A stretch of DNA of 64,000 nucleotides from Clostridia bacterium (GTDB taxonomy: Bacteria > Bacillota > Clostridia > Acetivibrionales > DSM-27016). Below the pieces are notes generated by a model. That model searched no databases. It was not told the origin of the DNA and worked only from the letters and a program-made list of their open reading frames with translations. Every line of letters starts with the position of its first letter. The first letter of the stretch is position 1. This document shows positions 1 through 64,000 of the stretch, one piece after another. The DNA lies in the NCBI GenBank assembly GCA_026414765.1, contig JAOAIJ010000043.1, positions 186,001 through 250,000 on the forward strand. Direction: 5' to 3'. Position numbers and translations under genes: made by a program.

Positions 1-1
1 T

Positions 2-1099
2 TCATTGTTTGACAATCTAGAGTTTCTTCTGGGTGTGTTATTGTCTATTTTTCTTGTAAGGAAAATTTTTATAGAGCATTCTGCAGGCTTTTATGCAAAG
101 TTATACAGAATGATTCCTGAGAGTATAAAAAGCACTTTTGCAGGTCAGGATGTTATGACTTATATTGTGCTTGTTCCTTTAGTATTGCTCTTGATTATGG
201 TAATTCTAAGGTTGATAAGCCTGCCACTATATAGGATTTTTTTAGTACCGCTGGCTGACAGGACGTATAGCCTTCTGGAGTCAACAAGTGACATGACAAG
301 AAGGATAATAAGTGCGATATCAAAAATACCAAAGGCTTTTTTTGGAGTCCTTATATTCGGATTGCTGCTAAATTTCTATACCTATTACTTCTATACACCT
401 AAGATCACTGATTGGATGAATGAGTCGCAGGCATATCAATTCCTATATAAAAACGCATTATATCCTGTGCTTAATTCAAATCTTGCAAAGCAAATTCCTG
501 TAATAGTTAATGATTCGTTCAGAAAGACGTTTGACAAGGTTATACCGGTGCCTGACAGTACAAAATCCGATGCAGCAAAAAAGTTTGCCAAGGAGCTTGA
601 AAAGAGAAATATTAAGGTAATTGAGTATTTTAACGGAGTAACACTTGATGAAGCAATCAAATCCAATAATGAAATAGATAGCATGGCAAAAAAAATAGTT
701 GGAGATGAAAAGGACAGCTATAAAAAAGGATACTTAATATATAGATGGATAAGTAAAAACATTAAATACGATTATGAAAAAGCTGAAGCAGTAAGCAAAG
801 ATCCCAGAGGGGTTCAGTCGGGGGCAATCAATGCATATGAAACACGGAAAGGTATATGTTTTGATTACTCAAGTTTATATGTGGCTATGTGCCGTGCAGT
901 GGGTCTGAAGGTGAGATTGGTAACAGGACTGGGGTACAGCGGAGTGATGTGGGGAGATCATGCATGGAACCAGGTTTATTCCAGTTCGGAAAAAAGATGG
1001 ATTGATGTAGATTGTACTTTTGGTGTCAGTGGAAAATATTTCGATAAAAAGGATTTTAATGTAGATCATAAAGATGCTGATATACAAGGGGATTGGTAG
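2..1099 (+). CDS. Transglutaminase-like membrane protein (5' end outside window)
   Basis: The frame is open to the window edge, so the true start is probably upstream; a TTG at base 5 is only the first possible start inside. Three hydrophobic segments (about residues 6-22, 50-80 and 111-130, numbered from base 5) precede a soluble domain. That domain carries a transglutaminase/protease-like triad: Cys in GICFDYSS (about residue 285), His in DHAWNQV (about 319) and Asp in WIDVD (about 334-336). Members of this superfamily act as cysteine proteases or cross-linking enzymes outside the membrane; the substrate is unknown. The stop lies inside a 9-bp hairpin shared with the convergent gene downstream. 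Confidence 0.8.
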   Translation, partial: SLFDNLEFLLGVLLSIFLVRKIFIEHSAGFYAKLYRMIPESIKSTFAGQDVMTYIVLVPLVLLLIMVILRLISLPLYRIFLVPLADRTYSLLESTSDMTRRIISAISKIPKAFFGVLIFGLLLNFYTYYFYTPKITDWMNESQAYQFLYKNALYPVLNSNLAKQIPVIVNDSFRKTFDKVIPVPDSTKSDAAKKFAKELEKRNIKVIEYFNGVTLDEAIKSNNEIDSMAKKIVGDEKDSYKKGYLIYRWISKNIKYDYEKAEAVSKDPRGVQSGAINAYETRKGICFDYSSLYVAMCRAVGLKVRLVTGLGYSGVMWGDHAWNQVYSSSEKRWIDVDCTFGVSGKYFDKKDFNVDHKDADIQGDW

Positions 1100-1109
1100 T
1101 AATCCCCTT
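1086..1109. terminator. Hairpin between convergent genes
   Basis: Nine-base arms AAGGGGATT / AATCCCCTT with a 6-nt loop overlap the stop codon of the transglutaminase-like gene and face the end of the YmaF-like gene. The T-tract is poor on both strands, so termination efficiency is uncertain. Confidence 0.45.
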
Positions 1110-1110
1110 G

Positions 1111-1431
1111 TTATACATATGCTTCGTTTCTTCTTTTATCTGAAAAGTATTCGACATCTTCCGATGTACTACTGGTGTATTTATGATCATGCATGTTATT
1201 CACTTCCAGCAAACCTTCGATTCTGTGTATATGACCGTTTTCTGTTTTTATGGGCAAGCCGGTGATTCCTGTATAGTAATGCGTATGGTTATTATAAGAT
1301 GTAATGCCATAATAATAATGAAAGTGGAATGATGAAAACCCTATAAGATTCTCTGTACAACCCACCATTCTATGAGTATGATTGTCTGAATTTTCGCACT
1401 CAAGCTTATATTTGTGAATATGCGGATACAT
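1111..1431 (-). CDS. YmaF-family His-rich protein
   Basis: About 106 residues containing repeated His-x-His pairs (HIHKY, HTHRM, HFHYYYGITS, HTHYYTGITG, HIHRIEG). This spacing matches the YmaF family of Firmicutes; its function is unknown, and metal binding by the His pairs is inference. The start at 1431 is chosen because GGGAGG lies about 6 nt upstream. A further in-frame ATG at 1467 lacks such a site. It converges on the preceding gene. The 195 bases from here to the next gene hold nothing I recognise beyond the ribosome-binding sites. Confidence 0.75.
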   Translation of the reverse strand: MYPHIHKYKLECENSDNHTHRMVGCTENLIGFSSFHFHYYYGITSYNNHTHYYTGITGLPIKTENGHIHRIEGLLEVNNMHDHKYTSSTSEDVEYFSDKRRNEAYV

Positions 1432-1627
1432 GATTGCCTCCCGGATAAGATGGCAATAGACAGCCATTAAAGCTTGTATATTGCCAGGTTTATATTTAAT
1501 TTGCGCAGATGCAATTTTTTTATTAGATTATTTTCTTGATAAAATGGAATAAAATTGTTTGTTTCTAATAAATTCAAAGTGGTAAATAAGATGTGAGTTT
1601 ATTTGATTGACTTAACGGGGTGAAGGT

Positions 1628-3307
1628 ATGTATTACAATATTCTTATTGGCGGTGCAGCAGGGCAGGGCATGGATACTCTTGCCTCCTTACTTGAAAAAA
1701 TTATTAAACGACAGGGCTTTCATATTTTTACTACAAGGGATTATATGTCCAGAGTACGTGGCGGACATAACTTTATACAGGTGAGATTTGGAAATGAGGT
1801 ACTAAGGTCACATTGGAATGAATTGGATTGCATAGTTGCACTAAATGAAGAAACTTTAACTATCCATGCCGGCAGACTTAAAAGCGCGGGTCTTATTATA
1901 TGTGATGAGGAAATTCCTTCACTTGATAGAAGACAAATAAGACTTCCATTAAAAACAGTTGCCAGGACAATAGGAAACAGCAGGATATTAGGAACAGTGG
2001 CTTTGGGGGCTGTGCTAAAATCCTTCGGGATAGAAATAGAGAAGAGTAAAGAAGTAATCCAGGGTATATTTGACAGTGAAGACATTATAGCGCAGAACAA
2101 CTCAGCTTTAATCGAAGGACATAAGCTTGTTAAAGAAAGTTTCAGTATTGAAAGGCAGGAAGAACAAAATAATATTCTTCTCAATGGAAATCAGGCTATA
2201 GGACTTGGTGCTATAGCAGCGGGATGTAAATTTTATTCGGCATATCCCATGACACCGTCGACAAGCATTATGGATTATCTGGCTTCGAAGATGTATAAGG
2301 CAGAAATTGTAGTAGAGCAGGCGGAGGATGAAATAGCTGCCGTAATGATGGCTATAGGTGCTTCGTATGCGGGTGTCAGAGCTATGACAGGAACCTCCGG
2401 CGGAGGTTTTTCTCTAATGGTCGAAGCATTGGGACTGTCAGGAATGATGGAAATACCGCTGGTAATAGCAGAGATTCAAAGGCCTGGGCCTGTTACCGGT
2501 CTTCCGACCAGAACAGAACAGAGTGATCTCAAGTTTGTCATATCGGCTTCACAGGGCGAATTCCCTCGTATGGTAATAGCGTTGAAAAACCTTGAAGATG
2601 CATTTTATCAGACAGTAAGGGCTTTTAACATTGCCGATAAGTATCAAATACCGGTAATAATTTTAGGCGACCAGTTTCTTGCGGACCATACAACAACAGT
2701 GAAACCTTTTCAACTTGACAGGATAGAAAACAACAGGTATTTATGCAGCAATGATTACATAGGTGAAAAGGAATACAAAAGATATGAGATAACCGAAAAC
2801 GGAATATCTCCAAGAATCATTCCGGGAAAAGTACCAGGGAAAACTGTATTGGCAGATAGTGACGAGCATGATGAATACGGACGCATTACCGAGTCAGCAG
2901 AAATAAGAACATCTATGTGTGATAAGAGAATGAGAAAGATGGATTATTTGATAGGGGAATTACAGGAACCGGACTTTATAGGCAATGAAAAATGTGATGT
3001 ACTGTTGCTTGCATGGGGATCGTTGCATGGCCCGGTATCGGAGGCTGTAAAACTGCTGAATCTTGAAGAAGGTAATAAGTTTGGTGCGCTTGTGTTTGGT
3101 GATATATGGCCTCTTCCTACAGTATTATTGAAAGATAAAGCTACAAAAGCTGACAAGATTATCAATATAGAACAAAATGCTACCGGACAGCTTGCATCTG
3201 TCATTGCTGAGATTACGGGAATCAGGTGCAGCAGCAGTTTCCTGAAATACGACGGAAGGCAGATATCATCACAGGACATAATGATGTATTTACAAGAAAA
3301 GAAATAA
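1628..3307 (+). CDS. korA: 2-oxoacid:ferredoxin oxidoreductase, fused gamma-alpha subunit
   Basis: 559 residues. Residues 1-180 form the gamma domain (GGAAGQGMDTLASLL near the N-terminus). From about 185 comes the alpha domain with pyrimidine-binding transketolase features (YPMTPSTSIMDYL, EQAEDEIAAVMMAIGASYAG, GTSGGG). The family oxidatively decarboxylates 2-oxoacids (2-oxoglutarate, branched-chain or pyruvate) with CoA, reducing ferredoxin. The fused gamma-alpha order is typical of KorA-type two-subunit enzymes. No delta (ferredoxin-like) subunit is adjacent. The beta subunit follows 46 nt downstream, so the two are probably co-transcribed. ATG is preceded by GGGGTGAAGGT. Which 2-oxoacid is used cannot be told from sequence alone. 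Confidence 0.92.
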   Translation: MYYNILIGGAAGQGMDTLASLLEKIIKRQGFHIFTTRDYMSRVRGGHNFIQVRFGNEVLRSHWNELDCIVALNEETLTIHAGRLKSAGLIICDEEIPSLDRRQIRLPLKTVARTIGNSRILGTVALGAVLKSFGIEIEKSKEVIQGIFDSEDIIAQNNSALIEGHKLVKESFSIERQEEQNNILLNGNQAIGLGAIAAGCKFYSAYPMTPSTSIMDYLASKMYKAEIVVEQAEDEIAAVMMAIGASYAGVRAMTGTSGGGFSLMVEALGLSGMMEIPLVIAEIQRPGPVTGLPTRTEQSDLKFVISASQGEFPRMVIALKNLEDAFYQTVRAFNIADKYQIPVIILGDQFLADHTTTVKPFQLDRIENNRYLCSNDYIGEKEYKRYEITENGISPRIIPGKVPGKTVLADSDEHDEYGRITESAEIRTSMCDKRMRKMDYLIGELQEPDFIGNEKCDVLLLAWGSLHGPVSEAVKLLNLEEGNKFGALVFGDIWPLPTVLLKDKATKADKIINIEQNATGQLASVIAEITGIRCSSSFLKYDGRQISSQDIMMYLQEKK

Positions 3308-3353
3308 ATGAGAAAAAGGAATGGGGTTGCAAGAAAAAAGTGGAGGTTAAAGT

Positions 3354-4208
3354 ATGCAGATTAATGATAGCTTCAGAATATGTGAAACTGCATGGTGTCC
3401 AGGTTGTGGAGATGTTCAGATACTGGAGGCTCTGAAAAATGCTCTGGAGATTTTAAAAAAGAGACCACATGAAGTGCTTATAGCAGCAGGGATAGGACAG
3501 GCGGCAAAGACACCACAATACATCAATACAAACGGCTTTTGTGGCTTGCACGGAAGAGCGCTTCCTCCTGCGGCAGCTGCGAAAATAGCTAATAAAAACC
3601 TTACAGTTATAATCAGTACCGGTGACGGGGATTCTTACGGTGAGGGGGGAAACCACTTTATTCATAATATAAGGAGAAATGTTGACATAACACATTTTGT
3701 CCATAACAATCAGATTTATGGATTGACAAAAGGTCAGGCTTCACCTACAACGGATGTCGGTCATACGACAGCTATACAGCCAAACGGAACAATAAACAAT
3801 CCAATGAATCCACTTCTTCTGGCTATAGCTTTGGGTGCGGGTTTTGTTGCCAGGGCTTTCAGTGGAGAAAATGAGCACCTTACAACCATAATGGTTGAGG
3901 CAATAAAATATAAAGGTTACGCTTTAGTGGATATTCTGCAGCCATGTATAAGCTTTAATAAAGTTAATACATTCCAATGGTACAGCAAGCGGGTTTATAA
4001 ATTGGATAGCAGCTATAACTATGCAGATAAACCTGCAGCTATGGCGAAAGCGATGGAATGGGGCGACAGGATTCCGCTCGGAATCCTGTATAAAGAGAAT
4101 AAAAACACTTATCATGATAAAATAGATTTCTTAAAAGATGGATTGCCGCTTGTAGATAAAGTGACGGATAAAAATATGGTTGGCACCTTTATGGAGGAGT
4201 TTGTGTAA
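3354..4208 (+). CDS. korB: 2-oxoacid:ferredoxin oxidoreductase, beta subunit
   Basis: 284 residues. WCPGCGD near residue 14 supplies iron-sulfur cysteines. The thiamine-diphosphate motif spans TGDGDSYGEGGNHF to HNNQIYGLTKGQ (GDGD and NNxxYGLTKGQ are family hallmarks), and GLHGRALPPA precedes it. Together with the upstream gamma-alpha subunit it forms a KorAB-type enzyme in the cytoplasm. It converges on the MBL lipoprotein gene with only 27 bases between stops, and I saw no clear terminator hairpin there. Confidence 0.92.
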   Translation: MQINDSFRICETAWCPGCGDVQILEALKNALEILKKRPHEVLIAAGIGQAAKTPQYINTNGFCGLHGRALPPAAAAKIANKNLTVIISTGDGDSYGEGGNHFIHNIRRNVDITHFVHNNQIYGLTKGQASPTTDVGHTTAIQPNGTINNPMNPLLLAIALGAGFVARAFSGENEHLTTIMVEAIKYKGYALVDILQPCISFNKVNTFQWYSKRVYKLDSSYNYADKPAAMAKAMEWGDRIPLGILYKENKNTYHDKIDFLKDGLPLVDKVTDKNMVGTFMEEFV

Positions 4209-4235
4209 CAGGATCTGTATCAATTACTACAAAAT

Positions 4236-5150
4236 TCAGTCATAAGCTTCTCCATCATAAGTATAGGGGTTATATCCTGTTCTGTTTTCCCAGTTATCCA
4301 AAATAAGCACCCTTGGTCTAGTGATTTTTTGGATAACAGACTTGCTGACATAAGCCTCGTTGCTGTCAGCGATGTAGACATCGCCGCCTACAAGCGCTGC
4401 AAATGATTCTTTCAGGTTATCATCACCGTGGGCCGGAATAATTATCTTGGATTTTAATCTTGTGGTTATTTTTCTGCATTCTTCTAATGTCAATTTACCG
4501 TTTCCGTCAAACAACTGAAGGATAAGAACATCAGCGCTTGAAATCTTTTTATACATTTCTTCGTCAGGTTCCTGACCCTGCGAGGCGAATTCTGCTATTC
4601 TGATTCCATCTATATCAAATACGAAAATATTATTTGTACCTGCCATATCGCCGACATTGTGGTGGCCTGCTATACCTGCTATATTAATGCCTTTGACATT
4701 ATACTCACCGGGATCGGTAAAAAGTTTATAACTGCCTTTGATTCTCGATACATCACAGTGATCCAAGTGCTGATGGCTTTCAGTCACAATATCCGCTTCA
4801 ATGTCTTCGTCCATTTCATAGGGATCCGTAATAATGGTTATATCCTTTGAAGTACGTATTCTGAAACTTGTATACGCGGGAGAGTATTTCTTTATCAAAA
4901 TACCCTCTTTTATGGTATCAGGTAATTTAGAAATGAATTTAAAGGTTTTTGGTTCCGGTTTATTGGAATCGTATACGGGTACTGCTTGTTCAGTGCCTTT
5001 CAAACCGGATTCGGTATTTTGTACGGAAGTTGCAGCTGTTTTGCTGAAGGCTTCCTGCGCAGCTGAATCTCCTGTAGTATTTAAGCAGGATGTAAACATA
5101 AAAAGTATGGCTAAATAAAGTATTGAAATCGGCAAATATCTTGTTTTCAT
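4236..5150 (-). CDS. MBL-fold hydrolase, lipoprotein
   Basis: 304 residues. The N-terminus is a lipoprotein signal (hydrophobic stretch ending FTSC, Cys about residue 22). The metallo-beta-lactamase motif appears as SHQHLDHCD (HxHxDH), with GHHN and AHGDD supplying later ligands. The arrangement resembles the UlaG-like / beta-lactamase-fold family that includes surface-anchored hydrolases; substrate unknown. It is a single gene, divergent from the sugar-sensing operon, with about 180 bases of shared upstream region. The start has a GGAGAAGAG site just upstream. Confidence 0.82.
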   Translation of the reverse strand: MKTRYLPISILYLAILFMFTSCLNTTGDSAAQEAFSKTAATSVQNTESGLKGTEQAVPVYDSNKPEPKTFKFISKLPDTIKEGILIKKYSPAYTSFRIRTSKDITIITDPYEMDEDIEADIVTESHQHLDHCDVSRIKGSYKLFTDPGEYNVKGINIAGIAGHHNVGDMAGTNNIFVFDIDGIRIAEFASQGQEPDEEMYKKISSADVLILQLFDGNGKLTLEECRKITTRLKSKIIIPAHGDDNLKESFAALVGGDVYIADSNEAYVSKSVIQKITRPRVLILDNWENRTGYNPYTYDGEAYD

Positions 5151-5361
5151 TCTCTTCTCCTGTCAGATTTCTCCTAGTAAAGTTTTATAGAAGGATTATA
5201 CCACATGTTTTTGTTATAATAATAGTTACATGTCAAATAATTAGCCAGAACGATACAACTATTATAGTTTAGACCAACCAGCATGAGAGGCTAAATTAAT
5301 TTCTGAAAAACATAACCAAATATGATACAATATGATATATACTAAAAATGCGGGTAAAAAG

Positions 5362-6405
5362 ATGAAAACAAGAAGAATGACCATTCATAATACAATTAGG
5401 GTTTTACCGGTAGCAATTCTGATACTGGCTGCTTTCTATATAGGAATTATTCTCATTGAACCCAAAGAATTAAAGGATTCAGTGGTACAGGTTCAGGATG
5501 TGGGAAGCCCACAGTACCATTTTGCCGTCATTGCTCAAAATACGGACGATTCCTTCTGGCAGAGCATAAGGAGTGGTGCTTTTGAGGCTGCAAAAGAGTT
5601 TAATGTAGCGGTAGAATTCAACGGTCCAAGGTTTACAAACATTGCTGAAGAACTTCAATACCTTGATATAGCCATAGCATCAAGGGTAGACGGTATTATC
5701 ACACATGTGCTTGACGAAGAACAGTTTCAGCCTCTCATAGACAAAGCAGAAAAACTAAATATTCCTGTCGTAACAATTGAAAATGATGCTAAAAACAGTA
5801 AAAGGGTATCTTATGTAGGAACAAGCGGTTTCAGACTGGGAGTTGAGGGAGGAAGGCTGGTAGTCAAATCCCGTACTAATTCAGCCAGAATAGCAGTCAT
5901 ACTGAACAGTTATGAAAATGACGGGGAAAATGTAATGCAGAACTTAAGGATTGCCGGACTGAAAGATGTAATAAAAAGCTATCCCGATATTAAGATAAGA
6001 ACCGTGCAAACCTGTAAACCCGGAATTTTCAGTGCTGAGGAGATTACAAAAAATATTCTGAACAACTTTCCCGACGTTGACACTATACTCTGTACAAATT
6101 CAAAGGATACACTGGGAGTAGCCCAGGTTATAGTAGATCTTAACAAATTGGGGGATATTGTTATCATAGGCTACGGAAACACTCCTGAAATACTGAGGTA
6201 TGTAGAAAATAAAGTAATATACGGGACTGTTGCGAGCAATCCTGAGAAAATGGGCTATGAAAGCATAAAAGCGTTATACGAGGTAAAGAAAAACAACAGG
6301 ACTTCATCATATATAGATACAGGTGTAAACGCAATAACTGCACAAAATGTAGGAGAATATACAGAATCTGAGAAGGAAAAGAAGGAGCAGGGGCTAAAAA
6401 AATGA
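5362..6405 (+). CDS. Membrane-anchored sugar-binding sensor protein (XylFII-like)
   Basis: 347 residues. One N-terminal membrane span (about residues 11-29, no lipobox) is followed by a periplasmic-binding-protein type 1 domain (FAVIAQNTDDSFWQSIRSGA; VDGIITH; IPVVTIEND; GYGNTPEILRYV). An earlier ATG at 5332 exists, but a possible -10 (TACAAT, 5326-5331) abuts it, favouring the ATG at 5362. The following kinase overlaps by ATGA. In Clostridium beijerinckii an anchored xylose-binding protein, XylFII, docks on a LytS kinase and with YesN controls xylose uptake genes. The order here is the same, so a ligand-sensing rather than uptake role is inferred. The sugar is not proven. Confidence 0.8.
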   Translation: MKTRRMTIHNTIRVLPVAILILAAFYIGIILIEPKELKDSVVQVQDVGSPQYHFAVIAQNTDDSFWQSIRSGAFEAAKEFNVAVEFNGPRFTNIAEELQYLDIAIASRVDGIITHVLDEEQFQPLIDKAEKLNIPVVTIENDAKNSKRVSYVGTSGFRLGVEGGRLVVKSRTNSARIAVILNSYENDGENVMQNLRIAGLKDVIKSYPDIKIRTVQTCKPGIFSAEEITKNILNNFPDVDTILCTNSKDTLGVAQVIVDLNKLGDIVIIGYGNTPEILRYVENKVIYGTVASNPEKMGYESIKALYEVKKNNRTSSYIDTGVNAITAQNVGEYTESEKEKKEQGLKK

Positions 6406-7943
6406 TTTCGCTTTTCCGCAGGATATTAAGCAATAACAAAATAGGGAAAAAACTTATAGTATACTTTATGCTTATTACACTCCTTATGGGTGCAACAAGC
6501 CTGTATACATATTATAACTCCAGGACGCTTATGACAAAAATGGATACTATGTTTACAAGCAATGTCTATTTAAACGAATTATACGACATTGTCAACAAAG
6601 TGGAGACAAGCCTGGAAAACTTTCTGTCCTCGAAGCATTATGAAAGTTTGAAGGAGTATTACCGCTACAGCGAAATACTGCGGGAAAAGTCGCTTGATAT
6701 GGGAAAGGAAAACTTTACCCAGGAGAGCCGGCTGCTAATAAAAGATATAAGTAACATGATAAACACGTACCTTAATGAAACGGATGCTGCGGTACTTGCG
6801 AAGAGGGGAAGAAATATCAATGAGTACATCACCCAGTATTCCGAAGCAAGCAAGGTATACGGATATATTAATTTATATATAAATAAGTTGAATGTACAGC
6901 AGCTTCAGGAAAATACAAAAAGGTATATTACTGAGTCCAACAGGCTTCAATTTGTAAAAATGCTTAATATTGCTATTATATTCGGCTCAATACTGTTTAA
7001 TATCATACTCATTTTGTGGTTTACTCTAAGAATTACAAGACCTATTGTCCTGTTATCAAAATCTGCAAATGAGATTTCAAAAGGGAACTTTGACATAGCA
7101 AGTGTGGATGTGGACACAGGTGATGAAATAAGTATAATGGCCGGGGCTTTTAACCGTATGACTGCAAGTCTGAAAGACTACATAAATGAAATAAAAGAAA
7201 AGGCGCAACTGGAAGGGCGGTTAAAGGAGCAGGAGATGCAGAACCTCATAATGAAAAACCATTTGAGGGAAGCTGAGATACAAGCGCTTCAGTCGCAAAT
7301 AAATCCCCACTTCATATTCAATACACTGAATGCGGGAGTTCAGATTGCCATGCTGGAAGGAGCGGATAAGACATCTTTCTTCATAGAAAATGTTGCTATT
7401 CTTTTCAGGTATAATATGAGAAAGCTCGATAAGCCCGTAACACTAAAAGATGAAGTAGATAATGTTAATTCGTATATATTCATACTAAAAACACGTTTTG
7501 CCGATATGGTTGAGTTTGTTCAGGAAATAGATGAAGATGCTCTCGAGATCGAAATACCCAGGATGATTTTACAGCCTGTAGTTGAAAATGCATTTATTCA
7601 TGGATTGAGCAGTATGGTAACAGGTGGAAGTATTGCACTGAGGGTGTCAAAAGATGCTGATGCAGTGAAAATTGAGATTGAGGATAATGGAAAAGGCATG
7701 AGTGAAGAAACCATAAATACAATAATGGCTAATTCGAAGGAGTTTCAGAGTCCGCAAAATGCAAAAAAAACAGGACATACTACAGGAATCGGAATAAGTA
7801 ATGTTATTATTCGCCTGAAATTGTTTTACAACTATGAAGACATTGTTAAAATATACAGCAGTCCGGGGCAGGGTACAAAGGTAGAGATAACTATACCGGC
7901 AAAAAATGAAGACAGTGATATGAGGGGGGATATTATTGTATAA
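6402..7943 (+). CDS. Sensor histidine kinase, YesM/LytS type
   Basis: 513 residues. TM1 about 17-37, an extracytoplasmic helical region, TM2 about 185-208, a HAMP linker (RITRPIVLLSKSANEISKGNF), a coiled segment, then the His_kinase domain with LQSQINPHFIFNTLN (phosphoacceptor His) and a HATPase (ENAFIHG, DNGKGM, GIGISN). Its start overlaps the binding-protein stop as ATGA, and the regulator starts within its last codons, implying translational coupling. Family members phosphorylate a YesN-type regulator. The short extracytoplasmic loop fits signal input through the upstream binding protein. Confidence 0.9.
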   Translation: MISLFRRILSNNKIGKKLIVYFMLITLLMGATSLYTYYNSRTLMTKMDTMFTSNVYLNELYDIVNKVETSLENFLSSKHYESLKEYYRYSEILREKSLDMGKENFTQESRLLIKDISNMINTYLNETDAAVLAKRGRNINEYITQYSEASKVYGYINLYINKLNVQQLQENTKRYITESNRLQFVKMLNIAIIFGSILFNIILILWFTLRITRPIVLLSKSANEISKGNFDIASVDVDTGDEISIMAGAFNRMTASLKDYINEIKEKAQLEGRLKEQEMQNLIMKNHLREAEIQALQSQINPHFIFNTLNAGVQIAMLEGADKTSFFIENVAILFRYNMRKLDKPVTLKDEVDNVNSYIFILKTRFADMVEFVQEIDEDALEIEIPRMILQPVVENAFIHGLSSMVTGGSIALRVSKDADAVKIEIEDNGKGMSEETINTIMANSKEFQSPQNAKKTGHTTGIGISNVIIRLKLFYNYEDIVKIYSSPGQGTKVEITIPAKNEDSDMRGDIIV

Positions 7944-9540
7944 ATTGCTTGTTGCTGATGATGAACAGATTGTTCTGGATTCCATAAGGTATATTATTGA
8001 TAAGAATTTTGACGGTAATATTTCCGTAAGCACTGCAAGATCAGGCAGGGAAGCTATAGAAGCTGCTGAAACCCTCAAACCGGATATAGTGTTCATGGAT
8101 ATAAGCATGCCTGGAATCAATGGGATAGAGGCCATAAAAGAAATCAAATCAATATACCGTCAGGCAGTATTCATAATAATCACTGCATATGACCAGTTTG
8201 ATTTTGCCAAGGAAGCAGTAAAATTAGGGGTATATGAATACCTGCTGAAGCCTGTCAATAGAATGAAAATTGTTGAGATAATCAATAAATCAATTGAACT
8301 TATAGAAAATGAAAGGGAAAAGAGAAGGAAGGAACTTGAGCTTAAAGAAAGGCTTGAAAGTATAATTCCCATACTTGAAAACGGTTTTATATACTCAATA
8401 CTGTTCTTTGAAGATAATAGAAGGGAACTCGGATACTATAAGGAGTTTCTTAACATTACCGAAGAATATGGATACATAATGATTATTGAGTTTGGTGAAA
8501 CCAATGGAGATGGGGTTTTATCAAACAAAATAGGATTTAGTGTCAAGAGTCAGTCTTTCTACCCGTACTTCAGAGATACAATCAAACGTTTCTGTAAATG
8601 TATAGTAGGACCTGTTATGCTAAACAGAATTATTGCCTTTGTTATGGAAGACAGCCAGGAAGAAGAGTATGATCATAGGCTTAAAGCTTTAAAAGTTGCA
8701 GAGCAGATATACGAAATTATCACAGAAAAAACAGGTGCAGACTTTCAAATAGGTATAGGGAAGAGCTATAAAGGCATTGAAAATCTATGCAGATCCTATG
8801 AAGAATCCGTCAAAGCAATAAAAAAGGCTGGAAGCAAGGGTGTTGTGCACTATATGGATTTACCGGCTGAAATAAAAGTGGATACAGCATACATTGCAGA
8901 AATGGAAAAGACTATTATTGAGAAGGCATGTTCCGGCGATACGGATCTCTGTCTGCAAGCCTTTAATCAGATATTTGAATGTCTGCAGCTTGACTATGCA
9001 GACAACCTTGAACGTATAAGAACAAGGATAATAGAACTGATGGTTCTGATTCACCGCACTGTTGCTGAATATGGAGATGGAGAAGACGGAATTCTGACAG
9101 GGTATGACTATATTCATGAAATACTTGACATTAAGGATGCTATGATTCTGAAAGCGTGGTGTAAAGAACGCTTAAAGAACATTTCACACCTTGCAGGAAA
9201 TATAAGACAAAAAAAACTCAGCAAAATAATTGTTAATGCAAAAAAATTTATAGATGAGAATTACTTCAACGAGATTTCTCTTGACGATGTAGCCAGAGGA
9301 GTAAATATAAGCCCTAATTATTTTTGCAAGCTCTTTAAAGATGAGACAGGAGAAAATTACGTTGAATACCTTACTTTTATCAGAATTCAAAAAGCAAAGG
9401 AGTTTCTGGAGGAGGGAAAGTATAGTGTCAAAGAAGTATGTTACCAGGTTGGCTACAGTGATCCGAACTATTTCAGCCGGATTTTCAAAAAGGTTACGGG
9501 AATCACTCCGACTGAATTCAAGGATAGGACTCAGGAATAA
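7936..9540 (+). CDS. Response regulator, YesN/AraC type
   Basis: 534 residues. The receiver domain (LLVADDEQIV; phosphoacceptor Asp in IVFMDISMPGING; Lys in LLKPVN) is followed by a long linker with a coiled segment and a C-terminal AraC HTH pair (ISLDDVARGVNISPNYFCKLFKDETG and VKEVCYQVGYSDPNYFSRIFKKVTG regions). The start is a TTG at 7936 with GGGGGG upstream, overlapping the kinase stop. It probably activates the downstream sugar transport genes, by analogy with YesN of the XylFII-LytS system. Confidence 0.9.
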   Translation: MYKLLVADDEQIVLDSIRYIIDKNFDGNISVSTARSGREAIEAAETLKPDIVFMDISMPGINGIEAIKEIKSIYRQAVFIIITAYDQFDFAKEAVKLGVYEYLLKPVNRMKIVEIINKSIELIENEREKRRKELELKERLESIIPILENGFIYSILFFEDNRRELGYYKEFLNITEEYGYIMIIEFGETNGDGVLSNKIGFSVKSQSFYPYFRDTIKRFCKCIVGPVMLNRIIAFVMEDSQEEEYDHRLKALKVAEQIYEIITEKTGADFQIGIGKSYKGIENLCRSYEESVKAIKKAGSKGVVHYMDLPAEIKVDTAYIAEMEKTIIEKACSGDTDLCLQAFNQIFECLQLDYADNLERIRTRIIELMVLIHRTVAEYGDGEDGILTGYDYIHEILDIKDAMILKAWCKERLKNISHLAGNIRQKKLSKIIVNAKKFIDENYFNEISLDDVARGVNISPNYFCKLFKDETGENYVEYLTFIRIQKAKEFLEEGKYSVKEVCYQVGYSDPNYFSRIFKKVTGITPTEFKDRTQE

Positions 9541-10648
9541 AACAGTATGCACATTTTTGACAGTGGTTTTATTCTCTGCATCATTGTCAGGATGTAGTGA
9601 AAATAATCCAAGTATTGAAAAAGGTGTTTCAGTAGGTAATACAAAAAAAATAAAAATAGGTTTTTCTATGGGAACACTTCAGGAAGAAAGATGGCAGCGT
9701 GATAGGGATATTTTCGTAGCAAAAGCAAATGAGCTGGGAGCTGAGGTTATTGTCCAAAATGCCAACAACAGCAGTGATGATCAATATAGTCAGGTCAAAT
9801 ACTTGCTTGAGCAGGATATAGACATTCTTGCTGTAGTACCACATGATGCCATATCGGCATCATCCATAGTACAGCTGGCAAAAAAGGAAGGGGTAAAAGT
9901 AATCTCATACGACCGTTTGGTTAAAAATGCCGGAGTTGATGTATATATTTCCTTTGATAATGTAAAAGTAGGCGAATTGATGGCAGAATACACTATTGAG
10001 AAAGTCCCGAAGGGAAACTATGTAATAATAAATGGTGCTAAAACAGACAATAATACATCATTATTCAATAAGGGATATAAAAAAATACTTGATCCTTATG
10101 TGGAAAAAGGAGATATTGATATTGTTTCGGAAATATGGGCTGAAGACTGGGTTCCTGAGGAAGCATACAAATGTATAGAACAGACATTGAAAAAGGGAGA
10201 AAGAATAGATGCAGTCATAGCTGGGAATGATACTCTGGCTGCTTCGGCTATTCAGGCATTGGCAGAGAGGAGGCTGGCAGGTAAAGTAGCTGTAGCCGGT
10301 CACGATGCGGATCTTGCCGGGTGTCAGAGAGTAGTAGAAGGAACACAGCATATGACCATATACAAACCTATAGATATAATAGCCCAGTCAGCAGCGGTCA
10401 TTGCAGTTCAGCTGGCAAAGGGTCAGGATATATTATGCAATTCCAAAATAAATGACGGTAAATATGACATTCCTTATTATATGATTAAGCCCATTGCTGT
10501 AACCCGTGAAAATATAGTTGAGACTGTAATACAGGATGGATTCCACAAACTGGAAGATGTTTTCCGTAATGTGCCTAAATCCCAATGGCCTAAAGAGCAG
10601 TGGGATAGAGAAATTTACGGTGAGGAAAACGCTGTGGACAAGCAGTAA
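9425..10648 (+). CDS. XylF-like sugar-binding lipoprotein
   Basis: The core is a type 1 periplasmic binding protein close to the D-xylose-binding family (VISYDRLVKNAGVDVYISFDN; AGNDTLAASAIQALAERRLAGKVAVAGHDAD) with a lipobox ASLSGC. The start is unclear. No ATG lies between the regulator stop and the lipobox. GTG 9425 has a near-ideal GGAGGAGGG 8 nt upstream, but it overlaps the regulator gene by 116 nt in another frame. TTG 9557 avoids the overlap but leaves a very short signal peptide and no good ribosome site. I give the GTG start at low certainty. It is followed by a strong terminator. Confidence 0.75.
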   Translation: MSKKYVTRLATVIRTISAGFSKRLRESLRLNSRIGLRNKTVCTFLTVVLFSASLSGCSENNPSIEKGVSVGNTKKIKIGFSMGTLQEERWQRDRDIFVAKANELGAEVIVQNANNSSDDQYSQVKYLLEQDIDILAVVPHDAISASSIVQLAKKEGVKVISYDRLVKNAGVDVYISFDNVKVGELMAEYTIEKVPKGNYVIINGAKTDNNTSLFNKGYKKILDPYVEKGDIDIVSEIWAEDWVPEEAYKCIEQTLKKGERIDAVIAGNDTLAASAIQALAERRLAGKVAVAGHDADLAGCQRVVEGTQHMTIYKPIDIIAQSAAVIAVQLAKGQDILCNSKINDGKYDIPYYMIKPIAVTRENIVETVIQDGFHKLEDVFRNVPKSQWPKEQWDREIYGEENAVDKQ

Positions 10649-10664
10649 TTTATTTATCTGACAT

Positions 10665-10742
10665 AAAATCCCCTTTAAGTAAAGCTGGCGGAATGCTGCA
10701 AGCGTGGCATACAGAAAGCTGTACTTAAAAGGGGATTTTTTA
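10665..10742 (+). terminator. Rho-independent terminator, long stem
   Basis: AAAATCCCCTTTAAGTA pairs with TACTTAAAAGGGGATTTT (one bulged A) across a loop of about 40 nt, ending in a T-tract. It separates the sensing operon (5.3-10.6 kb) from the transporter operon. Confidence 0.8.
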
Positions 10743-10870
10743 TGTGAAAAATTTTTGTGCCAGTAGCAAATTATTAATATTAATTTTTTACTACTATATA
10801 CTCAAAAAAAATATTTGCAGTAATTTATTATTATATTTGATAAATAGGTCTAGTGAAGAAAAATGCTTCC

Positions 10871-10876
10871 TATAAT
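10871..10876 (+). promoter_or_regulatory. Possible -10 of transporter operon
   Basis: TATAAT 48 bases before the ATG of the sugar-binding gene. The sequence 17 nt upstream (GTCTAG) does not resemble a -35, which would fit a promoter needing an activator such as the YesN-type regulator just upstream. No operator could be identified with confidence. Confidence 0.35.
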
Positions 10877-10923
10877 AGAATGGACGTGTAAAGTGTCTAA
10901 GAATATTAAAGGAGGATTTTTTA

Positions 10924-12027
10924 ATGAAAAAGTACTCAAAGCTAGTATCAATTCTAATTGCAGTGTTAATGCTCGCAACTGTATTCACTGCGTGTGGCTC
11001 ATCTAAGGGAAAGGTTGATGTAGGCATAGTTCTTCCAACGAAAGATGAACCTAGATGGGTTCAGGATGAAACCAGATTTAAAGATGCTTTGAAGAACACA
11101 GATTATTCAGTTGAAATTCTTTTCAGCCAGGGATCTTCAGCAAAGGAAAAGGAAAATGTTGATGCTTTGATTGCAAAGGGAATAAAAACACTGATTATTT
11201 GTCCTCATGACGGAGCAGCTGCAGCCGCAGCTGTAGAAGCGGCAAAAAAAGAAGGTATAAAAGTAATATCTTATGACAGATTGATTACAAACACAGATGC
11301 AGTTGATTACTACGTAACATTTGACAGTATATCAGTAGGTAAAGCTCAGGCTCAGTATTTGGTTGACAATGCCAAGGCTAAGGGAACACCACTTTACCTG
11401 TATGCCGGAGCTGCATCAGACAACAATGCATTTCTGTTCTTCGAAGGTGCTTGGACTGTATTACAGCCTAAGATTGCAGACGGAACATTTGTTATCAAAA
11501 ATTCAAGTGAAGCTGTTGCATTAAAAGATAAAGCACAATTGAGCCGTGACGAAATGAGCAAGATCATTGGACAGGTTACGACAAACTGGGATTTCAATGA
11601 AGCAAAGAATAAGGCTGAGGCTCATTTGACAGCTGCTGCTGCGGCAGATAAAGGAGATGTATGCATATTAGCTCCAAACGACGGTACTGCTCGTGCTATA
11701 GCAGATGCATTCAAGGCAGACAGTGCAGTCAAGAGCTACATAATTTCCGGGCAAGATGCTGAAAAAGCTTCCATACAGTATATAATTGACGGAAAACAAT
11801 CCATGACAGTTTTCAAAGATGTACGTACTCTTGTTAAGGATTCAATCGATATGGCGATTGCCTTATTGAAAGATTCCACACCTGAAACATCCGGTGAATA
11901 CGATAATGGAAAAATCAAGGTTAAAGCAAAGCAGACAGAAGTTATCGTTGTTGACCAGAAAAATGTAAAATCTGCATTAGTTGATTCTGGTTACTACAAA
12001 GCAGAAGATTTTCAAGGTTTAAAATAA
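10924..12027 (+). CDS. chvE: Multiple-monosaccharide ABC transporter, sugar-binding lipoprotein
   Basis: 367 residues with lipobox FTAC and a ChvE-type binding domain (VDVGIVLPTKDEPRWVQDE; ISYDRLITNTDAVDYYVTFD; GQDAEKASIQYIIDGKQSMTVFKD). ChvE-like proteins bind several aldoses (xylose, arabinose, galactose, glucose) outside the membrane. GguA- and GguB-type genes follow in the same direction, making a complete importer. AAAGGAGG lies 8 nt before the ATG. The specific sugar is inferred from context only. Confidence 0.88.
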   Translation: MKKYSKLVSILIAVLMLATVFTACGSSKGKVDVGIVLPTKDEPRWVQDETRFKDALKNTDYSVEILFSQGSSAKEKENVDALIAKGIKTLIICPHDGAAAAAAVEAAKKEGIKVISYDRLITNTDAVDYYVTFDSISVGKAQAQYLVDNAKAKGTPLYLYAGAASDNNAFLFFEGAWTVLQPKIADGTFVIKNSSEAVALKDKAQLSRDEMSKIIGQVTTNWDFNEAKNKAEAHLTAAAAADKGDVCILAPNDGTARAIADAFKADSAVKSYIISGQDAEKASIQYIIDGKQSMTVFKDVRTLVKDSIDMAIALLKDSTPETSGEYDNGKIKVKAKQTEVIVVDQKNVKSALVDSGYYKAEDFQGLK

Positions 12028-12128
12028 TCACACATTAAATTAGTATAGTCAGAATAGTGATAGCCCAGACTGTCACTATTCTGCTGTTCTGATACAAAGA
12101 TGCGTGAAAAAAGGGGCGTTTTCCTACT

Positions 12129-13649
12129 ATGATTCAACATATACTGGAAATGAAAAATATTACAAAGGAATTCCCGGGAGTAAAGGCTTTAAGCAATGTA
12201 AATTTCAAAGTCAGACGAGGAGAAATCCACTGCCTGGTTGGTGAAAATGGTGCTGGGAAATCAACGCTAATGAAGGTTTTGAGCGGAGTTTATTCCTACG
12301 GAACATATTCGGGTGATATTGTCATAAATGGAGAGGTTCAGAAGTATACAAGTGTAAGGGACAGTGAAAAAGCCGGGATAGCCATAATATACCAGGAGCT
12401 GGCTTTAGTTCCCGATATGACAGTATATGAAAATATTTTTCTTGGACATGAGATAAAAAAAGGCTCTATTATCGATTGGAATGAGACTATTTCCAAAGCA
12501 GGAGAGATGCTTAAAAAAGTAAAGCTTAATGTCAAACCTACAACTCTTATCAAAGAGTTGGGTGTCGGTAAGCAACAGCTGATAGAGATTGCCAAAGCTT
12601 TGAGTAAGGATGTTAAATTACTTATTTTGGATGAACCGACAGCAGCATTGAATGAGGATGACAGCGAAAACCTGCTGAAATTGCTGAAGGAATTGAAAGA
12701 ACAGGGAATTACCTGCATTATGATTTCCCACAAACTGAAGGAAGTTATTTCTATTGCTGATACAGTTACTGTATTGCGTGACGGACAAACAATTTGTTCG
12801 CTGGATGCTGAAAAAGGTGAGATATCTGAAAACATAATCATTAAAAATATGGTTGGGCGTGAGATAGACAATATCTATCCTAAGAGGGATTTCAAGCCTT
12901 CGGATGAAGTTGTTCTGGAATTGAGAAATTGGAGCGGCTATGATCCTAACCTTGGAAGAGAAATATTGAGGGACATAAATCTGAAAGTAAAAAAGGGAGA
13001 AATTGTTGGCATTGCCGGGCTTATGGGTGCAGGAAGGACAGAACTAGCACAGAGTATTTTCGGAAACCCCGGAGGATACCGGTTAAAGGGCGACTTATTC
13101 ATAAAAGGAAAGAAAAAGGGTCTAAAGCATCCCAGTGATGCGATCAATGAAGGAATTGCATATGTAACAGAGGACAGAAAAGGAAATGGGTTGATACTGA
13201 TTCAGGATATCAAACAAAACATATCCATGGCCAATTTAAAGTCCATTGCTGAAAACGGCGTGATCAATGCAAATGAAGAAATCAAGGTTGCCAACGAATA
13301 CAAATCGAATCTGAACATAAAGGCGCCTAGTATTGAACAGAAAGTGGGTAACCTGAGCGGTGGAAACCAGCAGAAAGTTTCATTGGGAAAATGGCTGTTT
13401 GCAAAGCCGGATATACTGATACTGGACGAACCTACACGCGGAATTGATGTAGGAGCAAAATATGAAATCTATACTATTATGAATGAGCTGGTAAGAAAAG
13501 GTTTGGGGATCATTATGATATCATCTGAGCTACCGGAAGTATTAGGTATGAGCGACAGAATATATGTAGTATCAGAAGGTAAAATTACCGGTGAATTGCC
13601 GATAGAAGAAGCCACTCAGGAAAAAATTATGGGTATGGCAACGAATTAG
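12129..13649 (+). CDS. gguA: Multiple-monosaccharide ABC transporter, ATP-binding protein
   Basis: 506 residues with two ABC domains. The N-terminal one has Walker [10 protein letters not shown], signature-like region [15 protein letters not shown] and Walker B LLILDEP. The C-terminal domain has [10 protein letters not shown] in place of a canonical P-loop, signature [15 protein letters not shown] and [15 protein letters not shown] degenerate second P-loop is normal in the sugar (CUT2) class, to which GguA/MmsA belongs. It powers the importer with the neighbouring ChvE- and GguB-like proteins. Confidence 0.93.
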
Positions 13650-13660
13650 GAGGATCAGCC

Positions 13661-14836
13661 ATGAAATTTTTTAAAGAAGCACAGACCTTGCTTAAGCATA
13701 ATATCCGTGAATATGGAATGTATATCGCTCTTATTGTAATTATGATAACATTCACTATTACAACCGGCGGATTATTTATTTCATCTAGAAATATCAGTAA
13801 TTTAATCAATCAGACAGGGTATATTGCAGTACTGGCCATAGGTATGACCCTAGTTATCGTCATAAGACATATAGACTTGTCAGTCGGTTTTCTATCAGGT
13901 TTCTTAGGTGCTGTAGCGGCTATAATGCTGACTAAAATAGGTATTCCGGTATATGTTACGTTACCGGCTATACTGCTGATGGGATTGCTAATAGGGTTTT
14001 TTAATGGTTTTTTGGTTGCAAAACTGGATATACCGTCTTTTGTGGCATCCCTTGCAGGATGGCTTATCTTCAGAGGATTGCTCCTATGGGTTACTGAAGG
14101 AACCGGTACCATTGTAATCAGTGATAAATTCTTTAATGCTATAGGAAATGGGTTTATACCTGATATAGCGGATGTAGGGGATGTACATTTACTTACACTT
14201 ATACTGGGAGCATTAGCTATCGGATTTTTTGTATGGAGTGAGCTCCGGACCAGAAAAAATAAACAAAAATATAGTTTTGAAGTTACATCTGTGAGTATAT
14301 TTGTTATAAAATTAATCTTTATTTCAGCTGTAATTGCTTATATCACATGGATACTTGCCGGATACAATGGGCTTTCATGGACAGTAGTAATTGTATTGAT
14401 TACAGCAGCGATATATCACTTTGTTTCAACAAAAACAGTATTAGGAAGGCATATCTATGCAGTGGGAGGTAATCCTGAAGCAGCTAAGTTAAGTGGAATA
14501 AGCGTTAAGAAAATTACTTATGTGGTCTTTTGTTCTATGAGTTTGCTATCAGCATTGTCAGGTATATTATTTGCATCCCGTCTTCAGTCAGCATCTCCCA
14601 CAGCGGGAACACTTTTTGAACTGGATGCTGTTGCAGCTGCCTATGTAGGCGGCGTATCAGCAGCAGGTGGAGTTGGTAAGATAACGGGCTCTTTAATAGG
14701 TGCTTTGGTAATGTCGTCTTTGGTAAGCGGTATGAATCTTATGGGGGTTGGAATCTCGTACCAGTATATAATAAGAGGTGCCGTACTTGTAGCTGCCGTT
14801 GTATTTGACGTAGCAACCCGTAAAGCAAGGAGATAA
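13661..14836 (+). CDS. gguB: Multiple-monosaccharide ABC transporter, permease
   Basis: 391 residues, strongly hydrophobic, about 10 membrane spans. Family features include LAIGMTLVIVIRHIDLSVG near residue 60, AVGGNPEAAKLSGI near 265 and a glycine-rich AAAYVGGVSAAGGVGKITGS near the C-terminus. It starts 11 nt after the ATPase gene behind AGGAGG. It is the single permease of a CUT2-type importer. A terminator follows. Confidence 0.92.
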   Translation: MKFFKEAQTLLKHNIREYGMYIALIVIMITFTITTGGLFISSRNISNLINQTGYIAVLAIGMTLVIVIRHIDLSVGFLSGFLGAVAAIMLTKIGIPVYVTLPAILLMGLLIGFFNGFLVAKLDIPSFVASLAGWLIFRGLLLWVTEGTGTIVISDKFFNAIGNGFIPDIADVGDVHLLTLILGALAIGFFVWSELRTRKNKQKYSFEVTSVSIFVIKLIFISAVIAYITWILAGYNGLSWTVVIVLITAAIYHFVSTKTVLGRHIYAVGGNPEAAKLSGISVKKITYVVFCSMSLLSALSGILFASRLQSASPTAGTLFELDAVAAAYVGGVSAAGGVGKITGSLIGALVMSSLVSGMNLMGVGISYQYIIRGAVLVAAVVFDVATRKARR

Positions 14837-14871
14837 TCAGAAAATATAAAACTGTACAATAAGCCTAATAT

Positions 14872-14909
14872 AAAAAGGGTATTTCCATGATTTTGGAAGT
14901 ACTCTTTTT
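14872..14909 (+). terminator. Terminator of sugar transporter operon
   Basis: A 16-bp stem (AAAAAGGGTATTTCCA with TGGAAGTACTCTTTTT, two G-U pairs) with a short loop and a terminal T-run. Confidence 0.85.
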
Positions 14910-14969
14910 AATATGCATAATGATTTAGCGTTTTTTCATTTAGTTTGCTCTATATAAAAAAGAAAAATA

Positions 14970-14998
14970 TTGACATTTATTTTTTTAAGAGATAATAT
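14970..14998 (+). promoter_or_regulatory. Sigma-A-type promoter of padR
   Basis: TTGACA (14970-14975), 17-nt spacer, TAATAT (14993-14998). The -10 is overlapped by the inverted repeat at 14995-15015. Confidence 0.75.
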
Positions 14999-15015
14999 AT
15001 CGTTAGACGATATAT
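14995..15015. promoter_or_regulatory. Inverted-repeat operator, probable PadR autoregulation
   Basis: A perfect 9-bp inverted repeat, ATATATCGT-TAG-ACGATATAT, overlaps the -10 and likely start site of padR. PadR repressors commonly bind palindromes at their own promoters. The same 15 bases GATAATATATCGTTA (14991-15005) recur at 36273-36287. Confidence 0.6.
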
Positions 15016-15057
15016 CGAGCATGGATATAACGTGCTATGATATAAGAGGTGAAAATA

Positions 15058-15402
15058 ATGAATGGCGATAAACTAATAAAGAAATACCTGCCTTTAACGG
15101 AATCTACTTACTATATTTTGCTTTCGCTCGTTGAGCCCCGTCATGGTTACGCTATTATGCAGTATGTGGATAGCCTGAGCAAGGGTAAGATTACGCTTGG
15201 GCCAGGAACTTTATACGGTGCACTTAGCAAGCTGCAAAAAGAAGAACTGATAGAAATGACTCTGGCTGACGACAGGAAAAAGTGTTATGTACTTACTGAT
15301 GTAGGCAAAAAGCTTCTTTTTATGGAGATAAGAAGGTTGGCAGAATTGGTAGAGCACGGAATGGATGTACTTGACAGGTTGGGGGATGGGGAAAATGAGT
15401 GA
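15058..15402 (+). CDS. PadR-family transcriptional regulator
   Basis: 114 residues. The winged-helix domain includes YYILLSLVEPRHGYAIMQYV, GPGTLYGALSKLQKEELIE and KCYVLTDVGKKLL, with a short C-terminal helix, as in class PadR-s2. The ATG at 15058 is preferred over GTG 15049 because AAGAGGTG is correctly spaced before it. It overlaps the DUF2812 gene by 8 nt. PadR/DUF2812 pairs are common in Clostridia, and the regulator presumably controls its own operon through the upstream palindrome. Confidence 0.88.
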   Translation: MNGDKLIKKYLPLTESTYYILLSLVEPRHGYAIMQYVDSLSKGKITLGPGTLYGALSKLQKEELIEMTLADDRKKCYVLTDVGKKLLFMEIRRLAELVEHGMDVLDRLGDGENE

Positions 15403-15946
15403 CAAATTCAGCAAATTTGTTTCGAAATTCAAGTGGTTTTGGCCCTGGCAGGATGAAATCGAAGAAAAATGGCTTAGAGAAATGTCTTTGAGGGGATATC
15501 ATTTATTGGGATTCAGATGGCCGGGATTTTATCATTTCTTGAAGGGTGAACCCAAAAACTATGTTTACAGGCTTGACTATAAAGAAGATTTCGATAGGAA
15601 TATAGAAGAGTATTTAGAATTATTCAATCAATCCGGTTGGGAGTATATTGGCCGTTATATGATGTGGAGATATTTCAGAACAGAAGCATCCGGAGATAAG
15701 CTGCCTGATATCTATAGTGACAGTGCTTCCAAAATAAATAGAAACAAAAAAATCTTGGGACTATCTGTTATTGGGGTGATAGCTTTACTCTCTGCAGGAT
15801 TTATGAATATTAGGATATACTTATTTTCATGCGGAGAAAAGATGAATCTTTATGTCGGTTTACTCGATACAATATTGGGGATTATATTTATACCCGGAAC
15901 TCTAAAGGTGATTGGAAGAAATAACAAGCTTAAAAAAGAAATATAA
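15395..15946 (+). CDS. DUF2812 membrane protein
   Basis: About 183 residues. The N-terminal soluble part has the DUF2812 pattern (EEKWLREMSLRGYHLLGF; YVYRLDYKEDF; GWEYIGRYMMWRYFR), and two hydrophobic spans lie near the C-terminus. The start at ATG 15395 has GGGGATGGGG upstream and overlaps the padR stop. The function of DUF2812 is unknown. Genetic coupling to PadR suggests it may be the partner or the output of that regulator. Confidence 0.75.
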   Translation: MSDKFSKFVSKFKWFWPWQDEIEEKWLREMSLRGYHLLGFRWPGFYHFLKGEPKNYVYRLDYKEDFDRNIEEYLELFNQSGWEYIGRYMMWRYFRTEASGDKLPDIYSDSASKINRNKKILGLSVIGVIALLSAGFMNIRIYLFSCGEKMNLYVGLLDTILGIIFIPGTLKVIGRNNKLKKEI

Positions 15947-16042
15947 AGGAAGCAAAATATCCTGACAATGTATTATTATGTATGTTTTTGACACAGAATA
16001 ATATAAGTTTCCGGAATAAGAAGTTAATGTCGGGGTACTTAT

Positions 16043-16480
16043 ATGACTTATTATTTTGCTTTAGCAGGGGCAGGAATAGTTGGAATTTGTGTAGCTCTGG
16101 AGCCTACGGTGAATTCTGCACTTGCAAAACTGATTACACCAAGGCTGGCTGCACTGCACAGTTTCTTACTGGGTACTATTCTTGTATTGATAATAAATGC
16201 ATTAGCTGGAGGCTTCAAGGAATACAGGAATATTCTTAAAGCACCGCCATATCTATGGATTGGAGGATTGCTTGGAGCGACTGTAGTATATTTAGGAGCA
16301 AGAGTTGCCGGCGTTATAGGTATAGCATCTACGGTTACTGTCATGGTTGCAGTACAGCTGGTTACCGGAATAGCTATAGACAGTCTGGGGCTTTTAGGTA
16401 CTGCAAAAGTTCCTTTGGATACAAGCAGGGTCATTGGTGTGATTATCATGGTTATAGCTGTAAAACTTATAGTAAAATAA
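16043..16480 (+). CDS. YdcZ-family (DUF606) DMT-type membrane protein
   Basis: 145 residues, five hydrophobic segments, ending in the short basic tail KLIVK. The pattern (ALEPTVNSALAKL, PPYLWIGGLLGATVVYLG, LGLLGTAKVPLDTSRVIGV) fits YdcZ-like half-size transporters. The substrate is unknown. It stands alone between the PadR pair and two convergent SPOCS genes. Confidence 0.75.
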   Translation: MTYYFALAGAGIVGICVALEPTVNSALAKLITPRLAALHSFLLGTILVLIINALAGGFKEYRNILKAPPYLWIGGLLGATVVYLGARVAGVIGIASTVTVMVAVQLVTGIAIDSLGLLGTAKVPLDTSRVIGVIIMVIAVKLIVK

Positions 16481-16501
16481 TCTGTTTTCATGTTCGGTTT
16501 A

Positions 16502-17098
16502 CTATATGGCAATATGAGCTATACGTGTCAGTTCCAGTTCTATTTTTATCATATCTTTTACATTCAGCTTTTTATATTCTTTAATTGTACTGCCAGTACC
16601 GGTGATAGGGTCTTCCAGGATACAAAACTTTAAGGAATCATCAATTCCTGCATGGATGAATTTTACCGTGTCTCCTGGTAATGCACCGGGGACTTCAATG
16701 AAACAGCTGAAGGGCAGGTCAATAGAGATATACCTGATACAGCCGTGTGAACCACGGTGTTTGGTATTGTTATACTTATAAGAAAAAACACCTTCATAGC
16801 ACTGATAACTAAAAACCCTGAAAAGTGTACCATCTACAAATACTCCATCCTTGCACACATTTGTAGACAAGTTGTTAATTTCGGATAAACTGTTCAGGAT
16901 ATTTGCAGCAGGATATTGCGAAGGAATAGGGAGTATATACTCTAAAAGCTTCTGGCAGTATCCGATGCCAATAATTTCGGGAACATCAATATGTCTTTCA
17001 GAGTCACCGTCTATTATAGGTTTGGTTTTTTTTTGCCCTGTATATCTGTTATATCTGTTCAAATAATCATAATAACTTTTATATTCATTATTTTCCAT
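16502..17098 (-). CDS. SPOCS-domain (DUF3794) protein 1
   Basis: 198 residues. After a Tyr/Asn-rich head there is one DUF3794 unit: VPEIIG, ILPIPSQYPA, VCKDGVFVDGTLFRV, SIDLPFSCFIEVPGALPGDTV and a C-terminal ELELTRIAHIAI strand. It is a clear paralog of the gene upstream on the same strand. SPOCS domains occur in SipL and other spore-coat or peptidoglycan-associated proteins. A structural or cell-surface sporulation role is likely but not shown. Confidence 0.75.
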   Translation of the reverse strand: MENNEYKSYYDYLNRYNRYTGQKKTKPIIDGDSERHIDVPEIIGIGYCQKLLEYILPIPSQYPAANILNSLSEINNLSTNVCKDGVFVDGTLFRVFSYQCYEGVFSYKYNNTKHRGSHGCIRYISIDLPFSCFIEVPGALPGDTVKFIHAGIDDSLKFCILEDPITGTGSTIKEYKKLNVKDMIKIELELTRIAHIAI

Positions 17099-17194
17099 TT
17101 CGCCACTAAATATAGTAATAGTCTTATATCATCATATTAATCCAAGTTTAAAAACGTGATTTGTTAAGCTGAGGTTATAGCTGAACATAAAAGT

Positions 17195-17227
17195 ACTGCA
17201 TAGCCCTGCTTTGCAGGACTATGCAGT
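17195..17227 (-). terminator. Hairpin after SPOCS protein 2
   Basis: ACTGCATAG-CCTGC stem pairs with GCAGG-CTATGCAGT around a TTT loop with single unpaired bases. A short T-stretch follows on the minus strand. It lies between the tandem SPOCS genes, so each probably has its own transcript end. Confidence 0.55.
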
Positions 17228-17260
17228 AAAAATACTCACAAATTAATACTTAAGATTTTA

Positions 17261-17983
17261 TCAGGGACAAATATTGTAGTGTTCAGGTTTTATAGTAATC
17301 TGAACATGTCTTAATACTTTAAGATCGATTTTAACGATTACTTTTTCTCTTACCTTTTTATAGGCAATAACTCCGCCGTCACATACACGGATAGGATCTT
17401 CTAAAATATCTACTTCGCAATCATCCTCAACACCGGCAAATTCAACCTGATAGTCATCCCCAGGTCTTGCACCAGGTACTTCTATAAAGCAGCTGAAAGG
17501 TATATCTACTCCAATGTGCTTGACACTGCCGTAGTATGTGTCGTATGAGCAATCACATTTGTCTTTGTAGTAATCTTCAAATGTTTTGTAGTTTATATTC
17601 TTATGAAGAATGCCATTTATAAGAACTTTGTTTTTACATACCTTGATAAATAGGTTTCTTACTTCTTTCATTATATCCTTTATTTCTACTGCAGGATAAT
17701 TGCAAGGGAAAGGAATTACACATTCAAGCAAAACCTGACAGTCATTTCTGCCGATTACTTCAGGTACTTTAATGCATTTAACTCTTTTTTCAGGCGGGTA
17801 ATAGCCCTTTTTGCATTTTTTGTCGAAATCCTTATCAAAGTTTTTGTCAGAATCCTTCTCGTAATTTTTATCAAAGTCTTTATCAAAATCTTTTTCGTAA
17901 TCTTTATCATAGGTGTAAACTTCCGGTTTTTTTTCGCAGCAATCGCCATAAGAGATTTTCTGGTATTCTGTCATATAAAACAC
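17261..17983 (-). CDS. SPOCS-domain (DUF3794) protein 2 with Lys-Asp repeat head
   Basis: 240 residues. Residues about 22-60 form a low-complexity run of KDFDK/KDYEK-type units. The remainder is one DUF3794 unit (VPEVIGRNDCQVLLECVIPFP; KVCKNKVLINGILHKN; VDIPFSCFIEVPGARPGDDY). Six or more Cys residues are scattered through it. Paralogous with the gene at 16502-17098. The charged repeat head suggests a surface or coat-matrix protein. The gene is preceded by AGGAGTG. The roughly 300 bases upstream, to the next gene on the other strand, hold AT-rich promoter-like DNA and nothing else I can name. Confidence 0.78.
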   Translation of the reverse strand: MFYMTEYQKISYGDCCEKKPEVYTYDKDYEKDFDKDFDKNYEKDSDKNFDKDFDKKCKKGYYPPEKRVKCIKVPEVIGRNDCQVLLECVIPFPCNYPAVEIKDIMKEVRNLFIKVCKNKVLINGILHKNINYKTFEDYYKDKCDCSYDTYYGSVKHIGVDIPFSCFIEVPGARPGDDYQVEFAGVEDDCEVDILEDPIRVCDGGVIAYKKVREKVIVKIDLKVLRHVQITIKPEHYNICP

Positions 17984-18284
17984 TCCTTTACTGATTTAGT
18001 TTATATTATATAGTATACATAAACGAGACAAAAGGTGAATTATGTTAACTGTTTTTGTTAGAATATTAAGATTGTCATATAGCGGGTTCAGAAGAGATCA
18101 CAAAAGATAAGAATTTCAAAAAAACATAGCAGAGAGAGGTATAAAAAACTCTGATGACATAATAAATATAAAGTGTTATTATTAGTATATTAATACTTGC
18201 TTGTTAAGGTAATAGAACTAGTGTAAGAGAGTATTAAATACTTGGAAAAAATTACTGCTATACTACATCGATGGAGGCGATAGT

Positions 18285-19091
18285 ATGAAAATTTCTTTTT
18301 CTACGCTTGGCTGTCCTGAATGGTCCTGGGACGATATGCTTTCAACAGCAAAGGACCTGGGGTTTAACGGAATAGAAGTCCGCGGAATTGAAAATGAGCT
18401 GTACGTACCCAAGTCAAAGCCTTTTTCAGTAACAAATATAGAAGGTACAAAAGCAAGGCTAAATAAGCTGGGTCTTGAAATTCCATGTCTGACCTCTGCA
18501 TGCTATTTGTTTGATAAAGCAAAGAAAGACTTTTATATTAATGAAGGCAAGGAATACATAGATATAGCTCAAAAGCTGGGAACCCCATTTGTAAGGGTGC
18601 TTGGAGATGCAAATCCTGAGCCTGGCAATGAAATAGATTTTTGTTTTGTTGCCGACAACCTGAAAACATTGACGGAATACGCCAAAGATAAGAATGTAAA
18701 GATTTTGATTGAAACAAACGGTATATTTGCTGATTCTGAGAAAATGCTTGAGCTGGTAAAAGCAGTTGATAATACTAATCTGGGAGTATTATGGGATATA
18801 CATCATCCGTTCAGATTTATGAATGAACCGGTAGAAAAGACTTATGCTGCGCTTAAAGACTACATAATGTTTATACACATGAAGGACTCTAAGGTGGAAG
18901 AGGGCAAAATAAGGTACAAAATGCTTGGATATGGAGATGTACCAGTAAGAGAAACTCTTGAGCTGCTGAAGAAAAACAAATATGATGGGTTTGTGTCACT
19001 TGAATGGGTTAAGCGCTGGTGCGTGGATCTGGAAGATCCCGGAGTGGTATTTTCACATTATGCGTATTATATAAGAGATAATATAAAATAA
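18285..19091 (+). CDS. Sugar phosphate isomerase/epimerase family protein (TIM barrel)
   Basis: 268 residues with the xylose-isomerase-like TIM-barrel pattern: ISFSTLGCPEW, GFNGIEVRG, TPFVRVLGDANPE, ILIETNG, LGVLWDIHHPF, MFIHMKDS and DGFVSLEWVKRW. Glu, Asp, His and Glu residues at the strand ends are the usual metal ligands. Members interconvert sugars or inositol derivatives; the substrate is unknown. Single gene with GGAGGCG before the ATG and a strong terminator after it. It is distinct in sequence from the isomerase at 25.8 kb. Confidence 0.8.
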   Translation: MKISFSTLGCPEWSWDDMLSTAKDLGFNGIEVRGIENELYVPKSKPFSVTNIEGTKARLNKLGLEIPCLTSACYLFDKAKKDFYINEGKEYIDIAQKLGTPFVRVLGDANPEPGNEIDFCFVADNLKTLTEYAKDKNVKILIETNGIFADSEKMLELVKAVDNTNLGVLWDIHHPFRFMNEPVEKTYAALKDYIMFIHMKDSKVEEGKIRYKMLGYGDVPVRETLELLKKNKYDGFVSLEWVKRWCVDLEDPGVVFSHYAYYIRDNIK

Positions 19092-19100
19092 GACCAAACA

Positions 19101-19130
19101 AAAAAACGGTTAAGTTAACCGTTTTTTTTG
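19101..19130 (+). terminator. Rho-independent terminator
   Basis: AAACGGTTAA-G-TTAACCGTTT followed by a run of T. It ends the isomerase gene. Confidence 0.9.
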
Positions 19131-19261
19131 TTTGTAAGGGAAATATTTGAGGATTATTCTGCTGCGTGATATCATTACCAATAAAAGTAGAATAGCTGTA
19201 GGACGTATATTTTTATAGGGATACGGATATAAACATACAAGTGACTTTTGGAGGTAAATAT

Positions 19262-20074
19262 ATGCGTAAAAAGGATTTTTTATCAGCAGTAGTATTATGC
19301 TTTATTTTTTTTACTTCATGTTCTTCATCAGTAGTAGAAATGGGGCCTAAAAAGGAAGTGGCTGAACACATTGAAAAAACAATTGAAATAAAGGAGCATC
19401 TTGATTTGTTTGTTGATGCAGATTCAAGTAACATAGAATTTTATACGTGGGACAAGGGAAAAGTCAAGTTTGAGATTAAGAACAGAGTAAGGGGAATGGG
19501 AGAAAAAAAGGAACTGGAATCAAAACTGAAGAATTTTGATATTAATTTGTCTCAGGATGGTAATATGGTAGTTTATAAAGCAAGGTATGGGAAAAGTATT
19601 AAAAGCCATGGGGATATCAGTTCCGACATCAGGATATTTATTCCTAAAAATGCTGAAAGTGTGGGGTGTAAAGTTGGTACAGGTACAATCAAGGTTTTGG
19701 ATGACTTGAAAAGCAGTCTGAATATTGAAGTAGATATGGCAAACATAGAAGTAAGAAGGCTGGAGGGAAAGCTTAAGGTTAAAGGTGATATGGGTAATCT
19801 GAAAGTAGAAAACGGGAAAATAAGAAGTGATTCAAAAGTATCTGTAAATTTCGGAAACATAGATATAAAGGCCGAGTTTGAGGAACGTGGAAATTATGTT
19901 TTTGAGACGCGCACAGGCAATATAGATCTTCAGCTGCCTGAAGAATCAAGAATAAGTTTTGAAAATATGGGAACTGTGGAGGTAAATGACTTTACCGATA
20001 AAAATTATCCGGCTAAAATAAAAACTAGTACTGATATGGGTAGAATTACAATAAAGAAATACAAATTTTTATGA
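19262..20074 (+). CDS. DUF4097-type lipoprotein
   Basis: 270 residues. Lipoprotein signal with FFTSC (Cys about residue 18), followed by repeated short beta-strand units (IEVDMANIEVRRLEGKLKV, GNLKVENGKI, GNIDIKAEFEERG, TGNIDLQLPEES) as in DUF4097 putative adhesin beta-helix domains. The GGAGG site sits 7 nt before ATG 19262. An in-frame GTG at 19241 is upstream of that site and unlikely. Surface protein of unknown role. Confidence 0.75.
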   Translation: MRKKDFLSAVVLCFIFFTSCSSSVVEMGPKKEVAEHIEKTIEIKEHLDLFVDADSSNIEFYTWDKGKVKFEIKNRVRGMGEKKELESKLKNFDINLSQDGNMVVYKARYGKSIKSHGDISSDIRIFIPKNAESVGCKVGTGTIKVLDDLKSSLNIEVDMANIEVRRLEGKLKVKGDMGNLKVENGKIRSDSKVSVNFGNIDIKAEFEERGNYVFETRTGNIDLQLPEESRISFENMGTVEVNDFTDKNYPAKIKTSTDMGRITIKKYKFL

Positions 20075-20118
20075 TTCTGTGATAAAATGTATACGGATTT
20101 TAAAAATGGAAGGTTATT

Positions 20119-20676
20119 ATGAGAATGTTTGTCGGAATAGATTTCAGCATGCGATTAAAGGACCAGATCGCAGGCTTGCAAAAGAAACTGAAAGCACATG
20201 CTGTAGCAGGAAGGTGGAAGTATATTGATAATTTCCATCTGACTCTTAAATTTTTGTCAGAAGTTGACAATGCTCAAGTTGGGAAAATAAATCACAAAAT
20301 TATGAATATATGTGACAACACGGACGGATTCAGACTTAATATATCTGAAGCCGGACTTTTTCCCGGAAAAGGAAATATCAGAGTCTTGTGGCTTGGTTTA
20401 AACGGAGAACTGAGCAAGCTTGAAAAACTGCAATCGGGTATAGACAGTGGTTTGGAAGAGATTGGTTTTGAAGCAGAAAAAAGAGTGTATAAGCCTCATA
20501 TCACAATTGGCCAGGACATAGCTTTCAAAATGGAATTTGAAGGTATAAAAAGTATAGTTGATAAGCATTTATTTGACGAAATAATTGTAGACAGGGTTCA
20601 CTTATTTAAAAGTGAGCAAGTAGAAAATAAAAGGGTATACACGCCTATATCGGAATATCTGTTAAGGGAAACATAA
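20119..20676 (+). CDS. thpR: RNA 2',3'-cyclic phosphodiesterase
   Basis: 185 residues of the 2H phosphoesterase superfamily. The two catalytic motifs are visible as FHLTLKFL (HLTL, about residue 41) and PHITIG (about residue 126), and the first strand is MFVGIDFS. ThpR/LigT proteins hydrolyse 2',3'-cyclic phosphate RNA ends in the cytoplasm. Length fits the family. Confidence 0.9.
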   Translation: MRMFVGIDFSMRLKDQIAGLQKKLKAHAVAGRWKYIDNFHLTLKFLSEVDNAQVGKINHKIMNICDNTDGFRLNISEAGLFPGKGNIRVLWLGLNGELSKLEKLQSGIDSGLEEIGFEAEKRVYKPHITIGQDIAFKMEFEGIKSIVDKHLFDEIIVDRVHLFKSEQVENKRVYTPISEYLLRET

Positions 20677-20738
20677 AAAGGTTAAAACAAATATAGAACA
20701 TAAAATGCAGCATTAATCCATTTCAAAGGGGTCAGTCA

Positions 20739-21992
20739 ATGAAGGAAAAAGTTTTAGTTATTGTGATACTAATAATGACAGTAATATCTTTATCAGTTAT
20801 GGTAGCGGTAGGAGTATTGTATTTCAGCCAACTTTCGGACAAGGATGGCACGGTTGAGACAATGGTGCAAACTCAGGGTACAGGCAGTAACGGACAAGCT
20901 AATAGCAAAAATGAAAATACAAAGACCCAGGATAGCAAAGCTGATGCTAAAACCATGGAAGATAAGTCTGCTGTTGAAAATGAAGAATATAATGATGAAA
21001 TACTAAAGATAACGGCAGTGGGAGACATACTGCTTGGAAGATCGGTTGGATTAAGAGTTATAAAACAGCCAAGCAGATATGCTTATCCTTTTGAAAAGGT
21101 TGCAGACTTTCTGCGGAGGGGAGATATAGTATTCGGTAATCTTGAGGAATCTATTACTTCGAGTACCAAAGGCCTTACAGGTATAAAACAAGGCGGAAAA
21201 TATGTTCTCAAAAATGAAGTTGAAGCTATAGAAGGTTTGAAATATGCAGGTTTTAATCTGTTTAGCCTTGCAAATAATCATATACTGGATTACTATGAAA
21301 AAGGACTTTATGATACAATTGAAATACTAAACAAAAATGGAATTGCCTATGCCGGAGCAGGCAGAAATCTGGAAGAGGCAAGAAAACTTACTATTATTGA
21401 GAAAAAAGGAATAAAGGTAGGTTTGCTTGCCTATACTGATATGGCAGAGATTACTTACAAGGGTAATCCACCTTTATCATTTCTTGCTAAAGACAACAAA
21501 TCCGGTGTTGCCCCGACAAAAATTGAATATATAAGGGAAGATATGGCGAAAGCAAGAGGTATGGTTGATTTGCTTATAGTTTCGCTGCATTGGGGAATTG
21601 AATATACTTATGAACCTACGAAAAAACAGGTTGAGATTGCTCATGAAATAATAGATCAGGGCGCAGATATACTGATCGGACACCACACTCACAGATTTCA
21701 AAGTATAGAAATTTACAAAGAAAAGCCAATATTCTACAGTCTCGGAAATTTCATATTTGATCAGAGAGACCCTGAAAACCAGCAGGGATTTCTGATGGAA
21801 ATGGAATATAAGGATAAAAAGCTTGCGAGACTATCTGGAATACCCTTTAAAATACGGGATGTATCCCAGATAGTACCTCAGAGTGGTAAAGATGCAGCAG
21901 AAATTATATATAGAGAGATCAAGCTGTGCGAAAAAATGGATACACCTTCACATATGGAAAATGATAAAATCATTTTTGACATAAAAAATTAA
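20739..21992 (+). CDS. CapA-family (PGA_cap) metallophosphatase-like protein
   Basis: 417 residues: an N-terminal membrane anchor (about 5-29), an Asn/Lys/Thr-rich linker to about 85, then the CapA domain (TAVGDILLGR; FGNLEESIT; FSLANNHILDY; SLHWGIEY; IGHHTHRFQSIEIYKEKPIFYSLGNFIFDQ). The Asp, Asn and His positions match the calcineurin-like fold. In capsule operons the family supports poly-gamma-glutamate export. No other capsule gene is adjacent, so its role here is unknown. Confidence 0.85.
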   Translation: MKEKVLVIVILIMTVISLSVMVAVGVLYFSQLSDKDGTVETMVQTQGTGSNGQANSKNENTKTQDSKADAKTMEDKSAVENEEYNDEILKITAVGDILLGRSVGLRVIKQPSRYAYPFEKVADFLRRGDIVFGNLEESITSSTKGLTGIKQGGKYVLKNEVEAIEGLKYAGFNLFSLANNHILDYYEKGLYDTIEILNKNGIAYAGAGRNLEEARKLTIIEKKGIKVGLLAYTDMAEITYKGNPPLSFLAKDNKSGVAPTKIEYIREDMAKARGMVDLLIVSLHWGIEYTYEPTKKQVEIAHEIIDQGADILIGHHTHRFQSIEIYKEKPIFYSLGNFIFDQRDPENQQGFLMEMEYKDKKLARLSGIPFKIRDVSQIVPQSGKDAAEIIYREIKLCEKMDTPSHMENDKIIFDIKN

Positions 21993-22026
21993 TATACAAT
22001 AATAATGAGAAAAGGGGGATTATAAA

Positions 22027-22266
22027 ATGCAGCTCATTAAGTGCCTTTTTTGCGGCAAGCCTACAACTCTTCACAGAATCAATGCTCAGAAGAAAATCAA
22101 CAATAAAATAGTAACCTTATCAAATGCTCCCGTATACTATTGCGCCCCTTGTAAAGAAACATTTCTTTCAAAAGAGACACAGGATGTATTTAACTATATT
22201 AGAGATATGGGATTGGAAAATAAAAGTATACTTTTCAACTTTGACGATCTGTCTAAAAAAGTATAG
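22027..22266 (+). CDS. YgiT-type zinc-finger protein
   Basis: 79 residues. A CLFCG ... YYCAPCKETF pair of CxxC motifs makes the zinc finger. The short C-terminal segment (TQDVFNYIRDMG) resembles YgiT/YokU-like proteins, but the HTH antitoxin domain of MqsA is absent. It starts 34 nt after the CapA-like gene and may be co-transcribed. No toxin partner is visible nearby. Confidence 0.7.
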   Translation: MQLIKCLFCGKPTTLHRINAQKKINNKIVTLSNAPVYYCAPCKETFLSKETQDVFNYIRDMGLENKSILFNFDDLSKKV

Positions 22267-22344
22267 ATATGCAGTCTATGCCTTTCTAAAGGTATCACTT
22301 TACCTGTTTGTGTTACAGATATTTTACATCATATTGATTCAGGG

Positions 22345-22390
22345 AAGATAATTTATAAAACTTTTTATAAAAAGTTTTATAAATTATCTT
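22345..22390. repeat. 46-bp perfect palindrome
   Basis: Two 23-nt arms with no unpaired centre, starting AAGATAATTTATAAAAC and mirrored exactly to ...TTATAAATTATCTT. It lies 79 bp after the YgiT-like gene and 32 bp before the first LacI operator. It could act as a bidirectional terminator, though long T-runs are missing, or be a cruciform-forming element. Confidence 0.7.
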
Positions 22391-22421
22391 GATTTAAAAA
22401 GGAATTATAATATAATAATAA

Positions 22422-22437
22422 ATGTAATCCGTTACAT
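22422..22437. promoter_or_regulatory. LacI-type operator O1
   Basis: ATGTAATCCGTTACAT: six-base inverted arms around a TCCG centre, typical of LacI-family operators. Identical to the second copy 158 bp downstream. Confidence 0.8.
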
Positions 22438-22579
22438 GATAATAATGTGTGTTTAAATAAAGACAATTAGCGGAGGAGTATCAGAGATATTGTATATAAA
22501 AGATTATGCAGGTAATTCAGGAATTTTTATATTATTCATTGCATATAGCTAAAAAAATCAATAATATCTTTGTTTTTGA

Positions 22580-22595
22580 ATGTAATCCGTTACAT
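22580..22595. promoter_or_regulatory. LacI-type operator O2
   Basis: A second exact copy of ATGTAATCCGTTACAT, 20 bases before the lacI-family start codon. Centre-to-centre distance to O1 is 158 bp, close to 15 helical turns at 10.5 bp, which suits repression by looping. Confidence 0.85.
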
Positions 22596-22615
22596 TAAGT
22601 GGGGTGAAATTAAGT

Positions 22616-23608
22616 ATGGCAACAATACAGGATGTGGCAAAAATGGCTGGGGTATCAGTTGCGACAGTATCCAGAGTACTTAACAACAGTCCGTCTGTTG
22701 TTGAATCTACAAAAGAGGCCGTTATGGATGCAATAAAAAGGCTGAACTATCAGCCTAATATGCTTGGAAGAAATCTGAGGCGTTCTGAAACAAAGATGAT
22801 ATTGGTCCTGCTCCCGAACATATCAAATCCTTTTTACTCAAGAATAGTTAAGGGAATAGAGGACGTGGGACATAAGAACGGCTATAATGTGATGCTGTGT
22901 AATACTGACTCGGATGCAGAGAGAGAAAAAATATATATTGAAATGCTTAAGAAAAAGCTTTCGGATGGAGTGATATTCATGGCTCCGGAACTAAATAAAG
23001 AGGAATTATCGGATATAGGCAGAGGTTATCCTGTGGTGCAATGCTGCGAGTACAAAGAAGGAGCGGATGTATCACATGTTTCTATAGACAATGTGGAAGC
23101 TTCGTATAAAGCAATGAAGCACTTAATAGGGCTGGGACATAGAAGGATTGGAATGATAAGCTGTAAAAACAACTTTTTATCTACAAAGCAGAGGGAGGAG
23201 GGATATAAAAAGGCTTTATCGGAAGCGGGTATTGATTACGATCCGGAGTTGGTTCAATACGGTGATTATAGTTTTAAAAGCGGATTAAGGACTGCAAAGC
23301 AGATGCTATCAATAAAAAACAAGCCTACTGCCATATTTTCAATATCGGATATTATGGCAATAGGGGTTTTAAGAGCAGTGAAGGACAGTGGGTTAAGAGT
23401 ACCGGAGGATGTAGCGGTAGTTGGATTTGATAACATCAGTTTTGCATCAATGTGCGATCCGAGGCTCACAACTGTAGCACAGCCCAAGTATGATCTGGGG
23501 TGTACTGCGATGGACCTCCTGATAAGACAAATAAAGGGTGAGGTTAAGGAACCGAGGGATGTATTTATGGAGCATGAACTTATTATTCGAGAATCATCTA
23601 TTAAATAA
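22616..23608 (+). CDS. LacI-family transcriptional regulator
   Basis: 330 residues. N-terminal HTH (TIQDVAKMAGVSVATVSRVLNN) with hinge helix, then a sugar-binding core (NPFYSRIVKGIED; GHRRIGMIS; AIFSISDIMAIGVLRA; VVGFDNISFA). ATG 22616 follows GGGGTG by 10 nt; a GTG at 22604 is possible. The first gene of an operon with two dehydrogenases and an isomerase, it sits right behind two identical operators. It is probably an autoregulated repressor released by an intermediate of that pathway. Confidence 0.9.
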   Translation: MATIQDVAKMAGVSVATVSRVLNNSPSVVESTKEAVMDAIKRLNYQPNMLGRNLRRSETKMILVLLPNISNPFYSRIVKGIEDVGHKNGYNVMLCNTDSDAEREKIYIEMLKKKLSDGVIFMAPELNKEELSDIGRGYPVVQCCEYKEGADVSHVSIDNVEASYKAMKHLIGLGHRRIGMISCKNNFLSTKQREEGYKKALSEAGIDYDPELVQYGDYSFKSGLRTAKQMLSIKNKPTAIFSISDIMAIGVLRAVKDSGLRVPEDVAVVGFDNISFASMCDPRLTTVAQPKYDLGCTAMDLLIRQIKGEVKEPRDVFMEHELIIRESSIK

Positions 23609-23620
23609 GGAGGAATTAAA

Positions 23621-24652
23621 TTGATAAATATTGGAATTATAGGCTGCGGTTCTATTTCAAAATACAGGCATGCACCCGAATATGCAGGTAACACGGCTTG
23701 TAAAATAGTTGGCTATTGTGATGAAAAGCCGGAAAGAGCACAGGAACTTGCAGAAAAATATGGCGGAGTTGTTTACAAGGATTATAGCGAATTGATTTCA
23801 GATAAGAACATAGATGCAGTAAGTGTATGTACTTCAAACTATTGGCATGCACCGATAACTATAGCAGCTTTGGAAGCAGGAAAGCATGTGCTTTGTGAAA
23901 AGCCCATGGCTACAACAGTAGAAGATGCGGAAAAGATGGTTGTTATGGCTGAGAGAGCAGGTAAATTTCTAATGATAGGTCACAACCAAAGACTGGCAGA
24001 TGCTCATGTGAGAGCGAAGGAAATACTGAAAACCGGGGAACTGGGCAGAGTATTAAGCTTCAGTACAGCCTTCGGGCATGGTGGACCGGAAGTATGGAGT
24101 GCGGATGGACTTAGCACATGGTTTTTCAAGAAGAAGGATGCATACGTAGGTGCTATGGGAGATTTGGGAGTACATAAGGCAGATTTGATCAGATGGCTGA
24201 TTGACGATGAAATAGAAGAGGTAAAAGCATTTGTCGGCACAGTGGATAAAAGGAATGAAAAAGGTTCATTGATTGAGGTGGATGACAATGCAGTATGTAT
24301 ATTGAAATCAAAGAAAGGAATAATAGGAACTCTGACAGCCAGCTGGACATATTACGGTGGAGAAGACAACAGTACGATCCTGCATTGTTCCAATGGTACT
24401 ATGAAAATATATGATAATCCAGAATATCCAATAACAGTTACTAAAAAGAGCGGGGAAAAAGTGTTTTATAAGGTTGGTAAGATACAGACGAATGAATCGC
24501 AATCCAAATCCGGTATAATAGATATGTTTATTAACTGCATTCTCGTCAATAAAGCGCCTGAGATATCCGGGGAAGAAGGTCTGAAGGCATTAAAAATTAT
24601 TATTGCCTGTATGGAATCAGCAGAAAGAGGGATTACAGTCAAAATAGACTAG
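23621..24652 (+). CDS. Gfo/Idh/MocA-family oxidoreductase 1
   Basis: 343 residues. Rossmann motif NIGIIGCGSISKYRHAPEY at the N-terminus; the family EKP motif in GKHVLCEKPMATT; catalytic-region GDLGVHKADLIRWL. NAD(P)-dependent, cytoplasmic, acting on sugars, inositols or sugar acids. The start is a TTG with a perfect AAGGAGGAATTAAA ahead of it and no better ATG. The next dehydrogenase follows 12 nt later. The two are distant paralogs, which is typical of pathways that oxidise and re-reduce a sugar position. Confidence 0.9.
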   Translation: MINIGIIGCGSISKYRHAPEYAGNTACKIVGYCDEKPERAQELAEKYGGVVYKDYSELISDKNIDAVSVCTSNYWHAPITIAALEAGKHVLCEKPMATTVEDAEKMVVMAERAGKFLMIGHNQRLADAHVRAKEILKTGELGRVLSFSTAFGHGGPEVWSADGLSTWFFKKKDAYVGAMGDLGVHKADLIRWLIDDEIEEVKAFVGTVDKRNEKGSLIEVDDNAVCILKSKKGIIGTLTASWTYYGGEDNSTILHCSNGTMKIYDNPEYPITVTKKSGEKVFYKVGKIQTNESQSKSGIIDMFINCILVNKAPEISGEEGLKALKIIIACMESAERGITVKID

Positions 24653-24664
24653 GGGGTCTTTACA

Positions 24665-25714
24665 ATGACTGATAAGATTAGATATGGCTGTGTAGGAGCA
24701 GGTGGAATTGCTGAGTATAAGCATCTGAACGGGTATTCAAAGATAGATTGTGTAGAAATATCGGCTATTTGTGATAATAACACTGAGGCTGCAAAAAGGC
24801 TTGCGGAGAAATACAATATACCGAATGTTTTTTCTGACTATAAAGAGATGTTGCATAAGACAGAACTTGATTTTATAAGTGTCTGTACGCCGAATTTCCT
24901 TCATGAACCTGTAACGGTAGAAGCTCTGAAAAAAGGTGTTCATGTACACTGTGAAAAGCCTGTTGCATTGAATTCACAAGAAGTCCAGGAAATGATAAAG
25001 ATAAAAAACCTTTCCGGGAAAAAACTTATGGTTGCATTGAACAACAGATTTACCAATGAATCATACTTTGTAAAGAAGTACATAGAAGAAGGTTATTTAG
25101 GAGAAATATATCATGCAAAATGCGGCTGGAGAAGGAAGCGTGGAATTCCGGGCAAAGGTGGGTGGTTTACAAACAAGGAGCTTTCAGGTGGTGGACCTCT
25201 TATAGATCTTGGTGTGCATTTTCTGGATCTGGTTATGTACTTCATGGGATATCCAGAGGCATCCACTGTAACAGGTGTAACATACTCCAAGTTTGCAGAA
25301 AACAACTCCAGGAACAGCTGGAACTACGGGAAGAACAATACCGGTATATATGATGTGGAAGATTTTGCAGCGGGGTTTATCAGACTGAAAAATGAAGCTA
25401 CTATAGACTTTGAATTCAATTGGGCATCAAATATTGAAAAGGAATACAACTATTATGAATTACTTGGAACCAAAGGTGGAATATCTTTTGCAGACGGTAA
25501 GCTTAAGTTATTTTCTGAAGTTCTGGATACATGTGTAAGCATATGCCCGGATACAAACTATCCTTCAATGGCAGTAAATGAATTCGAGCATTTCATAGAT
25601 TGTATAAGAAGTGATAATGAGCCTGTGTCAACTCCTGAAGAATCTTTAATGCTTATGAAGATAATAGATGGGATATATAGTTCGGCGGAAATAAAAAGGG
25701 AGATCATTTTGTAA
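24665..25714 (+). CDS. Gfo/Idh/MocA-family oxidoreductase 2
   Basis: 349 residues. YGCVGAGGIAEYKHLNGY forms the dinucleotide fold, VHVHCEKPVALN contains the conserved EKP, and PLIDLGVHFLDLVMYFMG matches the active-site His region. Same family as the preceding gene. Ribosome site AGGGGG before the ATG. Likely works in the same pathway as its neighbours; substrate not determinable from sequence. Confidence 0.9.
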   Translation: MTDKIRYGCVGAGGIAEYKHLNGYSKIDCVEISAICDNNTEAAKRLAEKYNIPNVFSDYKEMLHKTELDFISVCTPNFLHEPVTVEALKKGVHVHCEKPVALNSQEVQEMIKIKNLSGKKLMVALNNRFTNESYFVKKYIEEGYLGEIYHAKCGWRRKRGIPGKGGWFTNKELSGGGPLIDLGVHFLDLVMYFMGYPEASTVTGVTYSKFAENNSRNSWNYGKNNTGIYDVEDFAAGFIRLKNEATIDFEFNWASNIEKEYNYYELLGTKGGISFADGKLKLFSEVLDTCVSICPDTNYPSMAVNEFEHFIDCIRSDNEPVSTPEESLMLMKIIDGIYSSAEIKREIIL

Positions 25715-25775
25715 GATGGTATAAACACAAGCTGTAAAATTAATAAAATATTTATTTATTATAAGGAGGAAAAAA

Positions 25776-26696
25776 ATGTACCTAGGTTTTTTGACTGTAA
25801 GTCTGGGAGATATGCCGTTTAAGGAAAAAGCGGAGTGGGCCGGTAAAAACGGGTTTAAAGCTTTGGAAATAGCCTGCTGGCCAAAATCAAACTCAAGAGA
25901 TTATTCATCGAGTGATATTGATGTGGCTAATTTGACTCAACAAGAGGCAGATGAGATAAAAAAATTTATGAAGGAATATGGCTTGACAATTTCTTCTCTT
26001 GCATACTATGATAATAATCTTCACAATGATCCGGATAAAAGGGCAAGAATAAACTTTCATGTAAAGAAATGCATAGATGCTGCTGTGATGCTGGATACTA
26101 AGCTTGTTGGCACATTTGCAGGCCGTAATCCGGAAAAGGGTATTGAAGAAAACTTTAACGAGTTTGAAAAAGTTTTCGGAGAATTGGTATCCTATGCTGA
26201 AAGTAAAGGAATAAAGCTGATGATAGAGAACTGTCCCATGGAAGGCTGGCAAGTACCCGGAATTCCCGGCACAATATCATTTAGCCCTGAACTTTGGGAA
26301 GAAATGTTCAGAAGGGTACCAAACAAAAACTTCGGATTGAATCTTGATCCTTCCCACTTATTGTTTCAGTTTATAGACTATACGGCAGTTATCCCTGTAT
26401 TTAAAGACAGGATTTTCCATGCACATGCAAAGGATACAGAGATATTTGAAGAAAAACTGAAATGGTATGGTGCTTTTAACAGACAGCTTGGGGGCGGACA
26501 CGGAGCAGGTTATTGGCGTTACCGTATGCCCGGGCTGGGTCAGGTCGATTGGGGAAAATTCATTAGGGTATTGAAAGAAAACGGTTATGATGGAGTATTA
26601 AGTACTGAACATGAAGATCCAGTATATGAGGGCAGCAGGGAAAAGGTAAAAGAGGGCTTACTCCTGGGGAAAAAACATCTGGAGCAATTTGTTTGA
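25776..26696 (+). CDS. Sugar phosphate isomerase/epimerase
   Basis: 306 residues, TIM barrel of the AP-endonuclease-2/IolE-like type: FLTVSLGDMPFKEKAEWAG, FKALEIACWP, KLVGTFAGRNPEKG, IKLMIENCPMEGW, FGLNLDPSHL, FHAHAKDTEI and GVLSTEHEDP. Glu, Asp, His and Glu positions form the expected metal site. It closes the LacI operon behind AAGGAGG. Together with two Gfo/Idh/MocA enzymes this resembles inositol- or keto-sugar-degrading operons, but no transporter or hydrolase is included. Confidence 0.87.
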   Translation: MYLGFLTVSLGDMPFKEKAEWAGKNGFKALEIACWPKSNSRDYSSSDIDVANLTQQEADEIKKFMKEYGLTISSLAYYDNNLHNDPDKRARINFHVKKCIDAAVMLDTKLVGTFAGRNPEKGIEENFNEFEKVFGELVSYAESKGIKLMIENCPMEGWQVPGIPGTISFSPELWEEMFRRVPNKNFGLNLDPSHLLFQFIDYTAVIPVFKDRIFHAHAKDTEIFEEKLKWYGAFNRQLGGGHGAGYWRYRMPGLGQVDWGKFIRVLKENGYDGVLSTEHEDPVYEGSREKVKEGLLLGKKHLEQFV

Positions 26697-26735
26697 GTTA
26701 CAGAGATAAGCACAACAAAATAAGTTGACAGCAAT

Positions 26736-26766
26736 AAAGGAGTTTGGATAAGCTAAGCTCCTTTTT
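26736..26766 (+). terminator. Terminator of LacI-controlled operon
   Basis: AAAGGAG pairs with CTCCTTT across a 15-nt loop, followed by TTTTTGTTTTG. Confidence 0.75.
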
Positions 26767-26843
26767 GTTTTGTAAATATAAAATTTTGCTTCGGGATATA
26801 ATATTATTATAATTTCTGAAGAGGATAGGTTGAAGATAGGTTT

Positions 26844-27248
26844 ATGAAGAAACTGATTTTTTGTTTATTGCTATTGCCGGCTATATTATCTGCCTGTAAT
26901 ACAGGCTATCTCACAAGAATGCCAGATGGACAGGATTTTGTCAGATTGCAGACAGAACAAATTGACAGCAGGGATGGAATAAAAATTTTAAGTGCAAAGA
27001 AGGAAGTAAAAGCCGGGGAAAAAGTAGAATTTACAGTACAAGGTAAAGCTGGTGCTGAGTATGAGATTGCTTCTACATATGTTCTGGATAGTAAGACATA
27101 TACAGCGTACCAATCAAAGACTGCTGATAAAGAAGGAACAGTATCATGGTCATGGCGTGTGAATGAAAAAACCAAGCCCGGAACATATGCTATCACTATT
27201 ACAGGTGACGGTACTACACTTTTGAGTTCATATACTGTAACCAAATAG
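26844..27248 (+). CDS. Small lipoprotein with Ig-like fold (unknown function)
   Basis: 134 residues. Lipobox LSAC (Cys about residue 18). The remainder has alternating strands (KAGEKVEFTVQGKAGAEYEI, EGTVSWSWRVNEKTKPGTYAITITGDG) resembling a bacterial Ig-like domain. I do not recognise a named family. It stands alone, with a TATAAT-like -10 about 35 bases upstream of the ATG. Confidence 0.65.
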   Translation: MKKLIFCLLLLPAILSACNTGYLTRMPDGQDFVRLQTEQIDSRDGIKILSAKKEVKAGEKVEFTVQGKAGAEYEIASTYVLDSKTYTAYQSKTADKEGTVSWSWRVNEKTKPGTYAITITGDGTTLLSSYTVTK

Positions 27249-27360
27249 CAGGTGCATTCACTTCATATGCTACATGCAAACGGGTTGTGCCGGTTAATTT
27301 GTATTTATTACTATCAATAGATTTCTGGCACAATATGTTATATTGTGTAAACTGTATAAG

Positions 27361-28464
27361 TTATTTATTCTTTTGCATTTTATGTTCTGCAATAAGTAGG
27401 TCAACCATTCTGCCGTAGCTTTGTACACCGTCCTTTTGCCTGTTTGCTTTCAGATATGCATTGTTCAGGGAGTCAGTAGCACGCTCGACCGGCCCCTCAA
27501 AACGCTTCCAGTATTGACTGTTGTCATAAAAATCCCTTACGATGCCCGGAGAATATTTCTTATGCAGCTGGGAAAAACTCTCCTTGTCATATTTGTATAA
27601 GGCATTCATTGAATGTATAAGTGCCAGTATTGTTCCAGAATATTTATAGTCATTATCGGGATGCATTTTACAAGTAAGATATGAGATGTAATTTGCTTCA
27701 TCTTCTCTTGCAAAACCGCGCTGATGCGCCATTTCATGACAGGCTGTACTAAGAATAAGTATATCGGGCATATCTATATCAACATTGGCTTCTGCTGTGT
27801 ACGGACAATAAACGCCTGAAATTCCTGTGTATGACATGTATTTTGACAGCAGTACGCCTTTAGGTTTGCCATAGTTTCCTCCCAGCTCGGGGTAGAGTTC
27901 CGAGGCTTTGTGAAAACCTTTGTCCGCACGCTTGAAAGCCTCTCTGTAACCATTTTTAATATACATAACTCCATTTTGGTTTTCATCAACCAGACTACGC
28001 AGATCATTAGCTTGGTTTATCAGCTTTTCACATACTTCATACAGATCTTTTACTGAAGAGGGTTGTATATTTAGACCTGCAATTTGAGAAAAAGGCAAAC
28101 GGTTATAGTTGAATCCCCATAAAAGCATAAAGAAGAAATATGCAATGCTTAATACGGCTGCCAGAGTTAGAGAAAACCTCACCAGGATCAGGTGCTTGTC
28201 CCTTTTCTGTGTTACAAGTCTGAAAAATACATAACCTATACAAAAAAGCGCCAGAAGTGAAAATAAGTATAGTCCTATCTCTGCCATCGAAAAGGGTAAG
28301 ACCCCTGTAATGGTGCTGAGAATCTGGGACAATATCTTGAACAGGCCTTTTGAGTAAGCCTTTTCTATAAAAAGGGGAAATTGGGGTGTTGTGTAAAACA
28401 AAACCAATCCTAAAGGGAATAATAAAATTATTAACAGTCTCTTAATGTAGTATCTTTTATTCAT
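27361..28464 (-). CDS. DUF3810 membrane zinc-protease-like protein
   Basis: 367 residues. Three hydrophobic segments in the first 115 residues precede a domain containing HEMAHQRGFAREDEANYIS. That is an HExxH zinc motif followed by a downstream Glu (EDEAN), as in gluzincin-type peptidases. The pattern is that of DUF3810. Proteolytic activity is inferred from the motif, and the substrate is unknown. Single gene, divergent from the kinase at 28.6 kb. Confidence 0.82.
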   Translation of the reverse strand: MNKRYYIKRLLIILLFPLGLVLFYTTPQFPLFIEKAYSKGLFKILSQILSTITGVLPFSMAEIGLYLFSLLALFCIGYVFFRLVTQKRDKHLILVRFSLTLAAVLSIAYFFFMLLWGFNYNRLPFSQIAGLNIQPSSVKDLYEVCEKLINQANDLRSLVDENQNGVMYIKNGYREAFKRADKGFHKASELYPELGGNYGKPKGVLLSKYMSYTGISGVYCPYTAEANVDIDMPDILILSTACHEMAHQRGFAREDEANYISYLTCKMHPDNDYKYSGTILALIHSMNALYKYDKESFSQLHKKYSPGIVRDFYDNSQYWKRFEGPVERATDSLNNAYLKANRQKDGVQSYGRMVDLLIAEHKMQKNK

Positions 28465-28656
28465 TACTCACCACTATCTTTCTATATTAATCTTACTATA
28501 AATAATAACATAATGATTGTATTTGCTCTATGGGATTTATAGAAATACAGGTTACATAATATTTATTATATTAAATATTGTATGTTTATAGTAATATATT
28601 AGTACTTGAATAAATTGATAACTATAACTAAATTACAGGCAATAGGAGAAAGGTTT

Positions 28657-29760
28657 ATGAAAGAAACTATAAAAACTGTTAAAGCCAGGATCATTTCATT
28701 TGTTGGAACAGGGAGCAACAAACACGTACCATTGAGAATTGCTTTGATTTATTCTATTGTAGGAGGTGCATGGGTGCTGTTTTCCGATAAGCTTATAGCA
28801 GGGGATGCAGCAGATGTATCAACAATACTAAAGTTACAAACCTTTAAAGGATGGTTCTATGTGGCAGGGACTGCTATTATGGTGTTTTTTCTTGTTAAGA
28901 AAGGAACTCTGGCAATTCAACAATCCAACAAGGATAATGAAAGACTCCTTAAGGAAGCTATAGAATATGATAGATTGAAAACAGAGCTTTTTACTAACAT
29001 TTCCCATGAGTTTAGAACTCCACTGAATGTTATTCTGGGCACGATTCAGCTGCTTGAGGCTTATGAGAAGAAATGCACGGTTAATACGGAATGCCAGATA
29101 AAGAGGGAAAAGCATTTGAAAGCAATAAGACAGAATAGTTATAGGCTCCTAAGGCTGATAAACAATCTTATAGATATTACAAAAATTGATTCCGGATATA
29201 TGAATATTAAAATGGAAAACAAAAATATTGTAGATATTGTAGAGAGTGTATCTATGTCTGTGGAAGAATACATAAGAAATAAATCCATAAAATTTACTTT
29301 TGATACTGAAGTAGAAGATAAAGTTATTGCCTGTGATGTAGAAAAGATAGAACGTATAGTGTTGAATCTCCTCTCAAATGCAGTAAAAAATACAAGGCCC
29401 GGTGGGGAAATATGGGTTAAGATTTCTGATAAGGGTAAGTTTGTATTGCTCTCCATTAAGGATTCGGGTATTGGAATACCTGAAGAGAAGAAAAAAATCA
29501 TCTTTGAGCGATTCAGACAGGTAAATTCATCTTTAACAAGAGAGAATGAAGGAAGCGGAATAGGCTTATCAATAGTAGAATCACTTGTTAAAATGCATGG
29601 GGGGAGAATCTGGGTGGAAAGTGAGACTGGAAAAGGGAGTGAATTTCTTATAGAACTCCCTGTTATATTGGTAGATAATTCAAATGATGAGAATAATGAA
29701 TCTGCACTGGGGATGGAAAAGGTAAAGATTGAGTTTTCCGACATATATTTGAATGAATAA
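28657..29760 (+). CDS. Orphan membrane sensor histidine kinase
   Basis: 367 residues from ATG 28657, chosen because GGAGAAAGG lies just upstream; a TTG at 28606 would add 17 residues. Two hydrophobic spans (about 28-50 and 70-90) enclose a very short loop. They are followed by HisKA (FTNISHEFRTPLNVILG) and HATPase (NLLSNAVKN; DSGIGIPEEKK; GSGIGLSIV). No response regulator lies beside it. Input is probably membrane or cytoplasmic. Confidence 0.87.
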   Translation: MKETIKTVKARIISFVGTGSNKHVPLRIALIYSIVGGAWVLFSDKLIAGDAADVSTILKLQTFKGWFYVAGTAIMVFFLVKKGTLAIQQSNKDNERLLKEAIEYDRLKTELFTNISHEFRTPLNVILGTIQLLEAYEKKCTVNTECQIKREKHLKAIRQNSYRLLRLINNLIDITKIDSGYMNIKMENKNIVDIVESVSMSVEEYIRNKSIKFTFDTEVEDKVIACDVEKIERIVLNLLSNAVKNTRPGGEIWVKISDKGKFVLLSIKDSGIGIPEEKKKIIFERFRQVNSSLTRENEGSGIGLSIVESLVKMHGGRIWVESETGKGSEFLIELPVILVDNSNDENNESALGMEKVKIEFSDIYLNE

Positions 29761-29866
29761 CATTTTTCCAAGTGAGTAATTAATTTATATATTTATTCAT
29801 AGTATTAACATAAACTACTGTTTGTTATGGAGAATATTGGTAGAGTGTGAGGGGGTAAGGGATACT

Positions 29867-30559
29867 ATGATACTCAAGTCTATAACCTCGCTGTTTGAAA
29901 GTAAAGGTAAAAAAGAAATTGAAAATACGGTTCATAGAATTGAGAAGCTAGCCTACAAACTGAACGGACTAAAAGCTCCTAGCGAGGGAGAAAACAATGA
30001 GATAGGAAAGATTCTTGGTACATCCTATGAACTTTTAGAGAGATTAGAAAAAAGATTGATTCTGGAAAACAAAAGAGAACACAGGGATTATAAGATGAAT
30101 TCAGGATACGCAACTGCTAAGGTCAGTTTGTCAGGAAGTGCACGGGTCAATTCAGAAGAATTGAGCAAGTCAAAGGTTGAAGCTGTATTAAGCGAAAATA
30201 CGGCACAAATATCCGGAGTTTTTTTCAGACTGATAGATCTAAGGGACAAGGTATTACTTATGAAATCAGAGTTTGGAGATAACAAGGGTGAAAAAGTTGA
30301 AATGCTGTACACTGAATTGGGGAATATCCTTAAGAAGGAAGGATTACACGAAATAGAGTTATCGGGCAGGTTTAATAAGGATAGACAAAGAATAATCAAA
30401 ATAATAAAAACCGGAAATGAGGAAAAAAATAACACTATTCACGGTACTGTAAGGCCTGGATATACTTATAATAACATATTGATACGGCCTCAGGAGGTGA
30501 TAGTATATGAATATGACAAGGAGTCTCCTTCGGAAGAAGATACAAACGGTAATAAATAA
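29867..30559 (+). CDS. GrpE-like nucleotide exchange factor
   Basis: About 230 residues. The N-terminal half is helical and charged with no recognised motif. The C-terminal RPGYTYNNILIRPQEVIVYEY closely resembles the GrpE beta-domain signature (GY-x-N-x3-RP-x2-V-x-V). It is much more divergent than housekeeping GrpE and has no adjacent dnaK or dnaJ. It may serve a second Hsp70-like protein encoded elsewhere. Start: ATG 29867 after a GGGGG stretch; TTG/GTG alternatives exist upstream. Confidence 0.6.
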   Translation: MILKSITSLFESKGKKEIENTVHRIEKLAYKLNGLKAPSEGENNEIGKILGTSYELLERLEKRLILENKREHRDYKMNSGYATAKVSLSGSARVNSEELSKSKVEAVLSENTAQISGVFFRLIDLRDKVLLMKSEFGDNKGEKVEMLYTELGNILKKEGLHEIELSGRFNKDRQRIIKIIKTGNEEKNNTIHGTVRPGYTYNNILIRPQEVIVYEYDKESPSEEDTNGNK

Positions 30560-30656
30560 AGTTTATAATAAACATAACGAATTAAGAAATAATATTATTA
30601 GGGTGAATATGTCGTAATAATCCCAGCAGTACTAATAAATGTAAGGAGTTGAAAAC

Positions 30657-30827
30657 ATGGATAGTATCAGGGCAAGGCAGATCATTAATTCTAATGGAGT
30701 AATAGAAGTAAAGCACAAAAATTCTTCAGTATGGTTGGAAAATATCAGGGGAGAAAATGCAGAAGTTACTTACCTTGAGAGCAAAAAGAGGGCGGAAGTG
30801 CCGCTAAATCAACTTAGTGAAGACTAG
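30657..30827 (+). CDS. sspH: H-type small acid-soluble spore protein
   Basis: 56 residues: starts MDSIRARQIINSNGVIEV and includes SVWLENI and AEVTYLESKKRAEVPLNQL. The RAxxIIxSxxxIxVxxxxxxVWxE pattern matches the SspH family. Such proteins are made in the forespore and packaged in spores. AAGGAGTTG is correctly spaced before the ATG, and a strong terminator follows. It supports the view that the organism sporulates. Confidence 0.85.
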   Translation: MDSIRARQIINSNGVIEVKHKNSSVWLENIRGENAEVTYLESKKRAEVPLNQLSED

Positions 30828-30851
30828 AAACTGAAATAAAAAGTGATAAAG

Positions 30852-30895
30852 AAAAGAGCGCTTGTTTTATTGATATCTTGAAAGCGCTCTTTTTC
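30852..30895 (+). terminator. Terminator of sspH
   Basis: AAAGAGCGCTT / AAGCGCTCTTT stem with an 18-nt loop and a terminal T-run. Confidence 0.9.
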
Positions 30896-30952
30896 ATATC
30901 TAAGCAATAACATATATTCAGAAACATAGCATATCAGGTTCTATACGATAAA

Positions 30953-31207
30953 CTAACGCATTGAACCAGGCATTGTCACATAAAAACCTGAATCCGTATC
31001 TTTTTCCATAGGAATATATATTTTTGAATCAGATTCAAAATTATGATTAACAAGCATTTTTTCTGTTTTGTTTTGTACAAGCACTATTGCTGGTATAGTA
31101 AATTCAATATTAGATTTTTGTGCACTACTCACTGACGGTTGTGCGACTACGAGCAGGGAAGCAAGTATAATAGCTGTAAGTAAATATTTAAACTTATCCA
31201 TATTCAT
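30953..31207 (-). CDS. Small secreted protein, unknown function
   Basis: 84 residues from ATG 31207, with AGAGGTG upstream. The signal peptide covers about residues 6-30, ending in a VSSAQ-type cleavage region. The mature part of about 55 residues (IEFTIPAIVLVQNKTEKMLV ... SGFYVTMPGSMR) has no motif I recognise. Upstream lie about 380 bases with no gene on either strand; I see only AT-rich DNA without a convincing element. Confidence 0.6.
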   Translation of the reverse strand: MNMDKFKYLLTAIILASLLVVAQPSVSSAQKSNIEFTIPAIVLVQNKTEKMLVNHNFESDSKIYIPMEKDTDSGFYVTMPGSMR

Positions 31208-31590
31208 ATGAACACCTCTTTCTACGTACTTAGGCATTTCTTTTCATTAATACTTCAAAACGGGAAAAATTATAAAATTAGTGCTTATGAATTATACTCT
31301 GAAGTGTATGGGCTTTCAACCGCTAAATAATACCATTTTGAATAATAGAACTATACCTTATTATTTTTACTGCTTTGCATGAATATAATTTATAGGCAAC
31401 CAACTATAAGCTTAAGAGTAAGACTTGCATTTGGGTATCTATATTCGGAAGGATGGTGTATGTAATGATGAAATGAATAATAATTCTATGGGAAATATGG
31501 AAAATATGATAAAATTAATTGGGCAGTAGATGGTTGATAAGAAAAGCGGTAAAAAAAGTAAAAGTATAAGTATGAAATGGAGGGATTATT

Positions 31591-31812
31591 ATGGGCGATA
31601 CCAAAATAATTCATATTCAATGTACAAACTGTAACAAATCATTTGATTCATCAGTTTATTGTGAAAGCACAGATGCTTTAAAAATGGCTATCATGTGTGA
31701 TAATGAGGTATGTTGTCCATTGTGCGGTAAGATTACAACATGGAACAAGGAAAATGCCGAAATTACTAATGAGGACGGCAGAGAATTCAGGGGAAATGAA
31801 ATATTTATCTAA
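31591..31812 (+). CDS. Small Cys-rich (zinc-binding-like) protein
   Basis: 73 residues with CTNCNKSF and CCPLCGK, a CxxC...CxxC zinc-ribbon-like pattern, plus two other cysteines. No family recognised. GGAGGG precedes the ATG and a terminator follows, so it is a single-gene unit. Confidence 0.65.
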   Translation: MGDTKIIHIQCTNCNKSFDSSVYCESTDALKMAIMCDNEVCCPLCGKITTWNKENAEITNEDGREFRGNEIFI

Positions 31813-31840
31813 TACAGAACAAAAATAATGCTATTCATAT

Positions 31841-31870
31841 AAAGCTTCCAGGGTTGGTTTGGAAGCTTTT
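31841..31870 (+). terminator. Terminator
   Basis: AAAGCTTCCA pairs with TGGAAGCTTT around a 9-nt loop and ends in TTTT. It ends the Cys-rich protein gene. Confidence 0.85.
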
Positions 31871-32067
31871 CATATTTCTTAAAAAGGAAAAAGTTGTATC
31901 TACTCTTGTTCAGTTTATCAAAAAAGAAAATGTTTTTCATTTCCTTCTTCAAAAAAAGAGTTATAGTGACTCCGTCGAAGTATCGTTCAATTATTTAGGA
32001 GCCTGATATAAGCTGCATAAATAATAAATTTACATAAACCTGGACATAATAATTCAGAGGTGATTTT

Positions 32068-32181
32068 GTGAAAAGCAAGAAATTCAGAAACACTGTGATA
32101 CTGGCAATGGACGTTGCCATATTGATGAAGCAGATAAAGCGTGTCAGCAGGGATATAAAAAATATCAAGGAGCCTGAATAG
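32068..32181 (+). CDS. Candidate 37-residue peptide
   Basis: A GTG start with GAGGTGATTTT upstream opens a 37-codon frame (begins MKSKKFRNTVILAMD, ends RDIKNIKEPE). The stop falls inside a terminator stem, as is common for real last genes. Amphipathic and basic, no family recognised. It is the only coding candidate in the 660-base stretch before the Met-rich cassette. Confidence 0.4.
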   Translation: MKSKKFRNTVILAMDVAILMKQIKRVSRDIKNIKEPE

Positions 32182-32201
32182 GGCTCTTTTTGATATTCTG
32201 G
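32162..32201 (+). terminator. Terminator
   Basis: Outer stem AATATCAA / TTGATATT and inner AGCC / GGCT around GAATAG, with T residues within the 3' arm. Confidence 0.6.
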
Positions 32202-32475
32202 AGAGTTCGTAATATGTGTATTTATAATCGAAGAAATACTTGGAAACTATTTGCATAATAGAATCTAAGCATATTCTGGAACTGAAGATATAGCGAATAA
32301 TTTTGCATTAATGTTAAGAAACTATTACATATAAAATATTTCCTTGTTTATCAGGCTGGGAGATATTGAATTAGAGTAGTTTGGTTGCGCAATGAGTTGA
32401 TTTTTGCGGTATATGGACACATGAAACGAGAATATTATTCTTTTCAAGTTAGACTGTTTTAAGAGAGGTAAGAAA

Positions 32476-33588
32476 ATGAAAGTTTTAAGAATATTGCTTG
32501 CTACATTTCTTATACTGGTTATTATAGGTGGCTTGGGATATATAGCTTATAGCTTGTTTTTTATGGGTGGTATGAATCATCAGGGGATGAATAATACGCC
32601 TGAAACTACAGCGCCAAGTCATAACCAAGCTGCTGATACAGGTAGCGGGCAGAATGTACAAAACCAGCATGGCAGCACTCATCAGGGAAATGCATCGCCT
32701 AATACTGCTGCAGTTCAGAGCAGGGACAGGCTGAATCAGGCTATAGGGATGATAAATCAGGCTATAGACTTAATAAGTATTGACCCGTACTCGAAGGCAA
32801 CACTCCCTTCGGCAAGTCAGGGCAACATACAATCAACACAAGGTGGGACAGTCAATGTATATCCAAACGGGAACACATCTGTAAATGTTGCTCCACCTGC
32901 CAATAATACCCCTAATAAACAGACACCGCCTGCAAATACTAATCAGGGTACAGTGAATACACAAGAAAAACAGAATTATGTTTACGATCAGGGTAAACTT
33001 CAGCAGCTTCATAGCGGCATATTCACACTAGCCCAAGGGATAATGACCATAAACCAGCTTGGGGATGACCTGCTTATCCAGTCGTCAATGGCGGAAACTA
33101 ATCCGCCGGACTATCGGACTCATGTTCAGAGATATAATATTGCTTTACAGAACAAAACAAAACTGAATAATGCGATTAACCTGCTTAACCAGGCATCAAC
33201 GCTTATTAATGTAAATCCGTATGGAGGTCCTGACGGATATCCGTACAATAAAGATGCAATGGCTCAACTTCACCAGGGGGTATTTAAGCTTGCACAAGGA
33301 ATGACAATGCTGAACAGACTGAATGAAGATTTTACAGCTCAGATGGCAATAGCTTCAAGTATGATACAGAGTATTACAAACAATGCATATCAGACACAAA
33401 CTATGAATCACAGTACAATGGGATTATTTTCCGGTATTAATACATCAACGGTATTCAATCTGATATTGATAGTTATGGTGGTTGGTCTGATTGCAGGAAT
33501 TTTAGGTGCTATTTTCAGTGTGTTCAGGAATGACAATACCCGGAGAACAGGCGGGAGTAATTCAGATAACGACTCAACATTACGCTAA
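32476..33588 (+). CDS. Cassette A, protein 1: anchored protein with duplicated helical domain
   Basis: 370 residues. N-terminal membrane span (about 4-29) followed by GGMNHQGMNN and a Gln/Asn/Thr-rich linker. Two related units each contain LNxAxxxxNxAxxLIxxxPY followed by LHxGxFxLAQGxxxLNxL (roughly residues 88-205 and 230-300). A second membrane span (about 322-350) ends in a short charged tail. I know no family name. The paralog at 57638-58834 has the same plan plus a zinc ribbon. First gene of a six-gene same-strand run. The two spans place the repeat domain outside the membrane (inference). Confidence 0.75.
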   Translation: MKVLRILLATFLILVIIGGLGYIAYSLFFMGGMNHQGMNNTPETTAPSHNQAADTGSGQNVQNQHGSTHQGNASPNTAAVQSRDRLNQAIGMINQAIDLISIDPYSKATLPSASQGNIQSTQGGTVNVYPNGNTSVNVAPPANNTPNKQTPPANTNQGTVNTQEKQNYVYDQGKLQQLHSGIFTLAQGIMTINQLGDDLLIQSSMAETNPPDYRTHVQRYNIALQNKTKLNNAINLLNQASTLINVNPYGGPDGYPYNKDAMAQLHQGVFKLAQGMTMLNRLNEDFTAQMAIASSMIQSITNNAYQTQTMNHSTMGLFSGINTSTVFNLILIVMVVGLIAGILGAIFSVFRNDNTRRTGGSNSDNDSTLR

Positions 33589-33602
33589 ACCGAGGTGATA
33601 AA

Positions 33603-34268
33603 GTGCCTGGTGGCCACAAAAACAACCTATTAATAAGGACAATCTTAACTTTAATAGCCGGAACTATAGCATTCGTATTTCTTTTCAATCAAATGACAGG
33701 AGGTGGAAACATGGATCATATGGGAGGAATGGCTGGAACAGGCTATGGATATTCAATCGATACTCTTTTAGGTGGATTTTTAATGCTGCTTATAAAGCTT
33801 CTATTGGCTGTATTGATTATTGCCGTAGTAGTCGGCATAGTTATGTGGATAAAGAATATATTTCTCAAGGATAGTACAGGAGGTACACAGTTTTTCCAGT
33901 CTATAAAAAATGATCCGGTACTAAAAACTATATCAATAATTACTATTGCTGTACTTGGAATAATACTTTTATTCGCACTGCTGGGAAGCTTTGGCGGTGT
34001 AGGGGTGAGATACGGGATGGAGAGTCATGTCGGCAGATATGGAGGGTTTAGTCCTGTCTTCAGTGTTGCGGGGCTTTTAAGCTTGCTCATCAGAGTTTTG
34101 ACTTTTATATTGGTGATATCCCTTATACTTGCACTATTAGGCTATTTGAAAAAACAATATGATGCAGGGACATTCAATTTTATGAAGACCGGTGGTCCGA
34201 ACCAAGGCAATACAGCTAATCAGGGTGGTAATACAAATACTAATGAGAATAACGCTAATACACAGTAA
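33603..34268 (+). CDS. Cassette A, protein 2: four-span membrane protein
   Basis: 221 residues from a GTG with GAGGTGAT upstream. Hydrophobic spans at about 11-30, 55-82, 108-130 and 152-180. The first loop carries GGGNMDHMGGMAG (Met/His), and the tail is Asn/Gly/Thr-rich. The span pattern and the segment LLGGFLMLLIKLLLAVLIIAVVVG resemble the protein at 55842-56270. Family not recognised. It sits 14 nt after protein 1. Confidence 0.72.
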   Translation: MPGGHKNNLLIRTILTLIAGTIAFVFLFNQMTGGGNMDHMGGMAGTGYGYSIDTLLGGFLMLLIKLLLAVLIIAVVVGIVMWIKNIFLKDSTGGTQFFQSIKNDPVLKTISIITIAVLGIILLFALLGSFGGVGVRYGMESHVGRYGGFSPVFSVAGLLSLLIRVLTFILVISLILALLGYLKKQYDAGTFNFMKTGGPNQGNTANQGGNTNTNENNANTQ

Positions 34269-34291
34269 AACTTAATATGGGAGAAATAAAA

Positions 34292-34801
34292 GTGGAAAAG
34301 ATTAGATTTGATTTTATAATTCACTGGCTCTGGACAGTTGCATTTGCGCTGCTTACATTGAGCGGACTTGCAATGGTTGGAGCAAAGTACGGGTGGCTTC
34401 TGAACTATGATATTGTATCTGCCGATTACGTGCATAGGCTTTCAGCAGCTGTATACGTCCTGCTTACATTTGTTTCCGTCGCTTATGAAGTTATAAGAGG
34501 AATAAGGAACGAAGATAAAAAGCTTGCTTGGTTTATGATAGGAAAAGGAGGATATCAGCTGTTTACTTTTATAACGACGCTGATATTCATAATAACAGGT
34601 GCAATCATATGGATATGCATGGATTCAAATATGACTGCTGTATCCTTTGCTCTATATATACATGAAAAACTGACTTATATAGTAGTTGCCAGTGTAATCT
34701 GGCATATTTATATGAAGTGCCACGCACTTGTCTGGCCCCGTTCTAAGTCTAAGCCAGGTAATAATAAGCCCGGTACAAAGAAGGGAACTGAAAGCACATG
34801 A
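34292..34801 (+). CDS. Cassette A, protein 3: b561-like cytochrome b
   Basis: 169 residues, four membrane spans, with His at about 11 (FIIHWLW), 48 (DYVHRL), 124 (YIHEKL), 138 and 144 (WHIYMKCHAL). This pattern matches small cytochrome b561 / formate-dehydrogenase-gamma-like di-heme proteins that pass electrons across the membrane. The GTG at 34292 is preferred to the ATG at 34277: GGGAG sits 9 nt before it, and it matches the paralog start (MNIRFDF versus MEKIRFDF). The paralog at 58834 lacks the last two spans. Confidence 0.82.
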   Translation: MEKIRFDFIIHWLWTVAFALLTLSGLAMVGAKYGWLLNYDIVSADYVHRLSAAVYVLLTFVSVAYEVIRGIRNEDKKLAWFMIGKGGYQLFTFITTLIFIITGAIIWICMDSNMTAVSFALYIHEKLTYIVVASVIWHIYMKCHALVWPRSKSKPGNNKPGTKKGTEST

Positions 34802-34835
34802 AAAAGTATCCATAAGCAAAGAGGAGGATAAAACA

Positions 34836-35144
34836 ATGATGCAAAAATCTTGGTTTAAGTTGTGCATATGGATTTTAGCTACTGCCTTCTTTTTTATGGC
34901 TTCGGGGATATTGATATCGGCTTTTAGTCCCGGTCCCACCGAACTTCAGGTTATGCAGTTCATGCGGGGGATGATGGAAGCGATGCACAGTTCTCTCATG
35001 GGATTGTCTATGACTATAGAGAATGACTTTGCTTTAAATAGGCTTATTACCAATGCTTCGGCTATTACACCCTTATTAATTGCATTAAGTATTGTGCTTG
35101 GGCTGATTATTAGGTTTCTCAGGAGGAATAAAAATGCCGGATAG
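34836..35144 (+). CDS. Cassette A, protein 4: Met-rich two-span protein
   Basis: 102 residues from ATG 34836 (GAGGAGG upstream). Two membrane spans (about 7-28 and 72-93) enclose a loop with MQFMRGMMEAMHSSLMG and IEND. The paralog at 59194-59490 keeps GPTE-x2-VM-x2-M-x-GMM-x-AM-x-SS-x-MG-x2-M-x-IEND, so the Met spacing is conserved. Such Met clusters are known to bind Cu(I) or Ag(I) in other proteins; that role here is inference. It overlaps the next gene by 11 nt. Confidence 0.75.
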   Translation: MMQKSWFKLCIWILATAFFFMASGILISAFSPGPTELQVMQFMRGMMEAMHSSLMGLSMTIENDFALNRLITNASAITPLLIALSIVLGLIIRFLRRNKNAG

Positions 35145-35490
35145 AAAAAAGCTTTACTTTTGGCGGCTTGCGCTAATATTTGGAGCAATTACTGTATTGG
35201 CACTGGCTGTTTCATTCGGCTTCAACAGAGAGAGAGAAGCAGGCATGATGGATACAAGCATGGGCAACATGATGAGCAGCATGCATCTTAAAAATATAAC
35301 GGTGTCGGATTTGATAAAACAGCAGGAAAAAATGGAAAGCGTGACAGGACAAGACAGTATGGCAGGACACCACAGCGGGGTTAGCAGCTTTTTGAACTCT
35401 GCTCATTACCTGACTACTGCTACAATCATAATCTTACTTCCGTTTATTGTAGCAGGAACAATATTCCTGGCAATAATATGGCTGAAATAG
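35134..35490 (+). CDS. Cassette A, protein 5: Met/His-rich two-span protein
   Basis: 118 residues. It starts with KKLYFWRLALIF before span 1 (about 9-29), then a loop with MMDTSMGNMMSSMHLKN and MAGHHSG, then span 2 (about 92-116). The paralog at 59575-59922 conserves MMD-x2-MG-x-MM-x2-MH-x2-N and the HH-x-G pair. AGGAGG precedes the ATG inside the previous gene. No named family. Probable extracytoplasmic metal-binding loop (inference). Confidence 0.75.
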   Translation: MPDRKKLYFWRLALIFGAITVLALAVSFGFNREREAGMMDTSMGNMMSSMHLKNITVSDLIKQQEKMESVTGQDSMAGHHSGVSSFLNSAHYLTTATIIILLPFIVAGTIFLAIIWLK

Positions 35491-35511
35491 AATGAAGGGA
35501 GATAAGATTTA

Positions 35512-36183
35512 ATGAGTATACTGGGAAATATCGGCTCATTGTATATGCTTATATTGATATTATTGTTAATTATAGGATTAGGACTATTAATAACAGCATT
35601 TACAAAGTATATATTCAATCTGGAAAACACAAAAAAGCAAAACAATAAAATGAATATTCGAAATGGAGGTTTGGTTATGCAGAATAACGGATGGCTAAAA
35701 CTTGCGCTTTTCTCCTTTATTGGAATAATTATCGCTGTTGCGGTTCTTAGCTTCATGTCACCCGGAGGCATGTCCGGATATAATATGACAGGACATGCGG
35801 GAATGCAGCCGGGTATGAGTGGAGCAATGGGGACTATGCCTATGGGCAGCATGGGTAATATGGGTAGCATGGGGATGATGAATATGTCTTCCGGAATGCA
35901 GCCTGATATGAATACAATGACTATGCACAGGTTAAATCAGATGCAGATGCAGATAAATCAGATGCAGCAATACATGATGAATAATATGGGTGGAATGCAG
36001 ATGCAATCAATGCCACAAGGTGGAATGAGCAACATGGGCGGAATGGGCATGATGGGTATGCCTATGGGCAATATGAGCGGGGGCGGAATGGGAATGATGA
36101 ACATGGGAGGAATGTCAGGAGGTTCGTCAGGCAGCATGTCGGGAGGTTCTTCAGGCGGCATGAGCGGAATGAGTATGATGTAA
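35512..36183 (+). CDS. Cassette A, protein 6: methionine-rich anchored protein
   Basis: 223 residues. Span 1 about 8-35; a second span at about 61-82 begins right after an internal Met (residue 56). The rest is dominated by MxM, GMxxM and NMGGM units, with a Gln/Met helix (RLNQMQMQINQMQQYMM) and a Gly/Ser/Met tail. An internal GGAGG (35665-35669) and ATG (35677) could yield a shorter protein that starts exactly where the independent gene at 56287 starts. Cu(I) binding is plausible but unproven. A terminator follows. Confidence 0.75.
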   Translation: MSILGNIGSLYMLILILLLIIGLGLLITAFTKYIFNLENTKKQNNKMNIRNGGLVMQNNGWLKLALFSFIGIIIAVAVLSFMSPGGMSGYNMTGHAGMQPGMSGAMGTMPMGSMGNMGSMGMMNMSSGMQPDMNTMTMHRLNQMQMQINQMQQYMMNNMGGMQMQSMPQGGMSNMGGMGMMGMPMGNMSGGGMGMMNMGGMSGGSSGSMSGGSSGGMSGMSMM

Positions 36184-36193
36184 TAAGAATAAG

Positions 36194-36221
36194 AAAGAGC
36201 ACCAGCGGGTGCTCTTTTTAT
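36194..36221 (+). terminator. Terminator of cassette A
   Basis: AAAGAGCACC / GGTGCTCTTT with an AGC-type loop and a T-run. Nothing in cassette A before this looks like a terminator, so genes 1-6 can form one transcript. Confidence 0.9.
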
Positions 36222-36272
36222 TTGTGGTATATGCCTGTATAATCTGCAGTAATCAATGTTAAATTGATATAA

Positions 36273-36287
36273 GATAATATATCGTTA
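36273..36287. promoter_or_regulatory. Second copy of padR-promoter 15-mer
   Basis: GATAATATATCGTTA is identical to 14991-15005 at the padR promoter/operator. The right half here is only loosely palindromic (AGAGTATAT). It lies 175 bases upstream of the HMA-domain gene. Confidence 0.3.
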
Positions 36288-36461
36288 TAGAGTATATAGT
36301 TTATATTTTTAGAAATTTAATTGAATTTTTATGCATATGAGTAAAATGGGCATAAAAAACAATGAAAATTTTAGACAAAATACCAAAATATGTTTATTAA
36401 ACTTTAATAAAATGATATACTAATAAATGGCTTATTAATAAAGAACAAATGGAGGTATTGT

Positions 36462-36674
36462 ATGACGGGAGAAATGGTAAGCTTGAAAGTTGACGGAATA
36501 TCCGGCAGAGATTGTGAAAACACTATAAAAAAAGCTGTCGGAGCATTAAACGGTGTTGAGAATGTTGATGTAAATCTGGAGGGTAAAAAAGTAGTGGTTG
36601 AGTTTGATCCCGAGCGTGTTTCAGTAGATACTATAAAGGATATAATAAATGACTTGGGATATCAGACAAAATAA
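36462..36674 (+). CDS. HMA-domain (CopZ-like) protein lacking the first metal Cys
   Basis: 70 residues with the full ferredoxin-like HMA pattern (VSLKVDGI, TIKKAVGALNGVENVDVNLEGKKVVVEFDP, VDTIKDIINDLGY). Where CopZ and ATPase domains have GMxCxxC, this protein has GISGRDC: the first Cys is Gly and only the second remains. Either it no longer binds Cu(I) in the usual way or it uses one thiol. It follows cassette A but has its own upstream region. GGAGG precedes the ATG. Confidence 0.85.
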   Translation: MTGEMVSLKVDGISGRDCENTIKKAVGALNGVENVDVNLEGKKVVVEFDPERVSVDTIKDIINDLGYQTK

Positions 36675-36745
36675 ATTATTATATACGATGTTATTGACAA
36701 AACATTTCCAGTTGATATATTATCATCTTGTTAATAAGATAGTTT

Positions 36746-36868
36746 AATTGCCGGTAGGCATACTGGCAGGGTTGATTGAACCTGGATTTGGAACCGGTAA
36801 CGGTAGCGGGATTTTTAACACAGTCCATAGGTAGGATTATGTTAGGAGTCTTTTTTATTTATTCTTAC
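36746..36868 (+). ncRNA. Candidate structured leader RNA before HXXEE gene
   Basis: A GC-richer island in AT-rich DNA. TTGCCGGT pairs with ACCGGTAA (8 bp, one G-U). Inside it CAGG-TT pairs with AACCTG. Downstream, TAACA...TCC pairs with GGA...TGTTA and is followed by GGAGTC and a T6 run, as expected for a terminator. I could not match it to a known riboswitch class. A 28-codon frame crosses it, but without a ribosome site. Confidence 0.35.
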
Positions 36869-36895
36869 ACAGGGCTGTAACTTGGAGGGATGAAT

Positions 36896-37252
36896 TTGAG
36901 CCTGGTAATCAAACTGTATGTCTTACTTGTTCTTACTTTAGCGGTACATCTTGCTGAAGAAATACGGACCGGTTTCAGAATTAAGTTTCCTTTTGGTGAA
37001 ATTCCAAAGCGGGTTTTTGTAGGTGTCAATATAGTTATCTATTCATATGCGGTGCTGACCTTGGTTTTGGCTATGCAAAATGAGAGTGTTTCCATACCTT
37101 TAATCTGGGTATTTGCTATAATCCAAATACTGAATGTTATTGGACATATTGGATTTATGTTAAGAGCAAAGGGATATTTTCCGGGAGGATATACGACTAT
37201 TCCCCTACTTCTCATAGCTCTGTTACTGACTTATGGTCTGGTGAATATATGA
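36896..37252 (+). CDS. HXXEE-domain membrane protein
   Basis: About 118-120 residues, four hydrophobic spans. The family motif appears as VHLAEE near the N-terminus, with a second conserved His in NVIGHIG and a PGGYTT segment. TTG 36896 is 9 nt after GGAGG and is preferred; ATG 36890 is only about 3 nt from that site. HXXEE proteins have no established function. The conserved His/Glu in the membrane suggests a metal site or an enzyme. Confidence 0.72.
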   Translation: MSLVIKLYVLLVLTLAVHLAEEIRTGFRIKFPFGEIPKRVFVGVNIVIYSYAVLTLVLAMQNESVSIPLIWVFAIIQILNVIGHIGFMLRAKGYFPGGYTTIPLLLIALLLTYGLVNI

Positions 37253-37482
37253 AGAAATATATGTACAGCAGACGAATAAAATTTTAAAGAAAAATGCTTA
37301 ATATATAATAAAGATTTTAGAAAATAATTTGAATGCAGGAAGTAATGTTTATTTATTCAAAATAATAGACGTATTAATCCAGAAACAGCTAAATATGCAA
37401 GTGAAGTTAGTGAAAAATTCAAAAACCTATTTACTTTATTGGTTAACCTGTGTATTATATATTATAAGGTTGGAGGAGTACC

Positions 37483-37860
37483 GTGGATAACGTTAAGATG
37501 ACTAAGGGGCAGGTTGAGGCCCGGATAAGTGATATGGTAAGCAAGTTTGAAAAGGAATACATGGGACGTGGCCCTAAGGATATAAAGACCAGAATAATTC
37601 AAAATCACATACTTATTATTATTGACGGTTTTCTTAATCCGTCCGAACAAAAGCTTGCTGACAATAACCATGGTATAAAACTTATAAAGGACATGCGTAC
37701 AGCCTTATTTGAAAATGGGAGAGAGCCTTTTGAAAAGCTTATAAGGACAGTAGTGGATATTGAGATTTTAAGTACCCACTCGGATGTAAGCACTAAAACA
37801 GGAGAAAAAGTAATTGTGCTTACTGTGGGTTGTGACCTTGAAAAAAGGCTTAAAGCATAA
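37483..37860 (+). CDS. DUF2294-family protein
   Basis: 125 residues. It begins MDNVKMTKGQVEARISDMVSKF, contains YMGRGPKDIKTRIIQNHI and FLNPSEQKLA, and ends in LTVGCDLEKRL, the pattern of DUF2294. Soluble, function unknown. GTG start with GGAGGAGTACC upstream. A strong terminator separates it from the next gene. Confidence 0.75.
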   Translation: MDNVKMTKGQVEARISDMVSKFEKEYMGRGPKDIKTRIIQNHILIIIDGFLNPSEQKLADNNHGIKLIKDMRTALFENGREPFEKLIRTVVDIEILSTHSDVSTKTGEKVIVLTVGCDLEKRLKA

Positions 37861-37911
37861 CTGAATATTTTGGTTGACCAAACGAAGGGTAAAAACTTGT
37901 CGTAGTGTAGG

Positions 37912-37962
37912 CCAATATTCATCAACCTGATTAATCAGGTTGATGAGTATTGGTTTTTTATT
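37912..37962 (+). terminator. Long-stem terminator
   Basis: CCAATATTCATCAACCTGA pairs with TCAGGTTGATGAGTATTGG, nearly perfect over 19 bp, then TTTTTTATTTTT. Confidence 0.9.
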
Positions 37963-37979
37963 TTTAAGGAGGATTTATA

Positions 37980-39860
37980 ATGGACAAAAATGTATTAGAA
38001 AGGTTTAATTTACCGGAAGAACTAAAAAATATGCTTGAAAGCGGTACAAAGGCAATTGTGCCCGCAAACCGCAAACAACTTCTTAATCTTGCAATGGGAC
38101 ATGAAGAGAATATGATGTTTGAGGTATGGTATGACGTCCCTGATCATGGCAGAGTAACGGAAGCAACTGTGGCAAAGTGTAAAAACGGCGCTGTGGTAAA
38201 CTATATGGACATGTATATGAGAAGAAGAGACCCAGATTGTATGGTTGTTGCTGACATAGGAGAAACAGACAAACCGAGATATAGGGATGTATATGGAGAG
38301 GATTTCAAGCCCCTGCGTAACATGACTTTTGACTGGTTGAAACAGCAGAAACTTATAGTAATGCCATTTATGGCGGGTGGAAACGATCTAGGATACCCGG
38401 CACTACTAGTTGCGCCTGTCAATGCAGGTTTTTTTGCTGCAGGCCTTGCGGACTTACAGGGATTTATTCCTGAAAATGAAATACCACAGGGCTTCAAGCC
38501 TAAGGCAGTGATATATCTTGCTCCACCTTTCAGACACACACATTTTGACGGGAAACAGGTTGTGGTGCATAACAGACTAAATGAAATGCATGAGTTGTTT
38601 TCATATAATCTGTACCCGGGACCGAGTGCAAAAAAGGGAATATACGGCGTACTGCTTAATATAGGAGAAATTGAGGGATGGGTTACTGTACATGCTTCTA
38701 CTGTAAAAGTCATAACACCTTATGAGAATGTAATAACCGTAATGCATGAGGGTGCTAGCGGCGGAGGAAAAAGTGAAATGATTGAGCCGGTCCATAAGGA
38801 GATGGATGGACGAATATTACTCGGAAAAAATCTTGTAACCAATGAAAAGACCTATCTTGAACTGAAAGAGACTTGTGAGCTGCAGCCGGTTACCGATGAT
38901 ATGGCACTTTGCCATCCATCGCTTCAGAATGGAAGTAAAAAGCTTATAGTAAAAGACGCTGAAGAAGGATGGTTTTTAAGAATAAACCATATAAACAAAT
39001 ATGGTACAGATCCACACTATGAGAAATTATGCGTACATCCTAAAGAGCCGCTTATATTTCTGAATCTCCAAGGAATACCTGGTTCAACATGTCTTATATG
39101 GGAGCATACAATGGACGAACCAGGAAAACCGTGCCCCAATCCAAGGGTTATAATGCCAAGGAGGTTTATTCCGGATATAGTAAATGAACCGGTTGAGATA
39201 GATGTGAGAAGCTTTGGCGTTAGAACTCCGCCCTGTACCCGTGAAAAGCCGACATACGGAATCATGGGAATGTTTCATATACTTCCGCCAAGCCTTGCGT
39301 GGTTATGGAGATTAGTGGCACCGAGAGGCTATGATAACCCAAGCATAACAGATTCTGAAGGGATGAGTAGTGAAGGTGTCGGCTCATATTGGCCTTTTGC
39401 CACGGGACGAAGGATTGACCAGGCTAATCTCCTCCTTGAGCAGGTAATCAACACATCGGGAACCCGGTATATACTTATTCCGAATCAGCACATAGGCGTA
39501 TATAAGGTGGGATTCATGCCGCAGTGGATAGCAAGAGAGTATCTCGCAAGACGTGGTAGTGCCAAATTCAGGACAGAGCAGCTGGTTGAATCGAGATGTT
39601 CGCTGCTTGGATATTCACTTGAAAGCCTGAAGGTTGACGGAACATTCCTGCCAAAGGCGTTTTTACAGCCTAATCTTCAGCCTGAGATAGGCTTTGAAGG
39701 GTATGATGCTGGTGCCAAGATACTTTCGGATTTCTTTAAGAAGGAGCTTGCAAAATTCATTTCTCCTGAGCTAAACCCGTTAGGCAGGAAGATTATAGAG
39801 TGTTGTATATGCAACGGTACACTGAATGACTATGCACAGTTGATACCCATGAGGCTATAG
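37980..39860 (+). CDS. DUF4914 family P-loop protein
   Basis: 626 residues, soluble. A phosphate-loop-like MHEGASGGGKSEM sits near residue 260, resembling the kinase loop of ATP-type PEP carboxykinase and HPr kinase folds. Other conserved-looking blocks are PVNAGFFAAGLADLQG, APPFRHTHFDGKQVVVHNR, CLIWEHTMDEPGKPCPNPR and LIPNQHIGVYKVGFMPQW. The sequence fits the uncharacterised DUF4914 family. Kinase or carboxykinase chemistry is inference from the loop. The next gene encodes a carbonic-anhydrase-like protein 66 nt downstream, which may hint at CO2/bicarbonate use. Confidence 0.72.
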   Translation: MDKNVLERFNLPEELKNMLESGTKAIVPANRKQLLNLAMGHEENMMFEVWYDVPDHGRVTEATVAKCKNGAVVNYMDMYMRRRDPDCMVVADIGETDKPRYRDVYGEDFKPLRNMTFDWLKQQKLIVMPFMAGGNDLGYPALLVAPVNAGFFAAGLADLQGFIPENEIPQGFKPKAVIYLAPPFRHTHFDGKQVVVHNRLNEMHELFSYNLYPGPSAKKGIYGVLLNIGEIEGWVTVHASTVKVITPYENVITVMHEGASGGGKSEMIEPVHKEMDGRILLGKNLVTNEKTYLELKETCELQPVTDDMALCHPSLQNGSKKLIVKDAEEGWFLRINHINKYGTDPHYEKLCVHPKEPLIFLNLQGIPGSTCLIWEHTMDEPGKPCPNPRVIMPRRFIPDIVNEPVEIDVRSFGVRTPPCTREKPTYGIMGMFHILPPSLAWLWRLVAPRGYDNPSITDSEGMSSEGVGSYWPFATGRRIDQANLLLEQVINTSGTRYILIPNQHIGVYKVGFMPQWIAREYLARRGSAKFRTEQLVESRCSLLGYSLESLKVDGTFLPKAFLQPNLQPEIGFEGYDAGAKILSDFFKKELAKFISPELNPLGRKIIECCICNGTLNDYAQLIPMRL

Positions 39861-39926
39861 TATAAAGATAGGAGAGATGATTTATCGGACATATTTATTA
39901 ATATATTTGTCTGATGAAACAATTAT

Positions 39927-40469
39927 ATGGAAAAGTTAATCAAAGTATCAAGCGAGAAGGATATACCCCTGCAGTACAGAAATACTCCTGTAGAACAGCT
40001 TCTTAAATATCATAATCTGAATCATACGTTCGGCAGCCATCAGAATGCGGAATTATTGGTCGGAATGTGTATGGATAACCGCAAACAACTTAGTATCCCC
40101 AATAACTATGCTTATATAATCCGTACCGGTGGAGGAAATTTACGCTATAATGAATTTAAGATATCATATGCCATTGCAATGGGCGGAGTCAGGAGTATAG
40201 TGCTTATAGCCCACAATGAATGTGGTATGGTGAACCTTATGTCAAAAAAAGAAAAATTTGTAGAAGGAATGATAAATAACGCCGGATGGAATGCCGAACA
40301 GGCAGAAGAACATTTTATGAGTTTTGCTCCTGTATTTGAAATCAACGATGAAATCGGTTTTGTTTTAAGTGAAAGCAAACGCCTGAGGGAGAAGTACCGT
40401 AACATACTGATAGTTCCACTGTTCTATATGCTGGAGGATAACCTTTTGTATATAGTGGTGGAAGACTAA
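39927..40469 (+). CDS. Beta-carbonic-anhydrase-like protein
   Basis: 180 residues. The zinc ligands of beta-class enzymes are visible: Cys and Asp-Arg in GMCMDNRKQ (CxDxR) and His/Cys in AHNECGM, with RTGGGNLR between them. These enzymes interconvert CO2 and bicarbonate. The protein is shorter than classic beta-CAs (around 200 or more) and diverges after the second motif, so activity is likely but not certain. It shares an orientation with the DUF4914 gene. Confidence 0.8.
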   Translation: MEKLIKVSSEKDIPLQYRNTPVEQLLKYHNLNHTFGSHQNAELLVGMCMDNRKQLSIPNNYAYIIRTGGGNLRYNEFKISYAIAMGGVRSIVLIAHNECGMVNLMSKKEKFVEGMINNAGWNAEQAEEHFMSFAPVFEINDEIGFVLSESKRLREKYRNILIVPLFYMLEDNLLYIVVED

Positions 40470-40563
40470 AATATTGATAATAAGTGTCATAAAGTATGCA
40501 TCCTTCGTTTAGTTTTGTGCTGTAAAATTATATCAAAAGCTATATTTGGAAAAGATAAATGGC

Positions 40564-40593
40564 GAAGCCTGACGGATATCCGTCAGGCTCTTC
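40564..40593. terminator. Palindromic terminator between convergent genes
   Basis: AGCCTGACGGAT / ATCCGTCAGGCT, a perfect 24-bp palindrome extended by GAAG/CTTC-like pairing. A second hairpin (GTACCCTGC / GCAGGGTAC, 40605-40630) lies next to it and may serve the minus-strand LCP gene. Confidence 0.7.
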
Positions 40594-40634
40594 GTAATAC
40601 AACAGTACCCTGCTTATAAATGCAGGGTACAGGC

Positions 40635-41732
40635 TTATGGTGCAGGCTTTTGATTTTTCTTGATATTTGTATCTTTATTGGAAGGATTGTTTTTTGTATA
40701 ACTCTTTTTCTTTTTAGGTATAGAGTTAGTACTTTCTGAATTGTTCTTTTTCGTCATATCTTCAACATATTTACTGTAATTTCCTATAACTTGTTCACTT
40801 CCGTCAAATCCTTCAGAGGCGCTAAAAAATTGAGAGATAATGTCCTTTGTTTTTTCTTCTTCATGTATAAAATAAGATACTCCATTTGAATATTTACTAC
40901 TGCCGGGAAGCGTATAAAAACTAACATTTTCCGATTTGAAGCTGCCTATATTTTGTGCCAGCCCTATCAGCTTGCTCAGCATCATGTTTGTTTCCAGACT
41001 GTCAAATATATCTGTTACAACATCATTAAATTTGTGTATGTAAAACATATTGGCTTTTTGCTTTATAAGCTCTTTAATCAGGTTTTGCTGAGCATCTATT
41101 CTCTTGATATCAGAGCCGTCATAGAATTCAGTAGCCTTACGGCCGTAACCTCTGTATCGCATATATTGCTCTGCCTTGTCGCCATCCAGATCCTGTAGTC
41201 CTTTTTTTAAATGGATATGGAGATTTTGAGCATCATCATCATAATTAAGATCTTGTGGAACATAAAAATCTTCTATACCGCCAAGTTTGTCAATTATTTT
41301 ACGGAATACTGACGTGTCTATATAAACAAAATATTTGATGTTTGCCTGTAAAAGTCCACTTACAGTTTCAACTGCGAGTTTTGCTCCTCCATGTGGATAC
41401 GCAAAATTGATTTTTCTTTCTTTTTCCTCGATATATACTTTTGTATCTCTCGGAATCGAAATAACATTTACTTTTGTTGATGAGGGATCATAGTTAACCA
41501 GCATAATGGTGTCAGTATTTCCATTTACCTTATCGCCGCCAAGCACAAGTATATTTACGGGTTCCTGTATTTCCTTTATACCTTCCAAAATACCGCCAAG
41601 AACATTTTTATTTCCAGTTTTTGCTGCACTGACAGTACTGCTGCTGAGGTAGTTAAGTACAAAAATACCGGTAGCAAAGAGAAAAATCATAACAACCGTA
41701 CTGGTCAAAAGTGCAAATTTTCTTATGTTCAT
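40635..41732 (-). CDS. LCP-family cell-wall polymer transferase 1
   Basis: 365 residues. One N-terminal membrane span, then the LytR-CpsA-Psr domain: NILVLGGDKVNGNTDTIMLV, INVISIPRDTKVYIE-like strand, KINFAYPHGGAKLAVETVSGLL, AEQYMRYRGYG and IKRIDAQQNLIKELI. The Asp/Arg residues in GNTDT, PRDT and the RYR/R-x-D-A-Q region are the conserved phosphate-binding set. LCP enzymes attach teichoic acid or other polymers to peptidoglycan. The tail is Lys/Asn/Ser-rich. Close paralog at 42439-43557, with a DedA gene between them. Confidence 0.9.
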   Translation of the reverse strand: MNIRKFALLTSTVVMIFLFATGIFVLNYLSSSTVSAAKTGNKNVLGGILEGIKEIQEPVNILVLGGDKVNGNTDTIMLVNYDPSSTKVNVISIPRDTKVYIEEKERKINFAYPHGGAKLAVETVSGLLQANIKYFVYIDTSVFRKIIDKLGGIEDFYVPQDLNYDDDAQNLHIHLKKGLQDLDGDKAEQYMRYRGYGRKATEFYDGSDIKRIDAQQNLIKELIKQKANMFYIHKFNDVVTDIFDSLETNMMLSKLIGLAQNIGSFKSENVSFYTLPGSSKYSNGVSYFIHEEEKTKDIISQFFSASEGFDGSEQVIGNYSKYVEDMTKKNNSESTNSIPKKKKSYTKNNPSNKDTNIKKNQKPAP

Positions 41733-41770
41733 ATTTTACCTCGTAGAAGATTATGTTTTGTAGACAACCC

Positions 41771-42397
41771 TCAATTTTTCTTCTTCTTAAAAAACATTTT
41801 GAACACTATGACAAAGAGTAATAAGATAATTGCTGCTATTACTACATATTCAAATCTTTTGAAAATAGGGCGGACAACTGTTTCATAGTCTTTACCAAAC
41901 CAGTACCCAAGATATATTAGGGTAAAATTCCATGGTATCATACCTGCCAGAGAAAAAGTAAGAAATTTTTTCAGGTCCATTCTGGCTATACCTGCAGGAA
42001 GCGATATGAATGTTCTTATAACCGGAAGCAATCTTCCGAAAAAAACTGCTGCAACACCATATTTGTTGAAGGTGTTTTCTGCTTTATAAAAATGGTCTTG
42101 TGATACAAAAAAGTATTTTCCATATTTTAATATAAAAGGCCTTCCGCCAAAATAACCCACAGTGTATGCTATTAAAGAACCTACCATGCTTCCAAGATTT
42201 ACTGCAATGTTTGCACCAAGAAGGGACATGGCACCGTTTGAAGCCCTTACCATATTTCCTCCTAAGGGAAGCACAACTTCACTCGGCAGGGGAATGCAAG
42301 CACTTTCGATTAGCATTCCTATACCGATTCCCCAGTAACCGAAGGAATTGATTATTTCTATTATTACTTTTAATATCTTTTCAATATGTTCCAGCAT
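41771..42397 (-). CDS. DedA-family membrane protein
   Basis: 208 residues, about five spans. Family markers: ESACIPLPSEVVLPLGG, FGRLLPVIRTFISLPAGIARM and SLAGMIPWNFTLIYLGYWFG. DedA/SNARE-associated proteins include UptA-type C55-isoprenyl-phosphate recycling flippases. Its position between two LCP genes, which use undecaprenyl-linked substrates, makes a lipid-carrier role attractive (inference). Confidence 0.88.
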   Translation of the reverse strand: MLEHIEKILKVIIEIINSFGYWGIGIGMLIESACIPLPSEVVLPLGGNMVRASNGAMSLLGANIAVNLGSMVGSLIAYTVGYFGGRPFILKYGKYFFVSQDHFYKAENTFNKYGVAAVFFGRLLPVIRTFISLPAGIARMDLKKFLTFSLAGMIPWNFTLIYLGYWFGKDYETVVRPIFKRFEYVVIAAIILLLFVIVFKMFFKKKKN

Positions 42398-42438
42398 CAG
42401 AAATCTCCTTGTTTAAAATACTAAATTTGCTGTAAAAA

Positions 42439-43557
42439 TCACGGTTCAGGTTTTTTTGTCCCTTTAATCGAGCTTTCTGTATTTGAAGGGTTTTTCTTTG
42501 TAACACTCCGCTTAACTGTATTTTTTGTTTTAGAACTTCCTTTTCGCGTATTACTTTCTTTTTCCGTATCCCTGCTCTTACTTCCTCCGTTACTAAATTC
42601 ACTGAAGCTTTCATCTGCCTTGAAAAACTCTGAAATAACTGCATCGGCATTTAATACTTCTTTAGTATTGTTATTCAGTATTTTATTGTTGTATACGTAA
42701 TACCAACTACCGCTAGTCTTTTTATCTTCGCCCAAAAGTTTAAAGGTGGTTACATTATCTGCTTTTATTTGTGTAATATTATTTGACATTTTTAAAGCTT
42801 CATTCAGTGTAACATTGGTTTCTATTCTATCAAATACCATATCCAATATTTTGTTGAATTTTGGAAGGTATAAAATATTAGCTTTTTGGCGTATCAGTTC
42901 TTTTATGAAATTTTGCTGTGCGTCAATCCTTTTTATATCGCTTCCATCATAATACTTCCGCAGTTCCTTATCGCTTTTCTTATAATAGTTTGGATGTCTG
43001 AACCTCATATAACCTTCTGCTTCTCTTCCGTTCAAGTGCCTCTGACCCTTTTTCAAGTGTATATGAAGCTTCTGAATATCATCATCATAATCCATATTTG
43101 CAGGTATATATATATCAACACCGCCAAGTTCATCAATCACATCTCTGAATACAGATGTATCAACGTAAACGTAATAATTAATATTTATGTCTATCAGGTC
43201 GTTTATTGCAGATACGGCCTGCTTAATTCCTCCGTGAGGGTAAGCAAAATTTATTTTATGGGTAGAACCGTCAATTTTTACTTTTGTATCCCGGGGAATT
43301 GAAAGTACACTGATATTTGCCGTTTTAGGGTTATAATTCACGATCATCATGGTGTCAGTATTGCCATTAACCTTATCTCCGCCCAAAACAAGTACATTTA
43401 CAGGGTTTGTGCTGCTGAAAAAATCCTTCATAATATCACTGGCAAAAAAATCACCTGCTGAACTGTTATTAATATATCCTAGTAAAACGATACCCGCAGC
43501 AAACAAAAAAAACAATACTATTGAACTTAGTGTCAGATAAAATTTTCTTGCATTCAT
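42439..43557 (-). CDS. LCP-family cell-wall polymer transferase 2
   Basis: 372 residues with the same layout as the LCP protein at 40635: an N-terminal span, NVLVLGGDKVNGNTDTMMIV, SIPRDTKVKIDG, KINFAYPHGGIKQAVSAI, GYMRFRHPNY and IKRIDAQQNFIKELI, and a tail rich in Lys, Ser and Thr ending KKPEP. The two tails share KKNPSN, indicating duplication. It reads toward DedA and LCP 1 with short gaps, so one operon is likely. Confidence 0.9.
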   Translation of the reverse strand: MNARKFYLTLSSIVLFFLFAAGIVLLGYINNSSAGDFFASDIMKDFFSSTNPVNVLVLGGDKVNGNTDTMMIVNYNPKTANISVLSIPRDTKVKIDGSTHKINFAYPHGGIKQAVSAINDLIDININYYVYVDTSVFRDVIDELGGVDIYIPANMDYDDDIQKLHIHLKKGQRHLNGREAEGYMRFRHPNYYKKSDKELRKYYDGSDIKRIDAQQNFIKELIRQKANILYLPKFNKILDMVFDRIETNVTLNEALKMSNNITQIKADNVTTFKLLGEDKKTSGSWYYVYNNKILNNNTKEVLNADAVISEFFKADESFSEFSNGGSKSRDTEKESNTRKGSSKTKNTVKRSVTKKNPSNTESSIKGTKKPEP

Positions 43558-43715
43558 GTCTTAACCTCTTTTTCTTAAGATCCTTATAACAACTATTGTA
43601 CTAAAAATACATATAATAACCCATATTAATAAATGGTTATTATGATAAATATGACGAAACGATACTTACAAAGTTCCGGCTAAAATAAATCAATAAAAAT
43701 AAATCCTTACATGCA

Positions 43716-43747
43716 AAAGCACTTGAAAAGCCTTTTCCAAGTGCTTT
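43716..43747 (-). terminator. Terminator of xer gene
   Basis: On the minus strand AAAGCACTTG pairs with CAAGTGCTTT, with GAAAAG/CTTTTC extending inside, followed by a short T-run. The 368 bases between the recombinase stop and LCP 2 hold this hairpin and AT-rich DNA, no gene. Confidence 0.7.
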
Positions 43748-43925
43748 CAGAGTATTATGTCAAAAAACAATTAAAGTATATAACAATATCGGAATTTTTG
43801 TCAAATCATGTATTAAGCAGCTTGTTTTAAAATACTCATTAAAAGTAACAATAAATAAAATTTTACCAAATAAAGTTCCGCAATTCAATAAACGTAAGAA
43901 GATTGTAAATATTTCGAGCAAAAAT

Positions 43926-44912
43926 TTAATTTGAATCTTTAAAACTACCTGTATTAAAATTGGCAAGAGGATTACTGTCCACTGCATCCTTTAGCTGCTT
44001 ATTGTCCAAATGTGTATATATCTCTGTTGTCGATATGCTTTCATGTCCAAGGATCTCCTGTAATGCTCTGATATCCACATTGCCATAACGGTACATAAGA
44101 GTAGCGGCAGTATGCCTCAGCTTATGTGTAGAATACCTTTGAGGGTCCAGACCTGCTTCTATTATATACCTTTTTACTATTCTCTGAACCATGTTATTGC
44201 ATATGCGCTGTTTACGCTCACTGAGGAAAAGAGCATTCCTGTCTTTTACACCTTCTACAGATCTGACTTTCAAATATTCTTCTATAGCCTTTATACAGGC
44301 ATTATTAAGATAAACCGTTCTTTCTTTATTTCCTTTGCCGATTATTGTTAATGTATTGTTCTTTATATTATTCAGATTTATTCCCACAAGCTCCGAAAGA
44401 CGCATTCCACAGTTTAAAAACAGAGTAAGTATTGCATAGTCGCGTTCGGAATACTTACCTTTGACAGAAGTAAGAAGTTTTTTGCTCTCTTCGATATTCA
44501 GATATTTGGGAAGCCGTTTCAAAAGCTTTGGAGATTCAAGCTCACTAGCAGGATTTATTGACAGTTGTTTTGACTTGTTTGTGAGATAGTTGAAAAAAGA
44601 TTTAAGGCTTGCTACTTTGCGTGCACGCGAACTTGCAGTATTGTCACGTTCCCGGCTGACAAAAGACATGAATTCATAAAGGACACTTAAAGTGACCTTG
44701 CTGATCAAATCCAGGTTTACATCAGAAATAGCTATTGAGTCAAAATCTGTTTTTTTATCTATAACTCCAAAGTGGATTTTTAAAAATCTGAAAAACACTC
44801 TAAGGTCATAGAAGTAAACCTGAACTGTGTTTTTAGATTTTCCCCGGATGGTTTCCATGTAATTTAAAAAATCTTTCAATATCAAGGGTGATTCCTGAAT
44901 ATGATTTTTCAT
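43926..44912 (-). CDS. XerC-like tyrosine recombinase
   Basis: 328 residues. N-terminal SAM-like core-binding domain (ILKDFLNYMETIRGKSKNTVQVY; RKVASLKSFFNYL). C-terminal catalytic domain with Arg in NCGMRLSEL, Lys in GKGNKERTV, HKLRHTAAT, LGHESIST and Tyr in EIYTHL, all six catalytic positions intact. It stands as a single gene without an excisionase, transposon partner or visible att repeats. A housekeeping-type or orphan Xer role is more likely than a prophage integrase. Confidence 0.88.
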   Translation of the reverse strand: MKNHIQESPLILKDFLNYMETIRGKSKNTVQVYFYDLRVFFRFLKIHFGVIDKKTDFDSIAISDVNLDLISKVTLSVLYEFMSFVSRERDNTASSRARKVASLKSFFNYLTNKSKQLSINPASELESPKLLKRLPKYLNIEESKKLLTSVKGKYSERDYAILTLFLNCGMRLSELVGINLNNIKNNTLTIIGKGNKERTVYLNNACIKAIEEYLKVRSVEGVKDRNALFLSERKQRICNNMVQRIVKRYIIEAGLDPQRYSTHKLRHTAATLMYRYGNVDIRALQEILGHESISTTEIYTHLDNKQLKDAVDSNPLANFNTGSFKDSN

Positions 44913-45140
44913 ATGTAAAACCTCACAAATACGTAAAACTCAATAATATATGGTTTTATTATAACATATGACCGGGATTTATTATATATAGTTTATGGTG
45001 TTATTTTATTTATCTTACAATAGGTAATATGTGTAAATCCTATAAATCAGTTGAAAAACCGAAGAACAAGTGCTTAAATAATAGTGTGGAAAAACAAATT
45101 ATCAAATTTATGCTGGTAAAACACTATTGAGGAGAAATAT

Positions 45141-46457
45141 ATGAAAAAAAGTCTTATTGTAATAATGGCTATAATTATACTCAATATACTTTCAAATACT
45201 GCTTATGCAGGTCTTCCGGATATTTCAGACGATGTTTCATATATACTTATCGACTCAAAAACAGGACAGGTGATAACCGAACAAAATGCTGATATCAGAC
45301 TGCGTCCAGCCAGTACAACAAAGATTATGACAGCTATTCTTGCTTTTGAAAACTGCAAACCTGATACAATCATGAATGTGTCTAAAAAAGCTGTATATGA
45401 CATAGGCAGGGGAGGGATGCATGTCGGAATAGAGCCCGGTGAAAGCAATCTTACACTTGAAAACCTTGTAAACATAACATTAATAAAGTCTGCGAATGAA
45501 GCAGCAAATATAATTGCGGAAAATGTAGGAGGATCCAAAGAGGAATTTGTAAAAATGATGAACAAAAAAGCCGCTTTTCTTGGGGCCTATAATACCAATT
45601 TTGTTAATCCGTGCGGTAAAGACGATGCAAAAGCCGATAGGGAACACCTATCAACCGCCAGGGATATGGCAATGATTGCAAGGCATGCCATGACAATACA
45701 TGGAATCAGAGAAATAGTTGCTAAAGAATACTACAGAGATATGCCTTCTACAAACTTTCATGAGAAATGGGGCTATTTCAGAACTACAAACAGGCTTATA
45801 TGGAAAAGCAATGAGTATGCTTACAGCATAGATAATGCAGAAAAGAAATTTTATGTTAATGGAATCAAAACAGGGTATACAAGTGCAGCAGGTAATAACA
45901 TACTGTGTTCTGCAGTCAACGAGAACGGAATGGAGCTGATTGCGGTAGTGATGCATGTCATGCATGGCAACAACGCAGTATTCAAATATGCAAAAGAATT
46001 ATTAAAATACGGGTTTGAAAATTATTCTAATCAGACTTTAATTGATGCAGGAGTTACAGTTAAAACAGTTGATGTTGTTGGTGCAAATAATACAAAGACA
46101 GTTGAGTTGGTTACTTCCAGCGATTTTAAAAGTGCTCTTCCGTTAGACAAGAGCAAATGGAATATTTCTAAAAAGGAAAACTACAATCTGCCTTTGAAAG
46201 CTCCTGTCAGCAAGGGAGATAAGGTAGGGTATATAGAGTATATGAACAACAATATAGTCCTTGGCAGGGTTGATATTGTTGCCAAAAGCAATATTGAAGC
46301 AATACCTGAGCAAAAAGAAGAAAATAAAGCTTTTCGTTTTACTAAAATAATTATTTTCTTAGTATTAACTATAATTATTCTCCTTTTAATAAAAAGATTT
46401 GCATTTTTGGTACCGAAGCTGATTACAAAAAGAATCGGTGAAAGGAATTTGCAGTAA
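45141..46457 (+). CDS. D-alanyl-D-alanine carboxypeptidase (DacF/PBP5 type)
   Basis: 438 residues. Signal peptide to about residue 24. Active-site SxxK as STTK (in LRPASTTKIMTAILAFE), SAN (TLIKSANEAANII) and KTG (GIKTGYTSAAGNN) are present. A PBP5-like C-terminal beta domain is followed by a membrane anchor (about 398-418) and basic tail. It trims pentapeptide stems outside the membrane. The C-terminal transmembrane helix replaces the usual amphipathic anchor. Confidence 0.92.
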   Translation: MKKSLIVIMAIIILNILSNTAYAGLPDISDDVSYILIDSKTGQVITEQNADIRLRPASTTKIMTAILAFENCKPDTIMNVSKKAVYDIGRGGMHVGIEPGESNLTLENLVNITLIKSANEAANIIAENVGGSKEEFVKMMNKKAAFLGAYNTNFVNPCGKDDAKADREHLSTARDMAMIARHAMTIHGIREIVAKEYYRDMPSTNFHEKWGYFRTTNRLIWKSNEYAYSIDNAEKKFYVNGIKTGYTSAAGNNILCSAVNENGMELIAVVMHVMHGNNAVFKYAKELLKYGFENYSNQTLIDAGVTVKTVDVVGANNTKTVELVTSSDFKSALPLDKSKWNISKKENYNLPLKAPVSKGDKVGYIEYMNNNIVLGRVDIVAKSNIEAIPEQKEENKAFRFTKIIIFLVLTIIILLLIKRFAFLVPKLITKRIGERNLQ

Positions 46458-46533
46458 TCTCTTAAAATAAGAGTTAATACATCTTAAGTCCGGGGCTATA
46501 TAGACAAAAGATAGCACATTTTGATATAGATAT

Positions 46534-46563
46534 AAAAGAAGGGTGGAATATACCTTCTTTTCT
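46534..46563 (+). terminator. Terminator of carboxypeptidase gene
   Basis: AAAAGAAGG-GT pairs with ACCTTCTTTT; the T residues are part of the 3' arm. Confidence 0.75.
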
Positions 46564-46676
46564 ACATTACGGCTTTGATCATACTGATAATCGATAATAA
46601 ATTTAGATTGGTAAATAATCACGTCTATAAATCGTGTATTATGTACTTATCCCTTTCATATCACTTATCCAGAGAT

Positions 46677-46705
46677 TTGACAAAATGACAATAAAAATCT
46701 ATACT
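46677..46705 (+). promoter_or_regulatory. Sigma-A-type promoter of NlpC/P60 gene
   Basis: TTGACA (46677-46682), 17-nt spacer, TATACT (46700-46705), 81 bases before the ATG. Close to consensus. Confidence 0.75.
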
Positions 46706-46786
46706 TTATGTAAAACAGATAAAATTTTCATTTACTGGTTATTCTAGCCCGTCAGCAAGCAAATGGGAAAATGAGGGGGTAAAATA

Positions 46787-47917
46787 ATGAAATACAAAGG
46801 AAAAAAAGTATTTTTTTGTACTTTGATACTGATTCTAAGCACTTTGTTTTCTACAGCGGTTGTTTTTGCTGACAACAGTTCTATTTGCAAAACCGGAACA
46901 ATTACCGGTAAAGTCGTAAATCTAAGACAATCCCCGAATACTTCTTCAAAGATTATTGTAAAAATTACATATGGAGAGAAAGTTAATATAATTGACAGTT
47001 CAAAAGGCTGGCACAAGGTAATGTATAAGAAAAAAGAAGGCTGGATAAGCAGTGATTATCTGAAAATTACTGAAACTCCCGGAATTTCGGAAACTGTGCA
47101 AGCTACCGGCAAAGTGGATGTAAAAGTACTAATGCTGAGGAAAAAACCTGATACTGCATCAGAAGTTATCAGAAAGTTAAAAAAAGGTGATACATTTTAT
47201 ATACTTGATTCATCAAAGAAATGGTACAGTATCAAAACTTCAGATGACTTAAAAGGTTGGGTTTATGGTGATTACATAAAAATAGACAAAGCAATGAAAG
47301 CCAGAGAAGCAGAAATACCGGTATCCCGTGGCAATGATGAAAGGCCGGACAATACAAAAATAAAAGATGAAGAGCCTTTAGACCTTCAGATAAAAGAAGC
47401 ACCTTCAGTTCAACAGAACGATGTTATAGCCGTTTCACCAGTGGATTTGCAAGCATCTGTCCAGCAAATTATTGTTACACCGTCAAGTATACAAACCGAT
47501 ACGATTCCACAGGAGGAACAGACAGATTCAAAGCCGCTAGGACAGAAAGTTATAGAATATGCATCAACTCTCTTAAATGCAAAATATAAGTATGGAGGGA
47601 ATACACCAGAAGAAGGCTTTGACTGCTCAGGTTTTGTCAAATATGTATTTGCAAGCTTTAATATCAATATGGAGAGAACGGCTGCCAGTCAAGCAAACCA
47701 AGGTATCACTGTCGAAAAGGATAAGCTGTTAATGGGTGATCTGGTATTTTTCGATACTAACGGTACAGGTACCAACATTAATCACGTTGGAATATACATA
47801 GGGGACGGCAAATTCATTCATGCTGCTTCACCCAGGTATAATGTCACAATTACCAGTCTGTCGGATGCTTATTATCTGAAATCATATATGACTGCAAGAA
47901 GGGTTTTGAATCAATAA
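46787..47917 (+). CDS. Secreted SH3-NlpC/P60 peptidoglycan hydrolase
   Basis: 376 residues. Signal peptide to about 28. Two bacterial SH3 domains (about 36-92, VNLRQSPNTSSKI...; about 103-170, LMLRKKPDTASEV...), a Glu/Pro/Gln linker, then an NlpC/P60 domain with catalytic Cys in FDCSGFVKYVF, His in NHVGIYIGDG and a third polar residue after HAAS. It cleaves peptide stems in the wall. GAGGGGG precedes the ATG and its promoter is well defined. Confidence 0.92.
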   Translation: MKYKGKKVFFCTLILILSTLFSTAVVFADNSSICKTGTITGKVVNLRQSPNTSSKIIVKITYGEKVNIIDSSKGWHKVMYKKKEGWISSDYLKITETPGISETVQATGKVDVKVLMLRKKPDTASEVIRKLKKGDTFYILDSSKKWYSIKTSDDLKGWVYGDYIKIDKAMKAREAEIPVSRGNDERPDNTKIKDEEPLDLQIKEAPSVQQNDVIAVSPVDLQASVQQIIVTPSSIQTDTIPQEEQTDSKPLGQKVIEYASTLLNAKYKYGGNTPEEGFDCSGFVKYVFASFNINMERTAASQANQGITVEKDKLLMGDLVFFDTNGTGTNINHVGIYIGDGKFIHAASPRYNVTITSLSDAYYLKSYMTARRVLNQ

Positions 47918-48011
47918 TATAAAAATAATACAGTTTTTTTACAATTCGGTTAATATATTGATTATTCAATTATTACGGTGATATAATTTACTTAAGCTAA
48001 ATATTCTATTA

Positions 48012-48089
48012 CGGTTGGGCAGATAAAACTGCTTTCAAGATTGGTTGCTTCTGGGGTGGGAAGCTCTTTACAGAGCAGACCGCTTTTTT
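48012..48089 (+). ncRNA. Candidate folded leader before GHL10-amidase gene
   Basis: Three short stems can form: CGGTT/GACCG closing, GCAG/CTGC, and either GCTTC/GAAGC or GCTCT/AGAGC, which share bases and exclude each other. A run of seven T follows. This looks like an attenuator, but I could not assign it to a known class. Confidence 0.3.
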
Positions 48090-48127
48090 TGTACTCATTT
48101 ACTAAAAAAATAAAATTGGAGCCTGAT

Positions 48128-51016
48128 ATGAAAAAGATACTTAAAACCACAGCCTTACTTTTGATTCTTTCATTAATACTACCTGTAATAATGGTCTCTG
48201 GTGCTGTAAGAAGTATTACAAAAAGAGATTTTCGCGGTTTGTGGGTAGCAACTGTACTAAATATGGATTATCCGTCAAAGCCTGCAACCGATCCGGAAAT
48301 ACTAAGAAGTGAAGCTGTAAAAATACTTGAAGACGCAGAAGATATGGGTATGAACGCAATTATCCTGCAGGTCCGTCCTGCTTCTGATGCTTTATATAAA
48401 TCCAAGTATTTTCCGTGGTCAAAGTATTTGACCGGTAGTCAGGGACTGATGCCTGATGAAGGTTTTGATCCTCTTGAGTTTTGGATTAGTGAAGCACACA
48501 ATAGAGGAATGGAATTGCACGCATGGGTAAATCCTTACAGGATAACTAAAGAACCTGTATCAGGTGTTTCTGATTTGTATTTTTCACACCCTGCTGTAAA
48601 TAACCCTGAATATACCGTGAAGTATTCTGATGGAAACCTATATTTCAATCCGGGTATTCCGGAAGTCAGAAAGCTTATAATAGATGGTGTTATGGAAATA
48701 ATAGAAAACTATGATGCAGATGGAATTCATTTCGATGATTATTTTTATCCGGGTAAAAATTTCGATGACAAGGCAGCATATGAGAAATATGGGAAAGAAT
48801 ATAAAAGTATTGACGACTGGAGAAGAGCAAATGTAGACTCACTTATCAGTGATTTGTCAAGTTCAATAAGAGACACCGGTAAAAATGTCCGTTTCGGTAT
48901 CAGCCCCTTTGGTATATGGGCAAATAAAAGCAAGAATTCTTTAGGAAGTGATACAAAAGGGATGCAGTCATATTATGACCAATATGCCGATACACGGAAG
49001 TGGGTAAAGGATGGTTTGATTGACTATATCACACCTCAGCTGTATTGGAATATAGGGTATTCTGTAGCAGATTACAGCAAGCTGGTATCATGGTGGAAAA
49101 ATACGGTGAAGGATACGGCAGTTGACCTGTATATCGGGCAGGCTGCTTACCGCGCCGGAAATTCTGATCCGTCAAGTCCATGGTATGGAGTAAATGAAAT
49201 AGCAAGACAACTCAGACTTAATTCAGAAACCCCAGAAGTAAAAGGAAGTATGTTTTTTAATTATAGAGCTCTGACAAAAAATCCTTCTTTGAGGGCAGTT
49301 ATAAAAGCTATATATGAGCAGCGTGACGGAGTTGTTGCCAAAATACCGGTTAATATGACGCGTCCTTCGGAAAATATACGTACACGCTTTGAAAAGTTTT
49401 ATCTGAATGGTTCATCCGATCCAGGTAAACCGCTGTATCTAAATGGTAGACTTATAGAGGAACGTTCAAATCGGGGCTACTTCGGAATTCTTGTGCCGCT
49501 TGAAAAAGGACAGAACACATTTGCTTTCTCACAGGAAGGTTCATACGATACACGGGTCATATTCAGGGAAGCCGGATCATCTGAACCAAAAAAGATGGAT
49601 ACTATAGATATTCCTACTTCTTCCGTTTTTCCACAGACTCAGGAATACCGAACTGAAGGCGAGAAAATAACCTTTTCATGTCAGGCGCCTGTAGGTTCTG
49701 AAGTTACTGTGGACATAGGGGACAGGAGCTATAAGATGACACCTTCGGTTACAGCTCCAGCCGGTCTGGAAGCTTATCCCACTACCTATACTTATGAATA
49801 TATAGTACCGGCATTTAAAGGAACTCCACGGAATATTGACCTTGGAACACCTGTTTATACAATGAAATATATGGGTACGGAGAAAAAGCGCTCTGCGCCT
49901 GCAAAAGTAGGAGTTATTATGAAAGATTCTCCGTTCTATGCCCAAATCATCAATAGGGTCGTAGATAGTTATGAAAGTCCATCTTCAGCTAACGGTGCAG
50001 ATTTTGAGCTTTATAACGGAATGGTGGACTATGTAACGGGAATGACAGGCAGTTATGTACGTCTGTCATTTGGACAGTGGGTAAAAAAGAGTAATGTAAA
50101 AATATATGCATCAAAACAGCAAATACGTCCTGTGATAAAAAGGGCGGTTTATAAAGCTGGGGAGAAGTGGGACAGCATAAAAATTGACTTATCTTATCCA
50201 GTAGCGGCAATCGCATCCTTTGATGGAGAGGCAATAAAAATGAATATCTCAAGAACATCCGCGGCACCAATCCCTGTGTTGCCCAAAAATTCACTTTTAT
50301 CATCTGTAGAGGTGTCTAAGGATGGCAGTAGTATTCAATATACTTTGTCATTAAAGAAAAACCAGAGTATTGAGGGGTATTATGTTGAGAAAACGTCCTC
50401 CGGAGTGACATTGTATATAAAAAGAATTGTAAATGTCAAAAAGGGAAAGACCCCTCTCACAGGTATTACCATAATGCTCGATCCCGGACATGGAGGCAGC
50501 GAGGCAGGTGCAACAGGTCCGTTGGGCTTGAGTTATGCAGAGAAGACTATAAACTTAAAAACGGCACTGAAGCTGCAAACTGAGCTTAAAAAGCTTGGAG
50601 CGAAAGTTGTTATGACAAGAGTAACAGACAAAACAATATCTCTTGAAGAACGCCTTGCAGCATCACGAAATGAAAAGCCGGATATGTTTATATCAATACA
50701 TGCAAACAGTATGAACGATAATGTAGATATATCCAAAATATTCGGATTTTCAGTCTTTTATCGTGGAGTACACTCGAAGAATTTGGCTGAAGCAGTATAT
50801 AGCCGTACGATTGAAAGCTTGGATCGCAATAAACATGGTACAAACAGAAGAAATTTTTATGTCACACGCGGTACATGGACTCCGTCAATTCTGATTGAAA
50901 GCGGATTTGTACCAAATCCCTATGAGTTTGAATGGCTGACCGATGAAAAGGAACAGACCAGGCTGGCTAAAACTATTTCTGAAGCCGTGTTAAAATACTT
51001 CAGTTCAAAAAGATAA
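48128..51016 (+). CDS. GHL10-type glycosidase fused to N-acetylmuramoyl-L-alanine amidase
   Basis: 962 residues from ATG 48128 (GGAG 6 nt upstream); the longer frame upstream lies in the leader. Signal peptide to about 24. Residues 30-400 are a GHL10 (DUF187, YngK-like) TIM barrel: FRGLWVATVLNMDYPSK, ILQVRPASDALY, ELHAWVNPYR, DGIHFDDYFYPG and GISPFGIWANKS. A middle region of beta domains follows. The last 180 residues are Amidase_3: IMLDPGHGGSEAGATG, LEERLAASRN, MFISIHANS and LIESGFVPNPYEFEWL, with zinc ligands His, Glu, His. Both activities point to wall remodelling. Confidence 0.9.
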   Translation: MKKILKTTALLLILSLILPVIMVSGAVRSITKRDFRGLWVATVLNMDYPSKPATDPEILRSEAVKILEDAEDMGMNAIILQVRPASDALYKSKYFPWSKYLTGSQGLMPDEGFDPLEFWISEAHNRGMELHAWVNPYRITKEPVSGVSDLYFSHPAVNNPEYTVKYSDGNLYFNPGIPEVRKLIIDGVMEIIENYDADGIHFDDYFYPGKNFDDKAAYEKYGKEYKSIDDWRRANVDSLISDLSSSIRDTGKNVRFGISPFGIWANKSKNSLGSDTKGMQSYYDQYADTRKWVKDGLIDYITPQLYWNIGYSVADYSKLVSWWKNTVKDTAVDLYIGQAAYRAGNSDPSSPWYGVNEIARQLRLNSETPEVKGSMFFNYRALTKNPSLRAVIKAIYEQRDGVVAKIPVNMTRPSENIRTRFEKFYLNGSSDPGKPLYLNGRLIEERSNRGYFGILVPLEKGQNTFAFSQEGSYDTRVIFREAGSSEPKKMDTIDIPTSSVFPQTQEYRTEGEKITFSCQAPVGSEVTVDIGDRSYKMTPSVTAPAGLEAYPTTYTYEYIVPAFKGTPRNIDLGTPVYTMKYMGTEKKRSAPAKVGVIMKDSPFYAQIINRVVDSYESPSSANGADFELYNGMVDYVTGMTGSYVRLSFGQWVKKSNVKIYASKQQIRPVIKRAVYKAGEKWDSIKIDLSYPVAAIASFDGEAIKMNISRTSAAPIPVLPKNSLLSSVEVSKDGSSIQYTLSLKKNQSIEGYYVEKTSSGVTLYIKRIVNVKKGKTPLTGITIMLDPGHGGSEAGATGPLGLSYAEKTINLKTALKLQTELKKLGAKVVMTRVTDKTISLEERLAASRNEKPDMFISIHANSMNDNVDISKIFGFSVFYRGVHSKNLAEAVYSRTIESLDRNKHGTNRRNFYVTRGTWTPSILIESGFVPNPYEFEWLTDEKEQTRLAKTISEAVLKYFSSKR

Positions 51017-51105
51017 TGGTTTATCAGTGTTTTCTTCATATAACAATAACAAAATCTACTTTAAAAATTACAAAAAAATCGAGAAATCATTATGAGGAAA
51101 ATTTT

Positions 51106-52077
51106 ATGAAACGTAAATCAATTTTTTTGATCATATCAATATTAATTTGCATATTTTTAGTAGCTTTAGTCTGCAGTCTGTATTTTAACTCAAACATGCC
51201 CTTTAGCGGTGTGATTGTAAATGCTGCAGAAGGTGAAGAAGCAGCTGTAAACCTGCAGGATGATAACGCTTCAATAAACGGTTCGGATGAGATAAACAAA
51301 AGAGTAAAGCAATCATTGAATTTGCTGGTATTAGGCTGCGATAGTACTTCAGGAAATACAGATACAATAATGCTGGTCAATCTTAATACGGACACCGGTA
51401 CATTGAATATACTTTCTATTCCGAGAGACAGCAGAATCACAAATACAAAAAGCAGTATAACAAAAATAAATTCAGTATACTCTGCTAAAGGAATAGACAA
51501 AACCGTCGAAACTGTAAAGAGTTTATTAGGTGCAGAAATTGATTATTATGCAGTAATCAATACAGCTTTATTCCGGAAAGTTATAGATATACTGGACGGA
51601 ATAGATATTGAGGTGCCTGTTGATATGAAGTATGACGACAAAAAGCAAGGTCTGCATATAAATTTGAAGAAGGGGTGGAACAGGTTAGACGGGAAAAAAG
51701 CAGAGCAGTTTGTCCGATTCAGAAAATCAAACATTTATGATGAAAAAACAGCAAAGTATTATGACGGAAGTGATCTGAAAAGGATAAATGCACAACATTA
51801 TTTTATAAAAGAAATAGTTCGTCAAAAAATGAAAATAAGATATATTACTAAACTTACTAAGGTTGCTGATGTTGTCCTGAAGGAAATCAAAACCAATATA
51901 GGGGTATCAGATATAGCGATTATTGCGTCTAAGCTGGCTAATATTAATTATGAAAAGGCAAAAACTTTTATACTGCCGGGAGAAGATATATATAAAAAGG
52001 ATAAAACGTATTATTTTGCTAGTGATAAAGACAAAACAAAAGAATTGATATCCCAATATTTTGATGTTTATAGGTGA
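51106..52077 (+). CDS. LCP-family cell-wall polymer transferase 3
   Basis: 323 residues from ATG 51106 (GAGGAAAATTTT upstream). An N-terminal span, a linker, then LNLLVLGCDSTSGNTDTIMLV, LSIPRDSRI, ITKINSVYSAKGIDKTVETV, AEQFVRFRKSN and LKRINAQHYFIKEIV. It lacks the Lys-rich tail of LCP 1 and 2 and is more diverged. It follows the amidase gene by about 90 nt and ends at a terminator. Confidence 0.9.
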   Translation: MKRKSIFLIISILICIFLVALVCSLYFNSNMPFSGVIVNAAEGEEAAVNLQDDNASINGSDEINKRVKQSLNLLVLGCDSTSGNTDTIMLVNLNTDTGTLNILSIPRDSRITNTKSSITKINSVYSAKGIDKTVETVKSLLGAEIDYYAVINTALFRKVIDILDGIDIEVPVDMKYDDKKQGLHINLKKGWNRLDGKKAEQFVRFRKSNIYDEKTAKYYDGSDLKRINAQHYFIKEIVRQKMKIRYITKLTKVADVVLKEIKTNIGVSDIAIIASKLANINYEKAKTFILPGEDIYKKDKTYYFASDKDKTKELISQYFDVYR

Positions 52078-52097
52078 GGTTTAGTGTAATACCCAAT

Positions 52098-52130
52098 CTC
52101 CATAAAATCTTCATAAATATACTTTAAAAT
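52098..52130 (+). promoter_or_regulatory. Direct-repeat box A with -10
   Basis: CTCCATAAAATCTTCATA (52098-52115), 9 nt, TAAAAT (52125-52130). It matches the spacing of three better copies at 56.7, 57.4 and 63.2 kb. The repeat CTTCA-type half-sites are 11 bp apart, as for OmpR/PhoB-class regulators. Here the -10 abuts the terminator of LCP 3. Confidence 0.45.
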
Positions 52131-52160
52131 AGAGCTATCTTAATTAGCTCTTATTTTTTT
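52131..52160 (+). terminator. Terminator of LCP 3 gene
   Basis: AGAGCTA / TAGCTCT with a 7-nt loop, followed by a T-run. Confidence 0.85.
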
Positions 52161-52217
52161 GCTTAGAAAAGTCCGTTCAGTTACATAAACAAAAAAAGTG
52201 TTAACCACCGTTATCCT

Positions 52218-52232
52218 TGGCATAATTCTTGC
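52218..52232 (+). promoter_or_regulatory. Sigma-54 promoter (-24/-12) of regulator operon
   Basis: TGGCAT-AATTC-TTGC: GG and GC elements with the exact sigma-54 spacing, 37 nt before the first ATG of the zinc-ribbon/kinase/NtrC operon. A sigma-54 activator is encoded in the same operon, so autoregulation is likely. Confidence 0.85.
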
Positions 52233-52268
52233 TTGTTTATTATGTAAAACTAATATGGGGGGATAGAC

Positions 52269-52598
52269 ATGAAAAATAAAAAAATCATGTTATGGCTACT
52301 AGGCGTGCTGGGGTTTTTATTGATATATAACCATTTCATTGCTCCATTTCTGATGCTATATAAAAATCGGTTGGGTATGGGAATGCACTGGAGAATGTAT
52401 AACAATTATAACTACTTTGTAGACTCGCGCTTCATTGTCATTATAGTGATCCTGACTTCAGGGATACTGGTATACGGTCTGATAAAGCCTGGAAGGAGCA
52501 GTACAAGGTGCCCAAAATGCAGCAAGGAGATACAAGATGAGCGTTGGAGGGTCTGCCCGTACTGTGGGGCAAACGTAAATACAAAAGAGGTGAAGTGA
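52269..52598 (+). CDS. Membrane protein with C-terminal zinc ribbon
   Basis: 109 residues. Two spans (about 7-28 and 56-74) separated by a loop with LGMGMHWRMYNNYNYF. The C-terminal zinc ribbon is RCPKCSKEI...VCPYCGAN. It is preceded by a run of G (GGGGGG) as ribosome site. First gene of the sigma-54 operon, it ends 1 nt before the next start. It may sense or signal to the kinase (inference). Confidence 0.7.
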   Translation: MKNKKIMLWLLGVLGFLLIYNHFIAPFLMLYKNRLGMGMHWRMYNNYNYFVDSRFIVIIVILTSGILVYGLIKPGRSSTRCPKCSKEIQDERWRVCPYCGANVNTKEVK

Positions 52599-52599
52599 A

Positions 52600-52863
52600 A
52601 TGACTCTATTTTTTTTATTGATGATAGCTGTAACGATATATTACTTTTTTATAACCAAAGGAGAGAATATCTTTAAGGCAACCTCAGACACAACCAAAAG
52701 GTGTTCAAATTGTCATAATCCAGTCAAAGAGGATTTCAATGTATGTCCTATATGTAAGGAAACTCTAAAGAAGAAATGTGAAAAATGTGGAGAAAAAGTT
52801 GAAACATCCTGGAAGTATTGCCCTTATTGCGAAGAGCCAACAGACGGAAGTGGAGGAAGATGA
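52600..52863 (+). CDS. Membrane-anchored double zinc-ribbon protein
   Basis: 87 residues: one N-terminal span (about 2-18), then two ribbons, RCSNCHNPV...VCPICKE and KCEKCGEKV...YCPYCEE. Eight Cys in CxxC pairs. The stop overlaps the kinase start (ATGA). Unknown function. Its coupling to the kinase suggests a regulatory or sensory role. Confidence 0.72.
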   Translation: MTLFFLLMIAVTIYYFFITKGENIFKATSDTTKRCSNCHNPVKEDFNVCPICKETLKKKCEKCGEKVETSWKYCPYCEEPTDGSGGR

Positions 52864-54263
52864 AGAAGCGAATAAAGTATAAAATTGTTATTACAATGAT
52901 GGTCGTACTGATAAGTGTTTTGCATTATTTTGTGGGTTTACCCGATTCTCCGGTCCATGGCTTTTACAGGCTCCTATACTATATACCAATTATACTTGCG
53001 GCATTTGTCTTTGGCTTTAGAGGAGGGGTAACCGTATCACTTTTAGTGGGGATAATATATTCTCCATTTTTACTGCTTTCTTTTGGAGGCTTCGGGTGGG
53101 AGGCCATAAATGATTTACTAGATATAGTTTTGTTTTTTGCTATCGGTATTATTACAGGCATTCTCGTTGAAAAGGAAAACATGAGTCTTAAGAGACTTGA
53201 CGATGAACTAAAACGGTATATCCTTCTTGAAAACTATACAAGTGGTATTATTGAGAGCATAAAAAGCGGTGTTGTTGCTGTAAATAACGATCTTCTCATT
53301 ACGATGATAAACAAAGGGGCAAAGAATATACTTAAGGTTGGAGATAATTGTATAGGGCAGAATTTCTCCGATGCTTTTTCGTGCTGCAAGGAAGTGAATG
53401 AAAGGATATATGATTCAGTAAGAAAAGGTATTGCATATGATAACCTTGAATTGATTATGAAAGATGATAATACTGTAAGAACTATAAAAATAAGCCTGTA
53501 TCCCTTGATATTTGAAGAAACAAAAAAGGGGCTTGTAATTATCCTAGAAGATGTAACTGAAGTAAAAAGACTGCAGCAGCATGTGCAAAGGAATGATAAA
53601 TTAGCGGCTTTAGGAGAACTGTCAAGCGGCATTGCTCATGAGATAAGAAATCCGTTAGGAATCATAAAAGCTATAGGACAGACAATGAAAAATGAGTTGA
53701 GTACAAATCTTGAGGTTGTAAATGAACTTGAAATCATAGATGAGGAAATTGAAAGGGCAAACAGGATTGTCAAGGCGCTAATGGAGTTTGGAAGACCGGG
53801 AGGAAACAAAAAAATGTCTCTCTCAATCAGTAGTATATTGAAAGAAGTGTTTACCGTCACTTCAAAGTACATGGAACAACACAAGGTTGAATTGATTTTT
53901 GAAGAAGTATGCAGTGCAGATGTAATTGGTGACAAGGAGCAACTAAAGCAAGCATTTATAAATATAATATTTAATGCTGTACAAGCCATGAATGGCGGGG
54001 GCAAACTTTCAGTTTGCATAAAAGAGGATTTGGATAAAGCAGTCGGTATTAGCTTTAAAGATACCGGTACAGGAATTACTGACGGAGATATCAGTAAAAT
54101 ATTCAATCCGTTTTTTACAACAAAGGATGATGGTACAGGGCTTGGACTTTCGATAGTCCATAGAATAGTGGAAGAACATGGCGGGAAGATAAATGTCATT
54201 AGCAAGAGAGGACAGGGAACTACCTTTGAGATTGTTCTGCCTCAACTAAAGGAGGTATCTTAG
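52860..54263 (+). CDS. NtrB-like membrane sensor histidine kinase
   Basis: 467 residues from ATG 52860. An N-terminal membrane domain of about four spans (residues 8-110) comes first. It is followed by a PAS-like domain (YTSGIIESIKSGVVAVNNDL), HisKA with phosphoacceptor His in ELSSGIAHEIRNPLGIIKA, and HATPase (NIIFNAVQAMNGGG; DTGTGITDGDI; GTGLGLSIVHRI). It is partnered with the NtrC-type regulator starting 6 nt later. The membrane domain suggests an envelope signal such as metal or redox stress (inference). Confidence 0.9.
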   Translation: MKKRIKYKIVITMMVVLISVLHYFVGLPDSPVHGFYRLLYYIPIILAAFVFGFRGGVTVSLLVGIIYSPFLLLSFGGFGWEAINDLLDIVLFFAIGIITGILVEKENMSLKRLDDELKRYILLENYTSGIIESIKSGVVAVNNDLLITMINKGAKNILKVGDNCIGQNFSDAFSCCKEVNERIYDSVRKGIAYDNLELIMKDDNTVRTIKISLYPLIFEETKKGLVIILEDVTEVKRLQQHVQRNDKLAALGELSSGIAHEIRNPLGIIKAIGQTMKNELSTNLEVVNELEIIDEEIERANRIVKALMEFGRPGGNKKMSLSISSILKEVFTVTSKYMEQHKVELIFEEVCSADVIGDKEQLKQAFINIIFNAVQAMNGGGKLSVCIKEDLDKAVGISFKDTGTGITDGDISKIFNPFFTTKDDGTGLGLSIVHRIVEEHGGKINVISKRGQGTTFEIVLPQLKEVS

Positions 54264-54269
54264 CAGTTT

Positions 54270-55625
54270 ATGAAAAAGATATTGATTGCTGACGATGAAA
54301 GGAATATGAGATGGATACTGTCAAAAAACCTTAAGGAAGAGGGCTTTGAAGTGATCGAAGCTGTGAATGGTGAAGAAGCTTTCAATCTGTTCATAGACAG
54401 AGAGCCGGATATGGTTCTGCTTGATTTTAGAATGCCTGTGATAGATGGTATGGAAGCATTGAGAAGAATAAAGACCATAAACGATACTATACCAGTTATA
54501 ATGTTAACTGCACACGGCAGTACAGATGCTGCTGTAGAAGCCTTAAAACTTGGGGCACTGGATTATTTGCCCAAACCATTTGATATAGAGGAGTTGAAAA
54601 TTGCAATAGGAAGAGCTCTGAAAATTGAGGAGCTCTGCAATGAGATCGACAGCTTAAGATTACAGTTTGCTGAAAGGTATGATGACCGGATCATAGGCAG
54701 CAGTAAAAGTATGAGAGAAATATTTGAAGTCATAGACAGGGTGGCAGATACGTCTGCAACTATTCTTATTACTGGAGAGAGCGGTACGGGAAAGGAACTT
54801 ATTGCAAGTGCCGTTCACAATAAAAGTTTGAGGAAAAATAAGCCCTATATAAAAGTCAATTGTGGTGCTATACCGGAAAACCTTATAGAGAGTGAGTTGT
54901 TTGGATATGAAAAAGGTGCGTTTACAGGAGCTCAGAACAGAAAACTCGGTAGATTTGACAGGGCTCAAGGGGGAACACTTTTTTTGGATGAAATAGGGGA
55001 ATTGAGCCTCTCGCTACAGGTAAAGCTTCTTAGGGTACTTCAGGAACATGAATATGAAAGAATAGGCGGAACTGAGGTTATTAAATCTGATGTAAGGATA
55101 GTCACAGCAACTAACAGAGATCTTGAAAAGATGGTGGAAGAAGGTAGATTCAGAGAAGACCTCTTATATAGGTTAAAGGTAATACCCATAGAGATACCTC
55201 CACTAAGAAAACGAAAGGAAGACCTGGAGTTTCTGATAAATTTTTTTATTGAAAAGTATGCTGTGGAGATGAATAAAGGGAGTATAAGGATTGATAAAAA
55301 TGCCCTGGATATACTCAAAGGATATGATTATCCAGGCAATATCAGGGAGCTTGAAAACATAATCGAAAGATCGGTAATATTATCGGCTGAAGGCAAAATT
55401 ACTGCATCGGTACTACCTAAGGATGTGGTAAAGGAATCTTTTGCAAATAAAAAAGATTTGTTTATACTCCCTGACAAAGGAATTTCTCTTGAGGAAGTTG
55501 AGGAAAGCTTTGTAAGACAGGCTCTTGAAAAGGCTGAGTGGAACCAGACCCGGGCGGCAAAACTACTCGGTATATCACGACATGCATTGATATACCGGAT
55601 GGATAAATTTGAACTAAACAAGTGA
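54270..55625 (+). CDS. NtrC-family sigma-54-dependent response regulator
   Basis: 451 residues. Receiver (ILIADDERNMRWIL; Asp in MVLLDFRMPVIDG; Lys in YLPKPFD); AAA+ domain with Walker A GESGTGKEL, the sigma-54 contact loop GAFTGAQ, Walker B GGTLFLDEIGEL and arginine-finger region; C-terminal Fis-type HTH (NQTRAAKLLGISRHALIYRMDKF). All parts needed to activate sigma-54 polymerase are intact. Sigma-54 promoters lie upstream of its own operon and of the gene at 55842, making both probable targets. Confidence 0.94.
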   Translation: MKKILIADDERNMRWILSKNLKEEGFEVIEAVNGEEAFNLFIDREPDMVLLDFRMPVIDGMEALRRIKTINDTIPVIMLTAHGSTDAAVEALKLGALDYLPKPFDIEELKIAIGRALKIEELCNEIDSLRLQFAERYDDRIIGSSKSMREIFEVIDRVADTSATILITGESGTGKELIASAVHNKSLRKNKPYIKVNCGAIPENLIESELFGYEKGAFTGAQNRKLGRFDRAQGGTLFLDEIGELSLSLQVKLLRVLQEHEYERIGGTEVIKSDVRIVTATNRDLEKMVEEGRFREDLLYRLKVIPIEIPPLRKRKEDLEFLINFFIEKYAVEMNKGSIRIDKNALDILKGYDYPGNIRELENIIERSVILSAEGKITASVLPKDVVKESFANKKDLFILPDKGISLEEVEESFVRQALEKAEWNQTRAAKLLGISRHALIYRMDKFELNK

Positions 55626-55787
55626 TAGCAGTATTGTTTTTATTTGATTTTTTCGTATTTATATAACTTGAGCGTTTTTGATGCAGGTGTACTAATTCAT
55701 ACAGACAGGTGTTGGATTTTGCACAGTTTTATACTTGCCTTGTATGAAAACACAATATATCCACAGTTTATTTCATTGATATAGGGT

Positions 55788-55802
55788 TGGCATGGTTTTT
55801 GC
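55788..55802 (+). promoter_or_regulatory. Sigma-54 promoter (-24/-12) of cassette B
   Basis: TGGCAT-GGTTT-TTGC, matching the -24/-12 consensus with correct spacing, 40 nt before the ATG at 55842 and about 160 bp after the sigma-54 activator gene. Sequence is very similar to the site at 52218. Confidence 0.88.
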
Positions 55803-55841
55803 TTATTATATTTGCATAATAAAAAAGGGGGTGAAAGAATT

Positions 55842-56270
55842 ATGACAGCTAAAAATCCGATCATTAAGCTTATTGGTGTCTTGCTGGCAGTAATCATCGG
55901 ACTATGGTTGATACTTGTATTAATAAACGGTACAGGTTCTGGATTTAGAATCGGTTTCAGTGGAAACCATGATGGGGGGCATTTATATATGGGTTATGGT
56001 TTAGGTTTGACAGGTACGATTTCATTCTTGCTGTTATCACTAATAAAAATACTTTTCGTACTTTTCATTGTGGGACTGATTGCAGGAATAGCAATGGCGA
56101 TTAAGAATTATATGTTTACAGCTGAAGATGTTGAAAAAATCAAAGGTACTTTCACTGGAAAGAAAACGGCTGTGATCAAAGAGAAATGCAGTACATGCGG
56201 TAAAGAACTTGAAAATGACTGGAAGGTATGTCCATACTGTGGTAAAGAAGCAAATAACCAAAATATTTAG
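55842..56270 (+). CDS. Cassette B, protein 2': membrane protein with zinc ribbon
   Basis: 142 residues from ATG 55842 (GGGGGTG upstream). Two spans (about 10-28 and 58-88), the second resembling a span of cassette A protein 2, then the C-terminal zinc ribbon EKCSTCGKEL...VCPYCGKEA. It is first under the sigma-54 promoter and 16 nt before a Met-rich gene. Function unknown. Confidence 0.72.
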   Translation: MTAKNPIIKLIGVLLAVIIGLWLILVLINGTGSGFRIGFSGNHDGGHLYMGYGLGLTGTISFLLLSLIKILFVLFIVGLIAGIAMAIKNYMFTAEDVEKIKGTFTGKKTAVIKEKCSTCGKELENDWKVCPYCGKEANNQNI

Positions 56271-56286
56271 TAAGGAGGGAAATAGC

Positions 56287-56649
56287 ATGTTTAATAATTC
56301 ATGGATAAAATTGGCGGTTGTATCACTTGCTGGTATTGTTATAAGCTTTGGAATTCTCTGGGGTTTAAGCCTGTTTAGCGGGTATAGCAATGGACAGATG
56401 AATATGGGGTATGGATACCAGATGAACGGAATGCAGATGAGTCAGCATAATGGAATGTATATGCAGGGTGGCATGAATATGCAGGATGGTATGAACATGA
56501 ATGGTGGCATGAATATGCAAGGTGGTATGAACATGAATGGAAGCATGGGCGGCGGTATGATGATGCATGACATGATGGGTATGCAAGGTGGTATGAGCGG
56601 AAACATGCAAGGTGGTATGGGTATGATGGGCGGAATGGGAATGCACTAA
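56287..56649 (+). CDS. Short methionine-rich anchored protein
   Basis: 120 residues. It begins MFNNSWIKLAVVSLAG with one span (about 8-30). The rest is built of GGMNMQ/GGMNMN-type hexapeptides (18-bp DNA repeats) with about one-third Met and scattered His. It corresponds to the second half of the longer Met-rich proteins at 35512 and 60040, which contain the same start segment internally. AAGGAGGG precedes the ATG. Probable soft-metal (Cu) binding outside the membrane. Confidence 0.78.
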   Translation: MFNNSWIKLAVVSLAGIVISFGILWGLSLFSGYSNGQMNMGYGYQMNGMQMSQHNGMYMQGGMNMQDGMNMNGGMNMQGGMNMNGSMGGGMMMHDMMGMQGGMSGNMQGGMGMMGGMGMH

Positions 56650-56659
56650 GATTTCTTAT

Positions 56660-56689
56660 AAGACCTGGCGTTTGCGGCCAGGTCTTATT
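56660..56689 (+). terminator. Terminator after short Met-rich gene
   Basis: AAGACCTGGC / GCCAGGTCTT with a 7-nt loop, then ATTTTGC. Confidence 0.85.
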
Positions 56690-56696
56690 TTGCTTT

Positions 56697-56729
56697 CTTC
56701 ATAAAATCTTCACAACTTCCTGTTACAAT
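56697..56729 (+). promoter_or_regulatory. Direct-repeat box B with -10
   Basis: CTTCATAAAATCTTCACA (56697-56714), 9 nt, TACAAT (56724-56729), 33 bases before the DUF2318 lipoprotein ATG. The 18-bp box is identical to box C. Confidence 0.7.
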
Positions 56730-56761
56730 CAAACAAAAGTTTAAAAACAGGAGTGAAAACT

Positions 56762-57253
56762 ATGGCAAACACAAAAAAAATAAAGAAAAGTATTTTTGTT
56801 ATTTTAGGTGTTGCGGTTATATTTGTTACTGGTCTGGCTGCATGCAGTGGTTCATCAAATGAAAAAGAAAGCACTTCTGCAAGTGGTGGGGATTTGGTAA
56901 TAACAAAAAGTGAGATTTCAGAAACAGCAAAATTCTACCCATATAAAGTTGGCAAAACTAATATGGAGGTAGTAGCGTTAAAAGCATCAGACGGTACTAT
57001 AAGAACCGCATTGAATACATGTCAGGTATGTTACGATTCAGGTAGAGGCTATTATGTTCAGGAAGGCAGTGAGCTTGTTTGCCAGAACTGTGGGAATAGG
57101 TTTGGCGTTGATGACGTAGAGGTAGTAAGAGGTGGTTGTAACCCTGTACCAGTAATGAAAGAAAACAAAACTGAAGATGCTTCCACTATCACAATATCTA
57201 AGGAGTTCCTTGAACAGAGCAAGGAATTGTTCGGAAATTGGAAAAAGGGCTAA
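56762..57253 (+). CDS. DUF2318 lipoprotein
   Basis: 163 residues from ATG 56762 (GGAG upstream). Lipobox GLAAC. The DUF2318 pattern is clear: ALKASDGTIRTALNTCQVC, GYYVQEGSELVCQNCG and GGCNPVPV, with two CxxC pairs and the GGCNP-P hallmark. FtrD-like DUF2318 proteins accompany iron/copper transport and redox systems (P19/FtrABCD). It sits within cassette B under box B and ends at a terminator. A metal or redox role is likely. Confidence 0.85.
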   Translation: MANTKKIKKSIFVILGVAVIFVTGLAACSGSSNEKESTSASGGDLVITKSEISETAKFYPYKVGKTNMEVVALKASDGTIRTALNTCQVCYDSGRGYYVQEGSELVCQNCGNRFGVDDVEVVRGGCNPVPVMKENKTEDASTITISKEFLEQSKELFGNWKKG

Positions 57254-57264
57254 TGTGAAGACTT

Positions 57265-57297
57265 AGAACTATCCGCATAGGGTGGTTCTATTTTTTA
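57265..57297 (+). terminator. Terminator of DUF2318 gene
   Basis: AGAACTATCC / GGGTGGTTCT (two G-U pairs), short loop, then ATTTTTTAT. Confidence 0.75.
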
Positions 57298-57387
57298 TCT
57301 TTAAAAAATCTCTGTAAAATAGCCTATTCTGAAGTGAGAGCTAAGGAAAAGCAAGTTGTCATAAAAAATCCGGAAAAAGTATCAAAT

Positions 57388-57420
57388 CTTCATAAAATCT
57401 TCACACCATTCAAATAAGAT
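57388..57420 (+). promoter_or_regulatory. Direct-repeat box C with -10
   Basis: CTTCATAAAATCTTCACA (57388-57405), 9 nt, TAAGAT (57415-57420). Same box and spacing as box B. It drives the run starting with the 30-residue protein and protein 1. Confidence 0.7.
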
Positions 57421-57468
57421 AGTTTTATCAGGATAATAACTAAAATTCTATGTGAGAGGGTGAAAAAT

Positions 57469-57561
57469 GTGAGTAAAAAAACGATATTAATTCTTGTTGT
57501 TATAGCTGTAGTAGTGGTATTGGGTGTAGCCGGTGTATCAGTTCACCATATGATGAGATAG
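57469..57561 (+). CDS. 30-residue single-span peptide ending HHMMR
   Basis: GTG start after GAGGGTGAAAAAT. The peptide is MSKKT followed by about 19 hydrophobic residues and SVHHMMR. It is the first frame after box C and lies 76 nt before protein 1 of cassette B. The HHMM end facing outward would suit metal binding. It would be missed by length filters. Confidence 0.55.
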   Translation: MSKKTILILVVIAVVVVLGVAGVSVHHMMR

Positions 57562-57637
57562 CAATAGGCAATCAAGGTAAAGGTTCAGACAGAAAAGAGG
57601 AAAGGAATTGTCAACAAATAGGCAAAGGGGTGTAAAA

Positions 57638-58834
57638 ATGAAGTTCTTAAAAGGGTTCTTAGTATTATTTCTAATAACCATTATAATAGGTGGTCTTGGC
57701 TATATTGGATACAGTTTTCTTTACACGGATCATTCTGCTATGGATATGTCAGGGACACAGAACACGACCGCAGTTGAATCGACAGACAAGACTAATCCGG
57801 CTTCAAGCGCTCATCAAAACATGCAGGGGATTCAGCAGGACAGCTCCAAGCATAATCAGAATAGTTCCGGCGATCAGCAATCCTTAAATAATCATGTGGG
57901 TCTGAATCAGGCAAACGTGATATTACTGAATAAAGAGAAACTCAATAAATCGACAGCAGTGCTCAAGGAAGCACTGGAGTTAATGACAGTTGACCCTTAT
58001 GCCCCAGATAAGGGAAATTCTGAGGATACCTCAGATATGCAGGCGGGTAATTCCAAAAAAGATAATGCTGCTCCTTCAGGTGCGGTGTCTCCAAATACTA
58101 CAATGAAGAATATGGGGACAGCATACGATCCTAATAAGATGGAAAAATTGCATTCTGGATTATATAAAATTTCTGTAGGGATGGCATTATTGGAGCAATT
58201 GAATAATGAACTGACCTACCAGGCAGAAAATGCAAGCTCTGGTATTCAAAATCTGGTTCAGTATTACTCAAATCAGTATAATCAGACTGTACAAAACAAA
58301 AATAAACTGAATCAGGCATATATATATGTCAGCGAGGCAGCTAATCTTGTCAATATCAATCCTTACGTTTCTACAGACGGTCTAGTTTACGATAAGAATA
58401 GAATGAACCAGATACATCAGAGTGTATTCAAGCTTGCTGAGGGTGTGGCTGCACTGAACCTTCTTAGTGATGATTTTACAAAACAGACAATAATCCTATC
58501 AAATACCGTTCAGACATATATAAATAACACCAGCAGCAATACAGATACCGCTCAGATGAACCATACAGCCATATCTGCCGGCTTATTCGGGGGACTGTTT
58601 GAAAATGTAAGTCCAGCCAGTGTGATTAATGTAATACTTATCATATTTGTAACAGCCTTGATAATTGGGATTTTGGGTTTTATATCAAACCTCTTGAAGA
58701 CTCCTGTACAAAAGAAGGTGAAAAAAGAAGATGCCGCAAAACACAGGGTAGAGTGCAAATTCTGCGGTAAAGAAATGAATGCCGAATGGAAATGCTGTCC
58801 GGATTGTGGTACAGAAAAAGTAGCTGAAGCATAA
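57638..58834 (+). CDS. Cassette B, protein 1: duplicated helical domain plus zinc ribbon
   Basis: 398 residues from ATG 57638 (GGGGTG upstream). N-terminal span (about 4-28), DHSAMDMSG, a Gln/Ser linker, two repeat units (each LN-x-A...PY followed by (L/I)H-x-(S/G)-x-(F/Y)K(L/I)), a C-terminal span near 330-358, then zinc ribbon VECKFCGKEM...CCPDCGTEK. It parallels cassette A protein 1 but gains the ribbon. It overlaps the cytochrome start by 1 nt. Confidence 0.78.
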   Translation: MKFLKGFLVLFLITIIIGGLGYIGYSFLYTDHSAMDMSGTQNTTAVESTDKTNPASSAHQNMQGIQQDSSKHNQNSSGDQQSLNNHVGLNQANVILLNKEKLNKSTAVLKEALELMTVDPYAPDKGNSEDTSDMQAGNSKKDNAAPSGAVSPNTTMKNMGTAYDPNKMEKLHSGLYKISVGMALLEQLNNELTYQAENASSGIQNLVQYYSNQYNQTVQNKNKLNQAYIYVSEAANLVNINPYVSTDGLVYDKNRMNQIHQSVFKLAEGVAALNLLSDDFTKQTIILSNTVQTYINNTSSNTDTAQMNHTAISAGLFGGLFENVSPASVINVILIIFVTALIIGILGFISNLLKTPVQKKVKKEDAAKHRVECKFCGKEMNAEWKCCPDCGTEKVAEA

Positions 58835-59178
58835 TGAACATCCGTTTTGATTTCATTATGCACTGGCTTTGGGCGATAGTATGGTCACTGCTTGTACTTA
58901 GCGGATTCAGTATGATTGGGGCAAAATACGGATGGCCACTTAATTTCAATTACACAACAGCTGATTACGTTCATCGTATGGCAGCAGCAGTTTTTGTAAT
59001 AATGACTTTCATATCTATTGTTTATGAAGTATACAGAAATATAAAAAAAGATACGAAACCTCTTGCATGGTTTGTGTCTGGGAAAAGCGGCTATCAGCTG
59101 TTTACATTTATAACAACGATGATAATGTCATGCCCTGATATGGCCAAAGAAGACAGTAAACGAGACTTAAAAGGTTAG
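58834..59178 (+). pseudogene. Cassette B, protein 3: cytochrome b561-like, C-terminal half missing
   Basis: 114 residues aligning with the first ~95 residues of the cassette A cytochrome (RFDFIMHWLW, LSGFSMIGAKYGWPLN, ADYVHRMAA, GYQLFTFITT). The sequence then jumps to a short hydrophilic tail (SCPDMAKEDSK). Spans 3 and 4 and their heme His are gone, leaving His10 and His47. The reading frame is intact and the tail can be matched to the end of the paralog, so an in-frame internal deletion is likely. It may be inactive, or work as a half-cytochrome. Confidence 0.7.
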
Positions 59179-59193
59179 GAGGAAAAGGCTGTG

Positions 59194-59490
59194 ATGCAGA
59201 AACCCTGGTTCAAACTATTCATATGGTTTTTGGCAACATTCTTCTTCTATCTTGCTTCCGGAGTCATAATCTCAATGTTGAAGCCCGGCCCTACTGAAAA
59301 TGAGGTTATGAAGTACATGACGGGTATGATGAGCGCAATGGACAGTTCCATGATGGGCGTGGCAATGAATATTGAGAATGACGGAGTTCTTAGCTCTGTA
59401 ATAGCTTTATCTTCTTCTATGGCAGTACCTATTATCCTGGTGTGTGTGATTGCAGGTTTTGCAATCAGGTCTGCACAGAGGGGGGACTAG
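59194..59490 (+). CDS. Cassette B, protein 4: Met-rich two-span protein
   Basis: 98 residues from ATG 59194 (AGGAGGAAAAGG upstream; GTG 59191 also possible). Begins MQKPWFKLFIWFLATFFFY; the loop has GPTENEVMKYMTGMMSAMDSSMMGVAMNI-type Met spacing; second span near 75-93. Clear paralog of 34836-35144. Confidence 0.75.
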   Translation: MQKPWFKLFIWFLATFFFYLASGVIISMLKPGPTENEVMKYMTGMMSAMDSSMMGVAMNIENDGVLSSVIALSSSMAVPIILVCVIAGFAIRSAQRGD

Positions 59491-59574
59491 GTTCAGTTTA
59501 CAGTTGATAATTGATAGTCAAAAGTTTAAAAAAACAATTAATGTAAGATGCATGACTGAAGGGAATGATGAAAA

Positions 59575-59922
59575 ATGTTCCATAAAAAGAAAATTAACTT
59601 TTGGCGGTTGACTTTCATATTTATAGCGCTTATTGCGGTGACACTTGTATTTCAGTGGAGTCATCCACAGGAGAATAAAGCCCCGATGATGGATAAGAAC
59701 ATGGGTGGTATGATGAAAGAAATGCATGTATCAAATGCTTCAATATATGATCTGTTCAGTATAGATGATAATAAGAGTGCTATGAATAGTATGAGCAGCC
59801 ATCATCGGGGACAATCAGACATAGTATTCAAGCTTAATTTTCTTACGACCGGTATAGTATTCTTTCTTTTACCCTTGATAATAGGAGGAGCTGCAATACT
59901 GGGAATCGTATGGGTGAAGTGA
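59575..59922 (+). CDS. Cassette B, protein 5: Met/His-rich two-span protein
   Basis: 115 residues. KKKINFWRLTFIF leads span 1. The loop carries APMMDKNMGGMMKEMHVSN and MSSHHRG. Span 2 is near 88-112. Paralog of 35134-35490 with the metal-type motif conserved. It is separated from protein 4 by 84 nt, whereas in cassette A the genes overlap. Confidence 0.75.
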   Translation: MFHKKKINFWRLTFIFIALIAVTLVFQWSHPQENKAPMMDKNMGGMMKEMHVSNASIYDLFSIDDNKSAMNSMSSHHRGQSDIVFKLNFLTTGIVFFLLPLIIGGAAILGIVWVK

Positions 59923-60039
59923 TTATTAACCTACAGTTGATAGTGTATCAAGTTTAAAGGAAGTCATAGTTATTTTTTATAATGGATATTAAGATAGTAT
60001 ACTCTCAGGGCATTCGATACTTTGACAAAGAGAGGATTG

Positions 60040-60711
60040 ATGAATATGAATTTATTGGGGGCGGCAGGTAGTCTATACATGGTTGTTTTGCTGATACTTC
60101 TTTTCATGGGTACAGGCTTTGCACTATGGCGATTCATCAGTTTTCTGATGGATCGGGGTACAACCAAGTACGAGACGGCTGAAAAGGCCAAAATAGCAGT
60201 ACAGGCTAAAGCAACAGATAATAAAGCTGAATCAAAAGAAAAAATGGGAGGTCGTATTATGGCAAACAATGGATGGATAAAACTGGCGGTGTTTTCTTTG
60301 GCAGGAATTTTAATTAGTTTTACAGTTCTGGGTCTTATCTCATCAAATGGCAACATGAACATGAATGGACAAGGAACTAATGTTCACCAGCAGCATCAGC
60401 AGGGGATGTACGGTAATATGAATATGCAGAATGGTATGAATATGAATTCACAGATGGGCAATATGCAAGGTAATATGAACATGAACAACAATGATATGCT
60501 GCAACAGCAAATCAACCAGATACAGCAGCAGTTGATTCAGATACAACAGCAATTAGGTATGATGAACGGTGGCATGGGTGGAAACATGCAGATGCAGCAG
60601 GGAAATATGAATAATATGGGTGGAATGGGTATGATGAATGGAATGATGGGCATGGGCAATATGCAGCAAGGTAGTGGAAACATGAGCAGTGGGGGAATGA
60701 GCATGATGTAG
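60040..60711 (+). CDS. Cassette B, protein 6: methionine-rich anchored protein
   Basis: About 223 residues from ATG 60040 (AGAGG upstream; TTG 60022 also in frame). Span 1 about 8-30; a charged linker; an internal GGGAGG (60246-60251) and ATG (60259) opening MANNGWIKLAVFSLAG with span 2; then MNM, NMQ and GGMGMM units around a Gln/Met helix. Paralog of 35512-36183. The second half equals the independent short Met-rich protein, so two products from one gene are possible. Confidence 0.75.
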   Translation: MNMNLLGAAGSLYMVVLLILLFMGTGFALWRFISFLMDRGTTKYETAEKAKIAVQAKATDNKAESKEKMGGRIMANNGWIKLAVFSLAGILISFTVLGLISSNGNMNMNGQGTNVHQQHQQGMYGNMNMQNGMNMNSQMGNMQGNMNMNNNDMLQQQINQIQQQLIQIQQQLGMMNGGMGGNMQMQQGNMNNMGGMGMMNGMMGMGNMQQGSGNMSSGGMSMM

Positions 60712-60748
60712 ACACTGCCAACGTAAAAAAATCCTTTTAAAAAAGGTA

Positions 60749-60794
60749 AAGATATAGCTAGGGCGAATCAGTAGATTCGCCCTAGCTATATCTT
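60749..60794. terminator. 21-bp perfect stem between Met-rich and multicopper oxidase genes
   Basis: Arms AAGATATAGCTAGGGCGAAT(C) pair perfectly over 21 bp around AGTA. No T-run follows on the plus strand, so termination is doubtful. It could set mRNA stability between protein 6 and the oxidase. Confidence 0.6.
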
Positions 60795-60869
60795 GATAAC
60801 AAATAAATCCACGTTACCTCAGCATTGGTATGTGTTAATATTATATTAATTATATAGGAATAGGAGGGT

Positions 60870-62501
60870 ATGGCTTTGGGCAACAGGATGTTGGCGGTTT
60901 TATCTATAACAGCTGTAATAGTGGCAGCTGCAGCAGGTCTGACCTGGTATAATAACTATTCACCGATGATGCAGAAAAGTATGGATATGAAGGGAAGCAC
61001 AGATACATCCGCTACAGGTAAATCATCTGAAATTACTTATCAAAACACTCATGATTACGCAAAAAACGTTGTAAAACCACGTGATGGTCAACCGCTTAAG
61101 AAGTTTTCAATAGTGGCTAAGGAAAGCAGTTTAGAAATCGCACCTGAAATAAAAATACCCGTATGGACATACGATGGCTCAGTTCCCGGGACAGAGATCA
61201 GGGTAACTCAGGGAGATTTTGTACAGGTAGAACTTAAGAATGAACTAAAAGAACCTGTAACTATACATTGGCATGGATATCCGCTTTTATCGGCTATGGA
61301 TGGTGTGCCGGGAATCAACCAGGACTCTGTGAAACCGGGAGAAACCTTCGTATATGAATTTTCAGCAGATGTAGAAGGAACATACTGGTACCATTCACAT
61401 CAGGAAAGCTCATCTCAGGTAGATAAAGGCCTTTATGGAGCGTTGATAGTCGAGCCTAAGGAAAAAATAAAAGAGTACAAGGACTTTACACTTATACTTG
61501 ATGAGTGGATGAGTGACCCAAGTGGGATGGAAGAAATGGAGGGCATGGGAGGAAGTAATGAGAAATCTGATGGTCATATGGAGGGTATGGACATGACTTC
61601 TGACGGTACTCCGATGACAGAAGAAGAAATGATGGCATTTATGTATGATATTTATACTGTAAACGGTAAATCCGGAGATCTCATAAAACCTTTGAATGTG
61701 AAAAAGGGCGATATGGTAAGGCTGAGATTCATCAATGCAGGCTACCGTTCCCATGGAATCCATATACCGGGCCAGAACATAAAGGTAGTGAGTACTGATG
61801 GACAGGACATAAATGGAGCAGGATTGATTAAGGACAAAATAATTAATATTGCTCCCGGAGAAAGATATGATATAGAGTTCACAGTGACTTCAAACGATAA
61901 TTTTGTGATAGATGCCCATGATGACAATGCTTATAATGAACAGCTCAGAATACCCGTAAATGTGGAAGGTGGAAGCGGAAATACACTGGAGGAAGCCATG
62001 GTTGCTGAATATGCATCCTTTGATCTGGCTAATTACGGAACGCCTACTGAAGGAAAGTATTCAATGAACCAACAGTTTACAGTAAACTACAATGCCGAGC
62101 TCAATATAAAGACAGATGGAAAGACACAGCAATATACAATAAACGGTAAAGTTTTCAGTGAGTTACCTGCTCTTAAGGTAAAGACCGGCGATTTGGTAAA
62201 AATGGCCTATGAAAACAAGAGTGAGGTTGATCACCCTATGCACCTTCACGGACACTTCTTCCAGATATTGTCCAAGAACGGTAAGACTGTCAGTGGAGCA
62301 CCTATTATGAAGGATACTCTATTAGTGAAACCGGGAGAGAAATATGTGGTTGCCTTTAAGGCAGATAATCCTGGCAATTGGGTTCAGCACTGTCACGAAC
62401 TACATCATGCTGCCGGAGGCATGATGCAGAGCGTAGAATACACAGATTTCAAATCCAATTATACGCCTGACCCTAATAACAAATTCAATAAACCTGAATA
62501 G
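60870..62501 (+). CDS. Membrane-anchored multicopper oxidase
   Basis: About 543 residues: an N-terminal span (about 7-24) and three cupredoxin domains. Copper sites: HWHGYPLLSAMDGVPG, YWYHSHQ, HPMHLHGHFFQIL and HCHELHHAAGGMM, giving types 1, 2 and 3 copper with an axial Met. Between domains lies a Met-rich stretch (MEEMEGMGG, MEGMDMTSDG, MTEEEMMAFMYD), as in CueO-like Cu(I) oxidases. The family oxidises Cu(I) or organic substrates using O2, which is striking for a presumed anaerobe. AGGAGGG lies close before ATG 60870; TTG 60876 is an alternative. Confidence 0.93.
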   Translation: MALGNRMLAVLSITAVIVAAAAGLTWYNNYSPMMQKSMDMKGSTDTSATGKSSEITYQNTHDYAKNVVKPRDGQPLKKFSIVAKESSLEIAPEIKIPVWTYDGSVPGTEIRVTQGDFVQVELKNELKEPVTIHWHGYPLLSAMDGVPGINQDSVKPGETFVYEFSADVEGTYWYHSHQESSSQVDKGLYGALIVEPKEKIKEYKDFTLILDEWMSDPSGMEEMEGMGGSNEKSDGHMEGMDMTSDGTPMTEEEMMAFMYDIYTVNGKSGDLIKPLNVKKGDMVRLRFINAGYRSHGIHIPGQNIKVVSTDGQDINGAGLIKDKIINIAPGERYDIEFTVTSNDNFVIDAHDDNAYNEQLRIPVNVEGGSGNTLEEAMVAEYASFDLANYGTPTEGKYSMNQQFTVNYNAELNIKTDGKTQQYTINGKVFSELPALKVKTGDLVKMAYENKSEVDHPMHLHGHFFQILSKNGKTVSGAPIMKDTLLVKPGEKYVVAFKADNPGNWVQHCHELHHAAGGMMQSVEYTDFKSNYTPDPNNKFNKPE

Positions 62502-62551
62502 TATAGGTGATGCATTTCCCATAACATATATGCATCCTGGCATACGTAAAT

Positions 62552-62583
62552 ATAAAAGCAGGGTTTAGCCCTGCTTTTATATA
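62552..62583 (+). terminator. Terminator of multicopper oxidase gene
   Basis: AAAAGCAGGG / CCCTGCTTTT with a TTTAG loop. Confidence 0.85.
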
Positions 62584-62678
62584 AATAATTCCTATCAGTT
62601 AAGTTTGTAGTAAATATCATCAGAAAATGAATGTACAAGAAAATAGCTAATCTTTAGTAATTTCTCCATTATCTTCAA

Positions 62679-63194
62679 TCAATGCTTATCTAATTGTTTT
62701 GGTATTTCTGTTGATCTTTCTCCTACATATACTCCTACAACAGGCAGCTTTTTAAGAAAGTCAGGGTTCTTGTGGCTTTTGGGGGCCAGCTTATCAAAAG
62801 CAGCGGTCCAGTCCTTACCACCAAGAATCCCATGACCATGACTACCGTTTTTCCAGCCTTTCACATTGGTTATGTCATATACCACACCGTAAAGTGCTAC
62901 ATAGCATGGCTGACCATCCTTACCATTGTACTTTGCAAGGTCTTCCTTGGTGAATGTCTTTTGCTTATCAGATTCTGAAGCTTGAGGCTGAGTATTCTCA
63001 TCTTTCAGATTTTTTGAATCTTCTAAGACTTTACTATCAGGAGAAATTTTTTCTTGAGATGAAGTGTCCGAAGAAGTATGGGCTATATCCCCTGTTGAAT
63101 GACTACTGTAAAAATGTTCAAAGATAAAGAATCCTCCTAGTGCAATTAAAAGAACAGATATTATTACAATTGCAATAGCTATTGTTTTGGACAT
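62679..63194 (-). CDS. Anchored cytochrome b5-like heme-binding protein
   Basis: 171 residues from ATG 63194 (GGAGG upstream). N-terminal span (about 5-27), a Ser/Asp/Lys linker, then a cytochrome-b5-like domain: FTKEDLAKYNGKDGQPCYVALYGVVYDITNVKGW, NGSHGHGILGGKDWTAAFDKLAPKSH and LPVVGVYVG. The family binds heme or steroid-like ligands. The GSHGH and SHKN histidines are candidate heme ligands. It is convergent with the multicopper oxidase and driven from box D. Confidence 0.8.
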   Translation of the reverse strand: MSKTIAIAIVIISVLLIALGGFFIFEHFYSSHSTGDIAHTSSDTSSQEKISPDSKVLEDSKNLKDENTQPQASESDKQKTFTKEDLAKYNGKDGQPCYVALYGVVYDITNVKGWKNGSHGHGILGGKDWTAAFDKLAPKSHKNPDFLKKLPVVGVYVGERSTEIPKQLDKH

Positions 63195-63220
63195 AGGAAC
63201 CTCCAGGACATTTTTTGAAA

Positions 63221-63253
63221 ATGATATCAAAGATATGTGAAGAATTTATGAAG
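63221..63253 (-). promoter_or_regulatory. Direct-repeat box D with -10
   Basis: On the minus strand: CTTCATAAATTCTTCACA (63253-63236), 9 nt, TATCAT (63226-63221), 27 bases before the cytochrome b5-like ATG. One mismatch to boxes B and C, with identical spacing. Confidence 0.7.
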
Positions 63254-63300
63254 ATTCATCTGGTAAATTATTGTAATTTCTTAGATGATTAAATTATATA

Positions 63301-63759
63301 TCAGTATGTGTATTCTTGTAAGGAGCGGCTAATAATATCCTTCACATGACCGGTGATTTCTTTTAGCTTAGTAGTTAGAACTATACTTAAACCCAAACAA
63401 TAATCTATCATATAAGGCTCTATTCCTATAATAAGACCTTTAAGTCTGTTTTTTGAATATACCAGCATATCAAACAGATGAAGGTTATGCATTGTCAATC
63501 CTATATCATTCATGGTCACGATTTCTTCCAGTTTGAATACCATTATGTGTCCAGGTGGATTCCCAGATTGGGCCGCATCTATAATGAACAGATAATCTGC
63601 ATCTTCCGTCTCATCCAAACAGTAGTCAATATCTGTTTCTCCGATTACATATGTAATAACACTTGTGGAATCTCTTTTCTTTAACTCATCAACAACATAG
63701 ACGCCTATACCGTCATCCATTAAAAGCCGGTTTCCTATACCTAAAACAATAATTTTCAT
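63301..63759 (-). CDS. Ni-Fe hydrogenase maturation protease
   Basis: 152 residues. VLGIGNRLLMDDGIGVYVVDEL at the N-terminus and DADYLFIIDAAQSGNPPG give the Asp/Glu nickel-sensing residues of the HyaD/HybD/HycI family, with a conserved His in MHNLHLFDML. It removes the C-terminal tail of the large subunit after nickel insertion. Its ATG overlaps the large-subunit stop (ATGA), so its substrate is almost certainly that protein. Confidence 0.92.
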   Translation of the reverse strand: MKIIVLGIGNRLLMDDGIGVYVVDELKKRDSTSVITYVIGETDIDYCLDETEDADYLFIIDAAQSGNPPGHIMVFKLEEIVTMNDIGLTMHNLHLFDMLVYSKNRLKGLIIGIEPYMIDYCLGLSIVLTTKLKEITGHVKDIISRSLQEYTY

Positions 63760-64000
63760 GGGTTTACCTCAATACACTTTATTTCACGCCCTTCACAGTA
63801 GACATGGGTCGCACAGGATACGCAAGGATCAAAGGAGCGTATGATACGTCCCAGCTCCAACGGGTTTTCAGTGTCCTTAATGGTTGTACCAATAAGTGCC
63901 TGTTCTGCTACGCCGTTAAGACCTTCATTATCGTGTGGTGAAAGGTTCCATACAGAGGGCGTGATGATCTGGTAAAAGGACACAACCTTATTTTCTAACT
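63756..64000 (-). CDS. Ni-Fe hydrogenase large subunit (C-terminal part)
   Basis: Only the last ~80 residues are inside; the frame is open to the window edge. GRIIRSFDPCVSCATHV contains the DPCxxCxxH signature with two nickel-binding Cys. The tail after His (VYCEGREIKCIEVNP) is what the adjacent protease would remove. The RSFDPC context fits membrane-bound/uptake-type (group 1-like) enzymes, but the group cannot be fixed from this fragment. Confidence 0.9.
   Translation of the reverse strand, partial: LENKVVSFYQIITPSVWNLSPHDNEGLNGVAEQALIGTTIKDTENPLELGRIIRSFDPCVSCATHVYCEGREIKCIEVNP

Follow-up and report, generated by a model that had tools for sequence, protein, structure and literature searches.

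Copy B of the cytochrome encoded in the window, the whole stretch of 64,000 nucleotides from a Clostridia bacterium analysed here, probably arose as a duplicate of a four-span b-type cytochrome gene and was broken recently; two intact copies, A and C, are present in the same genome. A deletion of 131 nt has cost copy B its TM3 and most of its TM4 and shifted the reading frame, and the operon in which it lies (operon B) has also lost almost all of gene 2. The copy B product, if made, would hold neither heme in the usual way and would be dispensable, electron transfer would be carried out by copy C in trans and/or by copy A, and the remaining genes of the operon (1 and 4-7) would stay in use. 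Ordinary decay of a spare copy, and not the evolution of a new half-cytochrome, is the most likely explanation for the truncation.

A search of the source genome (G000; 4.56 Mb in 53 contigs, 96.88% complete) recovered three members of the family, copies A, B and C. Copy A, located at C43:220298, is 62% identical to copy B, while copies B and C are sisters in the phylogenetic tree (support 90/92), with branch lengths of 0.17 and 0.077, respectively. The presence beside copy B of intact related copies (the sister C and the paralogue A), one of the features by which a pseudogene is recognised, is accompanied by another, a frame-disrupting lesion relative to the homologues. DNA homology between the regions of copies B and C forms one block at 82.6% identity (58739-59117, BLASTN), which starts at the gene-2 remnant and stops at the deletion. 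Among the genomes compared, the genus of the source is represented by the source alone and its taxonomic family by two, the other of which is without the gene. The full-length copies A and C belong to the prokaryotic cytochrome b561/Ni-hydrogenase cytochrome b family (PF01292), with scores of 32.4 and 36.2, respectively, against a gathering cut-off of 30.1, whereas copy B, which is without TM3-TM4, scores 26.5 bits over residues 8-98 and remains below the cut-off. The features considered are listed in the table.

Table. Features of operon B and the related cytochrome copies (window positions, except for copy C, which is given by contig)
Feature	Position	Strand	Remarks
Gene 1, two-repeat protein, 398 aa	57638..58834	+	C-terminus fused to gene-2 remnant
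Gene-2 remnant, 31-residue zinc-ribbon tail	58739..58831	+	homologue of the gene-2 C-terminus; 71% to the gene 2 of copy C
GTAG in copy B where copy C has GGAG	58820..58823	+	Shine-Dalgarno-like AAGGAG cut to AAG
Copy B cytochrome ORF	58834..59178	+	114 aa: TM1-TM2 and frame-shifted 17-residue tail
Retained cytochrome part, codons 1-97	58834..59124	+	His10 and His47 kept; 82% protein identity to copy C
Deletion junction, exact base not resolvable	59118..59126	+	131 nt absent compared with homologues
Ancestral C-terminus remnant, old frame CHALIWPKKTVNET-stop	59126..59170	+	out of frame in copy B
Gene 4, 98-residue membrane protein, intact	59194..59490	+	
Gene 5, 115-residue membrane protein, intact	59575..59922	+	
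Gene 6, Met-rich protein	60040..60711	+	
Gene 7, multicopper oxidase	60870..62501	+	Pfam Cu-oxidase_3/_2
Copy A cytochrome, full length	34277..34801	+	in paralogous operon 32476-36183
Copy C cytochrome, full length, 155 aa	C8:8737-9204	-	82% identical over the first 98 residues of copy B

The open reading frame of copy B described in an earlier note on this DNA was found to exist on the forward strand, and its match to copy A up to ...GYQLFTFITT was confirmed, with 60 of the 96 residues from 2 to 97 identical; the absence of spans 3 and 4 and a break at about 59.12 kb were likewise observed. The loss is, however, not in frame as had been supposed. The spacing of the GYQLFTF and CHxL codons is 168 nt in each of the 16 homologous stretches compared (copies A and C and 14 others) but 37 nt in copy B, so that 131 nt (3x43+2), which is not a multiple of three, are missing from copy B, together with TM3 and most of TM4, and an in-frame deletion is ruled out. 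The spacing between the GYQLFTF and WHIY motifs is 150 nt in 25 of the 25 rows carrying both motifs 100-200 nt apart, which correspond to 23 distinct loci, copies A and C included, after merging of L034 with L040 and of L038 with L042; as only spacings of 100-200 nt were taken, this count is blind to a loss like that in copy B and gauges constancy only. Seven more divergent loci (L041 and L064-L069) were left out of it because the motif pattern was unmatched.

The overlaps with the neighbouring genes, which had been described as preserved on both sides, are kept upstream (1 nt, TAATG) but not downstream, where 12 nt lie between the stop of copy B and the GTG of the next ORF (59191) and 15 nt between that stop and the ATG (59194). 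A GGAGG stretch is found at and just past the copy B stop. Upstream of the gene, the Shine-Dalgarno-like AAGGAG of copy C is replaced by AAAGTAG in copy B. By the same measure only GGA is found in G005b and no Shine-Dalgarno-like stretch precedes the listed start of the full-length copy A, so that the weak Shine-Dalgarno stretch of copy B says little alone. A promoter scan gave 27 hits against 26.2 expected and carries no information.

The DNA beyond the junction still encodes the ancestral C-terminus. When read in the old frame as CHALIWPKKTVNET, its first ten residues are exactly those of copy C and four of the ten codons differ, all of them silently; the last four residues are unlike those of copy C, in a part of the tail that is variable across the family. 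The copy B ORF reads the same DNA one frame off, as MSCPDMAKEDSKRDLKG. The proposal that this tail can be aligned to the end of copy A is not upheld, as the peptide that the ORF encodes there has a score of 15 against the copy A tail, which equals the shuffle mean and is reached by 966 of 2000 shuffles, whereas the old-frame peptide scores 48, a value reached by none of 2000 shuffles. Homology of the tail as read to the copy A tail was accordingly rejected. A reading of the intact copy C in the shifted frame likewise meets no earlier stop and terminates at an equal distance (+53), and the tail and the stop of copy B, the latter ending 8 nt past the old stop, are therefore inherited accidents. 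The copy B ORF owes its continuation past the junction solely to the chance absence of stops from the shifted frame, an absence shared by copy C.

Conserved His residues occur in TM1, in TM2 and twice in TM4 of copies A and C. In a search of the PDB, the family profile matched FdnI best, the cytochrome b556 subunit of Escherichia coli formate dehydrogenase-N (1kqf_C; E-value 5.5e-5 for the sequence and 0.0061 for the matched stretch); two further hits (E about 0.08) are designed proteins. In the alignment, His18 of FdnI corresponds to His10 in TM1, and His155 and His169 to the TM4 residues His123 and His137, respectively, while His57 falls within a few columns of His47; the four FdnI positions were checked by counting along the alignment. 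We take the heme pairs of FdnI to be His57/His155 and His18/His169, each consisting of one TM1 or TM2 His and one TM4 His. Compared with FdnI, copy B is without both TM4 ligands, and a four-span core with two bis-His heme sites is consequently absent from it. The two heme His residues whose loss had been noticed earlier are thus confirmed as lost and are the TM4 positions aligned with H155 and H169 of FdnI. A third conserved His, that of the CH motif, is also out of the copy B protein, its codon being still present in the DNA out of frame. Since each heme of the FdnI type needs one TM4 His, the loss of electron transfer, also suggested in the earlier note, can fairly be inferred.

Like FdnI, the NCBIfam formate-DH gamma model gives a match, but at a score far below its cut-off. 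FdnI differs in having 217 residues against 154 profile positions, and no catalytic partner genes were seen. Judged by Pfam, the genes assigned to the operon are not subunits of a hydrogenase or a formate dehydrogenase, and include instead Met-rich proteins and a multicopper oxidase. The fold search with copy A gave no match below an E-value of 0.001, and its best, weak matches were to E. coli hydrogenase-1 cytochrome b (4gd3/6g94, E 0.02-0.055). The AF2 models are mediocre (mean pLDDT 65.3 for copy A and 63.4 for copy B) and were used only for the helix positions and the weak fold match. The portions of the literature consulted held nothing on point for FdnI heme ligands, half-cytochromes, the operon in the genera named below or gene decay.

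Comparison of copies B and C over 98 codons gave a dS of 0.72, a dN of 0.10 and a dN/dS of about 0.14. Most of this constraint is older than the deletion. The remnant keeps ten of its ten conserved old-frame residues, and the deletion is therefore recent: under free drift since the split of B and C, at least 8.6 amino-acid-changing hits would be expected in these ten codons and none is seen, for which the probability under neutral drift is about 2e-4 or less. The corresponding 95% bound places the deletion within the last 25-35% of the branch of copy B, in an estimate that equates the silent rate with the neutral rate, assigns 50-69% of dS to the branch of B and rests on the ten codons, the four variable tail codons being excluded. 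The deletion is thus shown to be young compared with the B-C split. Residues absent from ten type-B relatives number eight in copy B and three in copy C (manual count, junction codon 98 excluded), and this excess of private residues in B, together with its longer branch, is a hint of relaxation. The branch of B is about twice that of C, the retained part has a dN/dS of 0.14, and there has been too little time since the deletion for relaxed constraint to show.

The operon common to the related loci encodes (1) a two-repeat protein, (2) a membrane protein, (3) the cytochrome and (4, 5) small membrane proteins; the Met-rich gene 6 is usual and the multicopper oxidase gene 7 is present in several loci. 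It is shared by loci of Pseudobacteroides cellulosolvens, Thermotalea, Geosporobacter, Anaerosolibacter and several MAGs, and in the type-B loci gene 2 carries zinc-ribbon-like Cys pairs, as judged by eye. In operon B, genes 1 and 4-7 each keep an uninterrupted full-length reading frame, while gene 2 is gone save for a 31-residue tail on gene 1; ten other type-B gene-1 ORFs were inspected, and all of them end without a gene-2-like tail of this kind. One related genome (G037) has a full cytochrome but no gene 2, which indicates that the loss of gene 2 alone is tolerated and is no mark of decay. A 20-bp hairpin followed by T residues was observed on the minus strand between the Met-rich and the multicopper oxidase genes (60749-60794).

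Only gene 2 and gene 3 are present at locus C, exactly the two genes damaged at locus B, and TBLASTN searches (E up to 1e-5) of the 18 kb examined around copy C detected neither gene 1 nor genes 4-7. Loci B and C are complementary in gene content. The gene 2 of copy C (L004, 9204-9734) is short, with 176 aa; among nine relatives' loci the stop-to-stop length of gene 2 is 174 aa in G028 and 230-396 aa in the other eight. One membrane module, the first of a repeated pair, appears to be missing from the copy-C gene 2.

The first 18 kb of contig C8, in which copy C lies, are AT-rich (33.4% GC) and correlate with the reference tetranucleotide profile at an r of 0.963; the remaining two thirds or so of the contig fit the genome (r of 0.986 and 0.989). 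For comparison, 16 other stretches of the same genome, three of which form part of the reference profile, range from 0.934 to 0.991 and seven relatives' loci from 0.793 to 0.963, and as these ranges overlap, composition alone cannot part the 18 kb around copy C from the relatives. The AT-rich part of C8 may be an island. A contaminant origin for the copy C contig was considered and dropped, since the rest of C8 fits the genome and copy C is the nearest relative of copy B. The AT-rich stretch also carries a Gabija defence pair (GajA, E 4.9e-261; GajB, E 3.2e-174; L004, 1152-4629) about 4 kb from copy C. The idea that copy B is a piece of a mobile element or a virus was likewise rejected, BLASTN having found no plasmid match and TBLASTN no relative in viral contigs.

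The family is represented in 5 of the 58 genomes of the order, 5 of the 391 genomes of the class sample and 8 of the 398 genomes of the phylum sample, the source genome being included in each. Outside the source genome, 28 distinct loci were obtained (10 from the order, 6 from the class, 8 from the phylum and 4 named ones), four of the 12 named loci being counted as extra and the other eight taken as the same places. The match reaches query residue 145 or beyond in all 28, against residue 98 in copy B, and none of them ends where copy B does.

Other irregularities were observed among these loci. The type-B cytochrome of Pseudobacteroides cellulosolvens (G028; L023, 10208-10303) has a frameshift after residue 29, and of the multicopper oxidase of this operon TBLASTN recovers no more than the 70 C-terminal residues (8089-8298); L023 represents either independent decay of the same type of operon or, for the frameshift, a sequencing error. 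A distant cytochrome homologue (L065; G521:C57:5362-5808) has one TGA inside the match. In the pair L034/L040, a record titled 'Calditrichales bacterium MX18-03' and a locus of G207 are apparently one and the same, and the name on the record may be wrong, as the genome search puts G207 in the window's own class.

Among the other explanations for copy B, an error of assembly or consensus, in which copy B would be complete on the chromosome and the assembly would have created the 131-nt gap, is improbable. The genome is a draft of 53 contigs and the lesion is private to it among those searched, as such an error would predict; yet there is no second intact B-like place in its contigs (three hits only), the nearest paralogue, copy C, is at 82.6% DNA identity too distant for a simple repeat collapse, and a second, separate lesion, the loss of gene 2, lies about 380 nt away. 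It is very improbable that the ORF survives as a translational spacer, with ribosome passage keeping gene 4 coupled and the peptide having no role of its own. The position of the stop, so soon after the old one and 12-15 nt before the next start, with GGAGG at hand, would suit such a role, but the shifted frame ends alike in copy C, which has no gene 4 behind it, and the fit between stop and start in copy B is therefore no adaptation.

The earlier note had envisaged a half-protein retained for metal binding or able to dimerise, and a functional TM1-TM2 product, working as a homodimer with His10-His10' and His47-His47' pairs or as a metal-binding helper, would agree with the open ORF, the upstream overlap, the constraint on the retained part (dN/dS 0.14) and the retention of His10 and His47. 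It is nevertheless even less probable than a spacer, given that the frame-shifted tail is an inherited accident, that the deletion is young, that every one of the 28 loci in other genomes continues well past the point where copy B stops and that intact copies A and C exist; the frame-shifted tail, the recent deletion and the intact sister in the genome likewise tell against the proposal as it was originally made. The AF2 model of copy B (pLDDT 63.4) says nothing either way. The least probable reading of all is a two-span mini-cytochrome that forms a four-helix bundle as a homodimer or partners the intact copy C from a distance, the operon being split and the functions of gene 2 and gene 3 having moved to another locus.

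Copy B as a decaying duplicate has the usual marks of such genes, namely a frameshifting deletion, an intact sister and silent-only change in the ten remnant codons. It differs from the typical case in its broken frame, which happens to run on uninterrupted to slightly beyond the old stop and gives it the look of a tidy short gene. Points that weigh against decay are the uninterrupted genes 1 and 4-7 of operon B, the dN/dS of 0.14 over the retained codons, the four differing residues at the end of the remnant and the deviating composition around copy C. We infer that its product would be non-functional and that copy C may serve operon B, although the absence of genes 1 and 4-7 from the neighbourhood of copy C and the shortness of its gene 2 count against this.

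The recognition of a clean-looking short ORF as a frame-shifted remnant removes a tempting false lead. The present case also suggests that gene 2 and the cytochrome gene may leave the cluster when a second copy of that pair sits elsewhere, which makes gene 2 and gene 3 together the natural unit for a test of function in trans.
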